DNA from: Chlorobiota bacterium
GTDB taxonomy: Bacteria; Bacteroidota; Bacteroidia; Bacteroidales; Marinilabiliaceae
Direction of reading: 5' to 3'
DNA: 64,000 nucleotides
NCBI GenBank assembly: GCA_013153405.1
Contig: JAADEM010000002.1
Coordinates: forward strand, 1-64,000
Positions 1-64,000 of the stretch are shown here, in pieces. The notes under the pieces were generated by a model. It was not told the origin of the DNA and did not search any database. It was given only the letters and a program-made list of their open reading frames with translations. Position 1 is the stretch's first letter; each line of letters starts with the position of its first letter. Both the position numbers and the translations under genes were made by a program.

Positions 1-20
1 ACCCCATGCGGGTTAACCCT

Positions 21-36
21 CCCGAGATTCCTCGGG
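21..36. repeat. Short GC-rich inverted repeat
   Basis: A perfect 6-bp stem with a 4-base loop, CCCGAGATTCCTCGGG. Read on the other strand the surroundings resemble the 'cttgtcccga...tcggga' part of the larger repeat family near 7.3, 51.5 and 53.2 kb, so this may be a fragment of a related interspersed element. Nothing else is recognised in positions 1-105. Confidence 0.4.
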
Positions 37-105
37 ACAGGCTGATTTAGAGATTCACTGTTTTGGCGATAGACGAAACAGATGAATGTCTAAATCGATG
101 GGCAT

Positions 106-128
106 TTAGAATTGTTTTACAATTCTAA
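106..128. terminator. Stem-loop downstream of hsp20, possible transcript end
   Basis: A perfect 10-bp inverted repeat (TTAGAATTGT, 3-base loop, ACAATTCTAA) lies 20 bases past the hsp20 stop codon. It has no clear T run on the minus strand, so it may stabilise the 3' end of the mRNA rather than act as an intrinsic terminator. Confidence 0.35.
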
Positions 129-147
129 TGACCATTTTGGGTTAAAG

Positions 148-579
148 TTACGATACTTTAATTGTCTTAGGTGGTTTTGGCTTAACCTCATCTTTTTTGC
201 CAATAAATACTTCAAGGATACCGTTTTTATATGAAGCTTTTATGTTTGACTCATCTACCACGTCTTCCGGCAAACGGAATGAACGATGGAATGAAGTGTA
301 ATTAAACTCACGCTTGGTGTAGTTCTCTTCTTTTTCTTCTTTCTTCTCTTCAGTTGTTGCCGAAATAGTCATTATTCCGTTTTCAACTGAAATATCGAAA
401 TTGTCTTTTTCATAACCCGGAGCTGCTACTTCAAGTATGAATCCGTCTTCGGTTTCTTTCACATTCACAGCCGGAAGAGTTGTTAAATCCTCTTCTGCAT
501 TAAAAAAGTTATTTTTAAAAACATTGTTAAATAAGTTTTCCAACTCGGGCATCATGTAATTTCTTCTTACTATAGTCAT
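148..579 (-). CDS. Hsp20/alpha-crystallin family small heat shock protein
   Basis: A 143-residue small heat shock protein, an ATP-independent cytoplasmic holdase that binds unfolding proteins and passes them to DnaK/ClpB. The alpha-crystallin domain covers roughly residues 35-130. The family's conserved G-[IV]-L-[ET] stretch appears as NGILEVFIGKK near the C terminus, and a short tail with an I-x-V motif (TIKVS) ends the protein. The N-terminal arm contains the MMPELENLFNN type segment seen in bacterial class A Hsp20 proteins. The start is supported by an unusually complete Shine-Dalgarno (AAGGAGGA) seven bases upstream, rare in Bacteroidota. The gene stands alone, and its upstream region carries repeated GACA-N3-TGTC palindromes that could be operators (inference). 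Confidence 0.95.
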   Translation of the reverse strand: MTIVRRNYMMPELENLFNNVFKNNFFNAEEDLTTLPAVNVKETEDGFILEVAAPGYEKDNFDISVENGIMTISATTEEKKEEKEENYTKREFNYTSFHRSFRLPEDVVDESNIKASYKNGILEVFIGKKDEVKPKPPKTIKVS

Positions 580-586
580 TTTTATG

Positions 587-594
587 TCCTCCTT
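587..594 (-). promoter_or_regulatory. Strong Shine-Dalgarno of hsp20
   Basis: Read on the minus strand the bases are AAGGAGGA, followed by seven bases and ATG. This is close to a full complement of the 16S anti-Shine-Dalgarno. Genes elsewhere in the window generally lack such a motif, as expected for Bacteroidota, so it is unusual here and fixes the hsp20 start. Confidence 0.7.
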
Positions 595-670
595 TATTTT
601 AGTTTTCCAATTGTTTTTTTTCGCTTAATTCATGGCAAACACAATGCCAATGGTCAAAAAAGGATATTTT

Positions 671-737
671 GACACAAATCACCTATATGTCAAGACATTA
701 TGTCTGTTTTTCATTTAGAAACAAAAGACAAAATGTC
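671..737. promoter_or_regulatory. Cluster of GACA/TGTC palindromes upstream of hsp20
   Basis: Two identical-architecture palindromes, GACAttaTGTC (694-704, extendable to AGACATtATGTCT) and GACAaaaTGTC (727-737), have centres 33 bp apart, about three helical turns. A looser pair, GACA at 671-674 and TGTC at 688-691, lies on the hsp20-proximal side. This spacing suggests a dimeric regulator binding cooperatively on one DNA face. The regulator is not identified; hsp20 is the only gene starting from this intergenic region. Confidence 0.45.
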
Positions 738-842
738 AGAAAATCAGAGATGATAAATTTTCAGTTCCGGTATTAATTTGCTTTAACCTGATAACTATAA
801 TTCTGTTTTCAACGATTAAGAATGATAAAAAAGTCGGCGGTA

Positions 843-3722
843 TTATTTATCGAGATTGGGTGGTATATAAACAATAACTTTAGTACCTGAAGGTTTATTG
901 TCAGAATTATACAAGTCAATTATTTCATACTCAATTTTACGTTTCGACATTTTATTAATAAGATTAAACAATTCGTTTGTAATGCGATGACCTTTATGAG
1001 TTCCGTCTGATCCAAGTTCTTTTGCAGCATCCCTTCCTATTCCGTTATCTTCAATTATTACAATTATTCGTGAGTTGTTTTGTGATATCTTTATAACGAC
1101 ATGTCCTCCGTTTACTTTATGTCTTATTCCGTGCTTAATGGAATTTTCAACAAAATTATGTATTAACATCTTAGGGACTTTTGCTTTCATATCTACATTT
1201 TCGTCAATATCGATACTATAACTCAACTTGTCCCCGATTACCAGTTTCTGGGTATCAAGATAATTATTCAGAAAACTTATTTCTTCTTCAAGCGTTTTAT
1301 AAAAAACATCATAATCATGAAGAGTAACTCTTAGCAGTTCAGAAAGTTTAATAAGGTAATCATATGCCCGTTCTTTATCTCCGGCGAGAATAAGTCCTCC
1401 AATTATAGAAACAACATTGAATGTAAAATGCGGATCAAACTGCCTTATTATCTGGTTAATCTGCATTCGTGCATATTCACTCTGCTGTTTTTCAACAGTT
1501 CTCTTTCTCGCTTCTCTTCTTTTTAGATACAGATAAATAATTCCTCCTGTAATTATTATTGATAACAAATATAAAGTTACGATAAAAGCCATGGTCTGCC
1601 AGAAAGCTGGTTTAATAATCACAACTAACCTTTGTGGTTTATCATTCCAGATATTGTCAGAATTGGCAGAAAGGAGTTCAAAGGTATATTTGCCAGGTTT
1701 CAGGTTCTGAAACTCTGCATAACGTTTATTATCAGGCTTAGTCCATTTCTGGCTATATCCTTTTAAACGATACTTATATTTTACACCTTCAGGGCATCCA
1801 GAAGAAATACCGGTATAATTTATTCGCAGGTTATTCTCAGTATTTTCAAGCAATAATGTATCAATATACGATTCAATGTGTTGTTTCATATTTTGTTTTA
1901 ACTGCCAGGTGTTATTTTTTTGCAAAACAAACACATTCGATAAATGTAGTATCGGAGCTTGTTTGTTTTGTATCAGTCTGGAGTCATCAAAACGAAAAAC
2001 TCCGTTTGAAGCATTAATCCAGTAATACCCTTTACTATCTTTTAATACTCCGTTTTGTTTAGGTTCCAGTCCGATGTAGCCATCACACCTGTCAATAACA
2101 CGCAGATAATCAGGCTTACGTGCAAAGAATTTATCTAAATAAACAATAAGCAGGTCTTTTGTTCGTCCTACAAGCAGACGGTTATCATCCATCACTTTAA
2201 TAAATTTTATAATCTGCATCTCACCAGGGGGCAAAGCCGGGGTAAATTCCGCTTCAGAATAACTATAATAAAAAAGTCCTTCATAACCTCCCACCCAGAT
2301 ATTACCAAGGCTATCAACATCTGTTGTTATGCCGGCTTTCAGCGGCACATCAATATCATCAAAAAACAGGATATCTTTTCCATCGAAACGTACTATGGTT
2401 TTATTTGTCACTAACCAGTAAAACCCCTTTTTATCATAACTAACCCCCATAACATATCCTGAATTGACATAAGAGAGTTCTTTAAATTGCTTTACTGTAT
2501 CTCCTTTTTTAAGAATCATTCCGTCTACAGACCCAATAATAATCTCTTTAGTAACAGGATTTTCATAAACTATCTCAGTTTCTCCTTTTGCCCATTCAAC
2601 ATCAGAAAATTCTTTGCCATCCCAGCAAATAACACCAGTTTGTGTAGGAAAATATATTTGGCCGTTTGATAATAGTCTGGCACCCACATATAATGGTTCT
2701 TTTCTTACTTTAAAGATTTCATTCTTTTCGTGAAAATTTTCACCGTCGTATAACTGAAGGCCTTTCGTAAACGATACAAACCAGAAATTGTGAGCATTAT
2801 CTTCAACTACTGACCAAATATTTTTATTCAACCCATGTTCAGGTAAAAAATTCAAAAATGCATCGGAATTATATTTGTATAATCCGCCTTCTGTTGCAAT
2901 CCATATGGTACCGTTCTTATCTTGTAATACCTTGTTTACATACTCCTTTTCCCATAACAATTTTGATGCACTATCTTTCCCGATTAAATAAATACTGGAA
3001 TCTGTTTTTATGAAATCAACAAAACTGATAAGTTGATCAGGTACACCGCGAAGAAAAAATTTATCCCGTTCTCTCAGTATAACAACAGAATCATTATCCG
3101 ATACGATTATCTTATATTTATTTTTTAATAGCTCTTTTTTTACTACTTTTTGAAGTTTTCCGTTTACATAAGCATAAGTCACATCTGCATAAGCTAAAAA
3201 AAGCGTGTCGCCGTCTGAACTATTAATCCGGTATATATAAGCTTTCTTTGGTAATTCAATATCAGAATAACATCCGTTTTTAAAAGATGTTAAATATCTT
3301 TTATCGTTCTTATCAGTGTAAAACCATAAAGAGTCTCTGCATTCTGTAATAGAGCCATATGTATTAAATCTTCCCTTTTCATTAATTGGATAATGTATAA
3401 AGCGGTTACCGGTAAATTTTGACATGCCAGATTTACTTAATGCCCACACCGTATCATTCTTGTCAACATATATGGAATAAATAAGACCTTCGGGCAACCC
3501 TTCTGCCAAGGAATAGTTCGTAAATTCAACTCCATCAAACCGGCTTATTCCATTTTTTGTAGCTAACCAGATATACCCTTTGCCATCCTGAAGCATTTGC
3601 ATTACCTGTGTTTGTGGTAATCCGTCGGCAACTGTATATTTCCGGAAGGTCAGCTCCTGGCTGTTTATGCATGTACTAATAATTAAAAAAAGAAAAGTTA
3701 AATATTCGTGTAGTTTTATCAT
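843..3722 (-). CDS. Propeller-type sensor histidine kinase (Reg_prop, Y_Y_Y, LytS-like kinase)
   Basis: A 959-residue membrane sensor kinase. A signal peptide (residues 1-21, cut before Gln22) leads into a periplasmic double beta-propeller built of Reg_prop repeats (for example GKGYIWLATKNGISRFDG near residue 50). A Y_Y_Y domain follows (KYKYRLKGYSQKWTKPDN, around 650), then one transmembrane helix near 715-740. The cytoplasmic part is a His_kinase/HATPase pair of the LytS/YpdA class: phospho-acceptor His765 in DPHFTFN, N-box VENSIKHG near 860, and DNGIGRD near 892. Unlike many Bacteroidota hybrids it has no receiver or AraC/LytTR output domain, and no response regulator gene is adjacent, so its partner is elsewhere. 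The H-box context is DPHFTFN rather than the usual NPHFLFN. In this class the propeller usually senses a periplasmic ligand such as a glycan. Confidence 0.9.
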   Translation of the reverse strand: MIKLHEYLTFLFLIISTCINSQELTFRKYTVADGLPQTQVMQMLQDGKGYIWLATKNGISRFDGVEFTNYSLAEGLPEGLIYSIYVDKNDTVWALSKSGMSKFTGNRFIHYPINEKGRFNTYGSITECRDSLWFYTDKNDKRYLTSFKNGCYSDIELPKKAYIYRINSSDGDTLFLAYADVTYAYVNGKLQKVVKKELLKNKYKIIVSDNDSVVILRERDKFFLRGVPDQLISFVDFIKTDSSIYLIGKDSASKLLWEKEYVNKVLQDKNGTIWIATEGGLYKYNSDAFLNFLPEHGLNKNIWSVVEDNAHNFWFVSFTKGLQLYDGENFHEKNEIFKVRKEPLYVGARLLSNGQIYFPTQTGVICWDGKEFSDVEWAKGETEIVYENPVTKEIIIGSVDGMILKKGDTVKQFKELSYVNSGYVMGVSYDKKGFYWLVTNKTIVRFDGKDILFFDDIDVPLKAGITTDVDSLGNIWVGGYEGLFYYSYSEAEFTPALPPGEMQIIKFIKVMDDNRLLVGRTKDLLIVYLDKFFARKPDYLRVIDRCDGYIGLEPKQNGVLKDSKGYYWINASNGVFRFDDSRLIQNKQAPILHLSNVFVLQKNNTWQLKQNMKQHIESYIDTLLLENTENNLRINYTGISSGCPEGVKYKYRLKGYSQKWTKPDNKRYAEFQNLKPGKYTFELLSANSDNIWNDKPQRLVVIIKPAFWQTMAFIVTLYLLSIIITGGIIYLYLKRREARKRTVEKQQSEYARMQINQIIRQFDPHFTFNVVSIIGGLILAGDKERAYDYLIKLSELLRVTLHDYDVFYKTLEEEISFLNNYLDTQKLVIGDKLSYSIDIDENVDMKAKVPKMLIHNFVENSIKHGIRHKVNGGHVVIKISQNNSRIIVIIEDNGIGRDAAKELGSDGTHKGHRITNELFNLINKMSKRKIEYEIIDLYNSDNKPSGTKVIVYIPPNLDK

Positions 3723-4086
3723 TTGCTGGCAAAGAGACTGGTTACTATATTTTTTGGAGAAGAGAAAAACAGAATTGAAATTTCAAATAATTGAAAATTT
3801 CATTTTTTATACAAAAAAACATTTAACACCCTGATACTGAAACCCAATAAAAGCAACAATGCAACTTCATCCAGGCTTATAAAAAACGAAATATTTAAAA
3901 TATGTAATCCCTTCCCATATGAAAAATACAAATAAAATTCTAAAACACCAACCGGAAACTGCGATTATAAATCCATCATTCAGATATTGTTCCCACCTGA
4001 ACACATTTATGATTTCACCATTTTTCAGCTATGCTTTTTGATAAACAGGCTGTTTTCACATACTGATTTAACTTCATAGTAAAAAC
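3723..4086. other. AT-rich intergenic region without a gene
   Basis: This 364-base gap lies between the start of the sensor kinase gene and the stop of the RND pump gene, both on the minus strand. It is AT-rich and holds no credible ORF. A palindromic TTGAAATTTCAA lies near 3775-3787. No clear intrinsic terminator for the pump operon and no full TAnnTTTG promoter for the kinase could be seen. Confidence 0.5.
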
Positions 4087-7000
4087 TCAATAACGGTCTG
4101 TTATTGCCTTTCTATCATTTACTATCCAATACATTCCAGGAATTATCAGGAGTGATAAAAACAAGGACAGACTCATTCCTCCTATCATTGAAAATGCCAG
4201 AGGGCGAAGCATCTCGGAGCCCTCACCTATGCCGTAAGCCAAAGGTAAAAACCCAAAAATAGTCGAGAACATTGTCATCAGGATTGGTCGCATTCGTACA
4301 CGTCCTGCCATAAGCAAAGCTTCTTTTACATTGTTATTTTCCCGAAGGTATTTTTCAGTGTAGTCTATCATAAGAATTCCGTTGTTCACCACAACCCCCA
4401 CAATCATAATCATTCCCATAAACGCAGAGATATCAAGTGGAATACCGGTTATTTGCAGCATCAGAAAAACACCGGAAACAGATAATACGGTTCCTGAAAG
4501 AATTACTCCGGCAGTACGAAACGACTTGAATTCGAACAACAAGATAGCAAACACCAGTAAAATACCGAATGTAAGAATCATCATCAGTTCCGAGAATGCT
4601 CGTTGCTGACTTTTGTACTGTCCGCCTATTTCTACGGTAACTCCGGGTGGCAAAGGAATACTGGAAAGCATTGCCTGAACATCGGCTATTATTTCACTTA
4701 ACGCTCTTCCTGATACCTGACTTTTCACATTTACCACCTGACTCAGATTCTCATGGTCGATATCTGTCTTGCCGGGCAAACGGTAAATATCCGCTACTTC
4801 GTTCAATTGTAAAACCCGGTGTATTGATGCAATATAAACAGGCATATGTTTTATTTTTTCAAGCCGGTCAAAATCCTGTTTCTTATATCTTACTTTAACA
4901 GGTATAATCTTCAGTCCTTCCATCATACCGGTAACATTATCTCCCCATAAAGCCATATGTACAACATTGCTTATCTCTTCAACAGTAAGTCCGTATCGAG
5001 ATGCAGCTTCCCTTTTAACTCTGAAAGTCAGCTCTGGTTCGCCTTTCTCAAATCCTTTATACACATCAACTGCACCTTCTATGTTTTCAAGCGAATCAGC
5101 AATCTGAGCAGCTATGGCCTGTATTTTATCAATCTTTTCACCAAAAACCTTAATCACAACAGGAGCTATCTCTCCGCTAAGATCGTTTAAACGATCGGGA
5201 AGAACCTGAAAAAGCTCTGGTTCAAGACGCGGTTCGTGTTCTTCATCAAAAGCGCGTAACTGATCCATTATTTCGAACGAAGTCTTTTTATGCCCTTTTT
5301 TTAGTTGTATCACAAAATCACCTTCATTGGCATGAGTCCGCGGATGTGCAAGACTGCGTCCCACTCGCAAAGAATAAGCCTCAACATCGGGAATAGTCAT
5401 TATATAGGCGGCCAGGTCCTCGAGAAGAGATTTTGTGCCCTCCACAGAACTTCCCGGCGGAGCCAAAAAATCATGAACTATCGTTCCTTCATCCCATTCG
5501 GGCAAAAAACCGCTTGGTATTCTCATGTAAGAAAACAGTGTTAAACCTGCAAATATTAGAACCAGCAAAATTGTTACAAAGGGATATTTTATCAGACCTT
5601 TCAAGGCCCTTTGCTGAGCACCAATAACTTTAGGCATAATTTTACCCAGTTTCTTTTTACTGGAAGAAATAAAAACTGCAGCAAGAGCAGGCGTTAAGAA
5701 CACAGCCAGAATCATAGATACCACAATGGCAATAGAGAGTGTTGAAGCAAGTGCTTTGAAAAATATGCCCGGCACTCCAGTAAGAAAAACAAGCGGAATA
5801 AATACAACAAGCGTAGTAAGAGTAGCACCCAGCAACGGTGAAATAATCTCACCTGTAGCTTTTACAACCGCCTCTTTTTTAGCATATCCCTGTTCCAGAT
5901 ATCTCTCTATATTTTCAACAACCACAATTGCATTATCAACAAGAATACCGATTGCGGCAGCAAGTCCGCCAAGGCTCATAATATTCAGGTTCATTCCCGA
6001 CAGGTAAATAAAAATGAACGATATAAGCAAGGCAACCGGTAAAATAGCAGCAGTAACCAAAGTAATGCGTATACGACGCAGAAACAACAGAAGAATCAGA
6101 ACCGTGAGAAAAGCACCAAGTAATATTGCATCCCTTACACTATTTATCGACCCTTTAATAAATCCGGTCATATCGTACCATTTACTCACTTTCACATCGG
6201 AAGGAAATCCACGTTCCAGTTCTTTCCATCTCCTGTCAACTTCCTCCATTATTGAAACGGCATTGGTACCCGGCTGCTTAATGACAGTAATAAGAACTGC
6301 TGGTTTCAGGTTACTTTCGCACGAAATGAATGTTTCCTGCATAGCCGGTTCAATTTCGGCTATATCGGAAAGAAATACAGGAACGGAACCTTTTCTGGCA
6401 ACAATAGTTTTTCCGATATCATCAATACTTAAAAACCTGTTATCGGCAATATTAAGATAAAGCTTATTTGACTCATCAAGACGGCCTACGTACTTCAGGT
6501 CGTTTGCTTGTTTTAGTTTCTCTTCAATTTGTTTATAATCAAGATGCAATGCAGCAAGTTTTTCTGGTATCAGGTTTACACGGTATTCGCGCTGTCTGCC
6601 ACCCATAACCTCAATATTATATACGCCGGGGATACTTGCAAGCTGCGGACGGATAGTGTAGATGGCAAGGTCACGCAACTGTTCAAGATTCAGTTTATCC
6701 GACACCAGACTGTAACCGGCAACAGGATAAGTGCTGGTAGTAAAACGGCGCACTTCAAGCTGCACACCGGACGGGAGCGAGTGCTGAATGCCGCTTACCT
6801 GCGCCTGTACAAGCTGATACGCCTTGAACATATCGGCATCCCATAAAAAGTCAATATTAATCTCGGCCGAACCACGGCTTACTGTTGTACGAACTCCTCT
6901 AACACCCTCAACCATCATCACAGCTTCTTCAATAGGTTTGGCCACTTCCATCTCCATTTCTTTAAGAGGCGCCAATCCGAAATCAACCATCACCGCAATT

Positions 7001-7179
7001 CGCGGAAAAGCTGCATCGGGGAAAACTCCGCGCGGTATCTTATCAATTGTGTAATAACCGATGGCGGACAGAAAAAGGGCAAGAAAAATTATTGCCCGCT
7101 TATTGTCAACGGCAAAGCGGGAGAGGGCAAAGAGCCCCTCTCTGTTATCCTTGGATTTTATGTTGTTTTCTTTTTGCAT
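4087..7179 (-). CDS. RND-family efflux pump, inner-membrane subunit (AcrB/HAE-like)
   Basis: A 1030-residue RND permease, the proton-driven inner-membrane engine of a tripartite efflux system. It shows the family plan: a transmembrane helix after the N terminus (AIIFLALFLSAIGYYTI), a large periplasmic porter domain, a helix bundle around 340-530, a second periplasmic domain and a final bundle. TM4 reads GILVDNAIVVVENIER where AcrB has two adjacent Asp (D407, D408); here the second is Asn. The TM10 equivalent reads VVVNNGILMID, with no lysine matching AcrB K940. The relay is therefore not that of classical AcrB, and the substrate cannot be predicted. It is the last gene of a TolC-adaptor-pump operon but is separated from the adaptor by a 362-bp repeat element. 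Confidence 0.92.
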   Translation of the reverse strand: MQKENNIKSKDNREGLFALSRFAVDNKRAIIFLALFLSAIGYYTIDKIPRGVFPDAAFPRIAVMVDFGLAPLKEMEMEVAKPIEEAVMMVEGVRGVRTTVSRGSAEINIDFLWDADMFKAYQLVQAQVSGIQHSLPSGVQLEVRRFTTSTYPVAGYSLVSDKLNLEQLRDLAIYTIRPQLASIPGVYNIEVMGGRQREYRVNLIPEKLAALHLDYKQIEEKLKQANDLKYVGRLDESNKLYLNIADNRFLSIDDIGKTIVARKGSVPVFLSDIAEIEPAMQETFISCESNLKPAVLITVIKQPGTNAVSIMEEVDRRWKELERGFPSDVKVSKWYDMTGFIKGSINSVRDAILLGAFLTVLILLLFLRRIRITLVTAAILPVALLISFIFIYLSGMNLNIMSLGGLAAAIGILVDNAIVVVENIERYLEQGYAKKEAVVKATGEIISPLLGATLTTLVVFIPLVFLTGVPGIFFKALASTLSIAIVVSMILAVFLTPALAAVFISSSKKKLGKIMPKVIGAQQRALKGLIKYPFVTILLVLIFAGLTLFSYMRIPSGFLPEWDEGTIVHDFLAPPGSSVEGTKSLLEDLAAYIMTIPDVEAYSLRVGRSLAHPRTHANEGDFVIQLKKGHKKTSFEIMDQLRAFDEEHEPRLEPELFQVLPDRLNDLSGEIAPVVIKVFGEKIDKIQAIAAQIADSLENIEGAVDVYKGFEKGEPELTFRVKREAASRYGLTVEEISNVVHMALWGDNVTGMMEGLKIIPVKVRYKKQDFDRLEKIKHMPVYIASIHRVLQLNEVADIYRLPGKTDIDHENLSQVVNVKSQVSGRALSEIIADVQAMLSSIPLPPGVTVEIGGQYKSQQRAFSELMMILTFGILLVFAILLFEFKSFRTAGVILSGTVLSVSGVFLMLQITGIPLDISAFMGMIMIVGVVVNNGILMIDYTEKYLRENNNVKEALLMAGRVRMRPILMTMFSTIFGFLPLAYGIGEGSEMLRPLAFSMIGGMSLSLFLSLLIIPGMYWIVNDRKAITDRY

Positions 7180-7206
7180 ATTTCTTTGTTTGTCACCTCA
7201 CCCCTA

Positions 7207-7568
7207 GAGGATGTCCCAAAAAAAACGTCATTCCGAGATTTCACCCCAAATCCTTGAGGCACAATGAGTAAATGACAAAATATCAGAGTCATCGCGATGA
7301 ACGCGAACAGCTTGTCCCGATTTTTTTTCGGGAAAGAAACGATCTCGACCGCTCTGAGATTGCTTCACCCGTCTACCGACGGATTCGCAATGACGCATTA
7401 AGAGACTGAATGCTATTCTATTAAACAATTCCGTCATTGGTAACGGAGTGAAGGAATCTCCAAGTTCATATATATTGAAAATCGAAAGATTGCCTGTCTT
7501 ACTTGGTCAGACGGGCTTCATCGTTCCTCCTCGCAATGACGTTATTTTTTTACTTTTTAAACATCCTC
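7207..7568. repeat. MITE-like interspersed repeat, copy A
   Basis: A non-coding element of 362 bp bounded by inverted ends: GAGGATGTCC on the left, and on the right the reverse complement of GAGGATGTTTAAAAAGTA. Its left two thirds align with copies near 51.5 and 53.2 kb through shared blocks (tcaccccaa, caatgagtaaatga, gtcatcgcgatga, cttgtcccga, gatctcgaccg, gattgcttc, cgcaatgacg). Internal hairpins are CCCGA(T8)TCGGG and CCGTC-tacc-GACGG, and a third is GCCTGTCT (7492-7499) with AGACGGGC (7509-7516). There is no transposase. It occupies the gap between the efflux adaptor and pump genes. No target-site duplication is evident. Confidence 0.75.
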
Positions 7569-7579
7569 AGTTATTCCCC

Positions 7580-8599
7580 TTACATTTTCTCTACAACCAT
7601 CCCATCCACAAGTGAGTATGCCTTTGTCGTAGCCACTCTTTCTCTTTCTTTCAAGCCCGACAGCACCTCAACAATGTTGTTTTGGATTATTCCGGGTTTT
7701 ATCACTCGTTTTTCAACTGTATTATCACCTTTCAAAACAAACACACTGTATACTCCTTCTTCGTTCAGCACTGCAGAGCGGGGAACTATAAGGGCATTTT
7801 TATGTACTATCCCCGGAAAAGCCAACTTAACCATCATACCTGGTTTATACTCACCCTTACTGTTGTTTAAGCTTAATCTTACCGGAACAGTATTCTTTCC
7901 CATATCCATTTTACCGCCTATGGCCTCGATTTTCAGAATGAGGGATTCCTCCGAATAATCGACAAACGACACAGCAAGCTCTTTCAGGCCATTGATTTGC
8001 TTAAGGTATCTTAACGGCACATCACCGTAAACATCAAGAACTTTCAAACATCCAATGTGAACGATCTCTTCGCCGCGCTGAACCACATCACCTGTATGCC
8101 GAGAAACTTCAAGCACAACACCATCGATAGGGCTAAACAACGGAACTTCTTTTATTTCACCACTTATCATTTCTCTTTTATCAGGCGGTATCTGTTCTAT
8201 CACCTGCAAAAGAGCTTCACGCATAGGCGGAACAATAATTCCTATTCTTTCCCCTTTTCTTACCCTGTCGCCGGGAAGCAGGGAAAATTCTTCCAGTCGC
8301 CCGTCGAATTGTGAAGCCATACGAACATCACGACGTAACCGCACATCACCATAAAACACAATTGTATCCTGCATATTTTTTTTTACAACATCAGCAACAG
8401 AAATCTTAACTGCAGGTATTTGCCGGTATTCCTCTTTTTTCTCACCTTTTGAACAACTAAACAAAAAAAGTATTAATAATAAGAAAACCCCATATTTATT
8501 ATGACATGAACATCGGGCAGCCTTACTTTTAAAATAAGGGAAAAGAAAAATTAACAACCCGGATATAATATTATTTTTCATTATTATTTGATTTTTCAC
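7580..8599 (-). CDS. RND efflux periplasmic adaptor (membrane fusion protein)
   Basis: A 339-residue adaptor of the HlyD/AcrA type that links the RND pump to TolC. Recognisable parts are the barrel-sandwich/lipoyl halves (LEEFSLLPGDRVRKGERIG, and FSPIDGVVLEVSRHTGDVV near residue 160), a beta-barrel with the usual VPVRLSLNNSKGEYKPGMMV stretch, and a membrane-proximal C terminus with VPRSAVLNEEGVYSVFV. The alpha-hairpin is very short, as in many Bacteroidota adaptors. A lipobox (LFLFSC, Cys about 49) points to a lipoprotein. However, about 30 residues precede the expected signal peptide and no ATG lies nearby in frame, so the start is uncertain. The gene begins 12 bases after the tolC homologue ends, which supports co-transcription. 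Confidence 0.88.
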   Translation of the reverse strand: MKNQIIMKNNIISGLLIFLFPYFKSKAARCSCHNKYGVFLLLILFLFSCSKGEKKEEYRQIPAVKISVADVVKKNMQDTIVFYGDVRLRRDVRMASQFDGRLEEFSLLPGDRVRKGERIGIIVPPMREALLQVIEQIPPDKREMISGEIKEVPLFSPIDGVVLEVSRHTGDVVQRGEEIVHIGCLKVLDVYGDVPLRYLKQINGLKELAVSFVDYSEESLILKIEAIGGKMDMGKNTVPVRLSLNNSKGEYKPGMMVKLAFPGIVHKNALIVPRSAVLNEEGVYSVFVLKGDNTVEKRVIKPGIIQNNIVEVLSGLKERERVATTKAYSLVDGMVVEKM

Positions 8600-8611
8600 A
8601 TAATTAAAAAA

Positions 8612-9931
8612 TTAAAATCCTTCCCCGGGAATAGCATAAGAAGCTGCCATATCCTTTATTTTCCCCACCTGATTTGTTGTCAGATAAAATTCTGTCAGAT
8701 TCAGTATATATTCCAGCCGCACAGCTTCAATTCGTATCATATTTTTCGTTACCTGCTGCTGAACGGCAAGTAATTCAAGATTGGTTATCCAACCCGCCTT
8801 GTAATTCAACAGTGCCAGTTCAAGCGACTCATCCAGGGTCTTCATTCGCTTTTGTGATACTCCCAGCATTTTTTTCAGTTCTTCGAGACGTGTCAGAATA
8901 TTTGTAACATGTATAGACAACTCTCGTTCAAGATTATGCAACTCCAGACTTTTTGCCTCCGACCTAAGCATCACCTGAGATTTCCTGTTTTTAATTTCTT
9001 TCCACTGATAAACCGGGATTTTAATTCCTGTTTGCAACGACCAGAAATTTCCGTCTGCCGACGGGTCTCCATCAACAAAGTAACCGCCACCCACAAAAAC
9101 ATGTGGCCATTGCTTAGCTTCAATGTCACTTAGTTGTAATTGCTGAGTCTGCACCTGTGACTGAAGCATTTTATACATCGGGTTTTCAATTATCAGCGAC
9201 ATATCCAACTGCTTTTCATCAACACCATCGACCAGAGATGCAGCATCCACATTCCCGATTAAAATACCATCAGGTTTAAATCCGGTTAAAACAGCAAGTT
9301 CCTGAAGCAAATTCCGAATCTCCATTTCTCCTCTGACTTTATCCTCCAGAGTTACGGATATCTCTGTTTCGGTTTGCAAAACATCAAGACGGGTCTTTAC
9401 CCCGGCTTTCCATAACGATTGAGCTACAGTTTTATGCTTTTCAAGAAATGCCAATCGTTTTTCAAATAACTCTATCTGCTTCTGTTTTTGCAACACACTC
9501 ATATAAAGAGACGTAACTCTGCATATCCCGTCAATCCTTACTTTCTCCTGTTTCAGCCTGGCAGTAACAAGTTGCTGCCTAGCCAAATTTTCGGTTTTAC
9601 TTATCAGGTTACCCGGCGACCAGTCTCCGTGTATCATGGTCCATTGCTGCGCGAAACTATATTGCTCACTTCCCAGAAACCGTCCTTCTGCACCTATATC
9701 TCCGGATATTGACGGTAACCCGGCTGCATGTCGAATATTTATATTTCTGGCAGTAGCTTTTGTATTAAACTCTTCGGCACGAAGAAGGTAACTGTTGGTT
9801 TGAACACTATCGATACACTGCGCCAATGAAACATTCTGCTTCTGGGCATACGTACCCGGATAGGCATTAATCAGTAATAAAAAAAGAAAAAGCCTGAAAA
9901 GGCATAGGCTCCCGGATTCAGAGTTTGTCAT
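8612..9931 (-). CDS. TolC-family outer-membrane efflux protein
   Basis: A 439-residue outer-membrane channel component. Two repeats of long alpha-helical hairpins make up most of the protein (for example LARQQLVTARLKQEKVRIDG, and a C-terminal ELLAVQQQVTKNMIRIEAVR segment), as in OEP/TolC proteins. An upstream in-frame ATG at 10048 would add 39 residues. The start at 9931 is chosen because it places a normal signal peptide (LFRLFLFLLLINAYPGTYA, then Gln30) at the N terminus. It is the first gene of the efflux operon, 12 bases before the adaptor. It should carry substrates from the periplasm to the outside. Confidence 0.9.
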   Translation of the reverse strand: MTNSESGSLCLFRLFLFLLLINAYPGTYAQKQNVSLAQCIDSVQTNSYLLRAEEFNTKATARNINIRHAAGLPSISGDIGAEGRFLGSEQYSFAQQWTMIHGDWSPGNLISKTENLARQQLVTARLKQEKVRIDGICRVTSLYMSVLQKQKQIELFEKRLAFLEKHKTVAQSLWKAGVKTRLDVLQTETEISVTLEDKVRGEMEIRNLLQELAVLTGFKPDGILIGNVDAASLVDGVDEKQLDMSLIIENPMYKMLQSQVQTQQLQLSDIEAKQWPHVFVGGGYFVDGDPSADGNFWSLQTGIKIPVYQWKEIKNRKSQVMLRSEAKSLELHNLERELSIHVTNILTRLEELKKMLGVSQKRMKTLDESLELALLNYKAGWITNLELLAVQQQVTKNMIRIEAVRLEYILNLTEFYLTTNQVGKIKDMAASYAIPGEGF

Positions 9932-10313
9932 GTTTTTGCTTCCTAAAACAAAATATATTAAGACCAAACCAAATTTAATTATTTTTCTGATAAAACAAAC
10001 AGAAAAGAATTTGAATTGAATTATGTAAAACATTGTTGTAACTTTCACATTTGACTGATAACCATACTGATATGATTAAAGACATCCTCAGAGTAAAACA
10101 CATGATTTATTGCCGGTATATATTGTTTCTTGCAAAACAAGAAAGCAGCCAACATCACCGTGCTAATTAACAACAAAGCCCTGATAATTCTATAAAATAG
10201 AAGACCTCCGGATTAACAAATACGTACAGGTTAGCTTTATCCGACCATGAGGTCTGATTCAGTTTCTTTAATCAGGTTCCCATTCATTCCTAACTCAAAG
10301 GCTGGTAAAAATG
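9932..10313. other. Intergenic region upstream of the efflux operon
   Basis: A 382-base AT-rich gap. A small inverted repeat TTTCTTG-caaaa-CAAGAAA sits at 10126-10144. Another, CTGGTAA (10302-10308) with TTACCAG (10314-10320), overlaps the stop codon of the cytochrome gene and may protect its 3' end. The string gacatcctc at 10081-10089 resembles a terminus of the GAGGATGT repeats, but no partner end is visible. No ORF and no exact TAnnTTTG promoter for tolC were found. Confidence 0.45.
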
Positions 10314-12608
10314 TTACCAGCTATTGGATTTCAACTGCTGCACATTCGGATCGTCCGGAAATTTCCGTATCATCTCCTTAGCCAGTGCATTTGCCTCTCT
10401 GGTCTTTTTATATTTCTGATAATAGGAATAAAGATTGGCATAACTTGATACATCCGGGCTTTTCTCAATACCCAATTTCAGATACTTCACGGCACTGTCA
10501 TAATCCTTGAAGAAATCGTACATCATTGCAATATTGTAAAAAACTCGCGGATTTACACCATCCATCTTTGAAGCCTTAATAAGCATATCAAGTGACTCTT
10601 TATATTTTCCCGTTTCTGACAATATCAACGCAAGATTATACAATGAAGCCGCATCATCAGGATTTTTGGCAATAACCTCTCGAAGATACTTTTCGGCTTT
10701 ATCGGGCTTGCCCATAGCACTGTACACATATGCAATATTTATTTTTGCAACATCAAGCTGAGGATCCTGCTTTAGAGCAGCTAGATAATACTTTTCGGCA
10801 AGTTTATATTTTTTACGTACATAATAAAAGTTGCCCAGGCTGAATTTCCCCATCGGGAAATCGGCATTATACTGCAATACCTTTTCATACTCATTCAGTA
10901 CCTCATGAAATGTTTTCTTGTATTTTGAAGGAACCTGGTCATCAGTCATAAATGAGAGTTTGTTTGCTGTTTCCATCCTTACAGCTTTAGTATCATCGCT
11001 CAGCAATGGCAAAAGCTTATCAATATCTTTTTGTGACTCAATTCTTAAAGTGCGAACAGCTATCAATCGCATTTGCGGCTCAATATTATTAAGTTCCGAA
11101 TAAAGAGTTTGCCTGCTGCTGTCTGACTCAAAAGTCAGATTAGAAAGAGCTGTTGCTCTTTTGCTTACAGGATAGGTTCTTTCCGGAGCATTAATTATCT
11201 TCATCAATTGTGCTTCTGCCCCTTTAACACCATGCTGAGCATCGAAGATGGCTTCTCCAAACTGATACGGCCGGCTTATACCATACCATTTTTCAATATA
11301 TCCCTGTGCCCACTTATTACTCTTATCGGCATGACACTGATTACAGGCGTTGGGTGTTCCCAGTTTTTCCGACAGGTCGGGACGGGGAATACGGAAACTA
11401 TGATCACGACGATAATCAACTCCCATGTAATAGCGCCCGTGCATGTGACAGTTATAGCACTGTGTTCCAGAGCCAACCTCAAACTTAACTCCTGATTCTG
11501 AAATTACAGGTTCACCTTTCTCTCCGAAACCTTTGTGATGATGATGATTGGGTGTGTTATAATCCTCGGCCTTGTGACATTGCAGACAAAGCGAGTTATC
11601 TTCAACAGGCAACACTAACTCACCTGAATGAACATTGTGACAGTCGTTGCACTTAATACCCCACTCATACATTTTACTCTGATTAAATGATCCCCACACA
11701 TAATCCTCATCTTTTATCTGTCCGTCCACATAATAATTTGGTTCTGTAGGCAGTTCGGGAATTATATGATCAAATATATTTTTATAATGTGGATCGTAAT
11801 CATTCAGCGAACTTCTACGAGAGTGACAACGAGCACATTTATCAATATATTCTTTGTTGGTCAGACCGCTCGTTTTTTCAATCAACCCGAAATTCTTGAT
11901 CTTCTTCCGGGCATACTCAGGAAGATTTGCCCACTTAATGTGGTATGAGCCCGGTCCGTGACAAGCCTCACAACTAACATCTATTTCCGACCAGGTTGTA
12001 TGGTAAGTATCATTTTGGTAGTCATACCCTTTTTTCAGATCTGTGGAGTGGCAATAAGCACACATTGAGTTCCAGTTCTGAGCCTGATTTGTCCAAAAGA
12101 GCCAGTTATGGTGGTTCATTTTTTCATTTTTATAAGTAGAATCGGGCATGTAATACCAAACACTATCAAGTGTATTCCAGGTTACAGCCAGAGTCTGGAG
12201 TCTTCCTCCAGGAAACTGTACCAGATAATTCTGAAGTGGAGTCCACCCAAAAACATACTTTACTTCATAATCATGCATTTTACCATCCTCACCCTCAGTA
12301 TGAACCATGAATTTTTTACCATTCCGGTACATGCGGTGCTTAACTCCGTTTTTAGAAACCAATACAGCGTCATTAAAATTCCCTAAAACCGTAGTATCGT
12401 TAGCAATATCCATTGAACGGTCGTGATCAGATCCGGTCCAGTCTTTGAACTCCTGCTCATGACACTCCACACAAGACTCTTTCCCTACATACTCATAAAC
12501 AGGTTTTTCCGGAAGTTTATCTGTAAAATAAAACTGTTTTATCAGATAAACCGGATACAATAAAAGTATGATAAAGATAAGTATCAGTTTTAATTTCGGA
12601 TATTTCAT
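10314..12608 (-). CDS. Membrane-anchored octaheme c-type cytochrome with TPR tail
   Basis: A 764-residue electron-transfer protein. An uncleaved N-terminal helix (residues 7-24) anchors it in the inner membrane with the rest in the periplasm. Eight CxxCH haem-binding motifs are visible, at Cys46, 183, 213, 258, 320, 341, 384 and 422. The first four resemble the cytochrome c554/multihaem family, and the later ones the doubled-CxxCH type. Residues about 470-560 look like a HEAT-type repeat (LLPLLSDDTKAVRMETANKL). Residues about 570-764 form at least five tetratricopeptide repeats, presumably a docking surface. It lies downstream of the Rieske and cytochrome b genes on the same strand, so it probably accepts electrons from that complex (inference). 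It has no haem-Lys motif or nitrite reductase hallmark, so a catalytic role is not supported. Confidence 0.88.
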   Translation of the reverse strand: MKYPKLKLILIFIILLLYPVYLIKQFYFTDKLPEKPVYEYVGKESCVECHEQEFKDWTGSDHDRSMDIANDTTVLGNFNDAVLVSKNGVKHRMYRNGKKFMVHTEGEDGKMHDYEVKYVFGWTPLQNYLVQFPGGRLQTLAVTWNTLDSVWYYMPDSTYKNEKMNHHNWLFWTNQAQNWNSMCAYCHSTDLKKGYDYQNDTYHTTWSEIDVSCEACHGPGSYHIKWANLPEYARKKIKNFGLIEKTSGLTNKEYIDKCARCHSRRSSLNDYDPHYKNIFDHIIPELPTEPNYYVDGQIKDEDYVWGSFNQSKMYEWGIKCNDCHNVHSGELVLPVEDNSLCLQCHKAEDYNTPNHHHHKGFGEKGEPVISESGVKFEVGSGTQCYNCHMHGRYYMGVDYRRDHSFRIPRPDLSEKLGTPNACNQCHADKSNKWAQGYIEKWYGISRPYQFGEAIFDAQHGVKGAEAQLMKIINAPERTYPVSKRATALSNLTFESDSSRQTLYSELNNIEPQMRLIAVRTLRIESQKDIDKLLPLLSDDTKAVRMETANKLSFMTDDQVPSKYKKTFHEVLNEYEKVLQYNADFPMGKFSLGNFYYVRKKYKLAEKYYLAALKQDPQLDVAKINIAYVYSAMGKPDKAEKYLREVIAKNPDDAASLYNLALILSETGKYKESLDMLIKASKMDGVNPRVFYNIAMMYDFFKDYDSAVKYLKLGIEKSPDVSSYANLYSYYQKYKKTREANALAKEMIRKFPDDPNVQQLKSNSW

Positions 12609-12845
12609 GTATTATATGGTTCTAATGTTCTATTATTGGTTCTTCTGGAGTTTATATGGCTACTGATGTTTCAATGGTTTTATTTAATTAATTCATCTTT
12701 CAATATTCAACCCCCGGAATTCAACATTATTTATTAATCGCATATCTTATGGTTCCGGGTTTATGGAAAAAGTTAATGGTTAAAACATTTTTATCATATC
12801 ATCAGTTACTCAATTTATGTTCTCAGCTTGGGATTTTCAGCTGCA

Positions 12846-13328
12846 CTATCCATACACTAGTTGTGAGCGCTCAAAACGCTTCCGCTTCTTTGGATGATTT
12901 ATATCCACTTTTACAATTCCGTTCTTAATGTAAACAGGTAACATATCAAGCGGCCTTGTTGCGGGCGGAGACAACACCTCACCTTTGATATTAAATGCCG
13001 ATGCATGACATGGGCAGATAAACCTCTTGTCGCTTTCACTATAATTTATGGTACACCCAAGGTGTGTACAACGATACGATATAGCTATTATTCCTCCATC
13101 GTCAAATTTATAAATATAAAACTTTCCTGATGTAAAAGGATATATTCTTCCCGGCTCAAAATCGTGAGTATGACCTGCCTCATAAAGATCCTCAGGCTCA
13201 ACATTTTCCTTTTTATTCCCGTTGAAGAAATCAAAAACAAGGAATGCTGCCTCTGCTCCGAAAAGAAAAAGAATAATTTTCTTAAGAAAGTTACGGCGAT
13301 TAGTATTTTTAATATCTGTTTTTTTCAT
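12846..13328 (-). CDS. Rieske [2Fe-2S] protein of a cytochrome b complex
   Basis: A 160-residue Rieske iron-sulfur protein. Box 1 is CTHLGC (Cys87, His89, with Cys92 for the disulfide) and box 2 is CPCHAS (Cys105, His108, with Cys107 for the disulfide), so both cluster ligand sets are complete. The N terminus reads TNRRNFLKK followed by a hydrophobic stretch. This is a good twin-arginine signal-anchor, as expected for Rieske proteins that are folded with their cluster before export. The segment after the cluster (SPPATRPLDMLPVYIKNG) is the usual Pro-rich loop. It lies between the octaheme cytochrome and cytochrome b genes, with gaps of about 240-260 bases, and should move electrons from quinol at the Qo site to the cytochrome. 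Confidence 0.95.
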   Translation of the reverse strand: MKKTDIKNTNRRNFLKKIILFLFGAEAAFLVFDFFNGNKKENVEPEDLYEAGHTHDFEPGRIYPFTSGKFYIYKFDDGGIIAISYRCTHLGCTINYSESDKRFICPCHASAFNIKGEVLSPPATRPLDMLPVYIKNGIVKVDINHPKKRKRFERSQLVYG

Positions 13329-13584
13329 TTCAAAAGGAAACAGTTGTTAATAGTTAATGATAATTAACCTGAAAGTTCCGAGTATTGACAAAATGCCAAT
13401 CTGATTTATAATTATCCAAAACAAACCCGAAACTTTCACCTCGAAAAACATTAACTGACATAATATTTATTTATAACTTTTATAAAATATCTCAACCTGT
13501 GATTTTTTCAAATCGTTTTCAGCCCGGCTTAATTTTAATTACTCATAATCATTAACAACACAATTATCCACACAGTAATTACTA

Positions 13585-14856
13585 TCAGAAAATCAATTTC
13601 ATACTCTCCCCTCTTAACCACAATCCGGTCATCATCATCACAATATATGACACAATTATTATGGTAGCAATTACTAAAAACAATTCAGGCTTATTTACTT
13701 TTTTTATTTTCCACAAAAACCAAACATATCCACCGGCCGGTATTACATAAAGCAGCAATGGGAATAATCCTGTGGATATAATAACAGGCATAGATGAAAA
13801 CCAACCTCTGAAATCCAACAAATAATCAGTTGCAAGAATTAAAACAAATGTCAGAAGAAAAGCAAAGACAGCAGCATGTATCACCAGTCTCTTACCTTCG
13901 GAAGAGTTGAACCATACTCCGACATTTATTTTTTCCTGTTTCATATACGACAGATACACAAAAAAAGATATCACAACAGAAGGAACAACAAATGCAACAA
14001 ATGCAGGATGAATATGCATTAAGAACTCCTGCAATCCCATAAAGTACCATGGAGCCTTGCTTGGGTTTGGACTGACAAGAGGATTTGCCATTTCCTTTAA
14101 AGGAGCATTTAAAAATATACTTAAAAACATCAGTAATGCAAAAACTGACAGAGCGGCAATTATCTCCTTACGGATAAGATTAGGATTAACATTTACATAT
14201 ATGCCCTTTTCTTTTCCTGTTGTAACTCCTTTCACCTTTCGTACTAACCAGAAATGCAATACCATAAATACAATTATAAGCAGAGGAAGAACTCCGGTAT
14301 GTAAGGCATAAAAATTTGTCAAAGTATTTTGTCCTACTTGTTCACCTCCTTTAAGTGCAATACTTACAGGATGTCCTATCAGAGGAATATAACTTAATAT
14401 CTCCGTCATTATGGTTACTGCCCAATAAGAAAGCTGATCCCAAGGCAAAAGGTATCCAGTGAAATTAAAAGACAAAACAATCGAAAACAAGATTAAACCG
14501 TAAAGCCAGTTTTTTCGCCTTTCAAAATATACTGACTGCGAATACAAAACACGGACAAGATGCAGGAACACCACAGCAACCATCAGGTTAGCACTCCAAT
14601 AGTGAAGATTTCTAAGCAACCTTCCGAAAATATAAAACTCCTGAAGCGATACTATTGAATCATATGCCATATCGATAACAGGAACATAAATAAATCGTAA
14701 CATCAGTCCGGTAGTTGCCAGAATAACGAATAAAAGTGTTGCTATGCCACCAAGACCGAAAGTCCGGTTAAAACATATTGCATTTTCATCTACTTTTTTC
14801 GGATGAAGATGCAAAAGAAATTTCTTTACTACGGAATTTGTTCCGGAACTATCCAT
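13585..14856 (-). CDS. Fused cytochrome b (b6 plus subunit IV type)
   Basis: A 423-residue polytopic cytochrome b. Four haem-ligating histidines are visible: His85 and His99 in one helix (13 residues between) and His186 and His201 in another (14 between). The latter spacing is that of b6 rather than mitochondrial b. The Qo-site motif normally reading PEWY is APWY here (residues 268-271, in NPSKAPWYFMGLQEF), so the catalytic-site Glu is replaced by Pro. About three further helices follow the Qo region, longer than b6 plus subunit IV. The usual N-terminal amphipathic segment has HPKKVDE. Together with the Rieske and multihaem genes it should form a quinol-oxidising complex in the inner membrane. 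Such Pro-Trp-Tyr variants are known in other non-mitochondrial bc complexes. Confidence 0.93.
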   Translation of the reverse strand: MDSSGTNSVVKKFLLHLHPKKVDENAICFNRTFGLGGIATLLFVILATTGLMLRFIYVPVIDMAYDSIVSLQEFYIFGRLLRNLHYWSANLMVAVVFLHLVRVLYSQSVYFERRKNWLYGLILFSIVLSFNFTGYLLPWDQLSYWAVTIMTEILSYIPLIGHPVSIALKGGEQVGQNTLTNFYALHTGVLPLLIIVFMVLHFWLVRKVKGVTTGKEKGIYVNVNPNLIRKEIIAALSVFALLMFLSIFLNAPLKEMANPLVSPNPSKAPWYFMGLQEFLMHIHPAFVAFVVPSVVISFFVYLSYMKQEKINVGVWFNSSEGKRLVIHAAVFAFLLTFVLILATDYLLDFRGWFSSMPVIISTGLFPLLLYVIPAGGYVWFLWKIKKVNKPELFLVIATIIIVSYIVMMMTGLWLRGESMKLIF

Positions 14857-14874
14857 CTTTAAATATTTAAGCTG

Positions 14875-14905
14875 TAAAAATACACTCTTTGATATTTATT
14901 GCCAA
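14875..14905 (-). promoter_or_regulatory. Promoter candidate for cytochrome b gene
   Basis: On the minus strand TTGG (14905-14902) is followed after 19 bases by TATTTTTA (14882-14875), seven of eight matches to the Bacteroidota -7 element TAnnTTTG. The start codon is about 20 bases further on. Confidence 0.4.
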
Positions 14906-15025
14906 TAATATTTAGGGAAAGGCTGCTAATTAGAAACATTTAAAATTCTGAATATTTACGAAAAAAAGTCATCTGGCATACATGAACCAATTAAACATAA
15001 CAATAAAAACAGATCAATAGCGTTA

Positions 15026-15060
15026 TTGACTTCAACGATATGAGGTTTTTTCTATCTTTG
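15026..15060 (+). promoter_or_regulatory. Promoter candidate for APC permease gene
   Basis: TATCTTTG at 15053-15060 matches the Bacteroidota -7 consensus exactly. TTGAC at 15026-15030 could be the -33 element, though the spacing is a little long. The ATG at 15077 would leave a very short leader. Confidence 0.5.
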
Positions 15061-15076
15061 GGGCCAAATCCGTGTT

Positions 15077-17287
15077 ATGGTAGATGACATACAGGAAATT
15101 TTCTATAAAAAAATTAAGCCTTTAAAATTTAAACGTACAATCGGTTTATTCGGGGCTACAACTATTGGTGTCGGGTCTTTGCTCGGAGCCGGGATCTATG
15201 TATTGATAGGTTCGGCTGCAAACATTGCAGGCCCGTCGGTTGTTATTTCTTATCTACTTTGCGGTCTTCTTGCTTTTGTTACAACAATTATGTATGCTGA
15301 TCTCAGTCGCCTTATACCAAGATCGGGTGGAGGTTATACATATGCATATAATTTACTTGGCAGTTTAGGAGGTTTTTCAACCGGATGGTTTCTAGCTTTA
15401 GGCAGCATTCTGGCCAGCAGCCTGTATGCAATAGGATTTGCCGAGTATGCAATTTCATTAACAGGAAAACATATATCAGACATCTCAGTAAAGATAATTG
15501 CTATAGGAATTACGTTACTGGTAACAATGTTAAATCTTTTACCTGAAAAAAACGACAAGTTCAACATCCGGAATTGGATAGTATGGGGAAATGTACTGAT
15601 TTTATTATTACTTATAATTTTATCATCATTTCATTCAGATATTCAAAATGTAAAACCTTTTTTTCCGAAAGGTTTTCATGGAACACTAGGGGCAATCTCA
15701 ATAATTTACATTTCGTTTTTCGGTTATCAGCTTATTGCCAATAGTGCTGACGAGATTAAAGAACCTGAAAAAACAATTCCTAAAGCCATGAAATTGTCAA
15801 TGCTGATAAGTATGGCAATATACCTTATGGTGGCAGTAACTTCCGTTTTAGCAGTTTCATGGACCCAGCTGGCAGCCAGTCATGCTCCACTGGTTTTAGT
15901 TGCCAACAAAAGTTTCGGAGGTAATGGATGGTTAATTATTTCATTCGGTGGAGTTCTTGCCTCACTTGGAGCCCTGAGCAGCACACTTTTATCCCAGAGC
16001 CGTCAGGCATATACAATGGGAAAAGATCGTTTCTTTCCGGATATATTCGGCAAACTGAACAACAAAACCAGGCAACCGTCATGGGCTGTAATATCGGGAG
16101 GTATTCTTACCAGTATTGCATTGGCTACTCTTGAACTTGAAACAATTGCTAAGGTCACAAACTTCAGTCTGCTGCTGTCATTATTACCTGTTTCGCTTGC
16201 ATTACGAAAACTTTACCAAAATAATTCAGCATTAAGACCAAAAAATATTTTAAAGCGGTTTTTACCGGAAATAAGTTTTGTCGTAAATCTTGGACTGCTT
16301 TTAACCATGGATCTTTTCTCACTGGCATTGGGCCAGCAACTCATAATTGCAGGCATTCTCATCTATTTCTTTTATTCACGGAAAAGAGAAAAAAGCGGAA
16401 GGGAAGGAAGAAACATTGTTCTGGCAGAAGAACCTTCATTCTCATTTTTCAGAAAAAACAAAATACTGGTACCTGTCTCAAACCCCGAAACACAGAAAGC
16501 ACTGTTAAGGTTTTCTCACATGTTAATGTCGAAAAAAGGAGGAAACATTATAGTTCTGGCAATTAAAGATGTACCTCCGGAAAAAGATCTATACGAAGCA
16601 TTGTCTGACGACAAAGAGACTATAAACATAATAAAACGAAGCATTGAACTGGGAAAACAGAATAACATCAGCTTTAAACCGGTCATCAGGGTTTCGAGAA
16701 ACATTGCATTGGGAATTGTACATGCAGCAGAGGATGAAAACTGTGATCTCATCATAATGGGATTTCCCAAAAAAGCAGAACATTACAGCGATTCTATTTT
16801 CACCAGAGTTTTAAAAGAGTCACACACCGATCTTATTTTTATCAACCTGAAAGTAAATCCGGAAAATTTCATCCCTAAGGTTCTGGGAGTTTACATCAAA
16901 GACCACCGCAACCTAAGTCTTATCCTGGTTTGTGCAACAGCTATTGCCGAACAAACAGGTGCAGTCTTAAATATATTCAGTTATTTGCCACAAGAATACA
17001 GCAGGCAACAAAAAAACAAAGCTGACAAATTATTGATTCAATGTCTGGAGGAGCTGAAAACAACAGCATTGTACAGTGCCACACTTTTTGTCAGTGATGA
17101 TCCTGTAAAAGATATAATTAAAAAATCAGAAAACTTTGACGCTTTGATAATAGGTAAAGATTTGAGAAATCCGAATAAATTACCGGAAGATCTGCCTTCT
17201 TTTCAGATAGCACGGAATGCAAAATGTTCAGTAGCAATGGTGAAAAAAGCATCGAGACTGGAAAAAATAACTCAGGAATTTAAGTAA
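15077..17287 (+). CDS. APC-family amino acid permease fused to two universal stress protein domains
   Basis: A 736-residue protein. Residues about 20-435 form a 12-helix amino acid/polyamine/organocation permease, with the TM1 glycine-rich unwound segment (GVGSLLGAGIYVLIG) and the conserved PRSGGGYTYAY motif before TM3. Residues about 455-590 and 600-725 resemble two UspA-like alpha/beta domains (KILVPVSNPETQKALLRFS start; DLIIMGFPKK and DALIIGKDLRNP strands). The substrate is not predictable; the Usp tail is thought to sense energy or stress state in similar fusions. It is followed 38 bases later by a hemerythrin gene, possibly co-transcribed. It starts a plus-strand block divergent from the cytochrome cluster. 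Confidence 0.9.
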   Translation: MVDDIQEIFYKKIKPLKFKRTIGLFGATTIGVGSLLGAGIYVLIGSAANIAGPSVVISYLLCGLLAFVTTIMYADLSRLIPRSGGGYTYAYNLLGSLGGFSTGWFLALGSILASSLYAIGFAEYAISLTGKHISDISVKIIAIGITLLVTMLNLLPEKNDKFNIRNWIVWGNVLILLLLIILSSFHSDIQNVKPFFPKGFHGTLGAISIIYISFFGYQLIANSADEIKEPEKTIPKAMKLSMLISMAIYLMVAVTSVLAVSWTQLAASHAPLVLVANKSFGGNGWLIISFGGVLASLGALSSTLLSQSRQAYTMGKDRFFPDIFGKLNNKTRQPSWAVISGGILTSIALATLELETIAKVTNFSLLLSLLPVSLALRKLYQNNSALRPKNILKRFLPEISFVVNLGLLLTMDLFSLALGQQLIIAGILIYFFYSRKREKSGREGRNIVLAEEPSFSFFRKNKILVPVSNPETQKALLRFSHMLMSKKGGNIIVLAIKDVPPEKDLYEALSDDKETINIIKRSIELGKQNNISFKPVIRVSRNIALGIVHAAEDENCDLIIMGFPKKAEHYSDSIFTRVLKESHTDLIFINLKVNPENFIPKVLGVYIKDHRNLSLILVCATAIAEQTGAVLNIFSYLPQEYSRQQKNKADKLLIQCLEELKTTALYSATLFVSDDPVKDIIKKSENFDALIIGKDLRNPNKLPEDLPSFQIARNAKCSVAMVKKASRLEKITQEFK

Positions 17288-17325
17288 CCTAAACATTATA
17301 CAAACAATTTAAAACAAAAAAACGC

Positions 17326-17733
17326 ATGAAATTAATGAAATGGGACAAATCATTAAGCACAGGAATCGATTCAATCGATAAACAACACATGAAGCTTATT
17401 GATATGTTAAACGAGTTTTACGAAAGCATCAGAAGCAAATCAACAAAAGAAATTACTGCTAACCTCATAAAAAACATGAGGGAGTATGCACTATTTCATT
17501 TTTCTTATGAAGAGAATCTTCTTCGTAAACACGGCTATCTTGCCCTCGAACATCACAAGTCGGAACATAAAAAATTTATAAGTAAAGTTGAAGACTTTGA
17601 AAACAGGTTCAATTCTGGCAAGATAGTTCTCTCTATTGAAATAACCAACTTCCTGAAGTCATGGCTGAAGGACCACATACAGGGAACTGACATGAAGTAC
17701 TCGGGATTTCTTATTTCAAAAGGAGCAAATTAA
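17326..17733 (+). CDS. Bacteriohemerythrin
   Basis: A 135-residue single-domain hemerythrin, a four-helix bundle that binds O2 reversibly at a di-iron centre. All seven expected ligands can be placed: His21, His58, Glu62, His77, His81, His117 and Asp122. The signature segments are WDKSLSTGIDSIDKQH, HFSYEEN and WLKDHIQGTD. There is no signal peptide, so it is cytoplasmic. Typical roles are oxygen buffering, delivery to oxidases, or sensing in microaerophiles. It sits 38 bases after the permease-Usp gene and just ahead of tRNA-Arg. Confidence 0.95.
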   Translation: MKLMKWDKSLSTGIDSIDKQHMKLIDMLNEFYESIRSKSTKEITANLIKNMREYALFHFSYEENLLRKHGYLALEHHKSEHKKFISKVEDFENRFNSGKIVLSIEITNFLKSWLKDHIQGTDMKYSGFLISKGAN

Positions 17734-17844
17734 AGAATCGGGGAAACGCCTGTTAGGAAAGTTTGGTAATAGGGGAAACCGTACAAAACAACAAAAAAAC
17801 AAAAAAGCTTATTTCAAAAGGAAACAGTTATAATCAAATTATTT

Positions 17845-17852
17845 TATATTTG
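17845..17852 (+). promoter_or_regulatory. -7 element ahead of tRNA-Arg
   Basis: TATATTTG matches TAnnTTTG exactly and ends nine bases before the mature tRNA 5' end. No convincing TTTG/TTGG -33 partner is visible. Confidence 0.5.
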
Positions 17853-17861
17853 CAGACTCTT

Positions 17862-17933
17862 GGCCCCGTAGTTCAATGGATAGAATATAGGATTCCGGTT
17901 CCTACGATATGGGTTCGATTCCCGTCGGGGTCA
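17862..17933 (+). tRNA. tRNA-Arg (anticodon CCG)
   Basis: A complete cloverleaf of 72 bases. The acceptor is GGCCCCG paired with CGGGGTC (one G-T pair) plus discriminator A. The anticodon stem TAGGA/TCCTA closes the loop TTCCGGT, giving anticodon CCG, which reads CGG. The T-loop has GGTTCGATTCC. CCA is not encoded; the next bases are CAAAAA. Confidence 0.95.
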
Positions 17934-17938
17934 CAAAA

Positions 17939-17979
17939 ACACTCCCGCATGAATATCATTTCGTGCGGGAGTGTTTTTT
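17939..17979 (+). terminator. Intrinsic terminator after tRNA-Arg
   Basis: A perfect 11-bp stem ACACTCCCGCA/TGCGGGAGTGT with a 14-base loop is followed by TTTTTT, six bases past the tRNA 3' end. Confidence 0.9.
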
Positions 17980-18029
17980 CATACAGATTCCGGCTCCTGC
18001 AACTTATAGATTAATCCCGGCGGTAAGTT

Positions 18030-18063
18030 AAAAAAAAAGCCCGCAGGAAATTCCAACGGGCTT
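18030..18063 (-). terminator. Intrinsic terminator after DUF4837 gene
   Basis: On the minus strand the stem AAGCCCG/CGGGCTT with a 13-base loop is followed by a run of eight or nine T. It ends the transcript of the 18-20 kb envelope genes. Confidence 0.85.
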
Positions 18064-18084
18064 AAAATACAATCCGGATTCAAT

Positions 18085-19089
18085 TTATTTCTTATCGGTA
18101 TTTTTATCTACTTTCTTATAAGAGTAAAGAACAGCCTCTAGTTGTCTGATCTTATTTCTTTTATCATTCTTTTCAGGCGAATACACATAAGCATCAAGAA
18201 CGATAACACGGTTATGCTCTTTATCGAGGTGAGCGTGCAGAATCCACGGTCCGCCCATCATATCACCTACAACCTTCCACAACCCTCTCATTTCAACCAC
18301 TTTCTCTCCATTTATCCGGGTAGTTTTATAAATCGGAGGAAATTCCATTTCTGTTGACATATATGAACCTTCGGTCGGTCCGGGAACGTTTTTCTTCAAT
18401 ATTGAATCCCGTTTATTAAGCAAGTACTCTTTCGAGAATGTACCCTCGCCTACATACGGGAATGAATAAACCATAATTCCTTCACTTGCAGCAGGACTTC
18501 CTGCATTCATCCAGATAAAATCTTTCTTTTCATTTATTCTGGTAAAGCTATTAGGGATAGTAACAAACACACCATATTTTGCTCTTATTTTATCCGAGAA
18601 CTCTTTATTGATATATTTTCTGTAATATTTCATGCTTCGTTCCCGTTCTGCTTTATTAAAAAAGCTCAATATCCGTATTTCATGCCTTTTTAGAAGTTTC
18701 AGAAATTCTTTCTCGTTTTTTGCATTTATTTTAATCAGAGCCTGTTCTTTGGCCCAGACATCCTTATAGTAAAGTACCGTATCTGCTTCCACCTTAGGGG
18801 ATATTTTTACCATGAGAAGATTCCGGTAGGTTTTCATAAAATCATTCAGTCCTTCATACGATATCGTTGAAACATCGAACATCGGTTCGGGCTGAGGCAA
18901 TCCCATATATGGCTGTTGCAAAATTTCCAACAATGTTTTTCCGGCATCCTTATCTTTCCAGGTATCATTTATTACAACTAACAATTCACCTGCCTTACCT
19001 CCGGCATTCGGTTTATATCCGTCAGAACTTTTACACCCTGAAAAGAATGTAATAAGCAGTATTAAAGAAAATACAATAGATGCTTTCAT
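18085..19089 (-). CDS. DUF4837 family lipoprotein
   Basis: A 334-residue predicted lipoprotein with signal peptide and lipobox FFSGC (Cys19). The body resembles the DUF4837 family, conserved in Bacteroidota and without an assigned reaction. Visible hallmarks include KAGELLVVINDTWKDKDAG near the N terminus and the HAHLDKEHNRVIVLDAYVY segment near the C terminus. Its ATG overlaps the stop of the upstream lytic transglycosylase by four bases, so the two are translationally coupled and possibly linked in peptidoglycan or envelope maintenance (inference). A strong terminator follows. Confidence 0.85.
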   Translation of the reverse strand: MKASIVFSLILLITFFSGCKSSDGYKPNAGGKAGELLVVINDTWKDKDAGKTLLEILQQPYMGLPQPEPMFDVSTISYEGLNDFMKTYRNLLMVKISPKVEADTVLYYKDVWAKEQALIKINAKNEKEFLKLLKRHEIRILSFFNKAERERSMKYYRKYINKEFSDKIRAKYGVFVTIPNSFTRINEKKDFIWMNAGSPAASEGIMVYSFPYVGEGTFSKEYLLNKRDSILKKNVPGPTEGSYMSTEMEFPPIYKTTRINGEKVVEMRGLWKVVGDMMGGPWILHAHLDKEHNRVIVLDAYVYSPEKNDKRNKIRQLEAVLYSYKKVDKNTDKK

Positions 19090-20330
19090 GGCTTTATATT
19101 TTTGTGAAACAATTTTCTGTTTTTATTATTAAAGGTATAATTAAAATTAATGTTTTTTTTACTTTTTCCAAAAACTTCATCAACAATAAAAAAGCCATTA
19201 TTCCTTACCGGTTTCCAAACTATCAGTGTTTGTCCCGGATATATATTCTTATTTTTCAAACCATTCCAGAACACAATATCGTCTACCCTGCAATTGTACC
19301 TTATTGCTAATTTGTGAAAGAACTCTCCTTTTTTAACAACACATAATGTTTTCATCCTGTTGGTAGTATCGCCAACAGGCACATAATTAACCACAGGTTT
19401 TTCGGTTGGACTAAGTGACGGTTCATTACTAATAAATTCTTTAACTGCACTCTTTGGAAGGAAAATTCTCACAGGCAGATCTGCCGCGGGAATAAAATCT
19501 TTAATAAACACCGGATTAAGCCATTTTACAATGTCCTCATCAACTCCTGCAGCTTCACTAATTTGCTTAATAGTAAGAGGTTTATTTATAAACACGGTAT
19601 CTACATCATCAAATTGTATAAAATGCGGGACGGGTTTAATGTCATAATTTTTATAATAATTCATCACATAATTCACTGCAATAAAAGCAGGGACATATGC
19701 TTTAACCTGCGCTGGCAAATAGGGTTGAAGCTCCCAGAAATTTGTTTTACCTCCCGAACGTTCTATTGCTTTTTTCACCACACCTATACCACCATTGTAT
19801 GCAGCTATAGCAAGTTGCCAGTCGTTTAAGTTCCGATACAGATATGCCAGATATCTGCAGGCAGCATCAGTACTTTTCACAGGATCGCAGCGCTCATCGA
19901 TATAAGAATCAATTTTAAGATCGAACATTCTGGATGCATGGTACAGAAACTGCCATAACCCCATTGCTCCCGATGAAGATTTAGCCCTTGGATCAAGAGC
20001 CGATTCAATAACTGCCAGATATTTTAACTCCAGTGGAAGATTGTATTTACTAAGATATTCTTCAAAAAGGGGAAAGTAATATTCTGAACGTCCGATAATA
20101 CGGCTAAGATGTTCACGTCGTTTAACAACATAAACATCAATATATGCCTTAACCTGCTTATTATATTCCAGTTTTACAGGTGTTTTTGCATCCAGTTCTT
20201 TAAATCTGGACTGATACAACCATTCCGGATATTCAGGAGCTGAGGATTTTACAGGTGTCTGAGCAGACAACAACAATGAAACAAACAGCAATTCAAGTGC
20301 AAAAAATAATTTAATGCCGGTTGTTTTCAT
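19086..20330 (-). CDS. MltD-like lytic transglycosylase with SLT and LysM domains
   Basis: A 414-residue secreted murein lytic transglycosylase that cleaves MurNAc-GlcNAc bonds with 1,6-anhydro product formation. The signal peptide ends at LLSA before Gln24. The SLT domain lies at about 95-230, with the catalytic Glu in YLAVIESALDP and the conserved SGAMGLWQF and AIAAYNGGIGVVKKAI motifs. A degenerate LysM-like segment near 260-305 and a clear LysM at about 340-385 (HKLAIRYNCRVDDIVFWNGL) provide peptidoglycan binding. The last four bases overlap the DUF4837 start. It is separated from tatA by an intrinsic terminator, so it probably has its own promoter. Confidence 0.92.
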   Translation of the reverse strand: MKTTGIKLFFALELLFVSLLLSAQTPVKSSAPEYPEWLYQSRFKELDAKTPVKLEYNKQVKAYIDVYVVKRREHLSRIIGRSEYYFPLFEEYLSKYNLPLELKYLAVIESALDPRAKSSSGAMGLWQFLYHASRMFDLKIDSYIDERCDPVKSTDAACRYLAYLYRNLNDWQLAIAAYNGGIGVVKKAIERSGGKTNFWELQPYLPAQVKAYVPAFIAVNYVMNYYKNYDIKPVPHFIQFDDVDTVFINKPLTIKQISEAAGVDEDIVKWLNPVFIKDFIPAADLPVRIFLPKSAVKEFISNEPSLSPTEKPVVNYVPVGDTTNRMKTLCVVKKGEFFHKLAIRYNCRVDDIVFWNGLKNKNIYPGQTLIVWKPVRNNGFFIVDEVFGKSKKNINFNYTFNNKNRKLFHKNIKP

Positions 20331-20335
20331 TATGT

Positions 20336-20368
20336 TAAAAAATAAAGGCCGGATTACATGACCGGCCT
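20336..20368 (-). terminator. Intrinsic terminator after tatA homologue
   Basis: Stem AGGCCGG (20346-20352) with CCGGCCT (20362-20368), 9-base loop. On the minus strand it is followed by TTATTTTTTA. It separates tatA from the downstream transglycosylase gene. Confidence 0.8.
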
Positions 20369-20409
20369 GATTTTAATATTCTCAAAGCTCATAAAAGCTT
20401 AAAATATTA

Positions 20410-20619
20410 TTAATCTTTTATTGCTTCTTTATTATTCTTTTCAGCAGTTTTGTCTTCAAGGCCTTCTTCCTTTGCTTTTTTAAATTCTCTCATCCCCTGC
20501 CCGAGACCACGCATCAATTCCGGAATTTTTCTTCCACCAAATAATAAAACAATAGCTAAAATAACTAGAATCCACTCGTAGCCACTTGGCATCAACAAAA
20601 AAATATTTGAACTATACAT
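20410..20619 (-). CDS. TatA/E family twin-arginine translocase subunit
   Basis: A 69-residue protein with one N-terminal transmembrane helix ([14 protein letters not shown]), the FGG-RKIPEL hinge and an amphipathic helix ([16 protein letters not shown]), then a charged tail. These are the TatA hallmarks. It forms the pore-lining part of the Tat system that exports folded proteins; the Rieske protein at 12.8 kb is a likely client. A second in-frame Met at residue 10 (MPSGYEW) may be the true start. No tatC is in the window. It lies 43 bases after rseP in the same orientation. Confidence 0.93.
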
Positions 20620-20662
20620 TGGTTTAATTTTTTATTATGACAAATTTAATAATCTTTAGTTG

Positions 20663-21982
20663 CTATTTACTAAAAAATGCTTTAAAAATATCATTTCCGT
20701 TTGCATACAGCAGTAAACCAAGCAACAACACCATTCCTGCCACCTGAGCATATTCAAGAAATTTATCACTGGGCTTACGTCCTGTAATGATTTCATACAA
20801 AAGGAATAATACATGTCCCCCGTCAAGAGCAGGGATAGGCAGAATGTTCATAAATGCCAGAATAAGAGATATCAGAGCCGTATTACTCCAGAATACATAC
20901 CAATTCCACGAAGACGGGAAAAGATTGCCCATAGTGCCGAAACCACCAAGCTGTTTAACCCCCTCTTTGGTAAATATAAGCTTAAGTTGCTTTATATAAT
21001 CCACAAGAATTTTAAACCCTTTCTTAATTCCTGCCGGAGCTGCCTCCCAGAAACCGTACCTGAACTGTTTAACTTTCAGAAAATCGGGTTGTTTATTTCC
21101 TACACCAATAATGCCTTTCTCGGGTACATGAACTGTAAGACTTTTTAGTTCACCATTTCTTACAAGATCAATGACGATATTTTTTCCTGCATTTGAAACT
21201 ATCGCCTTCTGAAACTGGTGAAAAAAAGATGCCGGTTGTCCGTTTACAGAAATAATACTATCCCCTTTCATTATACCTGCTTTTTGTGCAGGAGAGTTGG
21301 GGATAACAGAATCAATAACGGCAGGTATCCGGAACTCGGCAAACGTTCTTACACCGGATGCCATTATTTTCTGTCCGAAATCTTCCGGAATAGGCAATGT
21401 AAATGTTGAATCACCCCTGACAACAGTAAGGCTCTTTACATCTTCAAGAAGAATATGTTTGGTAATATCAGATACTGTATTCACCTTAAAGGTATCGACA
21501 TAAATTACCCTGTCTCCATCTTTAAGTCCGATTTCGTGAGCAACCGGTGCATAATAAAACCCGTACTTTGCACTTCCGGCATCATAGTACGATTCGCCCC
21601 ATGTATACAAAACGAACCAGAAAATAACAAAGGCTGTGATAAAATTAACAAGAACCCCGCCAATCATTATCAGTAATCGTTGCCATGCCGGTTTTGCTCT
21701 GAACTCCCAGGGTTGAGGAGGTTGCTTCAACGCCTCTTTATCCATCGATTCATCGATCATTCCTGATATCTTCACATATCCTCCCAATGGCAACCAACCT
21801 ATACCGTATTCTGTTTCTCCTTTTTTTATTTTAAAAAGTGAGAACCATGGATTAAAAAACAGATAAAATTTCTCCACCCTTGTTTTAAACAATTTGGCAA
21901 AAAAGAAATGCCCGAACTCATGCAATATTACAAGCAAGGAGAGACTTAAGATAAGCTGTATTGCTTTTATAAATATATCCAT
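20663..21982 (-). CDS. rseP: RseP-type site-2 protease (intramembrane zinc metalloprotease)
   Basis: A 439-residue intramembrane metalloprotease that performs regulated intramembrane proteolysis of anti-sigma factors and clears signal-peptide remnants. The zinc site HEFGH is in the first helix (residues 21-25), and the third ligand is in NILPIPALDGGH near the C terminus. A PDZ domain lies around 225-300 (SPAQKAGIMKGDSIISVNG), preceded by a degenerate one. A promoter-like element lies just upstream, so it may be expressed separately from dxr although it sits in the same minus-strand series. Confidence 0.95.
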   Translation of the reverse strand: MDIFIKAIQLILSLSLLVILHEFGHFFFAKLFKTRVEKFYLFFNPWFSLFKIKKGETEYGIGWLPLGGYVKISGMIDESMDKEALKQPPQPWEFRAKPAWQRLLIMIGGVLVNFITAFVIFWFVLYTWGESYYDAGSAKYGFYYAPVAHEIGLKDGDRVIYVDTFKVNTVSDITKHILLEDVKSLTVVRGDSTFTLPIPEDFGQKIMASGVRTFAEFRIPAVIDSVIPNSPAQKAGIMKGDSIISVNGQPASFFHQFQKAIVSNAGKNIVIDLVRNGELKSLTVHVPEKGIIGVGNKQPDFLKVKQFRYGFWEAAPAGIKKGFKILVDYIKQLKLIFTKEGVKQLGGFGTMGNLFPSSWNWYVFWSNTALISLILAFMNILPIPALDGGHVLFLLYEIITGRKPSDKFLEYAQVAGMVLLLGLLLYANGNDIFKAFFSK

Positions 21983-22010
21983 TAACTATTATTTTTCAAA
22001 TTAAGAGCCA

Positions 22011-22040
22011 CAAAGATACTTTTTTCAGAATAATTACCAA
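22011..22040 (-). promoter_or_regulatory. Promoter candidate for rseP
   Basis: On the minus strand TTGG (22040-22037), 18 bases, then TATCTTTG (22018-22011), an exact -7 consensus match. The leader to the ATG at 21982 would be about 20-25 bases. Confidence 0.55.
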
Positions 22041-22135
22041 TTACATAAACACCAGAGTAAAAAATATTTGACAAATATATTATTGTTTATTTTCTATCCC
22101 TACCAACACAATCAAACATAAAAACAATTTATAGA

Positions 22136-23293
22136 CTACAGCCCCTTTATGTATTTTAATGCGAATTCTCTTGCCGTTTTATCCAGAACTAAATAATCAT
22201 CCAGCGTGGGATGCGATACATATTCAACACCTTCCATTGTTCGTTCTATAATATCAAACATCTGAAGAAAACCAATCTTATCATTCAGAAAAGCATCAAC
22301 TGCTATCTCATTGGCAGCATTCAGCACACAAGGCATACTGCCGCCTTCTTCCATTGCCCGGTAAGCCAAAGCAACACTCTTAAATATATCCTCATTTAAT
22401 TTCTCAAAAGTAAGCTGAGGATAATCAAGAAAATTAAAACGTTCAAAATCAGACTTCAAACGTCCCGGAAAAGTTAAAGCATACTGAATGGGTAAACGCA
22501 TATCCGGCAAGCCCATTTGCGCTTTCATTGAACCATCCTCAAACTGTACAATTGAGTGTATTATTGACTGAGGATGAACAATAATATCAATTTGTTCAGG
22601 CTTAAGACCAAAAAGCCACTTAGCTTCTATTGCTTCCAGTCCTTTATTCATCATCGAAGCCGAATCAATAGTGATTTTATTTCCCATCGACCAGTTAGGA
22701 TGATTTAGTGCATCTTCCCTCGATACATTCATCATATGCTCAAGCGACTTTCCACGAAAAGGCCCGCCTGATGCAGTCAGATAAATTTTTTCAACTGAAT
22801 TTCCTATTTCACCGGCAAGACATTGAAAAATTGCGGAATGCTCCGAATCAACCGGTAATATGCTCACTTTATTTTTCAGTGCCAGCTCTGTAACAATCTC
22901 TCCGGCAACAACCATAGTTTCTTTATTTGCCAATGCTATAGTTTTTCCGGCTTTAATAGCATTCACGGTTGGTGTTAAGCCTGAAAATCCTACCATAGCA
23001 GTCAGAACCACATCAATATTACTTCCCTGAACCACCTGATCAATTGCACTACTTCCGGCATAAACCTTAACCGGCTCTCGTGCCAATGCAGTTTTTACCT
23101 CTTCATACTTATCTTCGTTTCCTATCACTACCGAATCAGGCTTAAACTTTACGGCCTGATTTATCAGTTCATCCACACTGTTCAATGCAGTTAAGACCTC
23201 AACCTCAAAATCATCCGGATGTTTTTCTATTACTTCCAGAGTCTGTTTTCCTATCGAACCTGTTGAACCCAATATTGCAACCCGCTTTCTCAT
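22136..23293 (-). CDS. dxr: 1-deoxy-D-xylulose 5-phosphate reductoisomerase
   Basis: A 385-residue enzyme of normal length for Dxr. It converts DXP to 2-C-methyl-D-erythritol 4-phosphate with NADPH, the second step of the MEP isoprenoid pathway. The NADPH loop is GSTGSIGKQTL near the start. The substrate and metal-site motifs are VDSEHSAIFQCL, TASGGPF, NHPNWSMG, KITIDSASMMNKGLE and VHPQSIIHS. It begins 26 bases after the M23 peptidase gene ends and is followed by rseP, an order common in this phylum. Isoprenoid supply here feeds undecaprenyl phosphate and quinones. Confidence 0.97.
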   Translation of the reverse strand: MRKRVAILGSTGSIGKQTLEVIEKHPDDFEVEVLTALNSVDELINQAVKFKPDSVVIGNEDKYEEVKTALAREPVKVYAGSSAIDQVVQGSNIDVVLTAMVGFSGLTPTVNAIKAGKTIALANKETMVVAGEIVTELALKNKVSILPVDSEHSAIFQCLAGEIGNSVEKIYLTASGGPFRGKSLEHMMNVSREDALNHPNWSMGNKITIDSASMMNKGLEAIEAKWLFGLKPEQIDIIVHPQSIIHSIVQFEDGSMKAQMGLPDMRLPIQYALTFPGRLKSDFERFNFLDYPQLTFEKLNEDIFKSVALAYRAMEEGGSMPCVLNAANEIAVDAFLNDKIGFLQMFDIIERTMEGVEYVSHPTLDDYLVLDKTAREFALKYIKGL

Positions 23294-23319
23294 ATATTAC
23301 GCTTTAATGTGTCTCAAAA

Positions 23320-24204
23320 TTAATTAAAGTCCATGTATTCTTCAGGATTCAAAGGAGCCCCGTTGTACCATAGTTCGAAATGTAAATGCGGACCGGTAGT
23401 GAACTCTCCCGAATTCCCCACAATTGCTATTGCTTCTCCGGCTTTTACCCTGTCTCCGGGTTTCTTCAGCAATAAAGAGTTATGTTTATAAAAAGACACC
23501 AGATTGTTTGAGTGCTGAATACCTATCACATATCCGGTTTCAACTGTCCATCCGGCAAAAAAAACAGTACCGTCAAGTACAGCAGACACCCTGGCTTCGG
23601 GACCTGCCACAATATCAACTCCGTAATGTCCCTGAGCCCCGCCAAAACGATTCACGATTACACCTTTTAATGGAGGGAAAAAAGATGTTTGCTCCAGACC
23701 AGGTTTATTAAGCGCTGGTTTCTGTGATGACAGGTTAAACTTTTCCTGTTCTTCCACTTGTAAACGAAACAATGAATCTTCAACAGATTTTTTGAAATGT
23801 ATCTTATGCTTGGCTTTCACATCTTTTTCATCTTTCATTACATCATCAGGAGAAGCACCTTTGGGAATTTCACCGTTTACAATCGATTTTATGTCATTAA
23901 AAAAACGATCTCTTCGCTGTATCTCTTCAACCAGGGAATCCACCAATTGAGCATTTCGTACTATCATACGACGCTCTTCCCCCGAAGGATATCCAGGAAT
24001 ATATTCCCTGAGCCCGGTAAATGCAATCAATAATATTACCAACACAATTAACAGCATTGAGGTTACCCCGACAACTGTAAACACCTTTAACCGGGACAAA
24101 CGCATGCCCAACACCTCTTCATATGTTTGTTCATTGAAAATTGAAAGCCGGTAATGATATCTCAGCTTTTCATAAAAAGACTTTGTTTTATCTGATTTTG
24201 CCAT
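23320..24204 (-). CDS. M23 family metallopeptidase (LytM domain), membrane-anchored
   Basis: A 294-residue protein. The N terminus is cytoplasmic, with a helix at about residues 40-65 (VFTVVGVTSMLLIVLVILLIAF). A coiled region follows, and then a LytM/peptidase M23 domain at about 180-290. Zinc-site motifs HYGVDIV and HLHFELWYNG are both present, so the enzyme should be an active peptidoglycan endopeptidase. An ATG 33 bases upstream would add an unusual N terminus. The start at 24204 (MAKSDKTKSFYEKLRYHYRL) is preferred because it begins with the conserved family segment. It is the first gene of the M23-dxr series. Confidence 0.9.
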   Translation of the reverse strand: MAKSDKTKSFYEKLRYHYRLSIFNEQTYEEVLGMRLSRLKVFTVVGVTSMLLIVLVILLIAFTGLREYIPGYPSGEERRMIVRNAQLVDSLVEEIQRRDRFFNDIKSIVNGEIPKGASPDDVMKDEKDVKAKHKIHFKKSVEDSLFRLQVEEQEKFNLSSQKPALNKPGLEQTSFFPPLKGVIVNRFGGAQGHYGVDIVAGPEARVSAVLDGTVFFAGWTVETGYVIGIQHSNNLVSFYKHNSLLLKKPGDRVKAGEAIAIVGNSGEFTTGPHLHFELWYNGAPLNPEEYMDFN

Positions 24205-24234
24205 TTCTTTATTTATAGTTTTCCGGAACGCAAG

Positions 24235-24242
24235 CAAAGTTA
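24235..24242 (-). promoter_or_regulatory. -7 element for the M23-dxr operon
   Basis: Minus-strand TAACTTTG, an exact TAnnTTTG match, lies 30 bases before the preferred ATG at 24204. That location also supports the shorter start. A -33 partner at normal distance is not obvious. Confidence 0.45.
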
Positions 24243-24290
24243 TAAATTATATTATGGCTCTATCATCACTCAAACTTTTTTTGTAAAAAA

Positions 24291-24322
24291 TTTGGCAATA
24301 AAAATCCAAAGCTCTATATTTG
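24291..24322 (+). promoter_or_regulatory. Promoter of the initiator tRNA
   Basis: TTTG (24291-24294), a 20-base spacer and TATATTTG (24315-24322) give a full match to the Bacteroidota -33/-7 consensus. The tRNA 5' end follows after 38 bases. Confidence 0.75.
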
Positions 24323-24360
24323 CACTCGCAAAAACGAAAAAACGATTTGTTAAGATATAT

Positions 24361-24433
<73 letters not shown>

Positions 24434-24435
24434 CT

Positions 24436-24466
24436 AAAAAAAGCCGTTGATTTCTCAACGGCTTTT
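24436..24466 (+). terminator. Intrinsic terminator after tRNA-fMet
   Basis: AAAAAGCCGTTGA-tttc-TCAACGGCTTTTTTA: a 12-13 bp stem with a 4-base loop and a T run. Its symmetry allows bidirectional use. Confidence 0.9.
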
Positions 24467-24563
24467 TTATTTATCTTGACTAAGATTCAATTAATCAGGC
24501 AAAATCGGATTGACATAAAACAGGCTGCAAATACAAATTACTGTTTGATGTCTGTTTAGATTA

Positions 24564-25601
24564 CTATTTCACCACAACTTTCATAGTTTCTATCGTCATA
24601 TTTTCATCTCCGGCAACCCTCACTAGATAAATCCCCGGAGTTACACCTGTTATGTGTACAATATGTTCGGAGGTTTTCTTAACAACCGTACCTGCAATGG
24701 AATAAACCGTAATTTCAAGACCCTTCGGATTATCAACATTTATACAACCTGTTGAAGGATTAGGATAAACATGCACATCTACCGGTTCCATAGCAACAGA
24801 AGCTGTAGATGTCGTCACTTTCCATATTTTATCAACATATTCGGGATGATCGACAAAAGGATTACGATTGTGCTGATACGAATAAACCACTTCGTTTCTG
24901 TTACGTTCAAAATCATCCACAGGATCTTCTTCATTCCATTTCAAAAGCACATCAAGTTTGGCATGAACAGGTTCTTCTGTATCGTCATCTTCGGGCAGAT
25001 AATCAATAACTCTCAAATCAGGTTCTCCGTTCTCCCCTTCATATCGAGTCGCCATATAAAAAATCATTCTTGCCACATCTCCTTTAACGGCATCTCTAGG
25101 CTGCCAAACCCATATATCATAACTCGTATAACAACCTGTTTCGACACCATTATCCAGATAAGGGGTTGAACATTCATCAAACCACCTGTTATTTCTGGCT
25201 GAATTAACAGAGATATCGCAAGGTCTGATATGGTGACAATCGGTTCCGGGCCCCATATCTGTACCAAAATCTCCTCTTGATTTTGCCCATACATGCTCTC
25301 TGTTCCAACCGGAACCACTATTGTATTCCTGTGCGGCATTAACCGACCAGCCTGTGTAAAACAAAATCACATTATCGGGATTAGACGGATCTCTATCCGT
25401 CTCTTTCAGTATATCCCACACATCGGTGCTACTACTTGTGTACGGATACTCGGTATGTCCTTTTATTATATTGTAAAGTGCTGTCTTAAGCTCATTACCG
25501 GACAATCCTTCTGCATCATCATAATACCCTTCGGGTATCTGAGCAAACAATGAAAACAACGCTGTTGACAGCAATAACAGCGTCAAATTAAATTTTAACA
25601 T
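24564..25601 (-). CDS. Secreted endonuclease I family protein with T9SS sorting domain
   Basis: A 345-residue secreted nuclease. The signal peptide ends at LFA before Gln21. The Endonuclease_1 (His-Me finger) domain covers about 30-260, with the core WNREHVWAKSRGDFG and TDCHHIRPCDISVNSARN; the second motif carries the metal-site His and Asn residues. The last roughly 75 residues are a type A type IX secretion sorting domain (HVYPNPSTGCINV, then ITVYSIAGTVVKK, ending in MKVVVK). The protein should cross the outer membrane by T9SS and be attached or released outside, degrading extracellular DNA for nutrition or biofilm turnover. It is monocistronic. Confidence 0.93.
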   Translation of the reverse strand: MLKFNLTLLLLSTALFSLFAQIPEGYYDDAEGLSGNELKTALYNIIKGHTEYPYTSSSTDVWDILKETDRDPSNPDNVILFYTGWSVNAAQEYNSGSGWNREHVWAKSRGDFGTDMGPGTDCHHIRPCDISVNSARNNRWFDECSTPYLDNGVETGCYTSYDIWVWQPRDAVKGDVARMIFYMATRYEGENGEPDLRVIDYLPEDDDTEEPVHAKLDVLLKWNEEDPVDDFERNRNEVVYSYQHNRNPFVDHPEYVDKIWKVTTSTASVAMEPVDVHVYPNPSTGCINVDNPKGLEITVYSIAGTVVKKTSEHIVHITGVTPGIYLVRVAGDENMTIETMKVVVK

Positions 25602-25740
25602 ATAAAACTGTGTGTAAGGTTCAAGGCGTGAATATAAAAAAAATCATTGCTTATAAAAAATATGAATTAAAAATGAACGTTTTTTCTCATCCTGTGATAT
25701 TAAATAAAAACTGTATTTTTACAACGATAATAAACTAATC

Positions 25741-26520
25741 ATGCCGACTTTTCTGTTCGATAAAATAATATTCGGCCCGGTTAAAAGCCGACGACTGGGC
25801 GTTTCTCTGGGTATAAACCTTTTGCCAGTAGATTCAAAGCTTTGTTCATTCGACTGCATATATTGTGAATGTGGCCTTAATACCGGTTATGAAAATAAAA
25901 AAGTCAGCCTTCCGACACGCAAAGGAGTTGCCGGTGAACTGTCAAAAAAACTATCCGGCATGGTTGAAAAAAATATGCCCCCTGATGTAATAACGTTTGC
26001 TGGTAACGGAGAACCCACACTGCATCCCGAATTTAACGGTATAATTGACGACACTATTGAACTACGCAACAAATATTGTCCCGATGCCAGAATTGCCGTA
26101 CTTAGTAACGCTTCCCGACTAGACAATAAAAATGTTTTCAATGCTCTTTTAAAAGTAGACGACAACATACAAAAACTTGATTCCGGTTTAAAAGAAACCA
26201 TTTTAACACTTGACCGTCCAAACTACAGATTCGATTTAAACAAAACTGTTGAACAGCTTAAAAACTTTAACGGTAAAGTAACAATCCAGACTATGTTTGT
26301 AAAAGGCATGTTTGACGAAAAAATCATAGACAACACCACACAGGAGGATATTGAAGCATGGCTTAAGCTTCTGGAGTACATAAAACCAGGAAGTGTTATG
26401 ATATATACCATAGAAAGAGATACTCCTTTTGACTCTCTTCATAAAGTATCACTGGACGAGTTAAATAAAATAGCACAAAAAGCTGAATCAAAAGGCTTTA
26501 AAACATTAGTTTCAGGATAA
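25741..26520 (+). CDS. Radical SAM protein (COG0731-like)
   Basis: A 259-residue radical SAM enzyme. The [4Fe-4S] cluster motif is CSFDCIYC (Cys35, Cys39, Cys42), preceded by the FGPVKSRRLGVSLGINLLP segment typical of the COG0731 group, which is related to wyosine-base enzymes. The SAM-binding GNGEPTLHPEF motif is near residue 88. The product is unknown. Its stop is one base before the next ATG, so it is co-translated with a glycosyltransferase-like gene. Confidence 0.85.
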   Translation: MPTFLFDKIIFGPVKSRRLGVSLGINLLPVDSKLCSFDCIYCECGLNTGYENKKVSLPTRKGVAGELSKKLSGMVEKNMPPDVITFAGNGEPTLHPEFNGIIDDTIELRNKYCPDARIAVLSNASRLDNKNVFNALLKVDDNIQKLDSGLKETILTLDRPNYRFDLNKTVEQLKNFNGKVTIQTMFVKGMFDEKIIDNTTQEDIEAWLKLLEYIKPGSVMIYTIERDTPFDSLHKVSLDELNKIAQKAESKGFKTLVSG

Positions 26521-26521
26521 T

Positions 26522-27598
26522 ATGACATCCGTTAAAATAAAAACGGTACTGGTAAGCCCCCTCAACTGGGGATTAGGCCATGCTACCAGAATGATACCTG
26601 TTATAAATGCATTGAAACAAAATGGACATAAAGTAATAATAGCATCATATGGTAAGTCGGGCAGATTGTTGGAAAAAGAATTCCCCGATTGCATAAACAT
26701 CAGGCTTAAAGGATTCACACCCGGCTATTCGCTAACACACACACAAACATTTTCACTTTTTTTGCAAATATTACCTTTTATTTATTACAAACATTACGAA
26801 TACCGGCAAACCCGTAAACTTGTTGAAAAATACAATATAGATATTATTATTTCAGATAACAGATACGGAGTAAGAAACAGAAATACAAAATCAATAATTG
26901 TTACACATCAGGTATCACCTGTATTAAATGGGTTCTTAAAAATATTTGAAAAACCGGCATCGTATTTCATAAGCAGATGGATAAATAAATTTGATAAATG
27001 CTGGGTTCCGGATATAGCATCACGGCCTGGACTAACCGGAAAGCTAAGCGACAATACGTTTAATCTTAAAAACATTGTCAGAACAGGAATATTATCCAGG
27101 TTCCGCCAATGCAAATACAACCAACAAAATTATCATTTCAAATATATTGCAATAATATCCGGTCCCGAACCCTGGAGGCAGGAACTTGAAAAAAACATAA
27201 CATCAGTATTCATAAAAACCAAAGAACCATGCATAATTGTCAGAGGAGTTCCGGGACAAAAAAACAAATCCCGGAAAACAGGTAATATAACAATTTATGA
27301 CCACTGCGAATCTTCAATGCTGAACAATCTGATATGTGATTCGGAAAACATAATCTGCCGTTCGGGATACTCCTCTGTTATGGATCTTGTAACATTAAGG
27401 AGAAATGCACTGCTTATACCCACACCGGGACAACCCGAACAAGAGTATCTGGCCAGACATTTAAATACATATTACGGGTTTAAGACAATAGAGCAAAAAA
27501 AACTGAAAAACACCCACCTGAAAACAATTACAGAAAATGTAATATTTCCAAATCATGGAAACAAACTGCCTGAAAACATGATTGATAGCCTTCTCTAA
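26522..27598 (+). CDS. MurG-like glycosyltransferase family protein
   Basis: A 358-residue GT-B type protein. It begins LVSPLNWGLGHATRMIPVINAL, the glycine- and His-containing N-terminal motif of this GT group, and has the C-terminal donor-site stretch IICRSGYSSVMDLVTLRRNALLIPTPGQPEQEYLA, as in MurG/PF13528-like proteins. It likely transfers a nucleotide-activated sugar to a lipid or envelope acceptor, but neither sugar nor acceptor can be assigned. It follows the radical SAM gene with a one-base gap; co-expression suggests a shared envelope-glycan or cofactor pathway (inference). Confidence 0.75.
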   Translation: MTSVKIKTVLVSPLNWGLGHATRMIPVINALKQNGHKVIIASYGKSGRLLEKEFPDCINIRLKGFTPGYSLTHTQTFSLFLQILPFIYYKHYEYRQTRKLVEKYNIDIIISDNRYGVRNRNTKSIIVTHQVSPVLNGFLKIFEKPASYFISRWINKFDKCWVPDIASRPGLTGKLSDNTFNLKNIVRTGILSRFRQCKYNQQNYHFKYIAIISGPEPWRQELEKNITSVFIKTKEPCIIVRGVPGQKNKSRKTGNITIYDHCESSMLNNLICDSENIICRSGYSSVMDLVTLRRNALLIPTPGQPEQEYLARHLNTYYGFKTIEQKKLKNTHLKTITENVIFPNHGNKLPENMIDSLL

Positions 27599-27785
27599 TT
27601 TCTTTTTATCATTTTTTTTACCTGCAATAACATAACATAAATATCTATTTGTCAATCGAAAAAAACAAAAGGGAAAAAATAAAGTAGAATTAATTGAACA
27701 AAAACGATAACCTTATCTTAAATTTTCCGTACACAATGCTAGGAATGAAACATTAAGGGAAATAACAACCTAATTATTAAAGGAA

Positions 27786-28241
27786 ATGATATATTTTTTA
27801 ATTGTAATTGCCATTTTAGCCGGATTGACTGCATGGTTCTGGAAAAAGGGAATTATATTAATTGCAGAAAAGAAAGCAACTAAAGACCTGGAAAGGCATC
27901 TGTTCCCGAACGGTGAGGAACAAAAGAAAAACGTTCTTGAAACTATGTCAAAAATCACAGGAAATCGTTTCTCTGAATCAATGATGCTTGACTATTTTCT
28001 TAAAATAAAAGGATTGCAAATTATTAACATGAACGATCCTGTTGATTTCTGGACCAAGAAATATCTAATGACACCTACCAAAATGAAACTTAATTATTTT
28101 GAACAGGTGAAATTTTACGAAACATTTCTTAATTATCCGGATGATATTAACAAAGTAATAATACCTTCTTCAGAAACAGAAACACTTGAAGAAGAACCAA
28201 AAATATTCAACGAAAAAGCACTAAGCAAAAAATTTGCCTGA
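27786..28241 (+). CDS. Hypothetical protein with one N-terminal membrane helix
   Basis: A 151-residue protein not recognised. Residues 2-18 form a hydrophobic helix (IYFLIVIAILAGLTAWF) followed by a Lys-rich segment, so the C-terminal part should be cytoplasmic. The middle (ERHLFPNGEEQKKNVLETMSKITGNRFSESMMLDYFLKIKG) reads as regular helices with conserved-looking composition. The tail is acidic and low in complexity. It stands alone and is followed by a bidirectional terminator. Codon use and composition look native. Confidence 0.7.
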   Translation: MIYFLIVIAILAGLTAWFWKKGIILIAEKKATKDLERHLFPNGEEQKKNVLETMSKITGNRFSESMMLDYFLKIKGLQIINMNDPVDFWTKKYLMTPTKMKLNYFEQVKFYETFLNYPDDINKVIIPSSETETLEEEPKIFNEKALSKKFA

Positions 28242-28280
28242 AGGAATGAGGCAAGACCAGGAGAACAACTATTGGAAAGA

Positions 28281-28317
28281 AAAAGCCGGGAAATTTAAAC
28301 CCGGCTTTTCTTTTTTT
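28281..28317. terminator. Bidirectional intrinsic terminator
   Basis: Stem AAAAGCCGGG/CCCGGCTTTT with a 9-base loop and T runs on both strands. It separates the convergent genes at 27786 and 28316; the minus-strand stop codon overlaps its T tract. Confidence 0.9.
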
Positions 28318-29206
28318 ATCTAAGTTCAAATGTTACTGTTCCCACATCGTACCCGTCAATAAATATATCAGCCAGATACTCTCCGTCTGTAAGTTCTCCC
28401 TCATCAACTTTATAAAAAACACAAACATCCAAATCCTTACCCCCATACTCAATGGTACGCATAGCCGAAAAGTTTATTTCCGAATCTTCGTACTTAAATT
28501 TATCATTTAACGAATGCAGTAATAAAGACTTATCAGGACGTTGAATTCTGATATATACATTTTTCTCTCCTACCGGAGCTGTTATGTTTTTAAGAATAGT
28601 AAAGCAGACCCTTATTTTTCTTACCTTGGTAGTTTTACGCGTTACTTTCCCTTTTCCTGTCAAACCCAGAGCCTCAACATTTCTCAATTCCAGTTTCGAA
28701 GCAATATCAACTTTCTCCTCAAGATGTTCTTTTTCCTTTTCCAGTTTTTTCATCGAAGATTTTATGCTGCTATATTTCTGCTGATACTCTTTGTTTTTTT
28801 CAGTTAGCATCTTATTTCGTCTGTTAAGAGAATCAATCTGAACAACATAACTTCTCAGGACACCCCTCAATGTCGAGAGTTCTTTTTTATATTCCCTGAT
28901 TTTAGCAGCATTTGTTGCTTTTATCGTTTTTATTTCCTCAATGAGCTGAATTATTCTCTCGCGTTCATGCTCAAGCATTATATTAAGAGTATCGTTATTA
29001 GTCTGCAGCGAGTCATAATCAAGAGCCAAATCCTGAAACTCCTTCGTTAATTCCATTTTTTCTATGTTCATCTCCTCAACCATCTCTTCCATCTTACTCT
29101 TATTTGAAAAGAAAAGAACAGCAAAAACCACGATTAACACACCAGCAACGGCAAGAATTATCCAAACTTTTTTATCTGTCTTATTTACATTATGTTCCTC
29201 GCTCAT
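28316..29206 (-). CDS. Membrane-anchored coiled-coil protein, function unknown
   Basis: A 296-residue protein. The chosen start (MSEEHNVNKTDKK) is ten codons inside a longer frame and gives a normal short cytoplasmic N terminus. A transmembrane helix lies at about 15-36 (WIILAVAGVLIVVFAVLFF). Residues 40-165 are a long coiled coil rich in Glu, Lys and Leu. The C-terminal 115 residues form a beta-rich domain (GKGKVTRKTTKVRKIRVCFTI, then KNVYIRIQRPDKSLL). It resembles uncharacterised Bacteroidota proteins of this plan; no enzyme motif is visible. A structural or scaffold role at the envelope is possible. It is divergent from the Ig-like lipoprotein gene. Confidence 0.75.
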   Translation of the reverse strand: MSEEHNVNKTDKKVWIILAVAGVLIVVFAVLFFSNKSKMEEMVEEMNIEKMELTKEFQDLALDYDSLQTNNDTLNIMLEHERERIIQLIEEIKTIKATNAAKIREYKKELSTLRGVLRSYVVQIDSLNRRNKMLTEKNKEYQQKYSSIKSSMKKLEKEKEHLEEKVDIASKLELRNVEALGLTGKGKVTRKTTKVRKIRVCFTILKNITAPVGEKNVYIRIQRPDKSLLLHSLNDKFKYEDSEINFSAMRTIEYGGKDLDVCVFYKVDEGELTDGEYLADIFIDGYDVGTVTFELR

Positions 29207-29425
29207 AAAACCTTTATTTTTATATTGATGCACAAAGTTATAACTTTTTATCTCGTTGACAATTCAATTGTTATGTTCCCGTATACTTTTATTACAAATC
29301 CGTTTTTAAATTCATCATTATTAGTTTCATTACCACTTGCCCCGACAAATAATTTTAAAAGAGAACAAAATATTAATAACATAACCACTAATCTTTATAA
29401 ATTTGTCAATAAATTTAAGGTTTAT

Positions 29426-31261
29426 ATGAAACAACACTTTTTTAAAACGGCACTAACAATATCTGTAATTTTCTTTGTATGGTCATGTGCCAACATGGGA
29501 TACCCTACCGGGGGTCCTAAAGATGAAGAACCTCCATATATAAAAAAGTCTAATCCTGAACCCGGTGCACTTAATTTCAAAGGAAAAAAAATAACTATTG
29601 AATTTAACGAACTGTTAAAACTGAACAATGTAAACCAAAAATTAATTGTTTCGCCACCAATGAACAAAAAGCCGTATGTTGTATCTCACGGCAAATCCAT
29701 TCAGATAGAATTTGAGGAAGACCTTCAACCTAACACCACATACACACTTGATTTCGGGGATGCTATTGCTGACAATAACGAAGGAAACGTAATTCCGTCA
29801 TTTACTTTTTCTTTTTCCACCGGAAAAACAGTAGATACACTTCAGGTATCAGGAAATCTTTTCGAAGCTGATGATCTTTCTCCTGCCGACGGAGTTATGG
29901 TAATGTTATACGATAACCTGGCCGATAGTGCTTTCAAAACGGTTGTACCTTCACGGCTTGCCAAAACAGACATTAAAGGGCACTTTACCATAAAAAACGT
30001 TCGTCCGGGAAAATATCGTATTTATGCATTGGATGACAAAAGCAATAATTATAAATTCACTAATCCGGGAGACCGTATTGCCTGGCTTGATACAATAATT
30101 GAACCATCATACGAGTACCGTACGGTAATTGACTCAATAAAAATAAATGTGGATTCACTTACTATCGACTCTGTGGTAGTATCAAAAAAACTTTTTTACA
30201 TACCCGACAGTTTATTGTTATTTCTATTCCAACAGGACTACAAGCAACAGTATCTCGTGTCCGATGAAAGAAAAGAAAAAGCAAAACTTCAGTTCATCTT
30301 TAACCGTACTCTTGAACGGGATCTGAAAATAGACATAACCGGACACGAAGACAAAAAAGACTGGCATCTCACCGAAAAAACGCCAACCAATGACACTGTC
30401 ACAATATGGCTGACTGACAGTGCCATGTACAATCGTGATTCATTATCATTTACACTTACCTATCCGGTACGCGACTCGCTCAATAACCTAATCGACAAGA
30501 TAGATACATTAACCATGTATTATTTTGAGAAAGCATTGAGCAAACGAGAAAAAAAGAAGAAAAAGAAAAGTTCCAGACCGAAAACACCTCACATACGCAT
30601 AAAAGGACCTGCCGGCAAATTAAACGTTTATGCCCCTAACAGTATCACCCTGCCTGCACCTGCTGTTAAGTTTGATTTTTCTGCTGTACACCTGTGGGAA
30701 AAAGCAGATACAATAATGAAACCTGTAAAATTTGACTTCTGGCAGGATACTCTGAACATCAGAAAATATTACATCTGGCACAAGTGGGAACCTGGTGGGG
30801 TGTATGTCATGACAATTGACTCAGCTGCAATTGAGGATATTTATCACACCATTAATTTCCCCGTTGAAGCCAAATTTAAAGTTAAAGAGCTAAGCGATTA
30901 CAGTAAAATCTACATACAATTCGAGAATCCGGGGAAAGACTGGCTGCTACAACTGTTAAGCATCAAAGAAAAAGTGTTACAAAGCGGATATGTACCCGAA
31001 AACGGTAAAATTGCATTTCAGTATATTAACCCCGGTGACTATATGCTTCGTATAGTTGTAGACAAAAACAGAAATAAAAAATGGGACACCGGAAATTACG
31101 ACAAGAAAATACAACCGGAAAAATTAATGTATTATCCGTCAAAAATTAATCTTAGAGCTAACTGGGATAATGTCATAACCGATTGGGACCCGAATAATTT
31201 CAACATATATAAGTTTTCTGAAAAATTCAGGAAACCATCATCATCAAAGAAAAGAGATTAA
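29426..31261 (+). CDS. Ig-like (Big_5) domain lipoprotein
   Basis: A 611-residue predicted lipoprotein. The longer frame upstream is rejected because the ATG at 29426 begins a signal peptide with lipobox VWSC (Cys20). The segment GYPTGGPKDEEPPYI followed by NPEPGALNF and KITIEFNELLKLNN is the Big_5 Ig-like domain found at the start of many Bacteroidota surface proteins. Middle and C-terminal parts are beta-rich. A Lys-rich stretch (REKKKKKKSS) lies near residue 410, and there is a carboxypeptidase-regulatory-like fold around 190-250 (VRPGKYRIYALDDKS). Function unknown. It is 12 bases ahead of a thiamine-binding protein gene and likely heads that operon. Confidence 0.8.
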   Translation: MKQHFFKTALTISVIFFVWSCANMGYPTGGPKDEEPPYIKKSNPEPGALNFKGKKITIEFNELLKLNNVNQKLIVSPPMNKKPYVVSHGKSIQIEFEEDLQPNTTYTLDFGDAIADNNEGNVIPSFTFSFSTGKTVDTLQVSGNLFEADDLSPADGVMVMLYDNLADSAFKTVVPSRLAKTDIKGHFTIKNVRPGKYRIYALDDKSNNYKFTNPGDRIAWLDTIIEPSYEYRTVIDSIKINVDSLTIDSVVVSKKLFYIPDSLLLFLFQQDYKQQYLVSDERKEKAKLQFIFNRTLERDLKIDITGHEDKKDWHLTEKTPTNDTVTIWLTDSAMYNRDSLSFTLTYPVRDSLNNLIDKIDTLTMYYFEKALSKREKKKKKKSSRPKTPHIRIKGPAGKLNVYAPNSITLPAPAVKFDFSAVHLWEKADTIMKPVKFDFWQDTLNIRKYYIWHKWEPGGVYVMTIDSAAIEDIYHTINFPVEAKFKVKELSDYSKIYIQFENPGKDWLLQLLSIKEKVLQSGYVPENGKIAFQYINPGDYMLRIVVDKNRNKKWDTGNYDKKIQPEKLMYYPSKINLRANWDNVITDWDPNNFNIYKFSEKFRKPSSSKKRD

Positions 31262-31273
31262 AAACTTATAACT

Positions 31274-31585
31274 ATGTCTGTATTACTTAATTTCGCAATG
31301 TTCCCTACCGACAAAGGAGACAGTGTAAGCCAATACGTAAGTAAGGTATTAAAATACATTGATGAAAGCGGTGTCGATTATAAACTTAACCCGATGGGAA
31401 CAACCATTGAAACCGAAACAATGCAGGAAGCACTTGCCATTGTTCAGGGTGCATACGACATTCTGGAGCCGGTATCCAACCGTATTTACAGCGCCATTAC
31501 CATCGATGCAAGAAAAGGCAGGTCGAACAGAATGAAAACTAAGATTGCATCTATTGAAAATAAAATAGGGAAAGTAAACCATTAA
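31274..31585 (+). CDS. MTH1187/YkoF-type thiamine-binding protein
   Basis: A 103-residue protein of the small ferredoxin-like MTH1187 family. These proteins bind thiamine or related molecules and form tetramers in the cytoplasm. The family pattern is visible in the N-terminal strand LLNFAMFPTDKGDSVSQYV, the SGVDYKLNPMGTTIE segment and the ending RIYSAITIDARKGR. Length is normal. Its neighbours give no direct thiamine link; it lies between an Ig-like lipoprotein and a DUF3108 protein gene on the same strand. Confidence 0.85.
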   Translation: MSVLLNFAMFPTDKGDSVSQYVSKVLKYIDESGVDYKLNPMGTTIETETMQEALAIVQGAYDILEPVSNRIYSAITIDARKGRSNRMKTKIASIENKIGKVNH

Positions 31586-31652
31586 TCGGCTACAAACATA
31601 TTTTGATAAAACGGTACTGTTTTTGTTTCTAAAAACAGTCAATAAACTTATT

Positions 31653-32471
31653 ATGTCCGGAAAAGCCATAATTATATTTCTCATATTAGCTCCTTTTGTC
31701 ACAAAACTGAAGGCACAATGCACTGATACAAACATTGCTTTCAAAAGCGGAGAAAAAGTGTACTACCACGCATACTACAATTGGGGTTTTATTTGGGTAA
31801 ACGCCGGCGATGTAAAGTTTCTGGTCGATAAAGCCACATACGACGGACAAGAACCGGCATATCTGTTAAGAGCTTATGGCAGAACATACAGTTCGTACGA
31901 CTTTCTTTTTAAAGTCCGTGATACTTTCGAGGTATATGTCGACACCATGAACCTAAAACCTTATGAGTTTTACAGAGTAACCAATGAAGGGAGCACGCAT
32001 ACTCATCATCACTACATATTTGACCGGGAAAATAAAACCATACACACATCTATAAGTAAAGACAACGGACCTTATAAAAATTCGGTTATCCCATGGCCCG
32101 ACTGCTCCTTCGACTTATTGTCTATGGTATACAAAGCCCGAAATATTGATTTTGACAAATATAAGCCGGGGGACAAGATTCCGATCAACATGGTTCTTGA
32201 CGGTAAAACATATAATCTTTACATAAGATACAAAGGCAGAGAAAAAAAGAAAAACCGTGACGGAAGGAAATTTAACTGTCTGAAGTTTTCTCCTCTCCTT
32301 GTAGACGGAACAATATTTACAAGTGGTGAAGGCATGACTGTGTGGGTAACTGATGATAAAAACAGAATACCCATAATTGTAGAGGCTAAAATACTTATCG
32401 GTTCCGTAAAAGCCGTTTTTATTGGTGCCGAAGGGTTACGCCATCCTATAGAAGCAGAGATTACAAAATAG
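31653..32471 (+). CDS. DUF3108 domain exported protein
   Basis: A 272-residue exported protein. The start at 31653 is chosen because it gives a proper signal peptide ending KLKA before Gln22. The remainder matches the DUF3108 pattern: FKSGEKVYYHAYYNWGFIWVNAG at the start, a beta-rich lipocalin-like body, and KFSPLLVDGTIFTSGEGMTVWVTDD near the end. Proteins of this type are periplasmic and thought to bind hydrophobic or lipid ligands; no activity is shown. The last 11 bases overlap the convergent HAD gene. Confidence 0.82.
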   Translation: MSGKAIIIFLILAPFVTKLKAQCTDTNIAFKSGEKVYYHAYYNWGFIWVNAGDVKFLVDKATYDGQEPAYLLRAYGRTYSSYDFLFKVRDTFEVYVDTMNLKPYEFYRVTNEGSTHTHHHYIFDRENKTIHTSISKDNGPYKNSVIPWPDCSFDLLSMVYKARNIDFDKYKPGDKIPINMVLDGKTYNLYIRYKGREKKKNRDGRKFNCLKFSPLLVDGTIFTSGEGMTVWVTDDKNRIPIIVEAKILIGSVKAVFIGAEGLRHPIEAEITK

Positions 32472-33276
32472 CAAGTTTCCTGGAAACATCCATCAAGGGA
32501 GCATCGGCAGCAGGCACGGTAACACTGAACTTTTCCTTAAGCAATAAGGGAGCATCGGCAACCACAAAAGAGTTTTTAAATGCATTAAGCATGTCAAGGT
32601 CATTAAAGTCATTTCCAACGACAGCAACATTATCCTCATTCACATTTTCAATTTCACAAACATATCTTATGCCCTCAGCCTTTGAAACATTCTCACAAAA
32701 AAACTCCATCCATACACTCTTCCCGTCAATAGGGGAAGTGGCCCTGACAGTTTTCACATCATCTACTTTTGATGCAATACGTTCATATGTTTCCACATCG
32801 GGAAGAAAGGCAAGCACCTGAGTATAATCTTTTTCAGGCACCTCCTCATTCAGTGAATGAGCATATTTTTCGTTGTAAGTTATAAACCTATCGAAATCGT
32901 TATGAGATTTTTTTGCCTGAGCGTAATAAAAACAGTGATTGTCAGGAATAGGCCAGTGCAATGTAAAATTCAGTTCATTATTTTTAAGCAACGGAACGAT
33001 CCTGTTTGTTTTCTCGGCACCAAGATGTTTTACCTGAAGTATCTTTTCATTTTTCCAGTCGTATACACCGGCACCTGATGAAAACACCAGATAATCAACA
33101 GGAAACCCGGCAGGAATGACATCTTTAGCCGATTTTAAAGTACGGCCGGTTGCTATTACCCTTATAATCCCTTTACGACCCGCCTCCTCCAGCGCTTCCA
33201 CATCATTTCTACGATACCCGATACAATCTCTTAAAAGTATCGTTCCGTCAAGGTCTGTTGCCAGTAACTCAATCAT
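32461..33276 (-). CDS. HAD-superfamily hydrolase, Cof subfamily
   Basis: A 271-residue phosphatase of the Cof/HAD-IIB type. Motif I is DLDGTIL (nucleophile Asp7). A C2-type cap occupies about 90-190, and motif IV is VVGNDFNDLDMLNAF. Substrates are typically sugar phosphates, flavin phosphates or PLP. It starts one base after metA ends on the minus strand, so the two are co-transcribed. Its 3' end overlaps the convergent DUF3108 gene by 11 bases with no terminator between them. Confidence 0.9.
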   Translation of the reverse strand: MIELLATDLDGTILLRDCIGYRRNDVEALEEAGRKGIIRVIATGRTLKSAKDVIPAGFPVDYLVFSSGAGVYDWKNEKILQVKHLGAEKTNRIVPLLKNNELNFTLHWPIPDNHCFYYAQAKKSHNDFDRFITYNEKYAHSLNEEVPEKDYTQVLAFLPDVETYERIASKVDDVKTVRATSPIDGKSVWMEFFCENVSKAEGIRYVCEIENVNEDNVAVVGNDFNDLDMLNAFKNSFVVADAPLLLKEKFSVTVPAADAPLMDVSRKLAIL

Positions 33277-33277
33277 C

Positions 33278-34201
33278 TCACTTTCTCCTCTTCACATTCA
33301 AGTCATAAGGTGTTGCCTGATAAACATAATAATTCAGCCAGTTGGAATACAGCAGGTGTGCATGGCTGCGCCAGGTAGACAGCGGCTGTTTTGAAGTATC
33401 ATTATCAGGAAAATAATTCACCGGAGGCTCAATTTCGAGTCCCTTTTTAATATCACGTTCATATTCCTCCTTAAGAGTATTTGCATCGTACTCAGAGTGA
33501 CCAGTGACAAAGATCCGGCTTTTATCCTTTGAAATAATCAGATATACACCAGCCTCATCCGATTCTGCAAGTATCTCCAGCTCATCACACTTTTCGATAT
33601 CTTCTTTCCTTATTCCTGTATATCTGGAATGAGGAGCCATAAACACATCATCGAAACCTCTGACCAGAGGTTCCTCGCTTTTAAGTACTTTATGCCTGTA
33701 TATACCCGATAATTTCTTATCCAGTTCATATTTATCGATACCGTAATGATAATATAAACCAGCCTGAGCCGCCCAGCAGATATGAAATGTATTTGTTACA
33801 TGTTCTTTACTCCATTCCATTATTTCAGAGAGTTCTTTCCAGTAAGCCACATCTTCAAACTTCATTAGTTCTACAGGAGCACCAGTTATTATCAGTCCGT
33901 CATAATTATGCTCTTTAACCTCATCGAAGGTTTTATAAAAGCTTACTAAATGTTCTTTGGGTGTGTTTTTTGATGTGTACGTACCTGTCATTAACAACTC
34001 CACCTCAACCTGCAGCGGAGTATTTGATAATGAACGGAGCAGATGTGTTTCCGTTTTAATTTTCAACGGCATCAAATTGAATATAAGTATCTTCAACGGC
34101 CTTATATCCTGACGTACAGCACGCCTGTCGGCCATTACAAAAATATTTTCACTCTCGAGTATCTCGCGCGCCGGCAGATTATCCGGTATTTTTATTGGCA
34201 T
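33278..34201 (-). CDS. metA: Homoserine O-acetyltransferase (MetA type)
   Basis: A 307-residue enzyme of the MetA family, the first committed step of methionine synthesis. The catalytic Cys142 is in [14 protein letters not shown]. The His-Glu pair is in VTGHSEYD. Residue 111, in [10 protein letters not shown], is Glu. In this family Glu at 111 favours acetyl-CoA whereas Gly, as in E. coli, favours succinyl-CoA, so despite the gene name the product should be O-acetylhomoserine. The length is normal. A HAD phosphatase gene follows directly, and an exact -7 element lies 38 bases upstream of the ATG. Confidence 0.93.
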
Positions 34202-34238
34202 AATGCTCTAAAATTATTCGGTTCCCTAATTCAGGCAG

Positions 34239-34246
34239 CAAAGTTA
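34239..34246 (-). promoter_or_regulatory. -7 element for metA
   Basis: Minus-strand TAACTTTG matches TAnnTTTG exactly, about 38 bases before the metA ATG. The -33 region is poorly matched. No riboswitch fold is apparent in the short leader. Confidence 0.45.
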
Positions 34247-34335
34247 CAAATAGTTATCAAATCAGGAACAGTCTGAACCTTATGTTCGGAACAAATACTC
34301 ACATGCCGACTGTAAATTCCTTTGTAATAAACACA

Positions 34336-36528
34336 TCAGTGTTTTTCAGGACGAAACTCTTCAGACACCTCGTAAGCCGGGTCCGCGAGAGTAAAATCCA
34401 GTTGTTTTTTCTCAAGATTAGCCCGAGCCACCATAACTTTTATCTTGTCACCCAACTGGAACTTACGCTTATATTTTCTTCCCACAAGACGATAATTCTC
34501 CTCATCAAAGTGATAGAAATCATCATCAAGATCACGAATCGGAATCATTCCCTCACATTTATTTTCTATTAGCTCAACATAAAGTCCCCACTCAGTCACA
34601 CCGGAAATAAGACCATCAAATACCATTCCCTGTTTATCTTTCATAAACTCCACCTGCTTGTATTTTATCGAAGCTCTTTCGGCTTCTGTTGCAAGCTGTT
34701 CCATATCGGAACTGTGTTCACACTTTTCTTCATACTCATCAGCACTTACCGAACGTCCTCCCGAAAGATATCTTTCAAGCAACCTGTGCACCATCATATC
34801 GGGATACCGCCGTATAGGTGATGTAAAATGCGAGTAATACTTAAATGCTAGACCGTAATGACCGATATTATGAGTTGAATACACTGCTTTGGCCATTGTT
34901 CGTACAGCTAGTGTTTCAACAAGGTTCTGCTCAGGTCTGCCATGAGTTTGTGTCAGAATTTTATTTATTGCATAACTAACCGGTTCCCCTGGCTTCACAC
35001 TCATATCGTATCCGAATCTTTTTATAAAAGTGGCAAAAGTCTCAAACTTATCAGGGTTAGGTTCGTCGTGTATCCTGTATACAAAAGTCTTTGGCTCTGC
35101 ACTTTTACGACCCGGGAGTTCATTTTTACCTATCAGTTCGGCAACTTTTCTGTTTGCCAGCAACATAAACTCTTCTATCAGTTTATTGGCATCTTTCGAT
35201 TCTTTAAAATATACACCAAGCGGTTTTCCGTTTTCATCCAGGTTAAATTTCACCTCCACCTTCTCAAAAGCAATTGCTCCGTTACGGAATCTTTCGGCAC
35301 GAAGTTTTTTAGCAATGCGGTCAAGAGTAAGTATTTCTTCGGCATAATCGCCTTTACCGGTTTCTATTATCTTTTGAGCCTCGTCATATGTAAACCTGCG
35401 ATCGGAATAAATTACAGTCTTGCCAATCCAGCGTTTATGAACTTTTGCCTTATCATCGATTTCGAAAACAGCCGAAAAGCAGAGTTTTTCCTCATGCGGA
35501 CGCAATGAACATATAAAATTACTTAACCGTTCGGGCAGCATAGGTACAACTCTGTCGACCAGATACACAGAAGTAGCTCTGTTATATGCCTCTTTTTCAA
35601 TTATCGATTTTGGAGTAACATAATGTGTAACATCTGCAATATGCACACCAACTTCCCAGTTTCCGTTTTTAAGTTTTTTAATCGACAGGGCATCATCAAA
35701 GTCTTTAGCATCATCAGGATCAATAGTAAAAGTAACCCTGTCTCTGAAATCTTTTCTCTTTTTTATTTCTTCAGGAGTTATTTTTGCATCTATCTTTTCA
35801 GCTGCTGCAATAACATCTTCTGGATATTTATGAGGCAGTCCGAATTCAGCAAGTATTGCATGCATTTCAGCCTGATTATCTCCTGCGTCACCCAAAACAT
35901 CAATTATTTCCCCAATAGGATTCTTTGCTTTTTTCGGCCATTCGGTTATTCTGGCAATGGCTTTCTGTCCGTCTTTAGCCCCGTTCAAAGCTTTCAACGG
36001 AATAAAGATATCATGATGCATTACCTTGTCGTCAACAACCAGAAATGCAAAACCACCCGATATCTCAACCACTCCCACAAACGTATCTTTTTTACGTTTC
36101 AGTATTTCTACAACCTCACCTTCGGGCTGATGATGTTTACGCCGTGCAAACTGAAACACCTTTACATGATCACCGTTAAGTGCTCTGTTCATATTAGGCT
36201 GGGCGATAAATATATCTTCTCCTCCATCATCAGGAACAAGATATGCAGCACCTTTACGCGTCATATCGACCGTACCTGTAACATAAGCACCACGTGAAAG
36301 CAATTTATACCGTCCTACAGAAACTTCAGTCAGATAACCACTTTCAAACAACTCGTTCAGAACTATCTGAACCATCTGTTTGCCAGGTCGTTTTTTTATG
36401 TTCAGCAAGGATGCAACCTGCTTGTAATTGAATGTTCGTTTGGGGTATTTATTAAACAGTTCCTGTATTAATTTTTTAAGTTCTGACTTTTTCAGAACCT
36501 TTGATTTTTTCTTTTTTTTCTTTACCAT
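34336..36528 (-). CDS. rnr: Ribonuclease R
   Basis: A 730-residue 3'-5' exoribonuclease of the RNB family that degrades structured RNA. An N-terminal basic helix-rich region (MVKKKKKKSKVLKK) leads into cold-shock-type OB domains, then the RNB domain at about 250-590 with the catalytic acidic cluster IDPDDAKDFDDA. The FTSPIRRYPDMMVHR motif follows, and a C-terminal S1 domain is seen around 630-715 (FDGLISGVTEWGLYVELIEN). The in-frame upstream Met adds seven residues without support, so the start at 36528 is used. Confidence 0.95.
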   Translation of the reverse strand: MVKKKKKKSKVLKKSELKKLIQELFNKYPKRTFNYKQVASLLNIKKRPGKQMVQIVLNELFESGYLTEVSVGRYKLLSRGAYVTGTVDMTRKGAAYLVPDDGGEDIFIAQPNMNRALNGDHVKVFQFARRKHHQPEGEVVEILKRKKDTFVGVVEISGGFAFLVVDDKVMHHDIFIPLKALNGAKDGQKAIARITEWPKKAKNPIGEIIDVLGDAGDNQAEMHAILAEFGLPHKYPEDVIAAAEKIDAKITPEEIKKRKDFRDRVTFTIDPDDAKDFDDALSIKKLKNGNWEVGVHIADVTHYVTPKSIIEKEAYNRATSVYLVDRVVPMLPERLSNFICSLRPHEEKLCFSAVFEIDDKAKVHKRWIGKTVIYSDRRFTYDEAQKIIETGKGDYAEEILTLDRIAKKLRAERFRNGAIAFEKVEVKFNLDENGKPLGVYFKESKDANKLIEEFMLLANRKVAELIGKNELPGRKSAEPKTFVYRIHDEPNPDKFETFATFIKRFGYDMSVKPGEPVSYAINKILTQTHGRPEQNLVETLAVRTMAKAVYSTHNIGHYGLAFKYYSHFTSPIRRYPDMMVHRLLERYLSGGRSVSADEYEEKCEHSSDMEQLATEAERASIKYKQVEFMKDKQGMVFDGLISGVTEWGLYVELIENKCEGMIPIRDLDDDFYHFDEENYRLVGRKYKRKFQLGDKIKVMVARANLEKKQLDFTLADPAYEVSEEFRPEKH

Positions 36529-36734
36529 ATTTATTATTCTTAAATGCATTACACAAAAATCATTTCAAACATGAAACGGACAAACATTTTTTCTGTCAGC
36601 CCTGACTTTCAGTAATCTTACGGAAAGATAATGCTATTTTAAAAATTTTCCTTTTAAACTATAACATTTTACAATTTCTTAACGTATAAATTGCATCTTG
36701 GTCTGAATTATTTTTTCGGGAAAACAGCTTGTTT

Positions 36735-37550
36735 ATGAAAACCATAACACTTATAATATTATTGCTTGTTACATTAAATGTACATTCACAATCATTTGTG
36801 ATATACCATAACGACACTATAAATGTAACAGACAAAAACAACAAAAAACAGGGGTTATGGATTAAATTTTCTACCGATAAGGAGGTTATAATTGAAAAAG
36901 GAACATACCTTAACGGCCTTAAGAACGGAACATGGACAGCTTACTACCCATCGGGCAAAATAAAATATAAAGTCACTTTTAAAAGCGGGAAACCCATAGG
37001 CCCTGCGAAATTTTACTACGATTCAGGAATATTATCCGAAGAAGGCTACTGGAATATTGATCATTGGGAAGGTAACTATCACTATTATCACCCTAACGGA
37101 CAACTTGCTTACGACTGGAATTACGACAAAAAAGGCAAACGTACGGGAGAACAAAAATATTATTACGAAAACGGCGGTATTAAATACACCGGGATATGGA
37201 ATAATGGTAAAACAACCGGATCCCTGAAAATGTATGATGAAAACGGCAAACTGATAGCAGAACGAATATATGAAAATGGGAAATTTGCACGTTCGGTAAC
37301 TCCCGACAGGGATACCTTTTATATGGCAAAAAACAAAACTCATAAAACAGGCACATTTAACGGAACCGGAAATCATATCGTCTACTCTCTCGACGGAAGA
37401 ATTGAAAAAAAAGGATTTTTTGTTAAAGGAAAACTCTTTAACGGGGAAGTTTATGTCTATGACGACAATAATGAACTTAAAGAAAAACTCATTTACAAAA
37501 ACGGCAGGTTAGAAAAAAAGCTTCCGGTTAAGAACAATTCAGTCAATTAA
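36735..37550 (+). CDS. MORN-variant repeat protein (YwqK-like), exported
   Basis: A 271-residue protein with a signal peptide ending VHS before Gln19. It then has about eight MORN-variant repeats of the form G-x-x-x-G-x-W-x-x-Y-x-x-x-G-x-[IL] (for example LNGLKNGTWTAYYPSGKIKYK and ENGGIKYTGIWNNGK). Databases often label this repeat family as a YwqK antitoxin, but no toxin gene is adjacent and the protein is exported. The label should therefore not be taken to mean toxin-antitoxin function. The ATG at 36735 is preferred over an upstream TTG. Confidence 0.82.
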   Translation: MKTITLIILLLVTLNVHSQSFVIYHNDTINVTDKNNKKQGLWIKFSTDKEVIIEKGTYLNGLKNGTWTAYYPSGKIKYKVTFKSGKPIGPAKFYYDSGILSEEGYWNIDHWEGNYHYYHPNGQLAYDWNYDKKGKRTGEQKYYYENGGIKYTGIWNNGKTTGSLKMYDENGKLIAERIYENGKFARSVTPDRDTFYMAKNKTHKTGTFNGTGNHIVYSLDGRIEKKGFFVKGKLFNGEVYVYDDNNELKEKLIYKNGRLEKKLPVKNNSVN

Positions 37551-37823
37551 ACCCAAATCATCACATAATCATTAGTTAAGTTCTCTCTTCACTTCATAAT
37601 GATTAATTCTTCAGACAAAAAAATCTGATTATTTATTTAAAAAATAGGATATCCCTAATGATAGGATGGACTCGACCAATGACGTTCATAATTTACTTTA
37701 TAAGACATACTCTCAATTATCATATTTCAGCAACATTTCTTAATTGCCCTGAGTATATGGTTAAGCAATTATTTGTAATTTAGCGGTTTTAAAAAACAGA
37801 ATTAAAGTAATGACACATAAGCC

Positions 37824-39296
37824 ATGGACAATAATCTGGTAATTTACAACAGCTTAACAAGAAAGAAAGAACAATTCACATCTATAATACCGGGGCATGT
37901 CGGAATGTACGTTTGCGGTCCTACCGTATACGGCGACCCGCATCTAGGCCACGCACGCCCTGCAATCACATTTGATATTCTTTACAGATACCTTAATCAT
38001 TTAGGATATAAAGTGCGATATGTAAGAAACATAACCGATGTCGGTCACCTCGAGGCAGATTCGGACGACGGTGAAGATAAGATTGAAAAAAAAGCACGGC
38101 TCGAAAAACTTGAACCGATGGAAGTGGTACAATACTACACTGATCGTTACCACAACTTTATGGATAAGCTTAATGTAAAGAAACCCAGCATTGAACCCAG
38201 AGCTTCGGGGCATATTATTGAACAACTTCAGATAGTTGATAAGATAATGGAAGCCGGATATGCATACGAAAGTGAAGGGTCAGTATATTTCGACGTAGTT
38301 AAATACAACGAAAAGTACAACTACGGTGAATTGTCGGGCAGGGTTCTTGACGACCTGCTTAATACTACCCGTGAACTTGACGGACAAACTGAAAAACGCC
38401 ACTCCGTTGATTTTGCCCTGTGGAAGAAAGCATCACCCGAACATATTATGCGCTGGCCTTCAAAATACAGTGAAGGATTTCCAGGATGGCATCTTGAATG
38501 CTCGGCCATGAGCACCAAATATCTTGGCGAACAATTCGATATTCACGGAGGTGGAATGGATCTGCTGTTCCCTCACCACGAATGCGAAATTGCTCAAAGT
38601 ACGGTTGCCAACGGCAAAAAACCGGTACGTTACTGGATGCACAACAACATGATTACCATCAACGGACAGAAGATGGGTAAATCACTTGGAAACTTCATTA
38701 CTCTTGAAGAGTTTTTCACCGGTAGTCATAAGCTTCTCGACAGAGCATATTCGCCTATGACTATCAGATTTTTCATACTGCAGGCACACTACCGCAGTAC
38801 GGTTGACTTTTCAAACGAAGCACTTCAGGCCGCCGAGAAAGGTTACCGCCGCCTTATGGACGGACTTAAAACTCTGGAAAAAGTAAAACCGGGAAAAGAA
38901 TCAGGGTTCAATGTTGATGAATGGAGCAACAAATGTTACGAAGCAATGAACGATGACCTTAATAGTCCGGTTCTGATTGCCCATCTGTTCGAAGGTGTTA
39001 AACACATCAATAATATGGCAGCAGGCAAAAGCTCACTCAATGAAGAAGACCTTGAAAAATTCAGAAAATCAATAGAAATGTTTTCATACGATATTTTAGG
39101 TCTCATTGATGAAGAAGACACGTCAGGTGCAGGAAACACCGTTTTGAATGAAGTGGTTGATCTTCTGCTCAAACTGCGACTGGAAGCCAAAGCCAATAAG
39201 GACTGGGCAACAGCAGATCAGATTCGTGATGAGTTACAAAAACTGGGTTTTGTTATTAAAGATACAAAAGACGGTTCCGAATGGGAACTTAAATAA
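37824..39296 (+). CDS. cysS: Cysteine--tRNA ligase
   Basis: A 490-residue class I aminoacyl-tRNA synthetase. The N-terminal nucleotide-binding motif is [15 protein letters not shown] (HIGH region). The zinc-site residues lie in [15 protein letters not shown] and PHHECE, and KMGKSLGN is the KMSKS loop near residue 285. A C-terminal DALR-type helical domain ends with [14 protein letters not shown], the usual tail. The length is normal. It is followed 57 bases later by a glutaminyl cyclase gene. Confidence 0.97.
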
Positions 39297-39353
39297 TACA
39301 ACTGCATTTCAGGTATGTATTTCATACGGAATGCTTAAATTAATTTCAACAGA

Positions 39354-40358
39354 ATGAAAATCTTTTACATAATCACATTTTCGGTTATTACATTTACTCT
39401 GATAAGTTGCAGTACAGGAGGAAAAAGCACCAAAGAAAGCCGGCAGGAAAAAACAACTGTTACTAAAAAACCAGAAACACCGGTTTTCAATGCCGATTCG
39501 GCTTACAGCTATGTTGATAAGCAGGTAGCCTTCGGGCCGAGAGTTCCCGATACAAAACCACACTCCGAATGCGCAGAGTACCTGACAAATGAACTGAAAA
39601 GGTTCGGAGCCGATGTTATTGTTCAGGATGCTCCGGTAACGGCATACAACGGTAAAACTTTAAATGCAAAAAACATTATCGGTCAGTATAATCCCGAAAA
39701 GAACAACAGAGTGCTTCTTTTCGCTCATTGGGACAGTCGTCCGTTTGCAGATCACGATCCGGATCCGGCCAAAAGAAATACTCCTATTTTAGGAGCAAAT
39801 GACGGGGCCAGCGGTGTTGGTATCCTGCTTGAAATTGCACGTCAGATAAACAAGGCAGGTATAAATATCGGTGTTGATATAATCTTTTTCGACGCTGAGG
39901 ATTACGGAACTCCCGACCACCTTAACTTACCCTACAAACCAGATACATGGTGCCTGGGAACACAATACTGGTGCAGACATCCACATAAAGAAAACTACAC
40001 AGCCCGCTGGGGAATATTACTTGATATGGTCGGAGCTCCCAATGCCGTATTTTACAAAGAATTATACTCAAAACAGTATGCCCCGGAACTTCTTGACAGA
40101 GTATGGAACACAGCTGCCGACCTTGGTTATCTGAGCTTTTTCAGTTTTGAAGACGGAGGTCAGATTATTGACGATCATGTGTATGTTAACAAGCTGATGA
40201 ATATCCCCAGTATTGACATTATCCAGCACGAACCAATGTCAGATACAAACTTTAATGAATACTGGCATACACATAAAGATGACATGAGTAACATTGACCG
40301 GACAACATTAAAAGCCGTTGGTCAGACCGTTTTGCAGGTTCTTTATTCAGAAAATTAA
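39354..40358 (+). CDS. Glutaminyl-peptide cyclotransferase-like M28 lipoprotein
   Basis: A 334-residue lipoprotein (lipobox TLISC, Cys19) of the M28/glutaminyl cyclase family. It converts N-terminal Gln of exported proteins to pyroglutamate. Zinc-site segments are [20 protein letters not shown] (Asp), FFDAEDYG (Glu) and YWHTHKDDM (His), matching the animal-type QC arrangement. The envelope location fits the many exported proteins here that begin with Gln after signal cleavage. The stop codon overlaps the rnhB ATG by one base (TAATG), so translation is coupled. Confidence 0.88.
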
Positions 40359-40966
40359 TGGCTGAACTGCTGCCATATTTCAAAAAAGGAGTTTTTGAAG
40401 CAGGTTGCGACGAAGCCGGCAGAGGATGTCTGGCCGGCCCTGTGGTTGCAGCAGCAGTTATACTGCCTGATGATTTTACCCATCCGCTTCTGAACGATTC
40501 CAAACAACTCTCGGAAAAGCAGCGTGACAAACTTCGTCCACTGATAGAAGATATTGCCCTGGCCTGGGCTGTCTCGTTTATAGACAACAACGAAATAGAC
40601 AAGCTGAACATACTTAAAGCATCAATCACCGCAATGCACAGAGCAGTAGACAAACTGACTGTACGCCCCGGGCACCTGTTAATTGACGGAAATAGATTTT
40701 ATCCTTATCAGGGAATAAAACACACATGCATCGTAAAAGGCGACAGCAAATACCTTTCGATTGCTGCAGCCAGTATTCTGGCCAAAACGCACCGCGATGA
40801 ATATATGCTTAAACTTCATACCGAATATCCCCTATACCATTGGAACAGTAACAAAGGATACCCGACAAAAAAACACCGTAAAGCCATTGCCGAATACGGA
40901 GTTACTCCATATCACCGAAAATCGTTCAGATTACTTGACGAACAACTTTCTCTTGATCTGTTCTGA
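40358..40966 (+). CDS. rnhB: Ribonuclease HII
   Basis: A 202-residue cytoplasmic enzyme that removes ribonucleotides and RNA primers from DNA hybrids. The hallmark DEAGRG motif ([19 protein letters not shown]) supplies the first two catalytic acids. LIDGNRF and the [12 protein letters not shown] plus [10 protein letters not shown] segments complete the family pattern. It starts within the stop codon of the glutaminyl cyclase gene. Confidence 0.97.
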
Positions 40967-41119
40967 TTGCCTGATTATTTTCATTTTATAACGAACCTCT
41001 GTCCTTCTTAAATCAATATTTTCGGCAAACATTACCTATATCTGCCAAAGCATCCTCTTACAGATTGTAAGGCAATACTGTGCTATACAACATCTAACCC
41101 CAAATATTATACTGTATTA

Positions 41120-41152
41120 TTTGGGTTTAATTTGACATTAAACTTATATTTA
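41120..41152 (+). promoter_or_regulatory. Promoter candidate for S46 peptidase gene
   Basis: TTTG (41120-41123), a 21-base spacer and TATATTTA (41145-41152), seven of eight matches to the -7 consensus. The ATG is at 41191. Confidence 0.4.
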
Positions 41153-41190
41153 TACCAAATTTAAAAAACAACTAATTTGTAAAAACACTT

Positions 41191-43338
41191 ATGAAAAGAT
41201 TATTGACTTTTGGCCTTATAATCAGCATGTTCTTAAGCAACATAAAGGCCGACGAAGGGATGTGGCTATTGCCGCTTATTCAAAAACTGAACATCAACAA
41301 GATGCATGAAATGGGGCTGAAACTTTCGGCTGAAGATATTTACAACATCAACCACAGCAGCCTGAAAGATGCAGTTATAATTTTCGGAGGAGGATGTACC
41401 GGAGAGCTTGTTTCCGACAAAGGACTGATATTCACTAATCATCATTGTGGTTATGGAACAATTCAGAAATTAAGTACTCTTGAACACAACTACCTTGAAG
41501 ACGGTTTCTGGGCAAAAAGCATGGACGAGGAACTGCCGGCTCCGGGTCTTACGGTTACATTTATGAAATATATGGAAGATGTTACCGATAAAATCAACGC
41601 TGAGCTTAATGATGACATGTCGGAAGACGAACGAAATGCCAAAATACGTGAAGTCAGCGATAAAATTATAAAAGAAGCAACCGACGGTAATCACTACGAG
41701 GCATTAGTAAAAAGTTTCTTTGCAGGAAACCAGTTTTACCTTGTTGTATACGAAAGATTTAAAGATGTTCGTTTCGTAGGAGCACCGCCATCTTCAATTG
41801 GTAAATTCGGACACGATACCGATAACTGGATGTGGCCGCGTCACACAGGAGACTTCAGTATTTTCAGAGTTTACGCAAGTCCTGACGGAAAACCGGCTGA
41901 ATACTCACCTGATAACGTACCTTACAAACCCAAGAAGTTCCTGCCTGTATCTATCAAAGGAATAGAAAAAGGAGACTTTGCTATGACAATCGGATTTCCC
42001 GGAAGCACATCTCGCTATCTTACCTCATACGGTATCGAGGAAAGAATGAATATTATAAACCAGACCCGGATAAAGGTAAGAGGCATTAAGCAGGAAATAT
42101 GGCAAAAAGACATGATGGCTGATGAAAAAATAAAAATTCAGTATGCCTCCAAGTACTCACGCAGCTCAAATTACTGGAAGAACAGTATAGGAATGAACAA
42201 AGGACTTGAAAAACTCCACGTAATAGAAAAGAAACAAAAACTTGAAAAAAGATTCCAGAACTGGGCAGATTCAGATCCGCAACTTAAAGCAAAATACGGT
42301 GATGTTTTACCGGGGCTAAAAAAAGGTTACGAGGAAAGAGCTCCTTACATCCATGCCAACTATTATCTTTACGAGAGCCTGCTTGGCGGTACTGAAGCTT
42401 TTGCTTTTTCTCTTTCTGCCCGCAGCCTTGAAGAAGCATTGAAGTCTGAAGACCAGGAAAAAATAGATAAGGCAATAGAAAAAATGAAAAGCCGGGGTGA
42501 AAGTTTTTTCAAAGATTACAGCCCTAAAACCGACCAAAAGGTGATGACTGCCATGCTGAAACTTTACTACAATGATATTGATGCGAAATACCATCCTGAA
42601 ATCTATGACATCATTGCTAAAAGATTCAAGAACAATTTTGAAGCCTTCAGTAAAGCTGTATTCGAAAAATCCATATTCACCAACGAACAAAGATATAATG
42701 ATTTCCTTGCTGACCCGAAACTGAAAACTCTTGAAAAAGACCTCGTATTCGAAGGCGGAAAATCAATTCTTAAAGAGTATTTGTCACTTCGTAATATGCA
42801 AAAAGAGAGCTCTGTTCTTATCAATCGCGACAACCGCTTGTTTGAGGCAGGACTAATGAAGATGGCACCTGAACTTATCAGGTATCCGGACGCAAACTTC
42901 ACAATGCGCTTAAGTTACGGAACAGTTGGAGATTATGAACCTCGTGATGCTGTTATTTACAAAGAGTATACCACTCTTAAAGGTGTAATGGAAAAAGAAG
43001 ATCCAAACAATTATGAATTTATTGTTCCCGAAAAACTTAAAGAACTGTACAATAAAAAAGATTACGGTCGCTATGCCGATAAAAGAGGGTTTATGCCTGT
43101 TTGTTTCACAACAAACAATGATATTACCGGCGGTAACAGCGGAAGTCCTGTAATAAATGCCAATGGTGAACTTATCGGCCTCGCATTCGATGGTAACTGG
43201 GAAGCAATGAGCGGTGATATTGCATTTGAACCGAAATTGCAAAAAACCATTTGTGTTGATGCCCGTTATGTTTTATTCATTATCGATAAATACGCAGGAG
43301 CTAAAAACCTTATCGATGAGCTGACGATTGTCGATTAG
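41191..43338 (+). CDS. S46 family dipeptidyl-peptidase, DPP7-like
   Basis: A 715-residue periplasmic serine peptidase that removes dipeptides from peptide N termini, used by Bacteroidota to feed on peptides. The signal peptide ends at KA before Asp21. The family hallmark DEGMWLLP follows. The catalytic His is in TNHHCGYG (about 84-85), and the Asp lies in or near the HDTDNWMWPRHTGDFS region. The Ser is Ser650 in GGNSGSP. The residue 18 positions after the Ser is Gly668 (LAFDGNW). In characterised S46 enzymes Gly here gives preference for hydrophobic P1 residues (DPP7 type) and Arg gives acidic P1 (DPP11 type). A terminator follows. Confidence 0.94.
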   Translation: MKRLLTFGLIISMFLSNIKADEGMWLLPLIQKLNINKMHEMGLKLSAEDIYNINHSSLKDAVIIFGGGCTGELVSDKGLIFTNHHCGYGTIQKLSTLEHNYLEDGFWAKSMDEELPAPGLTVTFMKYMEDVTDKINAELNDDMSEDERNAKIREVSDKIIKEATDGNHYEALVKSFFAGNQFYLVVYERFKDVRFVGAPPSSIGKFGHDTDNWMWPRHTGDFSIFRVYASPDGKPAEYSPDNVPYKPKKFLPVSIKGIEKGDFAMTIGFPGSTSRYLTSYGIEERMNIINQTRIKVRGIKQEIWQKDMMADEKIKIQYASKYSRSSNYWKNSIGMNKGLEKLHVIEKKQKLEKRFQNWADSDPQLKAKYGDVLPGLKKGYEERAPYIHANYYLYESLLGGTEAFAFSLSARSLEEALKSEDQEKIDKAIEKMKSRGESFFKDYSPKTDQKVMTAMLKLYYNDIDAKYHPEIYDIIAKRFKNNFEAFSKAVFEKSIFTNEQRYNDFLADPKLKTLEKDLVFEGGKSILKEYLSLRNMQKESSVLINRDNRLFEAGLMKMAPELIRYPDANFTMRLSYGTVGDYEPRDAVIYKEYTTLKGVMEKEDPNNYEFIVPEKLKELYNKKDYGRYADKRGFMPVCFTTNNDITGGNSGSPVINANGELIGLAFDGNWEAMSGDIAFEPKLQKTICVDARYVLFIIDKYAGAKNLIDELTIVD

Positions 43339-43370
43339 CTTGTTTAGGAACAAAAAACAATAATATCATA

Positions 43371-43405
43371 AAAGACTGTCCGCAATATCGGACAGTCTTT
43401 TTTAT
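43371..43405 (+). terminator. Intrinsic terminator after S46 peptidase gene
   Basis: Perfect stem AAAGACTGTCCG (43371-43382) with CGGACAGTCTTT (43389-43400), 6-base loop, then T residues. Confidence 0.9.
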
Positions 43406-43484
43406 TACAACTGTCACTGGTAGCCGTTTTATACACATCGGGCCCCTTACTTGTAAAACGAACTTTGCAGGTATTTCCCGGCAA

Positions 43485-43516
43485 TTGCACTCTTTCATGT
43501 TTTGTTTATATCTTTA
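43485..43516 (+). promoter_or_regulatory. Promoter candidate for CE2-like esterase gene
   Basis: TTG (43485-43487), 21 bases, then TATCTTTA (43509-43516), seven of eight -7 matches. The ATG is at 43540. Confidence 0.4.
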
Positions 43517-43539
43517 CAGACCACAAAAAAATTTAAACA

Positions 43540-44631
43540 ATGCTTGTATCAACTTTATTACGCCTGCTACTTTCTTTCTTCTTACTATTCAATGGATGCA
43601 ATAAAGAAGTTAAAACATCCCTAATTCCATTTAATAGTGATAACATTTACTATCAGGGACGCATTGACACCTCAAAAAACCATGCAGATTTAATGTGGTC
43701 AGGAACATCTGCAACCGTACGTTTTAACGGAACAGAAGTAACCGCAATCTTAGATGACGAAAAAGGTGCTAATTATTTCAATGTTATAATAGATAATGAC
43801 AGTATTCGGGTTATCCATCTATCGGAAGGCAAAAAGACTTATACTTTGGCCGACGGATTACCTTTTGGAACACATACAGTTAAGCTGTTTAAAAGAACCG
43901 AATGGGACAAAGGAACTACAAAGCTTTACTCTTTAAGTGTAAAAGGAAAATTCCTGCCGGCAGATAAAAAACGGAAAATTAAAATCGAATTTTACGGTAA
44001 TTCCATAACCTCAGGATATGCAGTTGAAGATTATTCAGGGAAAGACAGGCCCGACAGCATATACACCAACAATTACAACAGCTACTCTGCAGTTACTGCC
44101 AGAAAACTGAATGCCGATTACAGATGCATCAGCAAAAGCGGAATAGGCATTATGATTAGCTGGTTTCCGCTGATTATGCCGGAAATGTATGACCGACTCA
44201 TTCCTAACGACAATACAAGCGTATGGAATTTCAAACAATACACGCCCGATATAGTTGTAATAAATTTATTACAGAACGACTCATGGCTTATAAAAAAACC
44301 TGAATATTCTGAATTCATACACCGATTTGGTTCAACACCTCCCGGCGAAGATTTCATTATTAAATCCTACAAAGATTTTGTATCTTCTATCAGAGCTCAT
44401 TATCCCGATGCTAACATCATATGCATGCTGGGAAACATGGATATCACCAAAAAGGGATCACCATGGCCCGGTTATGTCAGCAAAGCTGTGGAACAACTTA
44501 ACGATAATAAAATTATGACTCTGTTTGTTCCGTACAAAAAGACACCGGGTCACCCTAAGGTGGAAGAACAAAAAGCAATGGCTGATACTCTGGTTAAATT
44601 TATCCGCAAAAATATCCTGACAAATGAATGA
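43540..44631 (+). CDS. SGNH/GDSL hydrolase lipoprotein, CE2-like acetyl esterase
   Basis: A 363-residue predicted lipoprotein (LLFNGC, Cys20). Residues about 35-145 form a jelly-roll domain typical of CE2 esterases (MWSGTSATVRFNGTEV, then GTHTVKLFKRTEWDKG). Residues 150-360 are an SGNH hydrolase: the Ser is in EFYGNSITSGYAVED, the Asn-type block is in NLLQNDSW, and the His is in KKTPGHPKVEE near the C terminus. CE2 enzymes remove acetyl groups from xylan or glucomannan, so polysaccharide deacetylation at the cell surface is the best guess. It overlaps the RDD gene by eight bases. Confidence 0.85.
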   Translation: MLVSTLLRLLLSFFLLFNGCNKEVKTSLIPFNSDNIYYQGRIDTSKNHADLMWSGTSATVRFNGTEVTAILDDEKGANYFNVIIDNDSIRVIHLSEGKKTYTLADGLPFGTHTVKLFKRTEWDKGTTKLYSLSVKGKFLPADKKRKIKIEFYGNSITSGYAVEDYSGKDRPDSIYTNNYNSYSAVTARKLNADYRCISKSGIGIMISWFPLIMPEMYDRLIPNDNTSVWNFKQYTPDIVVINLLQNDSWLIKKPEYSEFIHRFGSTPPGEDFIIKSYKDFVSSIRAHYPDANIICMLGNMDITKKGSPWPGYVSKAVEQLNDNKIMTLFVPYKKTPGHPKVEEQKAMADTLVKFIRKNILTNE

Positions 44632-44989
44632 CAAAAATGTTCCTCCGTTAAAAGAACGATTCCTGGCATTTTGTGTCGATCTGGGCATTGCCGCATCACT
44701 GTGCCTGATTCCAAAAGTAGGTTGGATGTTCGGACTTATCTATTTTCTTGGACGTGACGCAATGCCATCGCTAAAAGGACAAAGTGCAGGAAAAAAAATA
44801 TTCAATATCAGGATTCTCGACCAAGGCACAAACGAACCTCTTTACCTACATCCGAGAAGTTCAATAACCAGAGGACTGATACTCCTGATTCCGGTAGTTA
44901 ACATTATCGATATCTATCTTTTAATTAAAACAGGCAGACGCCTTGCAGACAAATGGACCGAGACCTATGTGATAAAAGAAGAGGATTGA
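44624..44989 (+). CDS. RDD family membrane protein
   Basis: A 121-residue membrane protein. The RDD-family signature, an Arg in the first helix region (PLKERFLAFCVDLGIAASLCL) and a downstream Asp pair (YFLGRDAMPSLKGQSAGKKI), is visible. Two or three hydrophobic helices follow (LILLIPVVNIIDIYLLI). The family has been linked to transport or Na+/H+ exchange in some members but has no general assigned role. It overlaps the end of the esterase gene by eight bases, so the two are translationally coupled. Confidence 0.82.
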   Translation: MNDKNVPPLKERFLAFCVDLGIAASLCLIPKVGWMFGLIYFLGRDAMPSLKGQSAGKKIFNIRILDQGTNEPLYLHPRSSITRGLILLIPVVNIIDIYLLIKTGRRLADKWTETYVIKEED

Positions 44990-45311
44990 AAATTTTCAAC
45001 AAATTGCGCGAATGAAGACGAATTGACGCGAATTTCAAGGTTCAAGTTCCGGGTTAATTCGTCGTTGAACATTCGACATTTGATACAGTGTTATTTGGTT
45101 CTTGGTTTTTAGTTCTTGGTTTTTTTTTGTTACAGAATACCGGTTACCGAATACTGAATACATACACTAGCTAACGCAAGGTGCAGAGCACCGAAATATT
45201 GAGGCCGTTAAAAAACTTCAAAATCCGGCATTCAGAATTCCGTACTAATAATTCAGAAAACCTTTTAAATCCGACTGCAGAAGGATTCAAACGGGAAATA
45301 ATTTTAGTATT
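44990..45311. repeat. Degenerate repetitive intergenic region
   Basis: This 322-base gap between the RDD gene and the convergent giant kinase gene has no gene but several repeat-like strings. There is an exact tandem pair GTTCTTGGTTTTT (45099-45111 and 45113-45125, period 14) ending in a long T run. 'gcgcgaatgaagacgaattgacgcgaat' internally repeats cgaat blocks. Near 45180 is ggtgcagagcaccgaaatatt, with the small palindrome GGTGCagaGCACC. The last resembles the GCTCCgtaGGAGC string near 61060. No convincing terminator for either flanking gene was seen other than the T run. Confidence 0.5.
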
Positions 45312-48300
45312 CTACTCCTCCTCATACAACGGCAACTCAATAAAAAATATGGTTCCTTTCCTCTCACCTGTTTCAAACCAAATCTTTCCTTTCGAATTAG
45401 TGATAATATTTTTAACAATAGCAAGTCCCAGCCCCATTCCGCTTGATTTAGTAGTAAAATTCGGCTGAAATATCTTCTCTTTTATCTCTTCGGACATACC
45501 GGAACCATTGTCGGCAAATGAGATACGAACTTTATTATAATCCACCCTCACCTTTACATTCAGAATCCCCTTCTTACCTTTAGGTATCGACTGCTGGGCA
45601 TTTTTAATGATATTATTAAAAACACGTATCATCTGATCAGGATCAGCAAAAACCCATACAGGCTTGTCAACATCAAAATCCTGTATTATCTCAAAATCCG
45701 GAAGCTTCTTATAAAGTTCACAGGTATGTTTTAGTTTGGATACAATATCTATTTTAGACCTTTTTGCCACCGGCATTTTTGCAAAATTTGAAAATTCTGT
45801 TGCAATAACTGACAACTGATCAATCTGCTCGATGAGGGAATTGGTTACCTTTTCCAGATATGCATCAAAATCCTCCACATTGTCTTTCCAGGCACGTTGT
45901 AAATACTGAACATTTAGCTTCATTGGAGTCAGAGGATTCTTTATCTCGTGAGCAATCTGTTTTGCCATTTCCCTCCATGCAACTTCACGTTCCGATTGCG
46001 CCAGTTTGGCGGCACTCTCCGATAGTTCATCCACCATACGATTATAAACCGACACAAGTTCACCTATCTCATCCTGTTTTTTATATTCAATTTTCTCATT
46101 TTTCTGACTCAATGAAACCTTTTCAAGGCGATTCTGAATTGTAGAAAGAGGGGCAGTAATCCTGCGCGACACAAACACAGCAAAGCTAATAGCAATGAGA
46201 ACAAAAATGAGATATGCATTTATTACTGCAACTATAAGAGACGAAACCTGTTCCCTTAATTCATCACTACCTACAAAGTACGGAATATTAAGATATGCAA
46301 AAGGCTGATTCTCCTCATTAAATATTACCACATAGGCCGAAACATAATTCAATCCCCCTATCGACTCCTCCTGCTCATATTCAGTTTTCTTATTCACCGA
46401 CAGTTCATAAAATGCTTTCGGAGACATAAGACGCCCGGTCAGGCCGTTTACATAAAGTTCGGGACGCGAAGTAGCCAGCAGATGCCCGTCAAGTCCGAAA
46501 AGATTGATGTCACAAAAAAACACATTTGAGAACTTCTGCAATAAAGGCTGAATGTAATCACGCATTTCATAAGTAAGACTATCTTCTGCACCCAGTTTCT
46601 GTTCAACTTCCATAAGTACAGATTTTAACCGCTGCGACAGTATCTCACTGTTTTTCTTTTTAAATTGATATATTGAATAATAAACCGAACTGACTCCGAC
46701 TATCAATAACAACACCAGAACCATCGTTACCAGAGCAATCTGTATCCGCTCCTGTATTGAAAATCTGAAAAAAGGAATCCCGTTCTTAAGTTTTATAACC
46801 ACAAGGGTAATTACAGCAAGAAAGAACAGTCCGATAAAAAAGATAGAGAATCCAATAGCAATATCAAGGACAGAGATTTTATACCTCGTCAAAACTATCA
46901 GTACATTCTCTTCAGGCCTGTAAACCAGATGACTTACTTCTTTGGTTTCCACATAATATTTTTCACCTCTGTTATCCTTTACAAACTTCTCGTCAGAAAG
47001 GTCGTACTCATATTCACCAAACTGTTTTGCCAGAACGCCGTTCACATATTTTGCATACGAATAATCATTAGACACCTCGAAAACAAGTTTTTCCTTATCA
47101 CTTTTCAGAAGTTCAGGATAGCCGAGACCTACAAAAACCGGTTTAGAATTTATCTCAATGTAAAGATTAACTTCATACTGCGGATCCCCTTTAAAGTAGC
47201 TGAACATTCCCATATAAGTAACATTTCCGTTGTTATTGTCCATAAAATAGAAATGCCTGCTTGAGTTAACACTATATCCTATTTTGGTTATCAGTTGATC
47301 AAAATAATTGTAACAATTATACGTTTCACCAGTACCGCGGATAACCACATCACCTCCCGGCCAGCATGGTACTATCTGAAGTTCATAACGACTCAGATAT
47401 CCAACAAAATATTTTTTCTCTAGATACTCTCTGATCTCATCAGATGAAAGTTCATCTTTTCGTAACAGTTCCTTGAGTTTCTTGTCTGTTTCAATATATT
47501 TCTCTAACCCTTTTAAATACATCTCAGCCACAGGATCCTCTTCTCTTACAAGACGAAACGAAAGATTTTCAATAAGCACTTCTCTGCTTCTTTTCTCTTT
47601 GTTATTGTACAATTTTAGCAATACAATAGTTATGTAAAGCGACAACAACAGTATAATCCATGTGAATATGCTGTATGAATGGATTATCCTCTTTTTATGT
47701 CCTACATATTCAAAGATGACAGTTATGATAAAAAAGAATATAATACTCTCTTCAAGACAAGAACAACCGGTTACGAATTTTACAAACCCAATGAACAACA
47801 CTATAAGCAACAGAACAACAACTCTCTTCCAAAACAAGATTTTCTCACGAAACATAGCCACTGCCTTTTCGAGCAGGAAAAGGAAAGAAAACATTTGAAA
47901 AACAACAATTGCGACTTTGGCAATAATCATAACATCAAAATCACTCATGCGTGAATAAAGAGAAAGCGATGACGAGTGCTGAACAAGAATTATTATCAGA
48001 AAATTGACAAAAAGAAAATATGCCATTACAATCAACATTGTTAAGGCATAATAAACAGTTATTAACAAGCCGTCCTCTTCACCGTTTTTTATTACCGAAG
48101 GAACCCTGAAATTTCTGTATATCCAGAAAAAAAACATAAACAGAATAAACGACAGGAGAAGAATTGAAGCAAGTGAAGGCATCAACGAAGAATAAGCAAA
48201 CGATACCGGCGAAAACAAATCACCTGCCGATGTGAGAAATGCATTGTTATAACATACAAAACCGTAATATATCATTGCAAGTAATCCGGCAACAATTACA

Positions 48301-49028
48301 AATGCGTAATTTCCCACCCTTTTTACAGCATACCGTAAAAGCGACCCAGTAAACAGAATTGACCCCAGAACTGCAATCAAAATCAGGATAAGACCGGACT
48401 TACTGGGAACTTCGGATGTAAATGATTTATCACCGGAAACAAGTGTAAACAGGTACATTCCATTTTTACCTGATATATCAATCCCGTTTCCCGGATTAAA
48501 CGTTCTGATATCTGGAACCGAACTGATATTAAAGCAATCATTAAACCGGTTCTTTAAGAATTTATTTTCGTAAGGATATTCCCGTTTAATTAAAAATAAC
48601 CCTGCTATGGTTACATCTTTGGTTTTACGGTGCTCTGCCAGATACCAACCGTTTTTTAGTTTCACAACTTCTTCCGATGTAATCTTATCTCTTTCTCCCA
48701 TTACGGGAATCGAAGCATCAGACCAGGCAATAAGAGTATCTTTATTGTAAACAAAATAAGAAAACTCATCTCCATAAAGAGAGTCCATCAAAACATCCCA
48801 GGAAACACCACCTGTTGAATACTTTTCAGACAAATGTATAACACTCTTCTGCAGGCCGGTTTGCTTTTCAACTAATACTTTCTCAAATTTCGCCTTATTA
48901 ATGTGAATATTCGGAGATGATGTAGTATAAAGTGTAATAAACGTACCTCCTGCCCAGCCTAATACCGATACAACAAAAAAAATCAATAGCAGCAGGAATC
49001 TTCTGTCTTTTAATATAGAACTTTGCAT
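45312..49028 (-). CDS. Giant NtrY-like sensor histidine kinase
   Basis: A 1238-residue sensor kinase. The N terminus has one helix (RRFLLLLIFFVVSVLGWAGG), a first extracytoplasmic domain (about 35-210), and a block of about eight helices (215-470). A second sensor region (about 480-740) and a helix come next, then a third sensor region (about 800-960). The last helix leads to a HAMP domain (RRITAPLSTIQNRLEKVS). The kinase core has His1027 in IAHEIKNPLTP, an N-box FNNIIKNAQ near 1138, DNGSGM near 1173 and GMGLGLAI near 1197. The AWREMAKQIAHEIKNPLTP context is that of NtrY. No response regulator gene is near. The signal is unknown; the multi-helix module suggests lipid, quinone or ion sensing (inference). 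Confidence 0.92.
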   Translation of the reverse strand: MQSSILKDRRFLLLLIFFVVSVLGWAGGTFITLYTTSSPNIHINKAKFEKVLVEKQTGLQKSVIHLSEKYSTGGVSWDVLMDSLYGDEFSYFVYNKDTLIAWSDASIPVMGERDKITSEEVVKLKNGWYLAEHRKTKDVTIAGLFLIKREYPYENKFLKNRFNDCFNISSVPDIRTFNPGNGIDISGKNGMYLFTLVSGDKSFTSEVPSKSGLILILIAVLGSILFTGSLLRYAVKRVGNYAFVIVAGLLAMIYYGFVCYNNAFLTSAGDLFSPVSFAYSSLMPSLASILLLSFILFMFFFWIYRNFRVPSVIKNGEEDGLLITVYYALTMLIVMAYFLFVNFLIIILVQHSSSLSLYSRMSDFDVMIIAKVAIVVFQMFSFLFLLEKAVAMFREKILFWKRVVVLLLIVLFIGFVKFVTGCSCLEESIIFFFIITVIFEYVGHKKRIIHSYSIFTWIILLLSLYITIVLLKLYNNKEKRSREVLIENLSFRLVREEDPVAEMYLKGLEKYIETDKKLKELLRKDELSSDEIREYLEKKYFVGYLSRYELQIVPCWPGGDVVIRGTGETYNCYNYFDQLITKIGYSVNSSRHFYFMDNNNGNVTYMGMFSYFKGDPQYEVNLYIEINSKPVFVGLGYPELLKSDKEKLVFEVSNDYSYAKYVNGVLAKQFGEYEYDLSDEKFVKDNRGEKYYVETKEVSHLVYRPEENVLIVLTRYKISVLDIAIGFSIFFIGLFFLAVITLVVIKLKNGIPFFRFSIQERIQIALVTMVLVLLLIVGVSSVYYSIYQFKKKNSEILSQRLKSVLMEVEQKLGAEDSLTYEMRDYIQPLLQKFSNVFFCDINLFGLDGHLLATSRPELYVNGLTGRLMSPKAFYELSVNKKTEYEQEESIGGLNYVSAYVVIFNEENQPFAYLNIPYFVGSDELREQVSSLIVAVINAYLIFVLIAISFAVFVSRRITAPLSTIQNRLEKVSLSQKNEKIEYKKQDEIGELVSVYNRMVDELSESAAKLAQSEREVAWREMAKQIAHEIKNPLTPMKLNVQYLQRAWKDNVEDFDAYLEKVTNSLIEQIDQLSVIATEFSNFAKMPVAKRSKIDIVSKLKHTCELYKKLPDFEIIQDFDVDKPVWVFADPDQMIRVFNNIIKNAQQSIPKGKKGILNVKVRVDYNKVRISFADNGSGMSEEIKEKIFQPNFTTKSSGMGLGLAIVKNIITNSKGKIWFETGERKGTIFFIELPLYEEE

Positions 49029-49036
49029 TATGTGAC

Positions 49037-49066
49037 TAAAATTATATTAATTTATTCATATGCAAA
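49037..49066 (-). promoter_or_regulatory. Promoter candidate for the giant kinase gene
   Basis: On the minus strand TTTG (49066-49063), 18 bases, then TAATTTTA (49044-49037), seven of eight -7 matches, immediately ahead of the ATG at 49028. The leader would be very short. Confidence 0.3.
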
Positions 49067-49132
49067 AAAAATGCCTGTAAATTCAAAAACCGTTTTTTAA
49101 TTTTGAAAGAAGTATTGTTCTGGATGTTTACA

Positions 49133-49606
49133 CTAATCATGATGATACGGTTCATTTCTGATTATGGTCATTGCACGGTATAACTGCTCAAAAAATATTA
49201 CCCTGACAATCTGATGCGAGAATGTCATTTTCGACAACGATACTTTTGCATCTGCTCTGTTATACACCTCTCCGGAAAAACCATAAGGTCCACCAATAAA
49301 AAACACAATTCGTTTTGTTCCGGAGATCATCCTTTTTTCCACATAACCGGAAAATTCCCGTGATGTAAACATTTTCCCGTTCTCATCAAGAAGAACAAGA
49401 TAATCACCCGGCTGTAACGAATTGAGTAGCAGTTCTCCTTCCATTCTTTTCTGAACCTCCTGCGCCATTGTCCGACTTCTCTTCACATCGGGCAATTCAG
49501 CATATTCAAACGGTAAATAATGCTTTATCCTGTCATTGTATTTTTTTATTCCTTCTTTAATAAATTTCTCATCGGTTTTGCCGATCACAACCAATTTAAC
49601 TTTCAT
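49133..49606 (-). CDS. rlmH: 23S rRNA pseudouridine1915 N3-methyltransferase
   Basis: A 157-residue SPOUT-class methyltransferase, the normal RlmH length. It methylates pseudouridine 1915 in helix 69 of 23S rRNA using SAM. The knotted SAM-binding region shows FFIGGPYGFS and LSKMTFSHQIVRVIFFEQLYRAMTI, and the protein ends in NEPYHHD, the conserved RlmH C terminus. It lies just upstream of the giant kinase gene on the same strand and is divergent from the DUF4783 gene. Confidence 0.97.
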   Translation of the reverse strand: MKVKLVVIGKTDEKFIKEGIKKYNDRIKHYLPFEYAELPDVKRSRTMAQEVQKRMEGELLLNSLQPGDYLVLLDENGKMFTSREFSGYVEKRMISGTKRIVFFIGGPYGFSGEVYNRADAKVSLSKMTFSHQIVRVIFFEQLYRAMTIIRNEPYHHD

Positions 49607-49735
49607 TCGTATATAATTTTGTATCTTTATAAAAATATGGTTTAATATTTGTAATTAAATATTTTTGCATTATTAATTAAGACGACTGTATAATTTTCTG
49701 CATCTTTAAGGGCGCAAAACAACAATATTGGGATT

Positions 49736-50140
49736 ATGTTACATTTTATAAAAACAATATCGTTTATTCTTTTAATGGCATCGGGCACCGTATTTACTGC
49801 ATCTGCACAAGGCTCCATATCAAAAGATATAATTGATGCTACGAGAGATGGTGATGCATCTGCTCTTTCAGAATATTTCAATGAAAACATTGAATTGGTA
49901 ATTCCTCAAAAATCCGGAATTTTCAGTAAGTCTCAGGCCGAAATGGTTCTAAAGGAATTTTTCACCAACAACCCTCCCGAAAACTTCAGAATAATACACG
50001 AAGGAAGCAGGCAAAATGCATCATTTGCCATTGGAAATTATCTTACCAACTCAGGAACATACCGGTTTTATTTTCTTACAAAAAACGAAAATGGTAAACT
50101 TCTTATTCACCAATTAAGGATCGAAAAACAAAATGACTGA
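49736..50140 (+). CDS. DUF4783 exported protein
   Basis: A 134-residue protein with a signal peptide ending TASA before Gln25. The mature part (about 110 residues) has the DUF4783 pattern, an NTF2/SnoaL-like cone fold: GDASALSEYFNENIELVIPQKSG, EMVLKEFFTNNPPENFRI and a C-terminal YRFYFLTKNENGKLLIHQLRI strand. Function unknown. It overlaps nadC by eight bases, an arrangement seen repeatedly in Bacteroidota (family knowledge, not checked here). Confidence 0.85.
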   Translation: MLHFIKTISFILLMASGTVFTASAQGSISKDIIDATRDGDASALSEYFNENIELVIPQKSGIFSKSQAEMVLKEFFTNNPPENFRIIHEGSRQNASFAIGNYLTNSGTYRFYFLTKNENGKLLIHQLRIEKQND

Positions 50141-50975
50141 TAAACTTATTGATGAACTGATAGAACTTGCAATTAAAGAAGACATCGGTGACGGTGATCA
50201 CTCGTCACAATCTTGTATACCAGAAACAGCTGCAGGTAAAGTTAAGTTGCTTGTTAAAGAAGAAGGAATAATTGCAGGAATAGAAATAGCTGAAAAAGTA
50301 TTTAAGAAGATAGATTCCGGCATCAGAATGGATATCTTCATTGAAGATGGCACAAGAGTTAAGCCCGGTGACATTGCCTTTACCGTGGAAGGTAAAGTCC
50401 TGACATTACTAAAAACAGAACGGCTTATTCTTAATGTCATGCAACGTATGAGTGGAATTGCAACCAGAACCAATGAGTACGTCCAGAAACTTGAAGGTCT
50501 CCATACTAAAGTGCTTGATACCCGCAAGACCACACCCGGAATGAGGGTACTTGAAAAGATGGCCGTAAAAATCGGAGGCGGAGAAAATCACCGCATGGGA
50601 CTTTACGATATGGTAATGCTAAAGGACAACCATATTGATTTTGCCGGCGGAATTGAAAAAGCAGTGAAAAAGGTTCACGAATATCTGAAAGAAAAAGGTA
50701 AAGACCTGAAAATAGAAGTTGAGGTTCGTAATTTTGATGAACTTAATGAGGTGCTGCGCGTTGGAGGCATTCATCGTATCATGCTCGACAATTTTGATAT
50801 ACCGCAAACCAAGGCGGCAGTTGAACTGATAAACGGAAGATACGAAACTGAATCGTCAGGCGGAATTACAATTGAAACACTGCGCGATTACGCCGAGTGT
50901 GGCGTTGATTACATTTCAGTGGGTGCCCTGACCCATCATATCAAAAGTCTGGATATGAGCTTAAAAGCTTTGTGA
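50133..50975 (+). CDS. nadC: Nicotinate-nucleotide pyrophosphorylase (quinolinate PRTase)
   Basis: A 280-residue enzyme that converts quinolinate and PRPP to nicotinate mononucleotide and CO2 in de novo NAD synthesis. Visible hallmarks are EDIGDGDHSS near the N terminus, the substrate-binding VLDTRKTTPGMR, GGGENHRMGLYDMVMLKDNH and the C-terminal EVRNFDEL and SVGALTHH segments. The length is typical. It overlaps the DUF4783 gene upstream and is followed after three bases by a VOC protein gene. nadA and nadB are not in the window. Confidence 0.96.
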   Translation: MTDKLIDELIELAIKEDIGDGDHSSQSCIPETAAGKVKLLVKEEGIIAGIEIAEKVFKKIDSGIRMDIFIEDGTRVKPGDIAFTVEGKVLTLLKTERLILNVMQRMSGIATRTNEYVQKLEGLHTKVLDTRKTTPGMRVLEKMAVKIGGGENHRMGLYDMVMLKDNHIDFAGGIEKAVKKVHEYLKEKGKDLKIEVEVRNFDELNEVLRVGGIHRIMLDNFDIPQTKAAVELINGRYETESSGGITIETLRDYAECGVDYISVGALTHHIKSLDMSLKAL

Positions 50976-50978
50976 CAG

Positions 50979-51419
50979 ATGATAAAAAAGATCGATCACA
51001 TTAACATTTCTGTAACCGACATTGAAAAAACAAAAAGCTTTTTCACAAAACTTCTGGACTTTAAAGTTGAAAAAGAGGGCTATCTGGAAGGTGACTGGAT
51101 GGACAGAACCGTAGGGCTTGAGAATGTTAAAGCCAAATTCGTAAAACTCACAATTCCCGGTACCGAAACAAGCATTGAGCTTATACAATATTTCCGGCCT
51201 GAAGGCGGCAAGGACGCTTTAATGAACAAAGCCAACCGTATCGGATTCCGGCATATCGCCTTTGAAGTAAAGGATATTGAAAGCATCCACCGTAAATTCA
51301 AAGATGCCGGAGTTCAGGTTTTCTCCGAGATACAGAGATACAACGTAACTAAAAAACTGTTCTACTTTTACGGTCCGGATGACATCATCCTTGAACTGGC
51401 TGAGTATGAAGACACATAA
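50979..51419 (+). CDS. VOC family (glyoxalase-like) protein
   Basis: A 146-residue vicinal-oxygen-chelate protein with the paired beta-alpha-beta-beta-beta fold. The N-terminal metal-site strand is KIDHINISVTDIEKTKSFF. The second half begins at GFRHIAFEVKDIESIHRKF and ends with YFYGPDDIILELAEY (Glu ligand). Relatives include methylmalonyl-CoA epimerase and lactoylglutathione lyase; the exact reaction cannot be told. It is the last gene of the DUF4783-nadC-VOC operon, and a repeat element begins 22 bases later. Confidence 0.88.
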   Translation: MIKKIDHINISVTDIEKTKSFFTKLLDFKVEKEGYLEGDWMDRTVGLENVKAKFVKLTIPGTETSIELIQYFRPEGGKDALMNKANRIGFRHIAFEVKDIESIHRKFKDAGVQVFSEIQRYNVTKKLFYFYGPDDIILELAEYEDT

Positions 51420-51440
51420 CTCTTTGTAAAAGAACAATAA

Positions 51441-51735
51441 AGGATGTTTAAAAAGTAGTCATTATAAGAATTCACCCCAATTTTTTGTGGCATAATGAGT
51501 ATATGACGGAATACCGGAGTCATCGCGATAAGCGCAAGCAGCTTGTCCCGATTTTTTTTCGGGAAAGAAGCGATCTCGACCGCTTTAAGATTGCCTGCCT
51601 GCCGAAGGCTCGGCACAGGCAGGCTTCACCCCATAAAATGGGGTTCGCAATGACGCACAAGTCTCGCTGACAATCAAAATCTTAAGCAATTCCGTCATTG
51701 GTAGAATTACTTTGTTTTAGTATAAAGACATCATT
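51441..51735. repeat. MITE-like interspersed repeat, copy B
   Basis: The left end AGGATGTTTAAAAAGTA equals the right end of copy A in inverted orientation. The right end is degenerate (agacatcat) near 51727-51735 and reaches into the stop codon of the transglutaminase gene. Shared internal blocks are as in copies A and C. It carries an extra hairpin GCCTGCCTG (51593-51601) with CAGGCAGGC (51616-51624), and CCCCAT-aaa-ATGGGG at 51629-51643. Non-coding; it lies between convergent genes. Confidence 0.7.
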
Positions 51736-52933
51736 TCATATACAGCTTTATCTCCATATTCTCATCACCGGTATGGATACCGACCTGTTTCAGGATTCCG
51801 CCGTCACCGATATATTTAAAGGTGTAATCCTTGTTCTTTTCAAGCTTGAACTCCAGAACATCGTTCATATCCTGAGTCGGTCCGCTTGTTCTTCCCCCGC
51901 CTGTCTGTTCTCCCTCGCTGAACACATCCACATTGGTTGCAACCCTGTCGTCACCCTTCAGTGTGCAGACCTGGCTTTTGAACATCCATACTTTAACGAT
52001 TATGCTGTTACCTGCCAGCTGTTTCTCTTTTTCCGATTCTTTATAAAGCCGGATATACCTGTCGGTAACATTGTATGCAGGCACATAGGTAATTGTTGAA
52101 TCCCATACTAACGGAAAATAAGTATCGGCAGGCATGAACGAAGATGCATAAATGGCATGCTCACGGCTGTTTGGATCTGCTTTGCCTGCATCAGCCAGGA
52201 ACCAGCTTTTGTTCAGTCCGCTTGGATAATATTCGGTAAAATACCACTTGCCGTCTATCCAAACCTCGTTCCAGTTATGATTTCCGCGGTTGTCGTGCCA
52301 GTTGGGGGTACCCGCTATCCGGGAAGGAATCCCCACAGCTCTGAAAGCATCAGTGAGCAGGATGGAAAGACCGCTGCACGAAGCCATTCCCTGCTCCATC
52401 GACTCGTACGGACTCTGATCGGGTTTCTTACGTTTTGTATTGTATTCAACCTTAACCTCATCCCTGATGTTTTTATTCACCGAATCAATTGCACAACGAA
52501 TATCCCTACATTTCTCAACATACTTACTGAAACGCTCATAAAAATCTTTACGCCAGTTGTCACGCCTTTCGTTCAAACTTGCATAAGGCAGAACTTCGTT
52601 CAGGAATATTGAATCGGGCAATGCTTTTGCCCAGGGAAACTTATCTCTTGCTTTGTAAGCATACTCCACATTCTCAAGAAGAAATTCAGCACTCAGGGAA
52701 TCAAGGTCCCGTTGCGGCATATTGGTGATAAGAAATGCCATACCCTCCTTCATTTCCACGGGAGTGTTGTTCAGTGCCCGCTTAAGCTCAGCAGCATTCA
52801 CACCCGCCTTTACAAACGCAGAATCAAGCTGCGGCCAATACGTCTTGGGCACATTGGGATATTTGTCTACACACCCTGTGAGAAACAATGATACAATTAC
52901 AACAACCGTAAGAAATGACAGACTCTTATTCAT
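51731..52933 (-). CDS. Transglutaminase-like lipoprotein
   Basis: A 400-residue lipoprotein (FLTGC, Cys21) with a transglutaminase-like cysteine protease fold at about residues 170-260. The putative triad is Cys in EQGMASCSGLS, His in NRGNHNWNEVW and an Asp in the following FLADAGKAD region. The N-terminal 150 residues are helical (RALNNTPVEMKEGMAFLITN), and the C-terminal 100 residues form beta structure. Bacterial members are usually peptidases or peptidoglycan-related enzymes at the cell surface. The stop codon lies at the edge of repeat copy B. A second repeat (copy C) lies upstream, so the gene is bracketed by two copies. Confidence 0.87.
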   Translation of the reverse strand: MNKSLSFLTVVVIVSLFLTGCVDKYPNVPKTYWPQLDSAFVKAGVNAAELKRALNNTPVEMKEGMAFLITNMPQRDLDSLSAEFLLENVEYAYKARDKFPWAKALPDSIFLNEVLPYASLNERRDNWRKDFYERFSKYVEKCRDIRCAIDSVNKNIRDEVKVEYNTKRKKPDQSPYESMEQGMASCSGLSILLTDAFRAVGIPSRIAGTPNWHDNRGNHNWNEVWIDGKWYFTEYYPSGLNKSWFLADAGKADPNSREHAIYASSFMPADTYFPLVWDSTITYVPAYNVTDRYIRLYKESEKEKQLAGNSIIVKVWMFKSQVCTLKGDDRVATNVDVFSEGEQTGGGRTSGPTQDMNDVLEFKLEKNKDYTFKYIGDGGILKQVGIHTGDENMEIKLYMK

Positions 52934-53074
52934 TATTCAACTGTTTAATATTATCAGCAAAAATAGAATGTTTTTACCACACTAATGGATAACAGATGTT
53001 CAGTTTTGGTGGAAATACTGAGACCGGATGATTCTGAAACCACTCGCTCTCAATGTCCTGGTCCACATAGAAAA

Positions 53075-53393
53075 GAGGATGTCCAAAAAGTAAAACCTTA
53101 ACGTCAATGCAAGATTTCACCTCAATTTTTTGGGCATAATGAGTAAATGACAGGATATCAACGTCATCGCGATGAGCGCGAGCTGCTTGTCCCGTTTTTT
53201 TTCGGGAAAGAAGCGATCTCGACCGTTCTGAGATTGCTTCACCCCATAAAATGGGGTTCGCAATAACGTATAATGCTTTAAGCAATTCCGTCATTGCGAG
53301 GAGGAACGACGAAGCAATCTCTTTATTCTCAACATTTGTGAATTTAGAGATTCCTTCATTTCATTCGGAATGACGACTTTGGGGACATCCTCT
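53075..53393. repeat. MITE-like interspersed repeat, copy C
   Basis: The best-preserved copy, 319 bp. The terminal inverted repeats are perfect over 10 bases (GAGGATGTCC at 53075-53084, GGACATCCTC at 53384-53393) and extend by four A/T pairs. The internal hairpin CCCCAT-aaa-ATGGGG is at 53242-53256. The right part contains cgtcattgcgaggaggaacgac, a string that recurs inverted in copy A. No ORF of significance and no clear target-site duplication. Confidence 0.8.
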
Positions 53394-53412
53394 TTTTTTA
53401 CACTTCCGGGCA

Positions 53413-53445
53413 TAAAAAAACGGTATGATCATAAACCATACCGTT
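53413..53445 (-). terminator. Intrinsic terminator after valS
   Basis: On the minus strand the stem AACGGTATG/CATACCGTT with a 9-base loop is followed by TTTTTTTA. A second, larger fold lies between it and the valS stop. Confidence 0.85.
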
Positions 53446-53490
53446 AAGTGGGAAGAGAGACCGGATAACTTCGAGTCATCCGGCCACTTA
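53445..53490 (-). other. Two-tier stem-loop in the valS 3' UTR
   Basis: Outer stem TAAGTGG (53445-53451) with CCACTTA (53484-53490). Inner stem CCGGAT (53461-53466) with ATCCGG (53478-53483), and an additional ACT/AGT pair near the loop. It starts immediately after the valS stop and directly precedes the terminator hairpin; probably an mRNA 3'-end stabilising structure. Confidence 0.45.
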
Positions 53491-56118
53491 TTATTTTTTA
53501 AGGTTCTCAATTGATGCCTTCAGTGTTTGTATTTTTGCCTCAGCATCGGCCTGTTTCTGACGCTCCTTGGCCACAACAGCTTCGGGAGCATTGTTCACAA
53601 ACCTTTCATTGCTCAGCTTTTTCTTAACCGAATTCAGAAACCCTTCCTGATATTTCAGCTCCTCTTCTAGTTTCTTTATCTCTTGTTCCACATCAATCAG
53701 ACCCTCCATCGGGACAAAATACTCTGTGGTTTTAACCATAAAAGAAACAGCCCCCTCCACTTTGGCATCTACTTTATTAATCTCTTTCAGATTAGCAAGC
53801 TTGGCAATCACCTCATCGAACATCGGGTCATAATCAGTACCTGCCGGAAGAACAGACAATGAAAGTTGCTCTTTAGGAGGAATATTCTTCTCCTTGCGAA
53901 CGGTACGTACATTACCAACAACTTCTTTTGCCGTTTCGAACAATTCCACAACCTTACGGTTAATCACCGTTGCTACCGGCATATCCGAAATCATAATGCT
54001 TTCTCCCTCTTTACGCTCATCAAGCAACTGCCATATCTCTTCGGTAATGAACGGCATAAACGGATGCAGCAGACGAAGCAGCTTATCAAAGAACTCAACT
54101 GTTGCTTTGTAGGTTTCCGCATCAAGCGGCTGTTGATATCCGGGCTTAACAGCTTCGAGATACCATGATGAAAACTCCTGCCAGAATGTGGTATAAACAG
54201 TCATCAAAGCATCGGAGATACGATATTTTGAAAAATGATCATCTACAAGCTCAATAGTGCTGTTCAACTTCTGCTCAAACCACATTATTGCTTCTTTTGC
54301 ACTTTCGGGCTGTTCAATATCACTGCTTACCTCCCACCCTTTAACAAGGCGGAATGCATTCCATATCTTGTTTGCAAAGTTTCTTCCCTGCTCAGGCAGA
54401 CTCTCGTCGAACAGCAAGTCACCGCCTGCAGGAGAGCAAAGCAGCATACCTACACGAACACCATCGGCTCCGTATTTGGCAATCAGATCAAGCGGATCAG
54501 GAGAGTTACCCAGCGACTTGCTCATCTTACGACGAAGCTTGTCACGCACCATTCCGGTAAAGTATACATTCTTGAACGGATACTTACCTTTGAAATGATA
54601 ACCCGCAATTATCATCCTGGCCACCCAGAAAAATATAATATCGTGACCTGTTACAAGGTCGTTGGTCGGGTAATAATAATTTATATCCTCATTATCCTCA
54701 AAACCGTCGAAAACAGTTATTGGCCACAACCACGATGAAGCCCAGGTATCAAGCACATCCTCGTCCTGACGCAGATCGTTCATTGTAAGGTTGGCATTGC
54801 CGGTTTTCTCCTTGGCCATTTCAAGTGCCTGTTCGGGAGTTTCGGCCACCACATAAGAACCATCCTCAAGGTAATAAACAGGAATACGGTGTCCCCACCA
54901 TAGCTGACGTGAGATACACCAGTCCTTCACATTCTCCATCCAGTGGCGGTAAACATTCTTGAACTTCTTGGGATGAAATACAACCTCATCGTTCATCACC
55001 GCATCAAGGGCCGGCTTGGAAAGCTCCTTCATTTTCAGGAACCACTGCGTTGACAACTTCGGCTCAATGATATCATCGGTACGCTCCGAGAATCCGACTT
55101 TATTTGTATAATCCTCAACCTTAACCAGATTACCGGCTTTTTCCAGATCTTCAACTATTTTTTTGCGAACCTCGAAACGGTCTTCTCCGACATACAGCTG
55201 TGCCACCTCACTCATTGTACCGTCATCGTTCAGGATATCGTACGATTCAAGATTATGGCGCATTCCAATCTCATAGTCATTAATGTCGTGTGCCGGAGTA
55301 ATCTTCAGACAACCTGTTCCGAACTCCATATCAACATACTCATCTTCGATGATGGGTACCGAGCGGTTAATGAGAGGCACAATCACTCTTTTCCCTTTAA
55401 GATGCTTAAACCTGTCATCATTGGGGTTCACACAAACAGCCGAATCGCCGAGAATAGTCTCAGGGCGTGTTGTAGCAATGGTGACATACTCATCTTCAGT
55501 TCCCTCAATTTTATAGCGCAGATAGTACAGTTTCGACTGCACCTCTTTGTAAATAACTTCTTCATCGGATACTGCAGTCTGGGCTTTGGTATCCCAGTTT
55601 ATCATACGAACCCCGCGATAGATGTACCCCTCGTTGTAAAGCTGAACGAATGACTTTATCACCCCCTTGCTACGTATCTCATCCATTGTAAAGCAGGTAC
55701 GGTCCCAATCGCACGAAGCACCAAGCTTCTGAAGCTGTTTCAGAATTATGCCACCATGCTTATCAGTCCAGTCCCAGGCGTGTTTCAGAAACTCTTCGCG
55801 CGAAAGATCATCCTTGTTTACACCTTCCTCTTTCAGCTTGTTTACCACTTTTGCTTCGGTGGCAATGGATGCATGGTCGGTGCCTGGAACCCAGCAGGCA
55901 TTCTTGCCCGACATACGCGCTCTGCGTATCAGTATGTCCTGAATTGTATTATTCAGCATATGCCCCATATGCAAAACCCCGGTAACGTTTGGCGGGGGTA
56001 TCACAATGGTATACGGCTCACGATCGTCGGGAACCGATTTGAAATATTTGTTTTCCAACCAGTATTTATACCACTTATCCTCGGTTTGTGCGGGATTGTA
56101 CTTACTTGCAATATCCAT
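53491..56118 (-). CDS. valS: Valine--tRNA ligase
   Basis: An 875-residue class I synthetase. The HIGH motif region is [16 protein letters not shown] near residue 45. The editing (CP1) domain lies at about 190-330, with [26 protein letters not shown] is near 525. An anticodon-binding helical domain follows, and a C-terminal coiled-coil arm (about 800-875) contacts tRNA. The length is normal. The stop is followed by a double hairpin and a terminator. Confidence 0.97.
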
Positions 56119-56155
56119 AATATGTTATTGTTTTTTATTTCCTAAAATGAAGTTG

Positions 56156-56163
56156 CAAAAGTA
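56156..56163 (-). promoter_or_regulatory. -7 element for valS
   Basis: Minus-strand TACTTTTG, an exact TAnnTTTG match, 38 bases before the valS ATG. No T-box leader is visible in the short upstream region. Confidence 0.45.
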
Positions 56164-56235
56164 CAATTTTTTGTGTTAAACACAGAGTTCCATTATTTAA
56201 AATAAGTGAAATCGGTATAAGCAAAATCACAAAAC

Positions 56236-56262
56236 AAAAAAAAAGGCGCCTTTATGACGCCT
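56236..56262 (-). terminator. Intrinsic terminator after RRM gene
   Basis: On the minus strand stem AGGCG/CGCCT with a 9-base loop is followed by a run of about ten T. Confidence 0.75.
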
Positions 56263-56287
56263 GAGAATTTTCAAAAACCAATATTTT

Positions 56288-56578
56288 TCAATAGCGGTTT
56301 CCTGAATCGTTATAACCTCTGCTTCTGTTTCCGTCATTAGAACGGGGACGTGCTTCCTTAACAACAATACGACTTCCGTCGAGTTCCGAATCGTTCAATT
56401 CTTCAATGGCTTCGCGCCCTGCTGCATCATCCATCTCCACAAATCCGTAACGTTTTGAGTTTCCTGTTTCGCGATCAAAGATCACTTTAGCCGATATCAC
56501 TTCTCCGAACCGGCTGAATGCGTTTTGTAAGTCCTCTCCGGTAGTACGGGAACTTAACCTTGCAATAAAGATGTTCAT
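56288..56578 (-). CDS. RNA-binding protein with one RRM domain
   Basis: A 96-residue protein whose first 80 residues are a single RNA recognition motif: RNP2 as IFIARL and RNP1 as KRYGFVEM, both with the aromatic residues used for stacking. The tail is Arg/Gly/Asn/Ser-rich (SRGYNDSGNRY), as in bacterial RRM cold-inducible proteins. The start at 56578 (MNIFIARLS) is preferred over an upstream Met because the domain begins there. A promoter with an exact -7 element lies about 90 bases upstream, leaving a leader of about 85 bases that could fold at low temperature (inference). Confidence 0.92.
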   Translation of the reverse strand: MNIFIARLSSRTTGEDLQNAFSRFGEVISAKVIFDRETGNSKRYGFVEMDDAAGREAIEELNDSELDGSRIVVKEARPRSNDGNRSRGYNDSGNRY

Positions 56579-56669
56579 AGTAAAAGTAAAAAATGTTGAG
56601 TTAATAAAATGACAGTGAATCAATAAAGGACTTAAAAATGTAGTTCTGTAAAAATTCGACCTGTTACTA

Positions 56670-56700
56670 CAAAGATAAAAATATACGTCAGATTTGCCAA
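56670..56700 (-). promoter_or_regulatory. Promoter of the RRM gene
   Basis: On the minus strand TTGG (56700-56697), 19 bases, then TATCTTTG (56677-56670), an exact -7 match. It gives a 5' leader of roughly 85 bases. Confidence 0.55.
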
Positions 56701-56706
56701 TAAATT

Positions 56707-59343
56707 CTAATCAAACTTAAAAGCCACACGAAAGCCCCAGCGACTGTATTTTCCATCTTCAAATCCTACAAAAACACCGGCACTGCCCATAAAAAATATC
56801 TGACTAATACCGTATCCGAATTCTGTATAGTTCTTAAACGACGGCTGTGTAAGATAACGGGCATAAAGATTCTCAAGCCACAAGCGGTTACTGAAGAATG
56901 GCAGATATTTCAAAGCCAGATATGGCGAAGTATAAGTCAGATGCCCCGTAATAAATTTATCATTCGTACTGTACCTGTAATCTTCGAGCAGCACAAACGA
57001 CTCATCCCAGTTACGGAACATAACAGGAATCTGTGAAGTGTTAAAATGATAAAATTCAGAAAAGTGCATCTGTTTGTTTCCGGTAAAATACCCGCCCTCA
57101 ACCGACCATTTAAAAGAAGAGAACACGCCCCATTCGCGTTTCTGATTCACTTTTGCACTTACCAGCCCGAAATCAGATACACTGTTGAACACAGACTTTA
57201 AGCCCGCTTTATAACTGACCGTGAATGTGGGATACTTTGATCCGAGCATTATCTTACGCCCTTTGTACATCCTGTATTTCAGCCGCGGCGTATAGCTGAG
57301 CGAAACACCCGCATTGAATCCTCGCTGACTGTTAAGCTCCGCATCAGTCACCTGCGGATTATCCGGCGTATTGGAGGCATAAACCTCATCTTTCCTGAAA
57401 AAGGAGTAGTCTGTAATATTGTACAACCGTGTATAACGGTGGAATCCGGTACCGGCAGTAAGCCGCAAACCGTGAGCGATATCAATTCCGGCAGTAAGCG
57501 ACAATTGATCATCACCATACAGCTTCATAAAATGGTCTTTGAAAAACAGAGCCGAAAACATATTCAAGGTACGGTCGATACCGTAATACCGGTTAAAATC
57601 GCGCGACTGCTGTCCGAAAGAAACCGATACCACTCCCCGGCGCTTAACGGCAAAGTTTGTCACGACATTCACATCCCAGTACAGTTTGTTACGATCGAAT
57701 GCATATTTCAAAAACGGGCTGAAGCTGATACCGTGCAAAGAATCTATTTTATAGCGTAACCTTCCGCTTTGTTTATACGACCATCCGTCCACAGCATTAA
57801 AATCAAGTGCCTTCCAGTTGAAAAGCCCGTCATACCTTATCCTCAAAGACGAGTCACAAACATAATGTGTTCCGCCCCATAAAAAACCACCCATAAACCT
57901 GTTGAACTTTCTTTTTTTATACCTACCGGTTGTATCGCTCTTTTCTGCTTTTATCTCCTGCAATACCGAATCACGCACCTCGAAACTGTGCAGCTCGTCT
58001 TTTGTCAAAGGTATTGGCCGCATAGAGTTCCAGAATGCCGAATCCCTTTTTACGGAATCTTTTTTCACAGTAAGCTTATAATTCGAAACCACCTCGAGCG
58101 ACTCATCATCCTCTTTTGTCTTTGCCTCCTTCTCTATCAGACGTGAAAGTTTTATCATATCCCTGTTTGTCAGCTCTTCCTTGGCTAGAAGCTCCTCCAT
58201 CTTTTTCTGGTTTTTCGAAAGCTTATTATCCCCGGCTTCTGCTTTCAGCGTATCGGTTTTTGCCTTCTCCTCTTCGGCATACTTTTGCATTAACATATCA
58301 GGCACTGGCAACTCTCTATTCAGGCGTATATTGCTGTACTTCACGGCACCTGTATATTTAAACTCTGCTTTTATGCCGAACACCGATGCATCAATATCGA
58401 TAAAATGGTTCACCGGCAGCCATACTTTCTCTTTCACAGGAGCATAAACCTGTTTTATATGATAAGTTCCGAAAAATGCCTCATTAATTAAGTCAACGGA
58501 ATACAGATTCCAAAGTCCATCAACTATGTAAATCTTACCCCTGAACAACTGCTGGCTTTTTCTGCGCGGAATAACCTGAATTATATTTACCGTAACATCA
58601 CCGTAATCCATAAATCCAAGATACCTGAACCTGTAATGGGAAAAAGCATTCGGTGCCAGAGGCGATATTGTAATTCCAATGTTTGGGCTGTAAAAACTAC
58701 TTGTAATATACCCCATTGGTGAACCGTCGTCATTGCCGGGAAAAGTTGAACGAAAAGATAATACTTTGTGATCGTACTTATCGGGAGCATCAAAAGTTAT
58801 CTCATTCAATGATTCTACTGTATATGTTTCACCCTCTTTTATTTTTTGTCCATCAACTTCCATTTTATTGGAAAGAAGCCGGGGTATATTTTTCATTATC
58901 AAAGTTCCTTTAAGATAAACCTCCGATTCATAATGGCCAACTTGCCTCAGGTAATAGGGAGCCAGCGCGATTGCTTTACGCATTACGGGATATGCAGGAT
59001 CCTCGCCTCCCGAATACACCTTTACCTCTTTCAGCCGGATATCCTGTTTATGCAATGTAACATCTTTTACCGTAAATCCATCTTTCACTTCTATATTGAA
59101 TTCCTTACGCTCATATCCCATTGCCTGATACACCACATCGTAAATGCCCGGCTCCAGATTTATTTCATAATAGCCAAATTCATTGGTCGTAGTGCCGGTT
59201 GTGGTCTTTTTCAGATAGATAGTTGTATACGGAACAGGCGCACCGTTACCATCGACTACCCGTCCCCGTATACCCTGGGCAGATAACAGGAAAGAAAAAA
59301 CAAAAAACAAAAGAATTGTAATTGATTGTCGCAACAGAAGCAT
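56707..59343 (-). CDS. DUF5686 family outer-membrane protein with carboxypeptidase-regulatory-like domain
   Basis: An 878-residue outer-membrane protein. The signal peptide ends at LLSA before Gln23. Residues about 24-105 are a CarboxypepD_reg-like beta-sandwich (IRGRVVDGNGAPVPYTTIYL), as at the N terminus of TonB-dependent proteins. Residues 110-380 match the DUF5686 pattern (YPVMRKAIALAPYY; FRGKIYIVDGLWNLYSVDL). A charged linker follows, then about 400 residues of amphipathic beta strands ending in GFRVAFKFD, an outer-membrane-barrel C terminus with final aromatic Phe. It has no TonB box. The function is unknown; a surface transport or assembly role is likely. Confidence 0.85.
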   Translation of the reverse strand: MLLLRQSITILLFFVFSFLLSAQGIRGRVVDGNGAPVPYTTIYLKKTTTGTTTNEFGYYEINLEPGIYDVVYQAMGYERKEFNIEVKDGFTVKDVTLHKQDIRLKEVKVYSGGEDPAYPVMRKAIALAPYYLRQVGHYESEVYLKGTLIMKNIPRLLSNKMEVDGQKIKEGETYTVESLNEITFDAPDKYDHKVLSFRSTFPGNDDGSPMGYITSSFYSPNIGITISPLAPNAFSHYRFRYLGFMDYGDVTVNIIQVIPRRKSQQLFRGKIYIVDGLWNLYSVDLINEAFFGTYHIKQVYAPVKEKVWLPVNHFIDIDASVFGIKAEFKYTGAVKYSNIRLNRELPVPDMLMQKYAEEEKAKTDTLKAEAGDNKLSKNQKKMEELLAKEELTNRDMIKLSRLIEKEAKTKEDDESLEVVSNYKLTVKKDSVKRDSAFWNSMRPIPLTKDELHSFEVRDSVLQEIKAEKSDTTGRYKKRKFNRFMGGFLWGGTHYVCDSSLRIRYDGLFNWKALDFNAVDGWSYKQSGRLRYKIDSLHGISFSPFLKYAFDRNKLYWDVNVVTNFAVKRRGVVSVSFGQQSRDFNRYYGIDRTLNMFSALFFKDHFMKLYGDDQLSLTAGIDIAHGLRLTAGTGFHRYTRLYNITDYSFFRKDEVYASNTPDNPQVTDAELNSQRGFNAGVSLSYTPRLKYRMYKGRKIMLGSKYPTFTVSYKAGLKSVFNSVSDFGLVSAKVNQKREWGVFSSFKWSVEGGYFTGNKQMHFSEFYHFNTSQIPVMFRNWDESFVLLEDYRYSTNDKFITGHLTYTSPYLALKYLPFFSNRLWLENLYARYLTQPSFKNYTEFGYGISQIFFMGSAGVFVGFEDGKYSRWGFRVAFKFD

Positions 59344-59485
59344 ACTTTAAATTTTGGGGTTGATCATTTAATTGTAGACATTTTTCTTCTTTTAATCACG
59401 TATTGTAACTTAAAATATTCTGAACAAATATGGATTAATTCACAAAAAGATGCATAAAATCATAAAATATTAACAACACAAAAGT

Positions 59486-59493
59486 TAATTTTG
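59486..59493 (+). promoter_or_regulatory. -7 element for aminotransferase gene
   Basis: TAATTTTG matches TAnnTTTG exactly, 38 bases before the ATG at 59532. No good -33 partner. Confidence 0.4.
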
Positions 59494-59531
59494 TTAGCCA
59501 AAATTTTAGCAATTATTAAATTTTAAACGAT

Positions 59532-60731
59532 ATGCCAACTATTTCAACAAGAGGCCGCCAAATGCCGCCATCCCCTATACGAAAACTTGTTCCATATTCG
59601 GAAGAAGCAAAACAAAAAGGAGTAAAAGTTTATCATCTGAATATAGGCCAGCCCGATATCAGAACACCGGAGGTTGCACTTGAAGCTGTCAGAAATACCG
59701 ATTTAAAAGTTATTGAATACAGTCATTCGGCAGGTATAGAAAGTTACCGCAAAAAACTTGCCCGCTATTATCAGGGAATAGGCATCGATGTAGACCACAA
59801 TGACCTTCTTGTAACCACCGGCGGATCCGAGGCTATTACGTTTGCTTTTATGAGCTGCCTGAATCCGGGCGATGAAGTTATAATACCGGAACCATTTTAT
59901 GCTAACTATAACAGTTTTGCTACTGCGGCAGGAGTAAAAGTTAAACCTATCGAATCATACATTGAAGACGGATTTGCACTTCCCTCAATTAATAAATTTG
60001 AAGAACTGATAACAGACAAAACAAAAGCAATAATTATCTGTAATCCTAACAATCCTACCGGATATCTATATTCGGAAGAAGAGATGAACAGCTTGCGTGA
60101 TCTGGTACTTAAATATGATCTTTATCTCTTTTCCGACGAGGTTTACCGTGAGTTCTGTTACGATGGACACAAGCACATTTCGGCAATGAAACTTGAAGGA
60201 ATTGAGAATAATGTTGTAATGTTCGATTCAGTTTCGAAAAGATACAGCGAATGTGGTGTTAGAATAGGAACACTCGTTTCAAAGAACAAGGAAGTAATGA
60301 GCACTGCTCTGAAGTTTGCACAGGCACGCCTCAGCCCTCCCACTTTCGGACAAATAATTGCTGAAGCATCACTCGATACGCCAAAATCATATTTCGACGA
60401 AGTTCAGCAGGAGTATATCGAGCGACGTAATTTTCTTGTTGAAGGACTTAATAAAATACCGGGAGTATACACACCAAAGCCCAAAGGAGCTTTTTACACT
60501 GTGGCTAAACTGCCGGTAGACGACTCCGATAAATTCTGCCAATGGATACTGAGCGATTTCAGCCATAAGAACCAGACGGTTATGATGGCTCCGGCTTCTG
60601 GTTTTTACAGCACACCAGGCAGAGGTAAAAACGAAGTACGCATTGCATACGTTCTGAAAAAAGAAGACCTGGCCAATGCTCTTGAAGTACTTGAAAAAGC
60701 TCTTGAGGCCTATCCGGGAAGAACGGAATAG
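59532..60731 (+). CDS. PLP-dependent aminotransferase, class I/II
   Basis: A 399-residue fold-type I aminotransferase of the AspC/AAT subgroup. Visible hallmarks are the YSHSAGIESYRKKLARYY segment, TTGGSEAITFAF in the PLP phosphate region, IICNPNNPTGYLYS (Asn contacting PLP), LFSDEVYREF (Asp pairing with the ring nitrogen) and SVSKRYSECGVRIG (Schiff-base Lys and phosphate-binding Arg). The amino donor cannot be assigned from sequence alone; aspartate or a broad-range role is likely. It is monocistronic and followed by a repeat-rich gap. Confidence 0.93.
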   Translation: MPTISTRGRQMPPSPIRKLVPYSEEAKQKGVKVYHLNIGQPDIRTPEVALEAVRNTDLKVIEYSHSAGIESYRKKLARYYQGIGIDVDHNDLLVTTGGSEAITFAFMSCLNPGDEVIIPEPFYANYNSFATAAGVKVKPIESYIEDGFALPSINKFEELITDKTKAIIICNPNNPTGYLYSEEEMNSLRDLVLKYDLYLFSDEVYREFCYDGHKHISAMKLEGIENNVVMFDSVSKRYSECGVRIGTLVSKNKEVMSTALKFAQARLSPPTFGQIIAEASLDTPKSYFDEVQQEYIERRNFLVEGLNKIPGVYTPKPKGAFYTVAKLPVDDSDKFCQWILSDFSHKNQTVMMAPASGFYSTPGRGKNEVRIAYVLKKEDLANALEVLEKALEAYPGRTE

Positions 60732-60751
60732 AAAAATATTTACGGAATTTA

Positions 60752-60899
60752 GTGAGGAAGCTGTCCAAAAAGTGATTTTCTCGCAAAGGCGCAAAGACAC
60801 AAAAAAGATTAGTATTGAAAATCAATTATTTGACTTTGCGACTTCAGTGTCTTTGCGTGATATTTTCATCATTTCTGTTCTTTTTAGACAACCCCTCAC
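60752..60899. repeat. Small MITE-like element D
   Basis: A 148-bp non-coding element with imperfect ends of about 20 bases: GTGAGGAAGCTGTCCAAAAAG on the left, and on the right the reverse complement of GTGAGGGGTTGTCTAAAAAG. Inside is a second inverted pair, CGCAAAGACAC with GTGTCTTTGCG, the 'cgcaaaggcgcaaagacac' string. The ends are related to, but distinct from, those of copies A-C (shared TGTCCAAAAAGT). Confidence 0.6.
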
Positions 60900-61026
60900 T
60901 TTTTTGTTTAAGTTCTTTGACGCTTACTGTCTTCACTCTGTTTTTACACCCTATCTCCCTTGAGGGAGGAAACTCATTAGCTTACCCTTCAGGGTCCGTA
61001 TGGCCAATCGGACAAACGTGAGGGGT
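60891..61026. repeat. Small palindrome-rich element E overlapping D
   Basis: ACCCCTCAC (60891-60899) and GTGAGGGGT (61018-61026) are perfect 9-base inverted ends 118 bases apart. Between them lie CTCCCT-tg-AGGGAG (60955-60968), ACCCT-tc-AGGGT (60984-60995) and GTCCG/CGGAC (60994-61013). It shares its left end with the right end of element D. A further hairpin, GCTCC-gta-GGAGC, lies outside at 61058-61070. No ORF. Confidence 0.5.
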
Positions 61027-61183
61027 AAAAACACAAGTAGGATTTAAACGGTGCAAAGCTCCGTAGGAGCGGCATATTTGTTGCCCCGGGGATCAACCCG
61101 CGGATAAAAAAATGACAAAACCCCGTCACGCCCCTCCCTTAGATACCGAAAAGAAAAGGCCTCACCACAACCCTACCCTCTGG

Positions 61184-61213
61184 TTTTCGGCTCAAATAAT
61201 TTTTCTACCTTTG
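61184..61213 (+). promoter_or_regulatory. Promoter candidate for FtsX-like gene
   Basis: TACCTTTG at 61206-61213 is an exact -7 match, with TTTTCGG at 61184-61190 as a weak -33. The GTG start is at 61231. Confidence 0.5.
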
Positions 61214-61230
61214 CAACAAACCTTTTAAAA

Positions 61231-62484
61231 GTGAATCTGGAACTCTTCATTGCCCGTAAAATACAAAGCGGCGGACTAACAGGAAAAAAACTTGCCGGAC
61301 CGGTTACTAAAGTAGCTACACTTGGTATTATACTCGGCATGGTAGTTATGATTTTATCATTGGCAATAGGTTTTGGATTTAAAAAAGAAATAAGAGAAAA
61401 AATAACCGGATTCGGGGCTCACATTCAGATAATGAATTATGACTACAACCAGTCGTACGAAACAAATCCCATTGCTCCTGACAGCAGCCTGATTAAAGCA
61501 ATTGAAAATGTCACCGGAGTAAAACATGTTCAGAAATTTGCCACCAAACCCGGAATGATAAAAACGAATGATGCCATTCAGGGAATCGTACTTAAAGGAG
61601 CCGGAACAGATTTTGACTGGAGTTTTTTCAAAACCATTCTTACCGAAGGTGATACCCTGAGCATTTCTGACTCCGTAAGATCAAATGATATTCTGATATC
61701 GCGCAAACTTGCACAAATGCTGCACCTATCGCTGGGAGATGATCTGCGAATGTATTTTCTACAAAAAAACAAAATAGCTCCAAGAGCGCGCAAATTCAGA
61801 ATACACGGTATTTTTGACTCCAATCTGCCTGAGTTTGATATGATATACGCCATTGTGGACATTAAGCAGGTTCAGCGGTTAAATAACTGGAGTCCCGCTC
61901 AGGTATCAGGACTTGAGATATGGATAAACAATTTCAATGATATAGAAAAAGTGGGAAACGAAGTACGCTCTGTTGCTTCTGCATTCATCGGCAACAACGG
62001 AACGATGTTGCGCACCCGAACCATACTTGACATGCAACCGCAGATATTCGGCTGGCTCGACCTTCTGGATATGAATGTTCTGGTAATACTTGTGCTGATA
62101 ATGATAGTGGCCGGTTTCAATATGGTTTCGGGACTTCTGATACTTATTCTGGAAAGGACAAATATGATAGGTATACTCAAGGCATTGGGAATACAAAACG
62201 GGTCATTACGAAAGATATTTATTTACCTTGCTACTTTCATTGTGGGGCGTGGTCTTATATGGGGAAATTTTATTGGTGTAACCTTATCGCTTATTCAGAA
62301 ATATACAGGAATAATAAAACTTGACCCTGAGAATTATTACCTCGAGACTGTTCCCATTCAGCTTTCCTTCCTGCATTTGTTAATTCTTAATGCTGTAACC
62401 ATAATTATTACAACATTAATGATGTTTGGACCATCTTATCTGGCATCTAAGATTTCACCGGTGAAAGCTATCAGATTCGATTAA
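61231..62484 (+). CDS. FtsX-like ABC transporter permease (LolC/LolE-like)
   Basis: A 417-residue permease with the MacB/FtsX plan. A first helix (VATLGIILGMVVMILSLAIGFGF, about 30-52) is followed by a large periplasmic MacB-PCD-type domain (about 55-265). Three C-terminal helices (about 275-300, 325-350, 380-405) complete it, with ISPVKAIRF at the end as in LolC/LolE. It is expected to work with an ATPase to extract lipoproteins from the inner membrane or move related lipids; no ATPase gene is adjacent. The only plausible start is GTG at 61231, just after a good promoter; the N terminus NLELFIARKIQSG matches the family start. Confidence 0.88.
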   Translation: MNLELFIARKIQSGGLTGKKLAGPVTKVATLGIILGMVVMILSLAIGFGFKKEIREKITGFGAHIQIMNYDYNQSYETNPIAPDSSLIKAIENVTGVKHVQKFATKPGMIKTNDAIQGIVLKGAGTDFDWSFFKTILTEGDTLSISDSVRSNDILISRKLAQMLHLSLGDDLRMYFLQKNKIAPRARKFRIHGIFDSNLPEFDMIYAIVDIKQVQRLNNWSPAQVSGLEIWINNFNDIEKVGNEVRSVASAFIGNNGTMLRTRTILDMQPQIFGWLDLLDMNVLVILVLIMIVAGFNMVSGLLILILERTNMIGILKALGIQNGSLRKIFIYLATFIVGRGLIWGNFIGVTLSLIQKYTGIIKLDPENYYLETVPIQLSFLHLLILNAVTIIITTLMMFGPSYLASKISPVKAIRFD

Positions 62485-62802
62485 ACAATGTCCCAATACG
62501 TACACCGCAATGTTCGGATATGAACAGAAACATCTTCTACTTACAAGCTTTCCATATTTTATTCCTGATTTTTCGATAAAGTGTTTCAGGCACTCCCGTT
62601 TCTTAAAAACAATAAACTGCCGGGGAAGCTTATCTTCAGACATCCTAGTTCATCAGATAAACCTGTTACAAAGGTTTCGTAGTGAAATCGCCATGTCCGC
62701 ATATTGTATCTCTCATATAATTCATAGGTCCTTTGTCGTATTTCACATAAAAGAAAACAAGATTACCGACATGTGTTAAGATTATACAATACATATAATA
62801 CA

Positions 62803-62849
62803 ATCGTGCATTTTCATAAAAAAGGTTAAAATGTTTTTTATGGCACGAT
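62803..62849. repeat. Two-tier inverted repeat
   Basis: Outer arms ATCGTGC (62803-62809) and GCACGAT (62843-62849); inner arms ATAAAAAA (62816-62823) and TTTTTTAT (62834-62841), loop of 10 bases, with an asymmetric 6-versus-1 internal bulge. Confidence 0.55.
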
Positions 62850-62904
62850 ATTTTCATTTGTTACTATGCATTAAATAAAGGTTTAAATTAATTAATAGGG
62901 GATT

Positions 62905-62930
62905 AAACCGGGATAATATCCCGGTTTTTT
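62905..62930 (+). terminator. Intrinsic terminator in the FtsX-Nudix gap
   Basis: Perfect stem AAACCGGGAT (62905-62914) with ATCCCGGTTT (62918-62927), 3-base loop, then further T. It is 420 bases beyond the nearest upstream stop codon. Confidence 0.9.
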
Positions 62931-62991
62931 CCTTTTAACAATTCTCTATAATACGCCGCAACATTTTTTTTATTTTCCCGTTACATACTTC

Positions 62992-63660
62992 ATGCAGAAA
63001 ACAGTTGAAATATTAAAACATCTATTGTCGCTGCCGTTACCCGGAGAAAAGGCACATAAGGTTATGTCATCATCGAAAAGATATACGGGCAAAGGCACTC
63101 CGGATCCTGAGAAAGCAAAAAAAAGCAGTGTTTTTATTTTGCTGTACAAAGAGAACGGAAAATGGATTATTCCTATGATTAAAAGGCCTGAGTACAAAGG
63201 GATACACGGAGGGCAGATAAGCCTACCGGGAGGAAAGTTCGATGAGTCAGACACAGATCTGCTACAAACAGCCTACAGGGAAACTTACGAAGAGATCGGA
63301 ATAGAAAAAGACAATATCATTTTTGCAGGAACACTTTCGGCATTATTTATACCCAACAGTAATTTCATTGTAATACCACAGGTAGGGGTACTGAATAAAT
63401 ATCCTCAATTCAGACCGGACGAAAGGGAAGTTGAAAAGATTGTAAAATTTCCACTCAACATACTTTTTGACAAATCAAGAGTAAAAACATTCACAAAAGT
63501 AGTTCGTGGAACATCAGTCATTGCACCTTATTACGATTTTAACGGAAATCAGATTTGGGGAGCAACAGCTATGATTCTCAACGAATTTGCAGAAATTATC
63601 AGAAACTCGGAGCTAAACGAAACAAAAAGCGGTATAAGTATAACAAACAATACACTTTAA
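62992..63660 (+). CDS. CoA pyrophosphatase-type Nudix hydrolase
   Basis: A 222-residue Nudix protein. The pre-Nudix segment IKRPEYKGIHGGQISLPGG corresponds to the CoA-pyrophosphatase family signature (LLTKR...H.GQISFPGG). The Nudix box reads GGKFDESDTDLL then AYRETYEEIG, with the RE-EE metal-binding residues intact. It should hydrolyse CoA and its derivatives to 3',5'-ADP and 4'-phosphopantetheine, controlling or recycling CoA. The last four bases overlap the convergent transglycosylase gene. Confidence 0.9.
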   Translation: MQKTVEILKHLLSLPLPGEKAHKVMSSSKRYTGKGTPDPEKAKKSSVFILLYKENGKWIIPMIKRPEYKGIHGGQISLPGGKFDESDTDLLQTAYRETYEEIGIEKDNIIFAGTLSALFIPNSNFIVIPQVGVLNKYPQFRPDEREVEKIVKFPLNILFDKSRVKTFTKVVRGTSVIAPYYDFNGNQIWGATAMILNEFAEIIRNSELNETKSGISITNNTL

Positions 63661-64000
63661 TTCACCACATTTTTATAGTGCTCATATCTCTCAAGAATAT
63701 CGTTCACATAATAATAAGGTTCCTCACCACGACAATATCCAAACTTAACAACAGGATCGTTATAATATTTGGGCTTGGATTTATTCAGCAGAAAAAAATC
63801 AACATTACCATCCCATTTAGCAGGGTCTTTTCCATATTTTTCAGCAAGTCGCATAGCATCCTGTACATGCCCTAGTCCTACATTATACGAAGCAAGAACG
63901 AACTTGATACGCTCTTCAGGGTCCGGCACATCTTTTTTCAGGTGTTCATCAAGCCATTTAAGAAATTTAAGTCCACCCTGAATATTATCAACCGGAGAAT
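63657..64000 (-). CDS. MltF-like lytic transglycosylase, C-terminal part (cut by window edge)
   Basis: The C-terminal 113 or so residues of a protein that continues past the right edge. The visible part is the second half of an SLT transglycosylase domain: SPVDNIQGGLKFLKWL, then FVLASYNVGLGHVQDAM (the equivalent of the AAYNxGxGxV motif). A C-terminal tail, KPKYYNDPVVKFGYCRGEEP, follows. This tail and the missing LysM are typical of the MltF group, whose N terminus is a solute-binding-like domain; that part would lie outside the window. Its stop overlaps the Nudix gene stop by four bases. Confidence 0.85.
   Translation of the reverse strand, partial: SPVDNIQGGLKFLKWLDEHLKKDVPDPEERIKFVLASYNVGLGHVQDAMRLAEKYGKDPAKWDGNVDFFLLNKSKPKYYNDPVVKFGYCRGEEPYYYVNDILERYEHYKNVVN

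Follow-up and report, generated by a model that had tools for sequence, protein, structure and literature searches.

We have found a three-gene cluster that probably specifies a menaquinol-oxidizing Rieske/cytochrome b complex, a relative of mitochondrial complex III, with an octaheme cytochrome of the OcwA/MccA type (hereafter OCT) as its third subunit, a subunit that we are slightly inclined to regard as a terminal reductase. The cluster lies in the window, which is the whole 64,000-nucleotide stretch of DNA that was analyzed. Open-reading-frame coordinates and Pfam matches place its genes, all on the minus strand, where an earlier note on this DNA had put them:

13585..14856, minus strand: fused b6-type cytochrome b (423 amino acids; Pfam PF00033).
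12846..13328, minus strand: Rieske [2Fe-2S] protein (160 amino acids; PF00355, with a twin-arginine-type N-terminal anchor).
10314..12608, minus strand: OCT, an octaheme TPR cytochrome (764 amino acids; eight CxxCH motifs, one hydrophobic helix, and TPRs).

The proposal in the earlier note that a membrane-anchored octaheme protein takes the place of cytochrome c1 or f is well supported by genomics, because the linkage of the three genes and their co-occurrence are conserved, their products diverge in a correlated manner, the type of membrane anchor tracks the linkage, and class-I cytochrome c was not found in the host genome. The order cytochrome b–Rieske–OCT on a single strand was found at 54 of the 58 assessable named loci, which are drawn from several phyla. 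Within the same taxonomic order, OCT was present in all 12 of the other genomes that have a close cytochrome b but in only two of the remaining 185. Pairwise distances of the three proteins were correlated with each other (r of 0.87–0.90 for 64 triples, whose lineages are not independent). Moreover, all 70 operonic OCTs had an anchor without a cysteine, whereas nine of 11 unlinked or divergent OCTs had a lipobox-like lipoprotein cysteine (the lineages in both counts again not being independent). The set is present in anaerobic members of the Bacteroidota, Thermodesulfobacteriota, and Calditrichota, and its cultured holders include Saccharicrinis, Carboxylicivirga, Labilibacter, Thermophagus, and Mangrovibacterium. 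In one genome collection at least 586 stretches encode relatives of OCT; a phylum-wide search with the cytochrome b, meanwhile, returned mostly other types of Rieske/cytochrome b.

Two observations count against the view that the three products form one complex. The gaps that separate the cytochrome b, Rieske, and OCT genes here are 256 and 237 bp, which is wider than in most relatives; given that the gene order is conserved, we infer that the genes are nevertheless co-transcribed in the host. Also, four relatives have OCT in lipoprotein form, its gene being divergent from those of a Rieske–cytochrome b pair that comes with a class-I-type polyheme subunit instead, and thus the neighbor of the Rieske protein is not in every case OCT. 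No fourth gene recurred at a fixed place across the compared loci (a sulfatase family appeared in 14 of them, in varying position and orientation), and the genes neighboring the locus suggest no substrate for OCT.

In a search with PF00034 and PF13442, no class-I cytochrome c domain was found in the 93%-complete host genome, and on that basis we rejected a c1-type partner elsewhere in it. What the earlier note had seen locally, that no c1-like or oxidase gene is nearby, holds; in this genome no co-conserved c1 gene came to light, nor did the linkage to OCT prove unconserved. A downstream cytochrome c oxidase was likewise rejected: of the two COX1-family matches, one is qNOR-like and the other is a heme-copper protein in whose subunit II serine replaces both CuA cysteines. 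Hence no CuA oxidase was found in the host genome. NrfA and NosZ were not found there as acceptors (PF02335 matched nothing), nor was Alternative complex III, with its NrfD-like ActC and its ActB, the sole NrfD match belonging to a polysulfide-reductase-like cluster on another contig.

The cytochrome b is the only PF00033 match in the host genome (156.6 bits), and it was rightly described in the earlier note as a fused b6-type protein. Its heme ligands, H85/H99 and H186/H201, have the b6-type spacings of 14 and 15 and are invariant in 59 of 59 sequences, and its best PDB matches are to cytochrome b6. A b6-like N-terminal half is joined to a subunit-IV-like C-terminal half, the latter matching the subunit-IV-like ExtQ; scores against the NCBIfam models were under the cut-offs both for ExtP (239.9 bits against 290, residues 10–211) and for ExtQ (42.2 bits against 150, residues 220–345). 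The Qo motif reads A268-P269-W270-Y271, with P269-W270-Y271 kept in 58–59 of 59 sequences; the glutamate of PEWY is absent and the proline is shifted, which counts against the reading that we favor. The position of b6 Cys35, the site of covalent attachment of heme c-i in b6f, is occupied by glycine (Gly34 here; 58 of 59).

The Rieske protein (PF00355, 46 bits) carries the cluster motifs CTHLGC and CPCHASAF, in which C87, H89, C92, C105, C107, and H108 are invariant in 68 of 68 relatives. The same 68 all retain Ser110 and have Phe112 instead of the usual tyrosine. In the light of established mutant data on Rieske proteins, this substitution fits a low-potential chain. R149 and Q156, near the C-terminus, are conserved and specific to the family.

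OCT could be divided as follows:

12540..12596, minus strand: N-terminal transmembrane anchor, residues 5–23 (hydropathy; no lipobox cysteine).
11271..12497, minus strand: heme core, residues 38–446 (OcwA/MccA-type fold in the AlphaFold2 model of the core).
12150..12368, minus strand: beta-sheet insertion between heme 1 and heme 2, residues 81–153 (DSSP of the model).
12048..12062, minus strand: heme 2 motif CAYCH, C183–H187 (predicted open distal site; aligns with OcwA heme 2).
10929..11261, minus strand: HEAT-like helical repeats, residues about 450–560 (secondary structure of the model).
10317..10928, minus strand: TPR domain, residues about 561–764 (PF14559, 66.2 bits, with others above cut-off).

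The single N-terminal hydrophobic helix bears out the claim that OCT is membrane-anchored. The eight CxxCH motifs that had been counted begin at C46, C183, C213, C258, C320, C341, C384, and C422, and because the cysteines and histidine of every one are invariant in 80 aligned homologs, they are not a product of chance. Of the repeats that had been claimed, the TPRs stand, whereas the HEAT assignment is weaker than had been stated (HEAT_2, PF13646, 20.8 bits against a cut-off of 27.7). The AlphaFold2 model of full-length OCT (mean pLDDT 89.4) nevertheless displays repeated helical hairpins from around residue 450 through the C-terminus, and its TPR region matches MamA and other TPR structures with Z scores of 16–18.

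Because a search with the full-length model was swamped by such TPR structures and was uninformative about the hemes, we modeled the heme core separately (mean pLDDT 82.6). The core model matched OcwA (Z 18.6 over 329 residues, rmsd 3.5, 22% identity; Foldseek E 3.6e-13), the C. ferrireducens S-layer undecaheme cytochrome (Z 12.6), and the sulfite reductase MccA (Z 8.5). A sequence profile of the core also matched these three as well as c554, and Pfam Cytochrome_C554 scored 45 bits on OCT. By prediction, then, the core is a member of the OcwA/MccA fold group. Hemes 1–4 and 5–8 of OCT align with hemes 1–4 and 6–9 of OcwA, whose heme 5 has no counterpart, as is also the case in MccA. A beta-sheet domain is common to MccA and OcwA and is missing in other NrfA-family proteins (PMC6703420). 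The CxxCK catalytic motif of NrfA is absent from OCT, all of whose heme motifs are CxxCH, and PF02335 did not match it.

Only six histidines outside the motifs, for eight hemes, are invariant in about 95 OCT sequences, lipoprotein forms included. OcwA has six bis-histidine hemes, one histidine-methionine heme, and a five-coordinate heme 2 (PMC6703420), a pattern that the six histidines and a conserved methionine of OCT would fit. Since the number of invariant distal histidines equals that of the bis-histidine hemes of OcwA, heme 2 of OCT, judged from conserved residues rather than from coordinates, is probably open on its distal side; His356, which is present in 71 of the 80 homologs, could be a seventh ligand.

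Multiheme third subunits are already known from Kuenenia and from the Ext proteins of Geobacter, and the OCT set is a new, widespread, and uncharacterized variant of this theme. It conforms to the broad kind, in which genes for a Rieske protein, a cytochrome b, and a multiheme c with a membrane anchor form a conserved set; it shares with bc1 and b6f the two histidine pairs and the Rieske motifs and differs from them in that OCT apparently stands where cytochrome c1 or f would be. The complexes Kustd1480-1485 and Kuste4569-4574 of Kuenenia stuttgartiensis resemble it in pairing a b6f-like cytochrome b with a c protein of six or eight hemes where cytochrome f would otherwise be, and one has an extra HAO-like octaheme protein, a proposed nitrite reducer (PMC12954380). 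They differ in having split b6 and subunit IV, an NAD(P) oxidoreductase subunit, and an octaheme protein that is HAO-like rather than OcwA/MccA-like, and TPRs, which form the tail of OCT, are not mentioned for them in PMC12954380. Geobacter likewise combines Rieske, b, and multiheme c in one cluster (PMC5877670), and its ExtO/ExtP/ExtQ provide the nearest NCBIfam models for both cytochrome b halves; however, its ExtP and ExtQ are separate, its partners are 5-, 10-, 12-, and 4-heme proteins and a porin, and the scores here were below the family cut-offs. Other Bacteroidota sets follow the same principle of a polyheme third subunit, but theirs is of the class-I type or Multi-haem_cyto rather than the OCT family, and the Rieske gene comes first. 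We found no description of an OCT subunit with Rieske/cytochrome b in the open-access literature, and Murali 2023, on syntrophic sulfate reducers, mentions neither TPR, nor octaheme, nor cytochrome b.

OcwA of Thermincola potens (PDB 6i5b) shares with OCT the core fold, the order of motifs, the beta insertion, and the predicted ligand pattern. It differs in being a cell-surface protein with nine hemes, including the NrfA-like heme 5, and a three-helix bundle but no HEAT or TPR repeats. We know of no Rieske/cytochrome b partner for OcwA. MccA (PDB 4rkm) resembles OCT in having eight hemes, in missing OcwA heme 5, and in having the beta insertion and a CxRCHxR after heme 4. Unlike OCT, it has cysteines that bind copper and one heme with a CX15CH motif, a difference that counts against the reading that we favor; the OCT residue aligned with the copper-site cysteine of MccA, Cys399, is not a cysteine, and none is conserved outside the heme motifs of OCT. 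Also, the partners that serve MccA/SirA are an Fe-S protein and a quinol oxidase of the NrfD-like kind, not Rieske/cytochrome b (PMC6976685).

We infer the following scheme for assembly and electron flow. The Rieske/cytochrome b complex in the inner membrane would oxidize menaquinol at the Qo site; one electron would recycle via the two b hemes, and the other would pass through the lowered-potential Rieske cluster to OCT, held by its transmembrane helix in the place of cytochrome c1 or f. The HEAT/TPR tail may hold a partner protein or organize the complex, and electrons within OCT would reach heme 2. Given the prediction that this heme is open, we lean slightly, and tentatively, toward OCT ending the chain as the reductase of a small soluble acceptor over its only passing electrons on. 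More guarded still is the suggestion that the complex III variant is itself a terminal reductase, with a Q-cycle core that feeds electrons directly to an octaheme active site of the OcwA/MccA type belonging to that complex. The earlier note had suggested that OCT is a wire to a periplasmic or outer-membrane acceptor, and here its reading stands only in part: the octaheme protein in the c1/f place is supported, but the fold group of the heme core holds a true reductase as well as extracellular electron-transfer proteins, and the count of ligands suggests one open heme. Almost as likely as the reductase reading is that OCT only relays electrons, via a TPR-docked partner, to periplasmic and outer-membrane cytochromes and then to an extracellular acceptor; the open heme would then have no respiratory role, as has been suggested for OcwA, whose activities on nitrite and hydroxylamine would be side activities. 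The nearest folds are indeed those of cell-surface electron-transfer proteins, namely OcwA and the S-layer cytochrome of C. ferrireducens, TPRs favor protein docking, and CuA oxidase, NrfA, and NosZ were not found in the host. Contig C35 of the host genome, moreover, has a porin-cytochrome-like cluster (proteins with 7, 4, 5, and 20 hemes, together with a b-type cytochrome and a protein of porin size). Yet we saw no linkage between that cluster and our locus, its porin assignment is without Pfam support, and in all 95 sequences one heme seems to be left open by the conserved ligands, which a pure relay would not need.

Two other explanations depart further from the scheme. OCT could be a separate membrane-bound cytochrome that is only co-expressed with the pair and is fed by another carrier, as the intergenic gaps, the existence of unlinked OCTs, and the four genomes with a different polyheme protein beside the pair would allow; we judge this improbable, as gene order, strand, co-occurrence, and the type of anchor are all tied to the pair and no class-I carrier was found in the host. 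Least likely of all is that the complex works mainly in reverse, from periplasmic cytochromes to quinone, for instance in syntrophic sulfate reducers. The Thermodesulfobacteriota that hold the set do include Desulfobacteraceae bacterium Eth-SRB2, a partner of ethane-oxidizing archaea, but most holders are heterotrophic Bacteroidota, and entry at the Rieske protein would be energetically unfavorable from low-potential donors.

Finally, we note what the favored reading, a Rieske/cytochrome b complex with OCT as its third subunit, would mean. It would give anaerobic members of three phyla a coupling site overlooked by present genome annotation. The quinol modules that usually supply periplasmic multiheme reductases are not proton pumps; if OCT is a terminal reductase, reducing a small compound (of nitrogen, sulfur, or another kind) in the periplasm would become proton-translocating, and soluble cytochrome c would be unnecessary, across several anaerobic phyla. 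The set also bears on the proposal, attributed to Dibrova 2013 in PMC5317091, that multiheme c proteins were early acceptors for the Rieske protein, and the cultured holders make the three-gene set testable.

The window belongs to a 3.78-Mb draft genome (completeness 93%), in which the three genes of interest lie in the following order:

13585-14856, minus strand, cytochrome b (first)
12846-13328, minus strand, Rieske protein (second, between cytochrome b and OCT)
10314-12608, minus strand, OCT, the octaheme TPR cytochrome (third)

Divergent genes for an amino-acid permease that carries a universal-stress domain and for a hemerythrin lie upstream of the trio, and an OEP/membrane-fusion/RND efflux set lies downstream. 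The nearest named relative of OCT among the matches listed is from a Marinilabiliaceae MAG (75% identity), which makes a Bacteroidales-type bacterium the most probable host. An earlier note had proposed that OCT replaces cytochrome c1, and the gene-order check that it called for bore out the linkage: among the matches listed from the named genome collection, the same three genes were found in the same order and on the same strand at 54 of the 58 loci with sufficient upstream sequence. These 54 loci span Bacteroidota, Thermodesulfobacteriota, Calditrichota, Ignavibacteriota, and Chlorobiota, and some come from MAGs labeled Myxococcota and Pseudomonadota (labels that are possibly wrong). No fourth gene recurs at a fixed place in the relatives' loci.

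We also surveyed the order at large. Of 198 genomes other than that of the window, 12 had a close cytochrome b (E below 1e-40), all of them together with OCT, and two more genomes had a distant OCT and no close cytochrome b. The three genes were adjacent, as in the window, in six of the 12. In four, Rieske and cytochrome b were accompanied by a polyheme protein of class-I domains (about 680 residues), with OCT adjoining on the opposite strand. In the other two, OCT lay on a separate contig from cytochrome b, and one of them (G067) encodes another type of cytochrome b, which comes with an octaheme protein of 507 residues. Across the three proteins, pairwise distances show correlations of 0.87-0.90, a level reached by none of 2000 permutations, part of the correlation reflecting shared ancestry alone. 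The three-gene set is real and conserved, and its products probably constitute a functional complex.

Sulfatase and HAD-phosphatase-like genes repeatedly adjoin OCT genes, in varying order, in Bacteroidota and Desulfobacteraceae:

L068:5189-7823, sulfatase/HAD-phosphatase-like neighbors of OCT
L089:5012-8155, the same
L103:6500-9971, the same
L135:7220-9849, the same, beside a lipoprotein OCT, the Rieske/cytochrome b pair being absent

The form of the OCT anchor differs with gene arrangement. The N-terminal helix is free of cysteine in all 70 operonic cases, whereas nine of 11 unlinked or divergent cases have a cysteine there, mostly within a lipobox-like context. These cases are not all independent, since the unlinked/divergent label requires three changes on the OCT tree. 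The cysteine is missing from the trans-encoded OCT of G096, a genome whose cytochrome b has no adjacent OCT, and from a stop-interrupted second copy in G118. Thus, anchor form tracks linkage, which we take as a second sign that OCT is a subunit.

The cytochrome b is the genome's sole match to PF00033. Its N-terminal half is b6-like and its C-terminal half is akin to subunit IV; the closest solved chains are cytochrome b6, and among NCBIfam models Geobacter ExtP and ExtQ come nearest, each scoring under its cut-off. The four heme histidines, spaced 14 and 15 apart as is typical of b6, are invariant (59 sequences). In nearly all relatives the Qo motif is APWY instead of PEWY, and a glycine stands where b6 has the cysteine that holds heme c-i. 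Further histidines that are not heme ligands are conserved in the family: H16, in HLHP near the N terminus, and H281 and H283, in HIHP after APWY. In the Rieske protein the cluster ligands are intact, as is the serine that hydrogen-bonds the cluster; an arginine and a glutamine near the C terminus are conserved within the family. The tyrosine is replaced by phenylalanine in all 68 relatives, a change that lowers midpoint potential in mutants, as would be expected for a menaquinol chain.

OCT starts with a single hydrophobic helix, followed by the heme core (residues 38-446); HEAT-like and TPR helices make up the rest of the chain (full-length model, mean pLDDT 89). A profile built from 58 heme cores matched OcwA (1e-20) and the C. 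ferrireducens S-layer cytochrome (2e-12) in the PDB and, more weakly, cytochrome c554 (4e-6) and MccA (3e-4). The core-only model gave Z 18.6 over 329 residues for OcwA, 12.6 for the S-layer cytochrome, 8.5 for MccA, about 5.8 for NrfA, and about 5 for octaheme nitrite reductases and HAO. OCT hemes 1-4 align with OcwA hemes 1-4 and 5-8 with 6-9, and the model has a beta insertion (residues 81-153) at the place matching OcwA/MccA. Across 95 sequences, non-motif histidines 62, 223, 327, 355, 358, and 403 are invariant or near-invariant, and several methionines are near-invariant. The simplest reading of this conservation, as distinct from coordinates, would be that six hemes are bis-His, one is His-Met, and heme 2 is open, the count of six being slightly weakened by the presence of His356 in 71 of 80 sequences.

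With parts, order, conservation, and fold shown or predicted from sequence, we propose that menaquinol would be oxidized at the Qo site and that the Rieske cluster would pass electrons to OCT, which would then either act as a reductase, with heme 2 as the site for a small acceptor, or hand the electrons on to a partner docked on its TPRs. Reduction at heme 2, to which we give slightly under an even chance, is favored by conservation of the apparently open heme, lipoprotein OCTs included, and by our finding no class-I cytochromes, CuA oxidase, NrfA, or NosZ in the window's genome. Transfer to a TPR-held partner is rated only a little less probable; for it count the two closest folds of OCT, both cell-surface electron-transfer proteins, and a porin-cytochrome-like cluster in the same genome:

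L053:9148-17096 (contig C35, about 27147-35095), porin-cytochrome-like cluster

This cluster encodes 7-heme, 4-heme, and 5-heme proteins, a b561-type cytochrome b, an NHL propeller, a 651-residue porin-sized protein without a Pfam match, and a 570-residue protein with 20 CxxCH motifs.

Other respiratory genes were also seen, those on contigs C49, C163, and C89 in the window's genome. Contig C49 (L066:167-2371) encodes a heme-copper oxidase-like subunit I and a short subunit II with serine at both CuA cysteine positions (STEYSGPKGHKM), possibly a quinol-oxidizing or NO-reductase-like enzyme. Contig C163 (L065:628-2883) encodes a 751-residue qNOR-like nitric oxide reductase after an Rrf2-type regulator gene. 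On contig C89 (L148:4552-10677), genes for a Tat-type molybdopterin oxidoreductase, an FeS subunit, NrfD, and YeeE/YedE-like and rhodanese-like proteins form a sulfur-compound respiration cluster. Two further loci (L054:7394-10504, L055:8601-11704) encode single chains of about 907 residues that combine a cytochrome b domain with 11 CxxCH motifs. A small Rieske gene and a Mo cluster resembling polysulfide reductase adjoin them, and similarly long frames with matches are present in about ten of the order's genomes.

The OCT complex can be assigned to none of four known systems: it lacks the c1/f of bc1/b6f, and OCT lacks the CX15CH motif and extra cysteines of MccA, lacks heme 5 of OcwA, and fails the defining features of NrfA. 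In the open-access literature we found no description of a third subunit that joins an OcwA/MccA-type core to an inner-membrane anchor and a HEAT/TPR tail. The principle of a multiheme protein in place of c1/f is already known: it is documented in Kuenenia (PMC12954380) and implied for Geobacter Ext (PMC5877670; PMC2825233), and in Caldithrix a Rieske/cytochrome b pair has been proposed to feed multiheme proteins (PMC5317091). Other Bacteroidota sets likewise carry different polyheme third subunits, with five hemes (407 residues) or eight (538, 647, and 857 residues; L187, L188, L190, L193-L195). The third subunit of Bacteroidota Rieske/cytochrome b sets thus looks modular.
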